From Baffinella frigidus (Eukaryota > Cryptophyceae > Cryptomonadales > Baffinellaceae): DNA of 24,565 bases. Numbering within the stretch: the stretch's first letter is position 1; every line of letters begins with the position of its first letter. The stretch is taken from positions 1,231,340 through 1,255,904 of the forward strand of contig MU646323.1 of assembly GCA_026770585.1 (NCBI GenBank), written 5' to 3'. Below the pieces are notes generated by a model. That model did not search any database. It saw only the letters and a list, made by a program, of their open reading frames with translations, and was not told the origin of the DNA. The position numbers and the translations under genes were made by a program. Shown piece after piece: positions 1 to 24,565 of the stretch.

Positions 1-151
1 CCCCCCCCCCTCCTCTCCCTCTCTCACCCCCTCACGCCATAACCGCAGGTGAGTCTGGGGTTCTACATATATGCTATGGTTACATACCTACCCCCCTTCC
101 CCCCCCTCCCCATCGCACTCTCTTACCCTCCCCCTCTCGTTGTAACCGCAG
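1..151 (+). other. Upstream intron with echo of exon a
   Basis: C/T-rich intron sequence. At 41-66 it holds a copy of the acceptor and first bases of exon a (AACCGCAGGTGAGTCTGGGG, then TTCTAC). The real exon has the same bases from about 143. After 66 the copy diverges into C-rich sequence, so this is a duplicated 3' splice site with only the first 15 bases of the exon. Confidence 0.7.
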
Positions 152-223
152 GTGAGTCTGGGGTTCTACCACTCTCTCGCGATCCTGCGGAATGGGACGC
201 TCCTGGCGTGGGGTTCCAACCAG
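152..223 (+). CDS. Gene 1 exon a: RCC1 repeat, first half
   Basis: Reads [15 protein letters not shown] then LLAWGSNQ, which fits the RCC1 core (aG.yHslal...G.l.aWGsN). It follows the acceptor CCGCAG, ends at CAG|gtctac, and is 24 codons in phase 0-0. The intron after it starts gtctacaccctaaacc, so it passes straight from donor into telomere-like repeat. The exon itself begins GTGAGT, which looks like a donor, but the RCC1 match fixes this frame. Confidence 0.8.
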
Positions 224-3200
224 GTCTACACCCTAAACCTCAATCCCTAAACCCTCAACCCTAAACCCTAAACCCTTAACCCTGAACCCTAATCCCTAAA
301 CCCTAATCCCTTAACCCTGAACCCTAAACCCTAAACCCTAAACCCTAAACCCTAAACCCTAAACCCTAAACCCTAAACCCTAAACCCTAAACCCAAAGGT
401 CTTTCCTCAGCCCTAAACCCTACGCCCCAAACCCTACGATCTGAACCCTGAACCCTGAACCCTGAACCCTAAACCCTACACCCTAATCGCTAATCCCTAA
501 ACCGTAAGCGCAAACCAGGCGGGACAACTGGGGGTGCCGGATGACTCGCCTGGAATGCGGGTGCGCTGCCCCTTAACCCGATGACTACTTTCTTGCAGAA
601 GTCAACGTTTGATTTGATGAAGTAAAGTGGCGGGAAATTCATTGTTAGCAACATTCAGAGGGCGACGAAGCATCGATTTCACGACAGCACGCGCTGGTGG
701 TTTCGAACCACACGCGTGCTTCTGTTTGATTCCGTTTGTGTTTCGTGAGAAACACACTCGTCGGTTTGATTCCGTTTGGGTTTCTAACGAGGAGGGGCCG
801 CGGCAGGTGCACTCCCATTCGGAGATTTCGTTCTGCCCTACTCCGCGCGCGCTCGGTACTGCTTCTGCTCCTCGTTATTGATTTCAGCTTTTCGAAAATG
901 CATCAAATTAACTATTCTTTCGGAGATCTCCCACTCCTCGTGCGCTCGGTACGGCAATCCAATGGATAATGTAGTGTATTTATTGTTTAATTTGTTTTGG
1001 CAACGAAAATTGCTGCACCGAAGGATGATACCAGTGATGTTAACGCAATGGTGTATTAATTTTTATTACCAAACACCGATTGAATTGAGTGATTTCCTCT
1101 AAAGCTCTTAACTTCTAGAGTTGTTGCACGAGTTGATTGTGAATCGCCATTAACAACGTACTTGTTCAACAACGTTAGATGCAAAAAAACGATAGGCACA
1201 CTGGCCCAGTATTGAGGCGGGCTCGCACGTGGCGCGTCCAATTGTCGTGTGTCCGCGTCCCAGTTCCAATGTGTCAACCGTCTCTTTCAATCGCAGATTT
1301 TTCGTCCGAAGGCGGGCTCGTGCGAGTCACGTCCGCATCCGCGGGCTTCGCGCACTCAGCGTGTGTGCTTGAGGACGGACGCGTGTTCGTGTGGGGCGCC
1401 AACTACGACGGCCAGCTCGGACGCGGTACGGCTTGAGTGCGCGAACACGACTTTAAACCTTGAAACCTAAATCCTGAACCCTAAACCCTAAATCCTAATC
1501 CCGAAACCCTAAACCCGAAACCCGAAACCCGAAACCCGAAACTCTAAACCCGAAACCTTAAACCCTAAACCCTTAACCCTGAACCCTAAACCCTAAACCC
1601 AAACCCTAAACCCAAACCCTAAACCCAAACCCTAAACCCTAAACCCTAAACCCTAAACCCGATCGCCAAAACCCCAAAATTTAAATCCCAACCCCCACCA
1701 GGGTTCAAGATCGGCGACCAAATCCAGTGGCCAACAGGAAAGATCCGGGGAGATTGGCGCCCGCGCGCCGTGGAGGGTTTTGGGCCGCGCCCGGGAAGGT
1801 CACCCGCTATTTTCAGCACCGAATAACCTTCTAAGCTGAATAACCCTTGAAGCCACACAGCGGGCTACGAAGAGATTGGTGGTGGGCGAGCCAGCAAGTT
1901 TTGGTTAGGATGTCCGTAGGAACAACCATATGCCCTGCGGATGTCCTGCCGTAAGGTCCTATTTACTGATGGTTTATACACGAAACCCTTTTTTAGTCCA
2001 CAGTGTGGAGCGGGGTGCAGAGAAGTTGGACCTAAACACGCACCACGAAACACACGGCCCTGGACCCTCAACTCTGAACCGTACCCACGACGGCACACAG
2101 GGCGCCAGCGTTTTCGGTGGGTGTCGGAAGCTCGCACACCATCGCGCTCCTCCAAGCCCCTCCACCTACCGCTGGTTTGAACCCTAAACCCTAAACCCTA
2201 AATCCTAAACCCGCGCCCCTCGTTCTCACTCGAACATCAGTGACTGATATCCTCAACCCTCAACGAGCATCTGTGACTGACAGCCACAGCGTTTGTTGTG
2301 GGTGTCGGCAGTCCCCACTGGTGAAGACCATAAACCCTAAGCCCTAAGCCCTAAGCCCTAACGCCGTCGCGCTTCTCCAAGCCTCCGCGCAAGGTTTGGG
2401 GTTTGGGGTTTGGGGTTATGGGTTGAGCTTTGGGGTTTAAAGTTAAGTTTTGGGGTCTAACATTTAGGGTTTAGGGTTGAGTCGACCAAGCCCCGCCATC
2501 TACCGCTGGTGTGAACCCTAAACCCGAAACCCAAAACCCTCAACCCGAACCCCGAAACCCGAAATCCGAAACTTCAAACTCGAAACCCGAAACCCTAAGC
2601 TAGTCCAACCCCTAAAGCTGTTAACCCATAAACTCCAAACCCTAAAACCCTGACCCCTGAACCCACACCTCTAAACCCTCAACACCAAACCTTAAATTTG
2701 CAGCACGACAAGAAGACGCATCCATGGAAAGTCAAGAAAGTCACCCAGCGGGGTCGGTCGGGGTTCCCGGTAGCTCTCCTTCGGTCGGAGATCCCGGCAG
2801 CGCTGCTGGTGAGCTTTTCTTCGAGGGGGGGGAGGCGAAACCAGCTGAGGGTGTCTCGGCTACCGGTGCTGAGCCCTAAACCCTAAATCCTAACCCCTAA
2901 ACCTAAACCCTAAACTCTAAACCCTAAACCCTACACCCTAAACCCTAAACCCTAAACCCTAAACCCTAAACCCTAAACCCTAAACTCTAAACCCTAAACC
3001 CTAAACCCTAAACCTTAAATCTTCCGCACTAAATCCTGAGCCGTTAACCACGAACCTCAAACCGCAAGCCCCAACCAGCCGCGGCCAATCCGGGAGGAGT
3101 TGGGGAAGGAGGGGAGGAGCAGGGGGAGTGGGGTGACAGAGGGCTGGAGTGGAGCGTGAAGGATTGGGAGGTCAATCCCAAACCCGAAACCCGAAACCCA

Positions 3201-6200
3201 CAATCCTAGAACATCAAACCCTAAACCTCAAACCCCAACCCCCAAAACCCAAAACCCAAAACCCGAAACCCAAAACCCAAAACCCAAAACCCAAAACCTA
3301 AAACCCAAAACCCAAACCCTAAACAAGGTTCCGGAGGGGGGGCATCCTCAACCCTAAACCCAAACCCACAACCCTAGCTCTGCCTGAGTTAATCTGGTCT
3401 CCTCAAAATGAAGAGACTGGAAGTTGATTTCCCGGGTCTGTGTCACGAACCCGTCTTTGGTGTGAAAATTATCACTCAACCCGAGTCAGGAGGAGCTAGT
3501 AATTCCAAAACCTTAAACCCCAAACCCCACACCCTAAACCCTAAACCGTAAACCCCAAACCCCACACCCCAAACACTCAACCCCAAACCCGAAAGCAGGT
3601 TCCGGAAGGCGAGCATCCGGACGTGGTCCCGCCTCTGGCGCTCAGCTTCGAGAACGTACACTCTTTACCCCACATCCTACACCCCACACCCTACACCCTA
3701 CACCCTACACCCAACACCCTACACCCTACACCCTACACCCTACACCTTACACCCTACACCCTACACCCTAAACCATTAACCTCAATCCTGAAGTAGACAC
3801 ACTAGTTCCGGCTCTCGAGAAACACATAAACCCTAAACCCTAAACCCTAAACCCTAAACCCTAAACCTTGAACCATTAACCCTAAACCCTAAAAACAAAA
3901 CCTGGAACAGGCGCCGCATGTTGACGACTGGGGAACAGCGATCGATGAAGGCAACATGGCGGAAGAAAACGTACCCTAAACCAGAAACCAGAAACCAGAA
4001 ACCAGAAACCAGGAACCCTAATACAGACGCCACATGTTGACGACGGAGGGACGGCGGTTGATGAAGGCACCAGCACGGAAGCCATGCGGCAGACCCTGAA
4101 CCATCAAACCTATCCCTAAATCATAAACCTGTATATACCCCAAATTCAGTCGCCACATGTCGACGACGGGGGAACAGCGATTGATGCGGAGAACATCACG
4201 GACGCCATGCGGGCGCGGGCCGCGAGGCAGGGGTTCGACGTCGGACCCTACGAGATTGAGCCTACCACCGAGGTTGTGCCCCTGCCTTTCTGATAGGAGT
4301 AGGAATTGATAGGAGTAGGTTTTTACTCCTAGTAGTAACCTAATCCTAGTAGAAAACTCCTATTGGGAAACTCCTAGTATGGGTTAACATCACGGAAGCA
4401 ATGCGAGAGCATGAGGCGAGGCAAGGTTTCGACGTGTGGTCGTACGAGATTGTTCCTACTACTGTGGTTGGGCCCCTATCTCGGGGGTTTAGGGTTCATG
4501 GTATTAGGAACTAGGCGTACTAGGAGTAGGAGCACAACAGGGGAGGTTGCGCCTGTAGGAATAGAGTTGGTCTTTCGAATAGGAATCGGGGTGTTTTTTT
4601 GTGGGATCATGTTCCTGCTCGACAGAGTCATGTTATCTAAGAAAATAAACCCTAACCCCTAAACCCTAAACCCTAAACTCCAAAAACCCAAACCCCGAAC
4701 CCCGAACCCCGAACCCCAAACCCCAAACCCCAAACCCCAAACCATAAACTCTCACCCCAAACCCCTAAACCCTCAACCCAAAACAGGAGCACATGTTCCC
4801 GCTGGACCGAGTGATGTTCCACAGAGACTCGAACCCGTACGTGCAACGCCTTCCCTCAATTCGCCAGGTAATCTTCCCTCAACCCTCAACTCAAAGCCCC
4901 TCACCCTAAACCCTGAACCCTAAACCCTGAAAGGTATCAATCAACGCATTCTCTGAGATCAACTCTCGCATGCTCGTTGTCCTGCTCGTTGTCCTGAGAA
5001 ATTTCCCGATTGTAGGGTTTAGAAAACAAATCTACACCCTACACCCCAAAAACAATTCTACACCCTACACCCTCAACCTGTTTTCACCAACCAGGGTTGG
5101 TGAGCCCTAAACCGTGCACCCTGAACCCTCAACCCCAACGTAGGTGTGGGTCCAAGACGAGTTGCTCCCGCGACTGAACCTCTCACAAGTCGAGTGGCGG
5201 TCCACACCCTAAACCCTAAACTCTAAACCCTAAACCCTAAACTCTCAACCCTAAACCCTGAACGCTTAATCAAAGTCGTGGCATCAGGGCCTGCCCTAAA
5301 CTCTAAACCCCAAACCCTAAACACTAAACCCTAAACCAGGAACATTACGGAGGAGGAGGCTGAAGAGTTCCAGATGCCCTACCCTCAGCAGTACCGTGAC
5401 GGGTGTGTCTTCCCTCAACCCTAAACCCTACACCCGAAGCCCCCTGTGGATGCTGTGGATGCATCGCAGATAACTGCTTTCTTCTTGGTCGCGTTATTTG
5501 CTATTGACAGATATGGTGAATGCCTTTCCAGGTACGGCACGGCGAACCCCTCGAAGGAATCCGTCCAGAAGCTTCTGGACGATTTGAGAGCGATCTACGT
5601 CTTTCTCAATGGTCGCGGTGTTCACTATCAACAGATACCTTGTGTACCTCGCTAGGTGCGGAACAGCAAATCCCCCGAAGCAGTCAGTCCAGAAGCTTCT
5701 GGACTATTCGAGAGCGATCTACGTCCTTCTTAATGGTCGCGTTGTTTGATATTAACAGATACCTCGTGAGCCTTTCCAGGTACGGCACGGCGAATCCCCC
5801 GAAGGAATCCGTCCAGAAACTTCTGGACGATTCGAGAGCGATCTACGCCCGGCATAACGGGGACGCGATCCAACCACGATCGCAGGCACGTTCCACCGAC
5901 CAATTCTTTGATTATTTTGCATGAGTTAATTCCACACTGCGGGCTACGACGGGACTTTCGGCACGATTCTGACCGACTTTCCGTTACCTTATCCGTAGGA
6001 ACCCCCGTATGCCGCCACGGTATTGTCTACCGTATGTATTATCCCTTTATGGGTTATTCACGAAATCCTTTTGTAGTCCGCTGTGTGGTCTTACCTCGTT
6101 CGGGGCCTGATATTCCGAGACGCCCCAGAGAGTAAAATTTGGTTTTAAGCTAGTGAAAATTCAGTTCTTTCGTGTATCCCTGAAAGGCTTTGAAGTGTTA

Positions 6201-9200
6201 AATTCTGACTTCTGTAAAGTAGTTGATCGTGCGTGTGGTTCAGGAGGAGTCTACCGGGATCTGAAAACGGTCATCTGAATGAGCGAGGCCACTCAATTTA
6301 AACCGCCTTTTATGCTATCTTAAGGGTGGATTTTCTCTTATTTTTTTATGTTAGCTTCGACATAGCTTTGATATAAGAAAAAATCCACCCCAAGATAGTA
6401 AAAACACGGTTTCAATTGAGTGGCCTCGCACATGAATCTGTGGCTTCGACCTCCGGCTCTTTTCCGCTCCAAAGTTGACGAATTTGTACCGCACATCCAG
6501 CGTGTCAACTTGAGAAAAGTCTGCTAACCCGAGTTAATTCCGACGCCAAATGTGGTTCAGGAGGAGTCGGCGCTCTGCAAAGATCTGGAATCGCTCATCT
6601 GCGACTTCGAACTCCAGTACGTGCAGAGTTTGGGGGTTTAGGGTTTGGGGTATAAGGTTTAGGGTTCACTCCCTAGAAAGGGCACCCAGGTGTACGTAGG
6701 GTGCTTGCTACCTTGAAGAGCTCATCTGCGATTTTGAACTCCGGTACGTGCTAGGTCCACACAGTGGGCAACTAGACTAATAACCTTACAGCCTAAGTGC
6801 CGTTACAGCCTAGTTAAGCCTAGGTGAGCTGCCTGGAAACGCTCATCTGCGACTTTGAACTCTGGTACGGGCAGGGTTTCGGTTTACGGTTTAGGGTATA
6901 GGGTGCAGGGTTTACTCCGTGGAAAGGGCGCCTAGGTGTCCTTAGAGTGCTATCTTGAAGAGCTCATCTGCGACTTCGAACTCCGGTACGGGTAGGGTTT
7001 AGGGTTTAGGTTCCTCGGTGACAAACGAAGTCCTTGGGAAAGTGGATATCCGACCGTTTGGATTGGGACCGAAGAGAAACGTTAACCGAACCCGACCCCA
7101 CGAAATCCTCCTCTCACTTTTTCCGGGGAGTGTTGCCGAACAGAACCTTATGGTTCCCTAGGCTCATAACCCTACAACCTACGTGCCCTTACAGCCTAGG
7201 CCCCCACACAATTGACCGAGCCCGACTATTCGAAGTAATCCCCACGATCTTTCCAGGGAGTGCTACCGGACAGCGGCGCTCGCGGAAGACGATTTCAACA
7301 AGTCTCTCGCCCGCGGCAACTTCGCCCAGGTGCTTTGGTTTATGTTTATTCTGTAAATTTCATCATGTCAATGCACAGAGCGCCGAAACCTCGAATCTCT
7401 GACGGATAGCACCATAGTTTCACTGTGATGACATCCGTGATGACACCGTGATAATTGAAGATGTGTTAAATTTTGCAACACCGCTCTACTTGCAAAAAAA
7501 CAAATATTGATGATTGAACGAATCTGTAATCTCATTTGGTCAGGTATTTGATTTCAATGGTTCGGAGTCCCCCGAATGCAAGAATTTTACTGCACGTTTA
7601 ATCATACTAGTAATAATAAGGGCTGGACGTGACAAACGTGTAGTAAATTTCGTGCATTCGGGGGGACTCCGAACCATTTCAATCAAATACCTGACCGGAT
7701 GAAATCAATCCCTGCGACCCCCCACAGGCGCGCGTGTGGGCGCGCAAAACGCGACGGGCGCTGAAGCTTGCGGGACATGAGACAGAGGGACAGGCCAAGT
7801 GCGAGATGTTGCTCAAGTCTGTCAACGAAGCCGAGGTACTCTTTCAGAATACCCTCTCTCCCTATCTCTCGGCATCAATATGTTGTGTTGTCTCTCTCGA
7901 TCGTGCTGCTGACAGTCGTCTTTCTCTTGATCCCGAACAGAAAGTGTCGGTAGTAACAAAACGTCGCGTGCCCTTTCTCCCGAGCAGAAATAACTCTCTG
8001 TATATAGCACCATGCTCAAATACAGGTCTAATACATGTCTTTACTAATACATTTCGTTACCGTTAACCCCGAGAGCAGACAGCGGCAGCGAAGCGCGCGC
8101 GGGACGAGTACATCCCTCTGTATCTTCACTCCATCTATCTTGGCATTCACAAAAAAAATCACCCTCTCTTTCACTCGAACAGAAAGCGGCAGCCAAGAAG
8201 GCGCGGGACGAGTACATCGCGGAGGAGGAGCGCGACGACCCCGACGGCCGTGTCTTCAACCGCACCACCCTCGAGTGAGCCCCTCGTCCCTACACCCTGA
8301 GAGGGAGAGGGAGAGGGAGAGGGTGAGAGATGGAGGGGAAGAGAGAGAGAGAGAGAGAGAGAGGAACACACAGACAGAGCGAGAGGGTGAGAGGAGGAGT
8401 ACATTGCGGAGGAGGAGCGAGAAGGGCGTGTCTTCAGTCGCACTACCCTCCACTGTCTCCCTCAACCATGAACCCGAAACGCGACCCTCCAGTGCATCCC
8501 TCGACCCTCAACCCTAAACCCTAAACACTAAAACCTAAAACAATTAGCCCTACACACTAGACACCATATCCTCAACCGCACTACCCTGCAGTGACTCTCT
8601 AAACCCTAAACCTTATTCTCCAAACCCGCACACCCTAAATCTTCAACCGTATTGCCTTCGAGTGAGCCACCCGAATCCATTGTGGAGTCCTAAACCCTAA
8701 ACCCTCGACCCCAAAACAGGTGGGAGCGCCGCTCCCTCAAGCACTTCCCAGTCGACACACCCTAACCCCTCGATAAACCGTAAACCATAAACCCCACACC
8801 CCAAGGTGGGAGCGGCCATCACTGATGCACGCCCCGATCGACAAAGACACGATCGAGCACCTCCCGTCTGGCTACATCCGTCCGGCGCTCCTGAACAATA
8901 TTATATAGTGTAGAACAATATATATTGTATACCATATATACATATATATATATACATATATACATATATACATATATACATATATACATATATTTACATA
9001 TATTTATATATATATTGTATAAATCATCTCGCGGTTTTGAACCTGGACCCAGGTGGGAGCGCACTTTGAACCCTAATCATAAAACAATCAAACCCCGAAA
9101 CAGGTGGGAGCGGCCCTCACTGATGCACGCCCCAATCGACAAAGACACGATCGAACACCTCCCCTCGGGGCAGCCTCCGGGTAGCCCGGGCTACCTCTCA

Positions 9201-12200
9201 ACCATATTCTCCAAACCTTTCCCCCTTAATCTTTAACCGCACTACCTTCGGGTGATCCACCCGACCCGGGTGTTAAACCCTAAACCCTCACACCAGGTGG
9301 GAGCGGCCCTCACTGATGCACGCCCCAATCGACAAGGACACGATCGAGCACATCCCATCAGGCCACATCCGCCTGGAGCTCCTCTACGGCGAAAACGTGC
9401 ATCAGCTTGAGGCCTGGCTGCAGAAATCTCTAGGCGACCCAGGTGCAATCCCATCTCGGAAGATAGCTGAATCAGCTTCGTTTTGTATGCTGTGTTTGCT
9501 GTTATGTGTGGCATGTTAGGGTGGTTTTTGTTATGTTGGGCATAAAGCCTAGCATAGCATAGCATAGCATATCATAGCATATCATAGCATAGCGTAGCGT
9601 AGCGTAGCGTAGCGTAGCATAGACACCATCTAGTGCATCCCGCCAGGCTACATCCGCCTGGAGCTCCTCTACGGCGAGGACGTGCATCAGCTTGAGGCCT
9701 GGCTGCAGAAATCTCTAGGCGACCCAGGTAACCCGAAACCTGCAACCACAAGCCCATGACTTAAGCCATAAACCATACATCCGCCTGGATTTCCTCTACG
9801 ACAAGACTGTGCACAACCTCGAATCGTGGCTGCAAAAATCTCTAGACGACCCAGGTGCGAACGACCCCGAACGTAGCCCCGAAACCCTCAACCTTGGCGT
9901 TGCTCCAGGCTTAAGCCTGGAGGTCCTGTACGGCGAGACCGTGCACCAGCTTGAGGCATTGCTGCAGGAAATGTTGCAGGACTCAGGTAACCCCGAAACC
10001 TAAACCCCAAATCAGAAACCAGAAACCAAAAACCAGAAACCCAGGCGCCGTGGTTACGAAGAGAGAGAGCGGAGGCCCGGTCAAGCTAGAAGCAGCTATC
10101 CAGGCCAATTTTGTCGTGTTTCAAACACGAAATACATGTGTTACAGATCCTGAGGTTCGTTATGCAAATTCCTGGTACAAATCCTGAGGGTTAACTTTCT
10201 GCAAATTCTCACGTGTGACCTGGCGTGGAGCAGGCACCGTGATTACGACTAGAGAGAACGGAGGCCCAGTCAAGATGGAAGCAGGCAATCGTACGTGCTT
10301 CTACCCAATACATCTCCTACGGAAACCTTAGACCCTAATCCCGAAACCCGAAACCTGAAAACCGAAAACTGAAACCCTAATCCTTTTTCTTCTTTACTAA
10401 CCAGGTGCGGTGATCACGACGAGAGAGAACGGCGGCCCAGTCAAGATGGAAGCAGGTGCCAAGGGCCCCGACCTCTCCACTCCAAAGTGGCTCGAGGTCT
10501 CCTCAACCCTAAACCCCATAACCCTGAACCTCAGCCTCTGAAACCTAAACCATAAACCCTAAAACCTAAACCCTAAACCCCAAACTCTTAACCCCAAACC
10601 CTGAACCCTAATGTCTCAACCCTAAACCCTAAACCCTAGACCCCAAACACTAAACCCTAAACCCCAAACACTATCCCTAAACCCTAAAACCGTAAACCAG
10701 GAGGGGGGTCTGCGAGACCCGACGGACACCGTTCTGGACGTGGCGAGCGAAGGCTGGAATGCCTTCCAGCGAAAGGTGTGTTCCCAACCCTAGACGCTCA
10801 ACCCTGAACACCAAACCCTAAACCCTAAACCCTAAACACTAAACCCCAAACCCTAAACCCTAAACCCTAAACCCTAAACCCTAAACCCTAAACCCTAAAC
10901 CCTAAACCCTAAACCCTAAACCCTAAACCTTGAATCCTTAACCCTAAACCCTTCACCCTGAACTCTAAACCCTAAACACTCTAAAAGCTAAACCCGAAGC
11001 CCGAAACCCTAAACCCCAGAACCCACACACCAAACCCCAACCCCTTAACTCTTCAGTGTCGCGTGTGTGCAGGGTGGCGAGGCGAGCGGGGTGGAAACCC
11101 TAAACCCTTATCCCTATACCCTATACCCTCATCCCCAATCCCTAACCCCTGATCCCTAATCCATAATCCCTCGAGACACTAACCCCGACGCCTGAAACCC
11201 CAAACCCCTACACCTCAAACCCCAAACCCTAGCAGGGAGGCGAGGCGAGCGGGGTGCTCCGGGTGGAAAGTGTGAACCCGCGATTCGGAGGCACGGAGGG
11301 TGAACAGGTGACGTGCCTCCTTTCTCCTGCACTCTACACCCTAGACGCCGCTCATCCTCTGAGTCTTGAACCATAAACCATAAAACATAAAACATAAAAC
11401 ATAAAACATAAAACATAAAACATAAAACATAAAACATAAACCATAAACCATAGACCCTGGACCCTAAACGGGGCGAAGCCAGCGGGGTTCTGCGGGTTTA
11501 GTGTAGGGTACTTGGGTTAGGGTTGAGGATTTAGGAGAATCTATGTTCGGAGGCACGGAGGGCGAAGAGGTTACGCGCCTCTTCTCATGCTTTTGCTCAG
11601 CCTGGTGATCCGTGATCGAGTGTCTGTTTCATCCCTCAAACCCTATACCCCGAAACCCCGAACCCTAAACCCTAAACCCTAAACGCCGCGCATCCTCTCA
11701 ACCCGAAACCCCAAACCATAAAACATAAACCATAAACCCGAAACCATAAAACATAAACCATAAACCCTAACCCATAAACCATAAACCATAAACAATAAAC
11801 CCTAAACGCTAAGCCCCAAACCCTAAACCCTAAGCCCCAAACCCTGAACCCTACGCCCTAAACCCTAAACCCTGAACCCTGAACCCTCATCCCTAAACCC
11901 TAAACCCTAAACCCTAAACCCAGGTGGTGCTAATAAGAGGGTACGGTTTCTCCTCCTCTGCCTCCTGGCAAGTCTCTTTCGACCGGACAGGTCAACCCTA
12001 AACCTCAAACCCTAAACCCTAAACCCTTAACCCTAAACCCTAAACCCTAAACCCTAAACCCTAAACCCTAAACCCTAAACCCTAAACCCTAAACCCTAAA
12101 CCCTAAACCCTAAAACNNNNNNNNNNNNNNNNNNNNNNNNNAAACCCTAAACCCCAAACCCTACACCCTAAACCCCAAATCCCAAACCCCAAACCCCCAA

Positions 12201-15200
12201 CCCAAAACCCTACACCCTACACCCTACACCCTGAACCCTCAACCCTCAACCCTAACCCTTACACCCCAAACCCTCAACCCCAAACCCTACACCCTAAACC
12301 TCAAATCCTACACCCCCAATCCTACACCCCAAACCCCCAACCCAAAACCTTACACCCTACACCCTGAACCCTAAGCCCTAAACCCTCAACACCAAACCCC
12401 AAACCCCAAACCCTCAACCCTAAACCCTAAACCCTAAACCCCAACCTTCCACCTACAGATGCGCCGGACGAGGAGAGTGCAGGGGACGACGCTCGCATGC
12501 GCGACTCTGGGGAGGAGGGCGAAGTGGGGGGGGCAGGGGGGGGAGCACGGATACCCGACGAAAGAGGCTCCCTTTTTGACCATTCCGGGGGGTCGTCGAA
12601 AGTTGACACACCGCAAAAGTGGCTTGGATCGGGGGAAGCTTCTCTGGTAGATGCGGAGTGGGTCACGCATCGGGTCCTGGCGTTTAGGGCGCCGGAGGGG
12701 GGGGGGGAGGGCCGCGTCACCGTCCGCCTCTTCAGGTATCGATAGTGTATGGTTTTGGAATTGGGGATCGGGGTTTATGGGTTGTGGACTTCAGTGGTTT
12801 GGGGTTTACAGCTGCATAGGAGTTCGAGTAGATCGTGGATGGTTTCTCCAGGGCGTTTAGGGCGCCGGAAGGGGGGGGGCAGGGCCGCGTCACCGTCAGC
12901 CTCTTCAGGTGCCGATTTAACGCGAAATCGGATTCCATTTACAAGCCGTTGTGTGCTATTTTAAGGTTGGAATTTCCTGAGATAGAAAAGGGGTTATAAA
13001 TTGAATATGGTGCCGTACAGGCTCCGCGCACAACTTTGCGCACCCTAAAGTCTTAAGTCAATTACAGAAACGGAGAAGAGGAGGTCTCGCGCGCGGCATA
13101 TCACTAAATGGGGTTACAAACCACATCGGATTTCACATAATAGTAAACGCTCGCATGACACTCAATGGGGCTTTAAATTACATCTGGTTTCACATTGCAG
13201 TAACCTCCACATCTCCGCGCAGGAACGGGAAGGAGGTCTGGGACCTCCCAGGAGGCTACGAGTACTTCGACGCCAAACACCGCTCAATCATCGCCCTCTC
13301 CATCACCCTCCGATACCGAGGCATGGCCCCGCTGGAAAAGCCGCTGACGCCAAAGGAGAAGGCGAAAGAGGCGAAGATCGACGAGTTCCACGATGATGTA
13401 TGCAGGTAAAGATGCCCCCTGCCACACAGCAGGCTACGAAGGTATTTGTTTGCCAAATTCTAACCAAAATCGGTTAAGATACACCCTAAACTACACCCTA
13501 AACCCTAAACCTTAAACCTCAAACCCTAAACCCTAAACCCTAAACCATAAGCCATAAACCATAAACCATAAACCATAAACCATAAACCGTAAACCCCAAA
13601 CCTCACACCCGAAAACCGAAATCCGAAATTATAAACCCGGAACCCAAAACCGAAAAGCCAAACCTAACAACCACCAAACCCTATCCCCCGCAGGCAGCAG
13701 ATAGCGTGGATCGAGAAATTCGGGTTCCGGAACCACTCTGCCGAGGCTGCGGGGTGCGCCGACCAGCTGCAGGTGTCTCACCATGACCTTGCACCCTGAC
13801 CTTGCACTCGATCTACCGCACTCGATCTTCGACTCTGAACGACCAGGCTCACTCCTGAAACCCGAACTCCAAAAACCCCGAAACCCGAGTCCCTAAGCCC
13901 TGAACCCAAATTTCTAACGTCTGGAGCATAAATCCGATACCCAAAGCCCGAAAAACGAAGCGAAACGCGAAGGCTAAGCTAGATAGCGTGGCAAAATGAG
14001 CGAAAAGCGAAAGCTAAGCTAGATAGCGTGGCTCGAGAAAGTCGCGTTTCGGAACCACTCTGCAGAGCCTGCGGAGTATGCCGACCACCTGCAGCTTTCA
14101 AACCCGATCCCCGAAAACCGAAACACGGTACCCGACACCCGAAACCCTAAACCCGAAACCGACAAATCCGACACCCTAAACCCGACACCCTAAATCCGAC
14201 ACCCTAAACCCGACACCCTAAACCCGACACCCTGAACCCTAAACCCGACACCCTGAACCCTAAACCCGACACCCTACACCCTAAACCCGACACCCGACAT
14301 CCTAAACCCGAAACTCGTTTGCTCCGACAGGAATCACACCTGCGGCTGCTAGCACTCGACCCAGAGCGGGAAGAGTCTCTCCACAACCTCGCGATCTTCT
14401 TCGAGGACATCCGAGGCGACTGGGAGTCCGCTGCTGCTGCGTGGCGAAGGTCTCTTTCTCCTCTCAGTCTCAGAAATTAATTTATTGAAATAATTAAGAG
14501 GAAAATACGTAGTTATATTCCTCGTAATCCTCCTAATAAATTCATTTATTATCTTTAGGGCGTCCGTATTAGACACGTTTCGTCACTCGGCATTCGACAT
14601 TGTGAGACACTCCGTACTAGACACTTTGGGGGCATGTAGTTGAGTACCAAACAACGTCACAACTTGCTTCTGAATGCGTTGAAAGAGGGGCGCTGGGATA
14701 GACTGAGGCAGAGCGGGTGGAGTGTGAGACCGAGGCTCGTCACCTGTCCGACCGAGACTCATCACCTGTCCGACCGAGGCTCATCACCTATCCGACCGAG
14801 GCTCACAGAGTGCCAGCATAACCTGGCGGTCTTCTTCGAAGACATCAGAGGGGACTGGGAGTCTGCTGCTGCTGCGTGGCGCCGGTGCTGCATTTTAGGG
14901 TTGGGTGTTTACTGTGTCGGTTTTAGGGTTTAGTGTGTCGGGTTTAGGGTTTGGGGTGGAGTTGGAGGGTGGAGGGTTCACTGTCAAGAGGGCGACTGGA
15001 ACGCTGTCTAGTGTAGGGTTTGAATTCCCGGCGGAACCGGAGGGTTGAGGGTTGATGGCTTAGGGTGTGCACACCTAAGGAGCACCTACGCGCGAAAGCC
15101 CCTATCAGGTACGATCCGAGCGAGAACGTCGCGGTGCGAATTTGTACCGCAGACCCAGCATGTCAACTTTAGAAAAGCTATTGTGAAGTTGACATATTGT

Positions 15201-16998
15201 GAAGTTGACATAGCTATTGTGAAGTTGACGCCAACCCGACCGAGGTAGGTTGGCTTCTTCTTCTTCTTTATTACTCTCGATACAGGTCCTAGATGAGGCC
15301 CTTGAGCCTTGAGTTGAGTGGTACAAAAGTCTATGAGCCTTAAGACACGGCTGGGATCAGGTAGTTGGAACTGATTCATTCTAATCTGCGCGAAATCCCC
15401 GAATCAGGTACGATCCGAGCGAGAACGTGACGGCGCTGGAGCTGAGGCAAATGAATGTTCAGGCAGATGCCATGGTATGTCGAGCCCCCCTCGACTGTGG
15501 ACTTTCCCAAACACTCAGTGTTACTTTACAGACGCTCATAATATGTTTGTTTTACAACCATGATGTTGACTTTTCCAACTTCACTATTGACTTGACGAAA
15601 ACCGAGCAGGTTTCATACCAGGAAGATCACTGATCCCGGCAAGCTTTGCACCAGGAAAAACTGTGATTATCAGAAGAATGTTTGTCTCCGAAACGAGGAG
15701 TGTTCGTCAAGTCAATAGTGAAGTTGTCAAAGTCAACATTATGTGTGTAAAGCAAACAAATTATGAGCGTCTGTAAAGTAACACTTGCCACGCGACGACC
15801 ACCTGTGACCCAAACACCTGTAAAAACCATTTACAAGTATTATACATGGTCACGAACCCGAAACTTAAGAGGGTCATGGATGAGGTTCGGCAACTTTCGA
15901 GAGGGGTCACAGATCTGTGACCCGGTCACAAGTCGATCCGTGAACTTCGAGATCGAGATAAAAAGATTTTAAAATGTCAGCACCTCACGAAAGGATCATT
16001 TTAATGGACGTGATGAGAAAACATGTTTGAAACAAAATCATGCAGGGGTTGTGATGTAGAATATATCCATTTACGGTACGTAGTGAGTTTAAAACTTCTT
16101 TTTTTCCTTCCCATTCTACTTTTATGCGGCGGTTCGAAAAACGAGCCGTTGTACCAGGATTCGACTTGTTGGACGCAACGTTTGGGTCACAGGTCGTCGT
16201 CGAGTGGTGAATCTGTTTGAATCGCAGGTTGTGAAGAAGACGCCAGAAGAGGAGCACTACGAACAGGCTCTCAACGACTACATCGACGTACTCAACCCCG
16301 CCCGACGCCAAGAGTTGCTCAACAGCAACCTCAAACCACCTTTTGCCGGAATTTCTGTAAAGCAACTCGGGAACCATCGGGAACCATCGGGGACCCTGGG
16401 GGGGCATCGAAAACTCTCGTGAACCATCGTGAATCATTGAAAACTCTCGAAAACCATTCAAACCCCTCGGGAACAATTGAGGCCCCTGAGGAACCATTAA
16501 ACCCCCTCAGAGACCCAGGGGAACCATTGAAACCGGGCCCTGAGGGACCCTGGGGAGATATTGAAACCCCCCGGGAACCATCGGGCACCCTTGAAACCCC
16601 TCGGGAACCCAGTCGGGAGAACCGTTGAAAATCCTCAGGAACCATCGGGCACGGTTAAACCCCCTCAGGTACCCTTGGGAACAAACGGGAACAATTGAAA
16701 ATCCTCGGGAACCCTGGGGAGCCATGGAAAACCCTCGGGACCCCATGGGAACCTTTTTAAACCCTCGGGAACCATCGGGAACCCTGGGTATCGTGTGGTG
16801 TGTTTGAGGAGTATTGCGACCAGGCTTTCAACTACTACATCGACGTAAGCTGGTACTAATCGTGCCCGGTCTCGTCCCTCTCCCTGTACAAACCCTGACG
16901 TTTTTAGTCAACTGCCTCCGCAGGAGGAGCTTCCAGAAGAAATGAGGGAGACCGCGCGGCTGGCGCCCCACCTCATCCGATGGTCTTTCCCCCCCCCC

Positions 16999-17037
<39 letters not shown>

Positions 17038-17749
17038 TCCCTCTCTCTCTCGCGCGCGCGCTCTATCTCTTTCCCTCTCTCGCTCTCTCTCTCTCTCTTT
17101 CCCGCTCTCTCTCTTTCCTCATCCGATGGTCTTTCCCCCTCTCTCTATTTCCCTCTTTTTAAAAAAGGTTTGCTGTTTTGTTTTGGAGGCTTTGGGATTT
17201 TTAGAGGTGTATTGGTTTTCATTTTAATGTTTATTGGGTCCAACCTTTAAATATTTGTGCCAGGGCCTTATACGATGGTCCGCCCCGACTTTTTTCAGAG
17301 GTGTGTTGTTTTAATTTACAGGGGGTGGTGGGGGGTCAGAGGTTCATTGGTCCCCATAAATGTTTGGATTGGTCCAATGGGTCCAATGGGGTATTGGTCC
17401 AATGGGGTACCCCATAAATGTTTGTACGAGGACCCCATCGGATGGTCTGCCCGGATTATCTTGAGAGGTTGATGAGTCCTGGTATAATCATGAGTGGGGT
17501 TTCCTTATACAAATTTGTTTCAAACGTTTTCTTGGTGCAAATCTTTATAGATTTTGCTGGTGGTAGGCTTTATGGATTTTCCTGGTGAAAAGAAGAAGGA
17601 GAAGTGGCACGTGCTGTGCCACGTCCTTGTCACGTCTAACTCACTGCCTGATAATTGTACGTGACAATTCTTCCTCTATAGCTAGCTAGATAGATAGATA
17701 GATAGATAGATAGAGAGAGAGATAGATAGGTAGATAGATAGATAGATAA

Positions 17750-17784
<35 letters not shown>

Positions 17785-18047
17785 TGTATATTTATACATA
17801 TATGTATACGTATACATATATGTATAGATAAAGGTAAATGTGTTTGTATATGTATTTAAATATATGTATATATATATAATACTCTCGTTCTAACAGCGGG
17901 ACGTGACAGGCCCTGGACGAACGTGACCGAGGACATTCCCCAGGGACGCTACTCGTGGCATGGGACGTGACACTTCTTATCCTTCTTAAATTTATACAAC
18001 ACTCTCATATATATATTCAAATACATATGTATGCATATGATAATCTC

Positions 18048-18082
<35 letters not shown>

Positions 18083-20259: not shown

Positions 20260-20282
20260 TTCTCGAGAATTCTCGAGAATCA
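20257..20282. promoter_or_regulatory. 26-bp perfect palindrome at the gene 1 stop codon
   Basis: TGATTCTCGAGAA followed by its exact complement. It starts with the stop codon TGA and contains two direct TCTCGAGAAT units. It could form a hairpin or cruciform, or bind a dimeric protein. A single GCCTGATTCTCGGACCTCC echo is at 20430-20448. Confidence 0.6.
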
Positions 20283-20295
20283 GGTTATGGGAGGC

Positions 20296-20298
<3 letters not shown>

Positions 20299-20326
<28 letters not shown>

Positions 20327-20363
20327 GGTGGGGGAGGGCTGGAGAGAGAGAGAAAGAGAGAGA

Positions 20364-20399
<36 letters not shown>

Positions 20400-20410
20400 G
20401 GCGAGGGAGA
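20299..20410. repeat. GA / GT microsatellite
   Basis: GAGA blocks around a TGTGTG run. The ORF through it is an artefact. Confidence 0.9.
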
Positions 20411-20449
20411 GGATGGAAAGGCTAGGACCTCGCCTGATTCTCGGACCTC

Positions 20450-20871
20450 CGGGGGTGATCCCTACGGTTTAGGGTTTATGTTTTAGGGTGAACCTCCTGT
20501 ATATATGCGGTCGAAGGACCTTATGCCCTGCTCAGGCATCCGGGCCTTGGAGGGTGGTGTGAGTATTAATAAAAGGTCTCACTCTCTCGGAGGCGCCCGT
20601 GCCTATCCCGTAAGGGCCCATACCTGTAGGGCGAATATTCACCCTCACTCGCTCTAGGCGGGTCCGAGGGCCCTACCGTAGGGCGTACGAGTCACTTAAG
20701 GGATAAGACTGCCCATTCTCTCTCTCGGGTAGCGGCCGTCTCCTGAACCAAACCCTCGAGGTAATGCCTCGCACACCCCTGAGGCAATGGTTCCGGAGGA
20801 CTCGCGTGCGCATGACCTCACCTCTAAGGCAGGCTCCGGCATAGCCGCTGTGGGGGTGCATACAGGGGTAC
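20450..20871. other. Intergenic region, nothing coding seen
   Basis: GC-moderate unique sequence with short repeated bits such as CCGTAAGGGCCCATACC, CCTGTAGGGCGAA and CCCTACCGTAGGGCG, but no exon with matching splice sites and no RNA gene that I can recognise. Confidence 0.5.
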
Positions 20872-20980
20872 CTCGCTCATAAGAAACCGCCCCCTCCTAG
20901 GACCCTACAGTAGGCCTATGCCTAGGGTCCTATGATGGTCCTAGCGGGGGGGCGGTTTCTTATGAGCGAGGTACCCCTGT
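20872..20980. mobile_element. Foldback MITE-like element F
   Basis: 109 bp, almost entirely palindromic: ACAGGGGTACCTCGCTCATA at the left continues to AAACCGCCCC, and the complement of the right end is the same. Loop CTACAGTAGGCCTATGCC. TA on both sides of CAGGGG...CCCCTG suggests a TA target duplication. Confidence 0.88.
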
Positions 20981-21004
20981 AGAGCGCTTGATCTGTTTCG
21001 ACGA

Positions 21005-21147
21005 GGGGTACCTCGCTCATAAGAAACCGCCCCCCCCCTTAGGACGGGGGACAGGCGAGATATAATAAGTTGATAAATCGACGGCGCACGCTAGGGTGAG
21101 GGATTAGGACCATCATAGGGCCCTAGGCATAGCCCTACTGTAGGGTC
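21005..21147. mobile_element. Rearranged second copy of element F
   Basis: 21005-21045 repeats the left arm (GGGGTACCTCGCTCATAAGA...). 21103-21147 is the inverted copy of F's loop region (TAGGACCATCATAGG...CTACTGTAGGGTC). The right arm is missing and about 55 unrelated bases lie between. Confidence 0.75.
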
Positions 21148-21416
21148 AAGCAGTGGACGTGGGACGTGTGTTCGTAATGAAGGTCTCTCTCTTTCTTTAT
21201 TTAAGGGTCGGCGCAACCCTTTCCCTCCCCCCTCCCCGGGTTAACAGCCCCAGCTTGTCTGCCGTTGTCATGAAGCACAGCGTATTCACTTGTAAACAGT
21301 TGAGTTATGGTATCAAGATCGTGTTAACGAAATAAGTAATAAAGAAATTATTGAATTTCCTAATTGTATGGCCCACAGCCCCACATTGGATTTTTATCAT
21401 GACGCACAGAGTATTT

Positions 21417-21472
21417 ACCTTCTCGCTCTCTCTATCTCTCCCTCCCTCCATCTACCCCCCCCCCCTTCTTTC
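21417..21472. repeat. CT-rich microsatellite
   Basis: TCTCTCT and CCCTCC runs. Confidence 0.85.
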
Positions 21473-21544
21473 TGAATACATCTGGGCGAACGCGTCAGGG
21501 GGCATTTGCATATTTACAGCCAGAAACCCAAAACTTCAACCTAG

Positions 21545-21625
21545 GAATAGTCACTTAACCCGACTGAGGCGGAGCTAGAGCTCACCTGAGCCACACAGCG
21601 GACTTTGAAGGGATTTCGTATGTTA
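21545..21625. mobile_element. Fragments of elements H and A
   Basis: 21545-21575 (GAATAGTCACTTAACCCGAC) matches the tail of element H. 21591-21622 (CCACACAGCGGACT then GGGATTTCGT) matches the right end of element A in reverse orientation. Confidence 0.65.
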
Positions 21626-21660
21626 TATAGTGACCTGGCGTGGACGTGGACGAGTCCTCG

Positions 21661-21901
21661 TATTGTACTTTTCGGGTCAGCGCGGATTTTGGGTCGGGGT
21701 CGGGAAGTCGGAAAAAATCGAAAATATCGAAAAAGGGCTCTAGTATTTGTACATATTATGGGTGGGGGGTGCATCTTGTCATCATATCAATGCATAAGAC
21801 AGCATAAAACTTTAGATGGACGCATCGATTTTCGAGATTTTCATTTCCCGACACCCCGACCCGACCTCGAGAAAATCCGCGCTGACCCGAAAAGTACAAT
21901 A
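21661..21901. mobile_element. MITE-like element G
   Basis: Arms of about 70 bp: the left is TATTGTACTTTTCGGGTCAG then CGCGGATTTT...GGTCGGG, and the complement of the right is nearly the same. TA at both outer edges is consistent with a TA target duplication. The loop is about 80 bases, no ORF. Confidence 0.83.
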
Positions 21902-22190
21902 CTGGTCTAGGTTGCGAGTCAGGCAAAATGGTAACCTTAGCGGGGGACTTGTTTGGACGCGACTCTTGTACAAAAAAAATACATGACAGGACTTGACTTC
22001 CTTCAATATCTTCAAAAGTGGACATATGTACCAGGTTCCTTCAGATGAACACTCCTTCTGACACTCTGGCGTGGTATGGAGCAATTCTGGAAAACGTTGC
22101 CAATCCTGAAGCCTGAATTCCATCTCGCGTAGAGATTATCTCGAGGGTTATGAAATCAAGAATCAGAGTCCCCGGGCGGCACACAACCTG
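21902..22190. other. Intergenic region, nothing recognised
   Basis: Unique, moderately AT-rich sequence. No exon, RNA gene or repeat that I can support. Confidence 0.5.
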
Positions 22191-22590
22191 GTTAGGGTAT
22201 AGGGTTTCGAGTTTCGCATTTAGGGTTCAGGGTTCAGAGTTCAGGATTCAGGGTGGAGGGTTAGGGGTTCAGGGTTCAGGGTTCAGGGTTCAGGGTTCAG
22301 GGTTCAGGGTTCAGGGTTCAGGGTTCAGGGTTCAGGGTTCAGGGTGGAGGGACTGGAGTGAGTGTTGCGGGTTGAGGGCGGAGAGTCGAGGGTTGAGGGT
22401 TCAGGGTTCAGGGTTCAGGGTCGAGGGCTTGGAGGTCTCGAGTTGTGTCGCGCGGTGCCTAAGCCTGCATCCAGCACTGTTTCGGGTTAAGGGTTTAGGG
22501 TTTAGGGTTTATGGTTTAGGGATTAGGGATTAAGCTTTAGGGTTTACGGTTTACGGTTGAGGTACAGGGTTCAGGGTTCAGAGCGATTCC
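22190..22590 (-). repeat. Reverse telomere-variant array, GGGTTCA block
   Basis: GGGTTCA units (about eleven perfect) at 22265-22345 and GGTTTAGGG units at 22485-22560. They lie between genes, so these arrays are not confined to introns. Confidence 0.9.
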
Positions 22591-22618
22591 AGGGAATGTT
22601 GGCCGCTTTTCGATTGGC

Positions 22619-22772
22619 TGATTTGCTGGTTTGTTCATTTCATTCGTACCATAATGGTTTTTACGTCCTTTCAAAAGGCACCGCTTCGAGAATTGTGGTG
22701 CAGGGGAAATGAACAAAGCACCAAATCAGGTGCAGGGGGAATGAACAAAGTACCAAATCACCAACCCAAAAA
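22619..22772. repeat. Inverted and tandem repeat around AAATGAACAAAGCACCAAATC
   Basis: Two direct units of about 31 bases (GGTGCAGGGGAAATGAACAA... and GGTGCAGGGGGAATGAACAA...) at 22698-22759, with an inverted relative (TGGTTTGTTCATTTC) at 22627-22641. Possibly a degraded foldback element. Confidence 0.6.
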
Positions 22773-23076
22773 GCGGGCAAAATTTCCTCGAATATCTCTA
22801 GCACGGTGTGTCGTTCTAAGTATGCACGGTGGATTTGGACACGGAGCATAAGTCAACCCCTTTATATTGTGGTCCTTTTAGGTCCTTTATGTACATAGGA
22901 AATTCTTCCCTTTCTTAAGTCCCAAAGTCAACAAAAAGCTCAAATCCGAGGGGTTTTAAGCGGTCGATTTAGCCTAGAACATGTTTACCCCCCTCTCAAA
23001 TCCCCCAAAAGTTTGACTAGAAACGAGATTTTTTCAAAAAAAAATCAGGCGCACTTTGTTGACCCGGTTGCGCACG
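22773..23076 (+). other. Upstream region of gene 2
   Basis: No telomere-like repeats; moderately AT-rich with a run of A at 23037-23044, 33 bases before the ATG. It should contain the promoter and 5' UTR. A TATATTG at 22862 is too far away to call a TATA box with confidence. Confidence 0.35.
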
Positions 23077-24509
23077 ATGGCGAGCCGATGCCCCCTCGCG
23101 CTCCTCGCCCTGCTGCTCACCGTATGTTCCGCAGTGCCCTTGACGCCAACGCCGTACACTAAGCTCCTCAGCTTCATCGGCGCGTGCTCGCCCGGGTGCG
23201 TCGCTCCCCTATCCCTCCGCAAAGCTCTTTGCTCGGTGACGTAAGTTTTCTGCCCCAGAAACACGACCCTCAGTGTCTGACACGCTCAACCCCTGGGCCT
23301 GCAGGTGCTTCAATTCCGCTGTCAACAATTCAAAGTGCAACCCGCAGTGCATGACCGCCCCGTGCCACTACGACGGCCCGGATTGTAAAACCGGGTGAAC
23401 TTCCCCCTCTTCCAGAAATTGCGTTGGCGAGACCACCCGTCTATACGCCCTGAACCCTTCCTAGCGCGCACCCATCGACCAACAGCTCTCTGCAGGACAG
23501 CTCCAGCGAGCGATTCGCGAGTCGCTGCCAGCGAGGTTGACAACCAACCACGCGCTGGCATGTCAACCACCCATGCCGCAGGTTGCCTCCGCTCGCTCCG
23601 CAGACGGATTACGACGAGAGCGCGCGGAAGCTCGCGGAGACTGCCGCCTTCCTGCCCCTCGGAACAGACCCGACCCTCGGCATCGACGTGCAGGTCCTGT
23701 CTCAGACCATCCTCAAGTTGACGTGCGGGGTTTGCGGTACAACCCCGTCAACTTTGGCGCGTAGAAGCGCCTGGGCGCACCGAATTGGTGAGCGCGAAAA
23801 AAATGAGAAAGAGCATGAGGTCCGCGCTCCCCTCCCCCGTCTCGCGCGCGCTGATTCTGACCACACACGCAGCCCCGGTCGACGAAGCATAGCTCTGTCT
23901 CAGTCTGTTCTCTCTCCCCAATCTGCTGACCCCGAGCTCGGTCCTGCTCCAAAGTTGACGGGTTTGTACCGCGAACCCAGCATGTCAACACGAGAATAGT
24001 CCGTCACCCCCCCCCCTAAACGGAGCAGTTCCCGATGAAGCACCGCGTGCTCTGGCCGTCGCAGCTCAAACTGTACCTTACAGTCTATTCGATCTCCCCA
24101 GTTTGCTGATCCCAGACTCTTCCCAGCGCAAAGCTGACGGATTTGTACAGCAGATCCAGCAACGTCAACTTGAGAATAGTCTGTCAATCCGACTGGGGCA
24201 GAGGGAGGAAGCAGTCAGCGCACTCCCTTCCCCCCGACCTCATTCCCCCTCACCCCCCCCCCCAGGAAAATGGTTCTGATTTAAAACTTTCTGGCAATGA
24301 AATTTAGTGCAATGAATGAGTTTTACTGGTAATATTGAAGCATTCGTGTAGTAATTTTCATTGAATCCAAAGTTTTTGGATTAAAACCGTTTTCCTACGA
24401 AATGCAGCTCTTCCCGATCAAGCATCGCACGCTGTGGCCGTCGCAGCTCGAACTGTACCTTGCGATTTCCCAGTTTCCTGACCCCAGGCTCTTCCCAGCG
24501 CAAAGTTGA
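23077..24509 (+). CDS. Gene 2: secreted LNR (Lin-12/Notch repeat) protein, multi-exon
   Basis: Exons, all phase-consistent: 23077-23240, 23305-23394, 23416-23438, 23496-23535, 23582-23693 and 24408 on. The ATG at 23077 opens a signal peptide (MASRCPLALLALLLTVCSA). A Cys-rich part follows (SFIGACSPGCVAPL, ALCSVTCFNS), with an LNR core C-x9-C-x3-C-x4-C-x6-C ending HYDGPDC. Known: LNRs bind calcium in extracellular proteins such as Notch. Downstream are a helix (QLQRAIRESLPARL) and TDYDESARKLAETAAF. Exon 6 reads LFPIKHRTLWPSQLE, LYLAIS and runs to a TGA at 24507 inside element H sequence; its true end may be a donor instead, so the C-terminus is uncertain. Introns here are short (64, 21, 57, 46 nt) and free of telomere-like repeats, unlike gene 1. 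An ATG-free upstream extension in frame (to 23056) is unlikely to be used. Confidence 0.72.
23395..23415 (+). other. Candidate 21-nt intron in gene 2
   Basis: gtgaacttccccctcttccag has GT and AG ends and a pyrimidine run. Splicing joins CKTG to NCVGETTR in frame. If retained, the reading frame ends at TGA two bases into it, giving an 86-residue protein that stops just after the LNR. Confidence 0.5.
23714..24000. mobile_element. Foldback element H, full copy
   Basis: Two arms of about 100-130 bp in inverted orientation. The left is 23714-23760 onward (complement: CCAAAGTTGACGGGGTTGTA) and the right ends at 24000 (CCAAAGTTGACGGGTTTGTA at 23949). Translations of the two strands resemble each other (PSTL...IGERE and APKLTGLYR), as expected of a foldback. 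It lies in intron 5 of gene 2. Confidence 0.75.
24026..24187 (+). pseudogene. Echo of gene 2 exon 6 plus element H arm
   Basis: 24026-24075 reads QFPMKHRVLWPSQLK, LYLT, a copy of exon 6 (LFPIKHRTLWPSQLE, LYLA), followed by an H arm (24080-24187). The exon 6 copy at 24408 is followed by the same arm (24465-24563), so exon and element were duplicated as a unit of about 380 bp. The acceptor here is CGGAG or GAGCAG. Confidence 0.72.
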
Positions 24510-24565
24510 CGGATTTGTACCGCAGATCCAGCAGCGTCAACTTGAGAATAGTCTGTCAACTAGGG
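24455..24565 (+). repeat. Element H arm, third tandem copy
   Basis: CAAAGTTGACGGATTTGTAC then CGCAGATCCAGC.GCGTCAACTTGAGAATAGTCTGTCAA, near-identical to 24130-24187. It overlaps the last codons read in gene 2 exon 6. Confidence 0.8.

Follow-up and report, generated by a model that had tools for sequence, protein, structure and literature searches.

The window analysed here, a stretch of 24,565 nucleotides, comes from the cryptophyte Baffinella frigidus and contains a long multi-exon gene (gene 1, 152-20259, + strand) followed by gene 2. Gene 1 was assembled one exon at a time, guided by splice edges and phase, and the addition of exon b2 (807-855) removed the single phase break. The resulting model has 33 exons (3,003 exon nt and 17,105 intron nt); its 5' end lies beyond the window, and the spliced frame is kept open across 1,000 readable residues to one terminal stop, with a GC donor predicted for the intron following exon k. 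The predicted protein bears RCC1 repeats, as two RCC1 families passed their Pfam cut-offs, whilst matches to WD40_RLD and TIG fell below theirs. In gene 2, positions 24018-24187 and 24400-24559 share 83.5% identity, but these copies are not assignable because the window stops at that place.

A search with the spliced gene 1 model found a deposited protein, here P0001 (“hypothetical protein T484DRAFT_1766197, partial [Baffinella frigidus]”), which divides into 30 pieces that match the window exactly, 24 of them in exons of our model and six in the exon copies described below, leaving one of its 810 residues unplaced. A more distant relative, P0002 (595 aa), aligned to model residues 211-640 with 46% identity. 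Sixteen exon peptides (d, e, e2, g, h, j, k and m to u) could be placed in P0002 with scores of at least 40 and in collinear order, supporting the choice of working exon in these cases. No second place above shuffled sequences was observed for any of the 33 exon peptides in P0002, a distant protein that spans just a portion of the gene. Exons w, x, y, z (in a shorter form) and za are also present in P0001, and for bb, cc and full-length aa the model follows phase alone. Relatives of P0002 were also sought in viral contigs, where six pattern matches were obtained and none was confirmed.

To search for local copies, each exon with 15 nt on each side was compared with 1.5 kb to both sides on both strands, trivial matches to the exon's own flanks being discarded before counting. 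The cut-off was the per-exon 99th percentile of 200 random sequences built from its own dinucleotide frequencies. This gave 45 same-strand matches from 22 of the 33 exons. The match of exon j at 3855-3878 beat its random maximum (31 against 28) but was removed, as 15 of the 23 query bases came from telomere-like flank. The final set therefore comprises 44 same-strand partial copies (“echoes”) of 21 of the 33 exons, all within 1.5 kb, and 42 of them (20 exons) beat the best of the 200 random sequences; the other two are the cc copy (28 against 28) and one of the pieces into which the e copy is split (30 against 31). This confirmed the observation of the initial annotation that exons at this locus have partial copies nearby. 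It had also named exons c and bb, for which no copy exceeded the threshold (c here is 1297-1425, and the lettering may differ). There were no convincing inverted copies: the four inverted matches were weak or palindromic, with k (twice) and cc lying in palindrome-like stretches and aa scoring under its own random maximum. More than 1,500 nt away, one exon of 33 had a marginal match (j, 31 against 30 with 60 random sequences).

Identity between copy and exon ranged from 0.74 to 1.00 (median 0.86, 44 copies), ten copies contained indels and two stop codons were seen. Beyond the inner end of the copies, identity averaged 0.25 (35 copies), which is the chance level, so that the copies stop as sharply as had been described. 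These values bear on whether the copies could be an artefact of assembly or of merged haplotypes. The window does contain a 25-base N gap, and simple repeats are abundant in it. However, merging errors should leave near-identical blocks, whereas the copies differ from their exons by up to 26%, and their sharp ends and regular order (see below) also argue against an artefact, to which we give almost no credence.

All copies lie on the + strand. Upstream of their own exons, copies with an acceptor edge were found for a (exon 152-223, copy 40-66), f (3599-3655, copy 3313-3347), g (4150-4272, copies 3908-3963, an exon in P0001, and 4016-4089), l (6561-6616, copy 6234-6277), o (8183-8274, copy 8073-8114), p (9297-9442, copies 8708-8757, 8789-8892 and 9090-9179), q (10405-10496, copies 10041-10095 and 10231-10285) and s (11236-11307, copy 11069-11093). 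Exon k (5780-5885) has two such copies, 5516-5599, which replaces k as the exon in P0001, and 5654-5726, both with their intron in tandem. The upstream copy of m (7257-7329) at 7120-7143 retains the acceptor side, that of y (15408-15474) at 15095-15137 the acceptor edge together with intron, and that of h (4787-4867) at 4608-4634 starts at exon base 6. Exon aa (18533-18587) has two upstream copies of the whole exon plus intron, 17895-17970 and 18234-18308, the latter an exon in P0001.

Downstream of their exons, copies with a donor edge were found for b2 (919-955), g (4386-4477), l (6712-6751, then 6833-6879 with co-duplicated intron and 6952-7000 with partial intron homology), o (8569-8594, 8640-8668 and 9230-9266), p (9622-9729, an exon in P0001, and 9777-9858), u (12459-12735, copy 12852-12916, an exon in P0001), za (16924-16982, copy 17117-17139) and aa (18915-18950 and 19056-19078). 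The copy of o at 8393-8463 has the donor side but has lost the GT, the copy of x (14331-14449) at 14817-14881 likewise covers the donor side, and the copy of w (13694-13772) at 14017-14094 is almost the whole exon, with the donor GT lost. A further copy of p at 9915-9972 is an exon in P0001, where it extends to 9988. The copy of z (16228-16356 in our model) at 16806-16847 becomes a donor-edge copy if z ends at 16287, as in P0001, and a weak copy of cc (20216-20259) lies at 20425-20443 with a score equal to its random maximum. Two downstream copies are in pieces. That of e (2101-2174), with a donor edge, spans 2287-2523 as 2287-2311 (the piece under the random maximum), 2353-2383 and 2486-2523, split by telomere-like stretches and with apparent exon overlaps of 3 and 7 nt. 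That of s spans 11461-11581 as 11461-11497 and 11546-11581, nearly the whole exon, with 19 exon nt missing and G-rich telomere-like DNA between the pieces. The four examples cited by the initial annotation were located among these copies, namely those of f, m and y and the 11546-11581 piece of s.

With an edge defined as lying within 4 nt of the exon end, 36 of the 44 copies contain one edge only, three contain both (w and aa twice) and five neither (two e pieces, h, p at 9915 and z). Which edge is kept follows the side on which the copy lies, an order that the initial annotation had not stated. Acceptor-edge copies lay upstream of their own exon in 16 of 17 cases and donor-edge copies downstream in 19 of 19 (Fisher's exact test p = 2.3e-9), so that 35 of 36 single-edge copies obeyed the rule. 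The sole exception is s 11461-11497, with which the nearly whole downstream copy of s begins. As copies of one exon may be related, the safer figure is that at exon level, where 23 of 24 edge-and-side combinations agreed (p = 3e-6).

Six introns contain echoes of both neighboring exons. In five of these (g-h, l-m, p-q, x-y and za-aa) all echoes of the left exon precede those of the right one, and in the o-p intron the o echo at 9230 sits past the p echoes. A single event copying an exon end, the intron and the start of the next exon would predict alternating left and right echoes; as five of the six introns do not alternate, this origin was rejected.

We next asked how far the copies extend into intron. 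Against the flanks of other exons, and at the 0.05 level, homology to the intron flank was found for nine of 18 acceptor-side copies (a, k twice, l, m, one of p, y and aa twice) and four of 20 donor-side copies (g, l twice and za), where chance would give about one each. At exon k the co-duplicated intron forms a tandem unit with a 124-bp period and 2.6 copies. The carry-over of intron that had been reported for the copies is clear for these members of the set only. No copy ran on into the neighboring exon (0 of 40 tests), which counts against an mRNA source. Together with the intron carried by part of the set, this upheld the conclusion of the initial annotation that duplication occurred at the DNA level and not by retrocopying.

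The duplication is not specific to exons. Among 73 windows of 75 nt, placed so as to avoid exons, echoes and most telomere-like DNA, direct local duplicates were found for 16 and inverted ones for 14, eight of the latter in foldback elements, whilst exons searched without their flanks gave 16 of 33 direct matches and one of 33 inverted. Local duplication is therefore general at this locus and commoner in exons, perhaps because one copy of each pair is conserved there.

Our preferred reading, to which we give a probability of roughly 60%, is that the echoes are remnants of recurrent short direct DNA duplications, each across one splice boundary. Where the duplicated stretch runs from upstream intron into exon, the second copy would continue into the rest of the exon and remain the working exon, and the first would be stranded upstream as an acceptor edge with a truncated exon. 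Where it runs from exon into downstream intron, a truncated donor-edge copy would be stranded downstream. Selection may retain such boundary-crossing duplications because the full exon survives, whereas duplications within the coding part would alter the protein and be lost. Relevant mechanisms include staggered-break fill-in, template switching, patch-mediated tandem duplication and polymerase-theta insertions. Here the likely source would be local break or fork repair in the repeat-rich introns, by staggered-break fill-in or template switching, and the intron flanks would turn over fast. Direct duplication across a boundary predicts that acceptor edges are found upstream and donor edges downstream, and the duplicates in intron windows (16 of 73) are as expected for a general process. 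Also in its favor are the same-strand orientation and short range of the copies, the tandem unit at exon k, the left-before-right sequence of echoes in five of six introns and the lack of a second place for any exon peptide in P0002.

The initial annotation had proposed another origin, local templated insertion, in which an intron break is repaired from a nearby short patch that is inserted together with telomere-like filler. The DNA-level, local and repeated copying in this proposal agrees with our results. It would also suit the copies of u, p at 9622 and aa at 18915, which resemble short patches: each is 92% identical to its exon, yet none has matching intron, so that either fast intron turnover or short-patch insertion must be added to account for them. 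These three copies, and the o echo at 9230 beyond the p echoes, are points against boundary-crossing duplication. However, random templated insertion would not lead one to expect the order seen in 35 of the 36 single-edge copies or the absence of inverted ones, and we consider it possible but unlikely.

The role given to telomere-like DNA bears on the same question. By exact 7-mers, CCCTAAA-type repeats cover 2,124 nt of intron on the sense strand, compared with 256 nt for TTTAGGG-type repeats. Twenty-two introns lean towards the C-rich sense, three the opposite way and seven neither (p = 1.6e-4), the arrays being degenerate and present in 25 of the 32 gene 1 introns. Allowing one mismatch, the two orientations cover 4,985 and 996 of 17,080 nt (1,144 and 305 in a single shuffled sequence). 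The copies had been described as breaking into such or simple repeats, but telomere-like DNA made up 0.35 of the 30 nt beyond 35 inner ends, no more than the intron background of 0.39 (one-sided p = 0.68). The proposed specific use of these repeats as filler at copy ends is thus not borne out by enrichment, a further point against templated insertion. The copies of e and s, split by telomere-like stretches and, in e, with overlaps of 3 and 7 nt, do suggest such filler; insertion into already existing copies would fit them too. As the CCCTAAA sense repeat contains neither GT nor AG, it may be neutral for splicing and hence tolerated in this orientation, an idea that the orientation bias makes testable.

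The divergence of the copies hints at a different history. Differences between echo and exon fell at the three codon positions as 67/48/131 (44 copies), a third-position share of 0.53, whereas simulated copies that were dead from birth, passed through the same alignment step, gave 0.42-0.44 (sd 0.03-0.04). Simulated copies with an omega of 0.5 gave 0.53 to 0.58. The bias persisted at CpG, other G/C and A/T sites, and in the best copy per exon (26/18/57, 21 copies), so that neither base composition nor alignment selection appears to be its cause. Among 105 amino-acid differences, P0002 sided with the exon in 36, with the echo in 18 and with neither in 31, and 20 were unaligned. Both results misfit copies that were never coding, and both count against boundary-crossing duplication.

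The coding-like divergence is the strongest hint towards exon turnover, in which whole exons would be tandemly duplicated, both would code for a while and one would then be truncated, making the echoes former exons. An omega near 0.5 in the copies would fit this, as would the 36 to 18 division in P0002, the whole or nearly whole copies of aa (two), w, s and e, and the use of six echoes by P0001. Yet for the order rule to arise by turnover, the part lost would have to be almost invariably the one towards the full exon. In addition, 36 of 44 copies keep one edge against three with both and five with neither, identity past the inner end is at chance, and the third-position bias amounts to about 3 sd, in a set whose copies are not all independent. 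We regard turnover as distinctly improbable. The broader idea of an exon treadmill, with exons of this genome continually duplicated beside themselves, old and new both serving and the loser truncated to an intronic echo, seems to us quite doubtful. If true, the gene structure would be self-renewing whilst the protein stays collinear with its relatives, and the coding-like divergence of the echoes would be its trace.

Splice signals were examined with regard to whether echoes could serve as exons. At their outer ends, and with a 2-nt shift allowed, 12 of 16 acceptor-type and 18 of 19 donor-type copies had a site at least as strong as the weakest real site. At their inner ends, splice sites were not above background (combined p = 0.45 for 16 acceptor-type and 0.33 for 19 donor-type copies). 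Echoes completed as exons by new inner splice sites were accordingly rejected, and the generation of new exons as a general process, as the initial annotation had inferred, is unsupported, although P0001 does use six copies. That the echoes are working alternative exons would be consistent with those six, with the outer sites and with the coding-like bias. The lack of partner sites at the inner ends argues against it, as does P0001 itself, from which d, e, e1 and t and the full-length k, u and aa are missing. As d, e, k, t and u can be placed in P0002, P0001 has the look of a prediction that the echoes led astray, and we judge working alternative exons very unlikely. The practical cost is one of annotation, since six echoes are treated as exons in the deposited protein, which lacks several exons that the relative supports.

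On the preferred reading of boundary-crossing duplication, one gene would hold dozens of such events of different ages, so that their sizes, end points, decay and influence on splicing could be measured side by side. The pattern was not found in Baffinella, nor at such density elsewhere, among the best-ranked papers of a literature search, which is weak evidence of absence, and the available text of a paper on introners (PMC9860276) gave no hits to Baffinella or cryptophyte names. The initial annotation knew of no named description of such a pattern, which is too strong, as both boundary-crossing duplication (PMC4974935) and “inter-boundary” matches (PMC12343006) have been published. The unusual features appear to be the density in a single gene, the order rule and the occurrence in introns with orientation-biased telomere-like DNA.

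The closest likeness is to a described tandem duplication across one intron-exon boundary, which left a small, formerly exonic piece within the intron (PMC4974935). That case is one event in one gene, whereas gene 1 has 44 copies from 21 of 33 exons with varied divergence and with at most putative use of new splice sites. The Exonize tool, reported for 20 genomes, recognizes partial, intronic and “inter-boundary” exon matches as a class (PMC12343006), and these resemble the echoes in spanning exon and intron or lying within introns; neither an order rule nor a gene of such density is reported in the portion consulted. Interstitial telomeric sequences in primates and rodents were inserted at break repair, with small deletions, additions or duplications (PMC2246262). 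The interrupted copies of e and s suggest a likeness to such telomere repeats inside other sequence, but the Baffinella arrays are degenerate, orientation-biased, found in 25 of 32 introns and telomere-like by sequence alone. In Drosophila, novel introns arose through regional tandem duplication, where duplication of a proto-splice site gives rise to a new intron (PMC2891723). There too exon sequence is duplicated and one copy turns intronic, but the outcome in Drosophila is a new intron, whereas in Baffinella gene 1 existing introns seem to grow.

The deposited Baffinella frigidus protein of the gene 1 locus, P0001 (152–18305), takes six echoes, the partial local copies of gene 1 exons, as exons. 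It was also found to be without exons d, e, e1 and t, and without the full k, u and aa; of the exons that it omits, d, e, k, t and u have places in P0002, a more distant relative. As phase requires it, the intron after exon k appears to use a GC donor (5885–5886, GCAG|gcacgt).

Telomere-like repeats in the gene 1 introns (224–20215) were strongly biased in orientation: 2,124 nt read CCCTAAA along the sense strand, vs 256 nt in the opposite sense. Sense CCCTAAA predominated in 22 introns, compared with three leaning the other way, and the repeat in this sense contains neither GT nor AG.

A dispersed element of approximately 40–75 nt, whose ends read roughly as AAAGTTGAC and GTCAACTT, was located within introns of gene 1 as well as around gene 2 (6448–6523, 15137–15177, 23703–23771 on the minus strand, 23928–24001, 24129–24192 and 24480–24555). 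Gene 2 (23078–24565, where the window ends) reads as starting with a signal-like stretch and encodes an LNR (Notch) domain near its start (E 7.8e-8). Close to the window end, a 170-nt stretch at 24018–24187 is repeated at 24400–24559 (83.5% identity).

Segments 1913–2008 and 5992–6088 share 73% identity and, given their separation of 4 kb, perhaps represent a mobile element rather than an echo. Near-palindromic foldback stretches lie within introns and downstream of gene 1 (6279–6433, 7529–7705, 14474–14547, 15517–15785 and 20861–20981); these are perhaps short inverted-repeat transposons.
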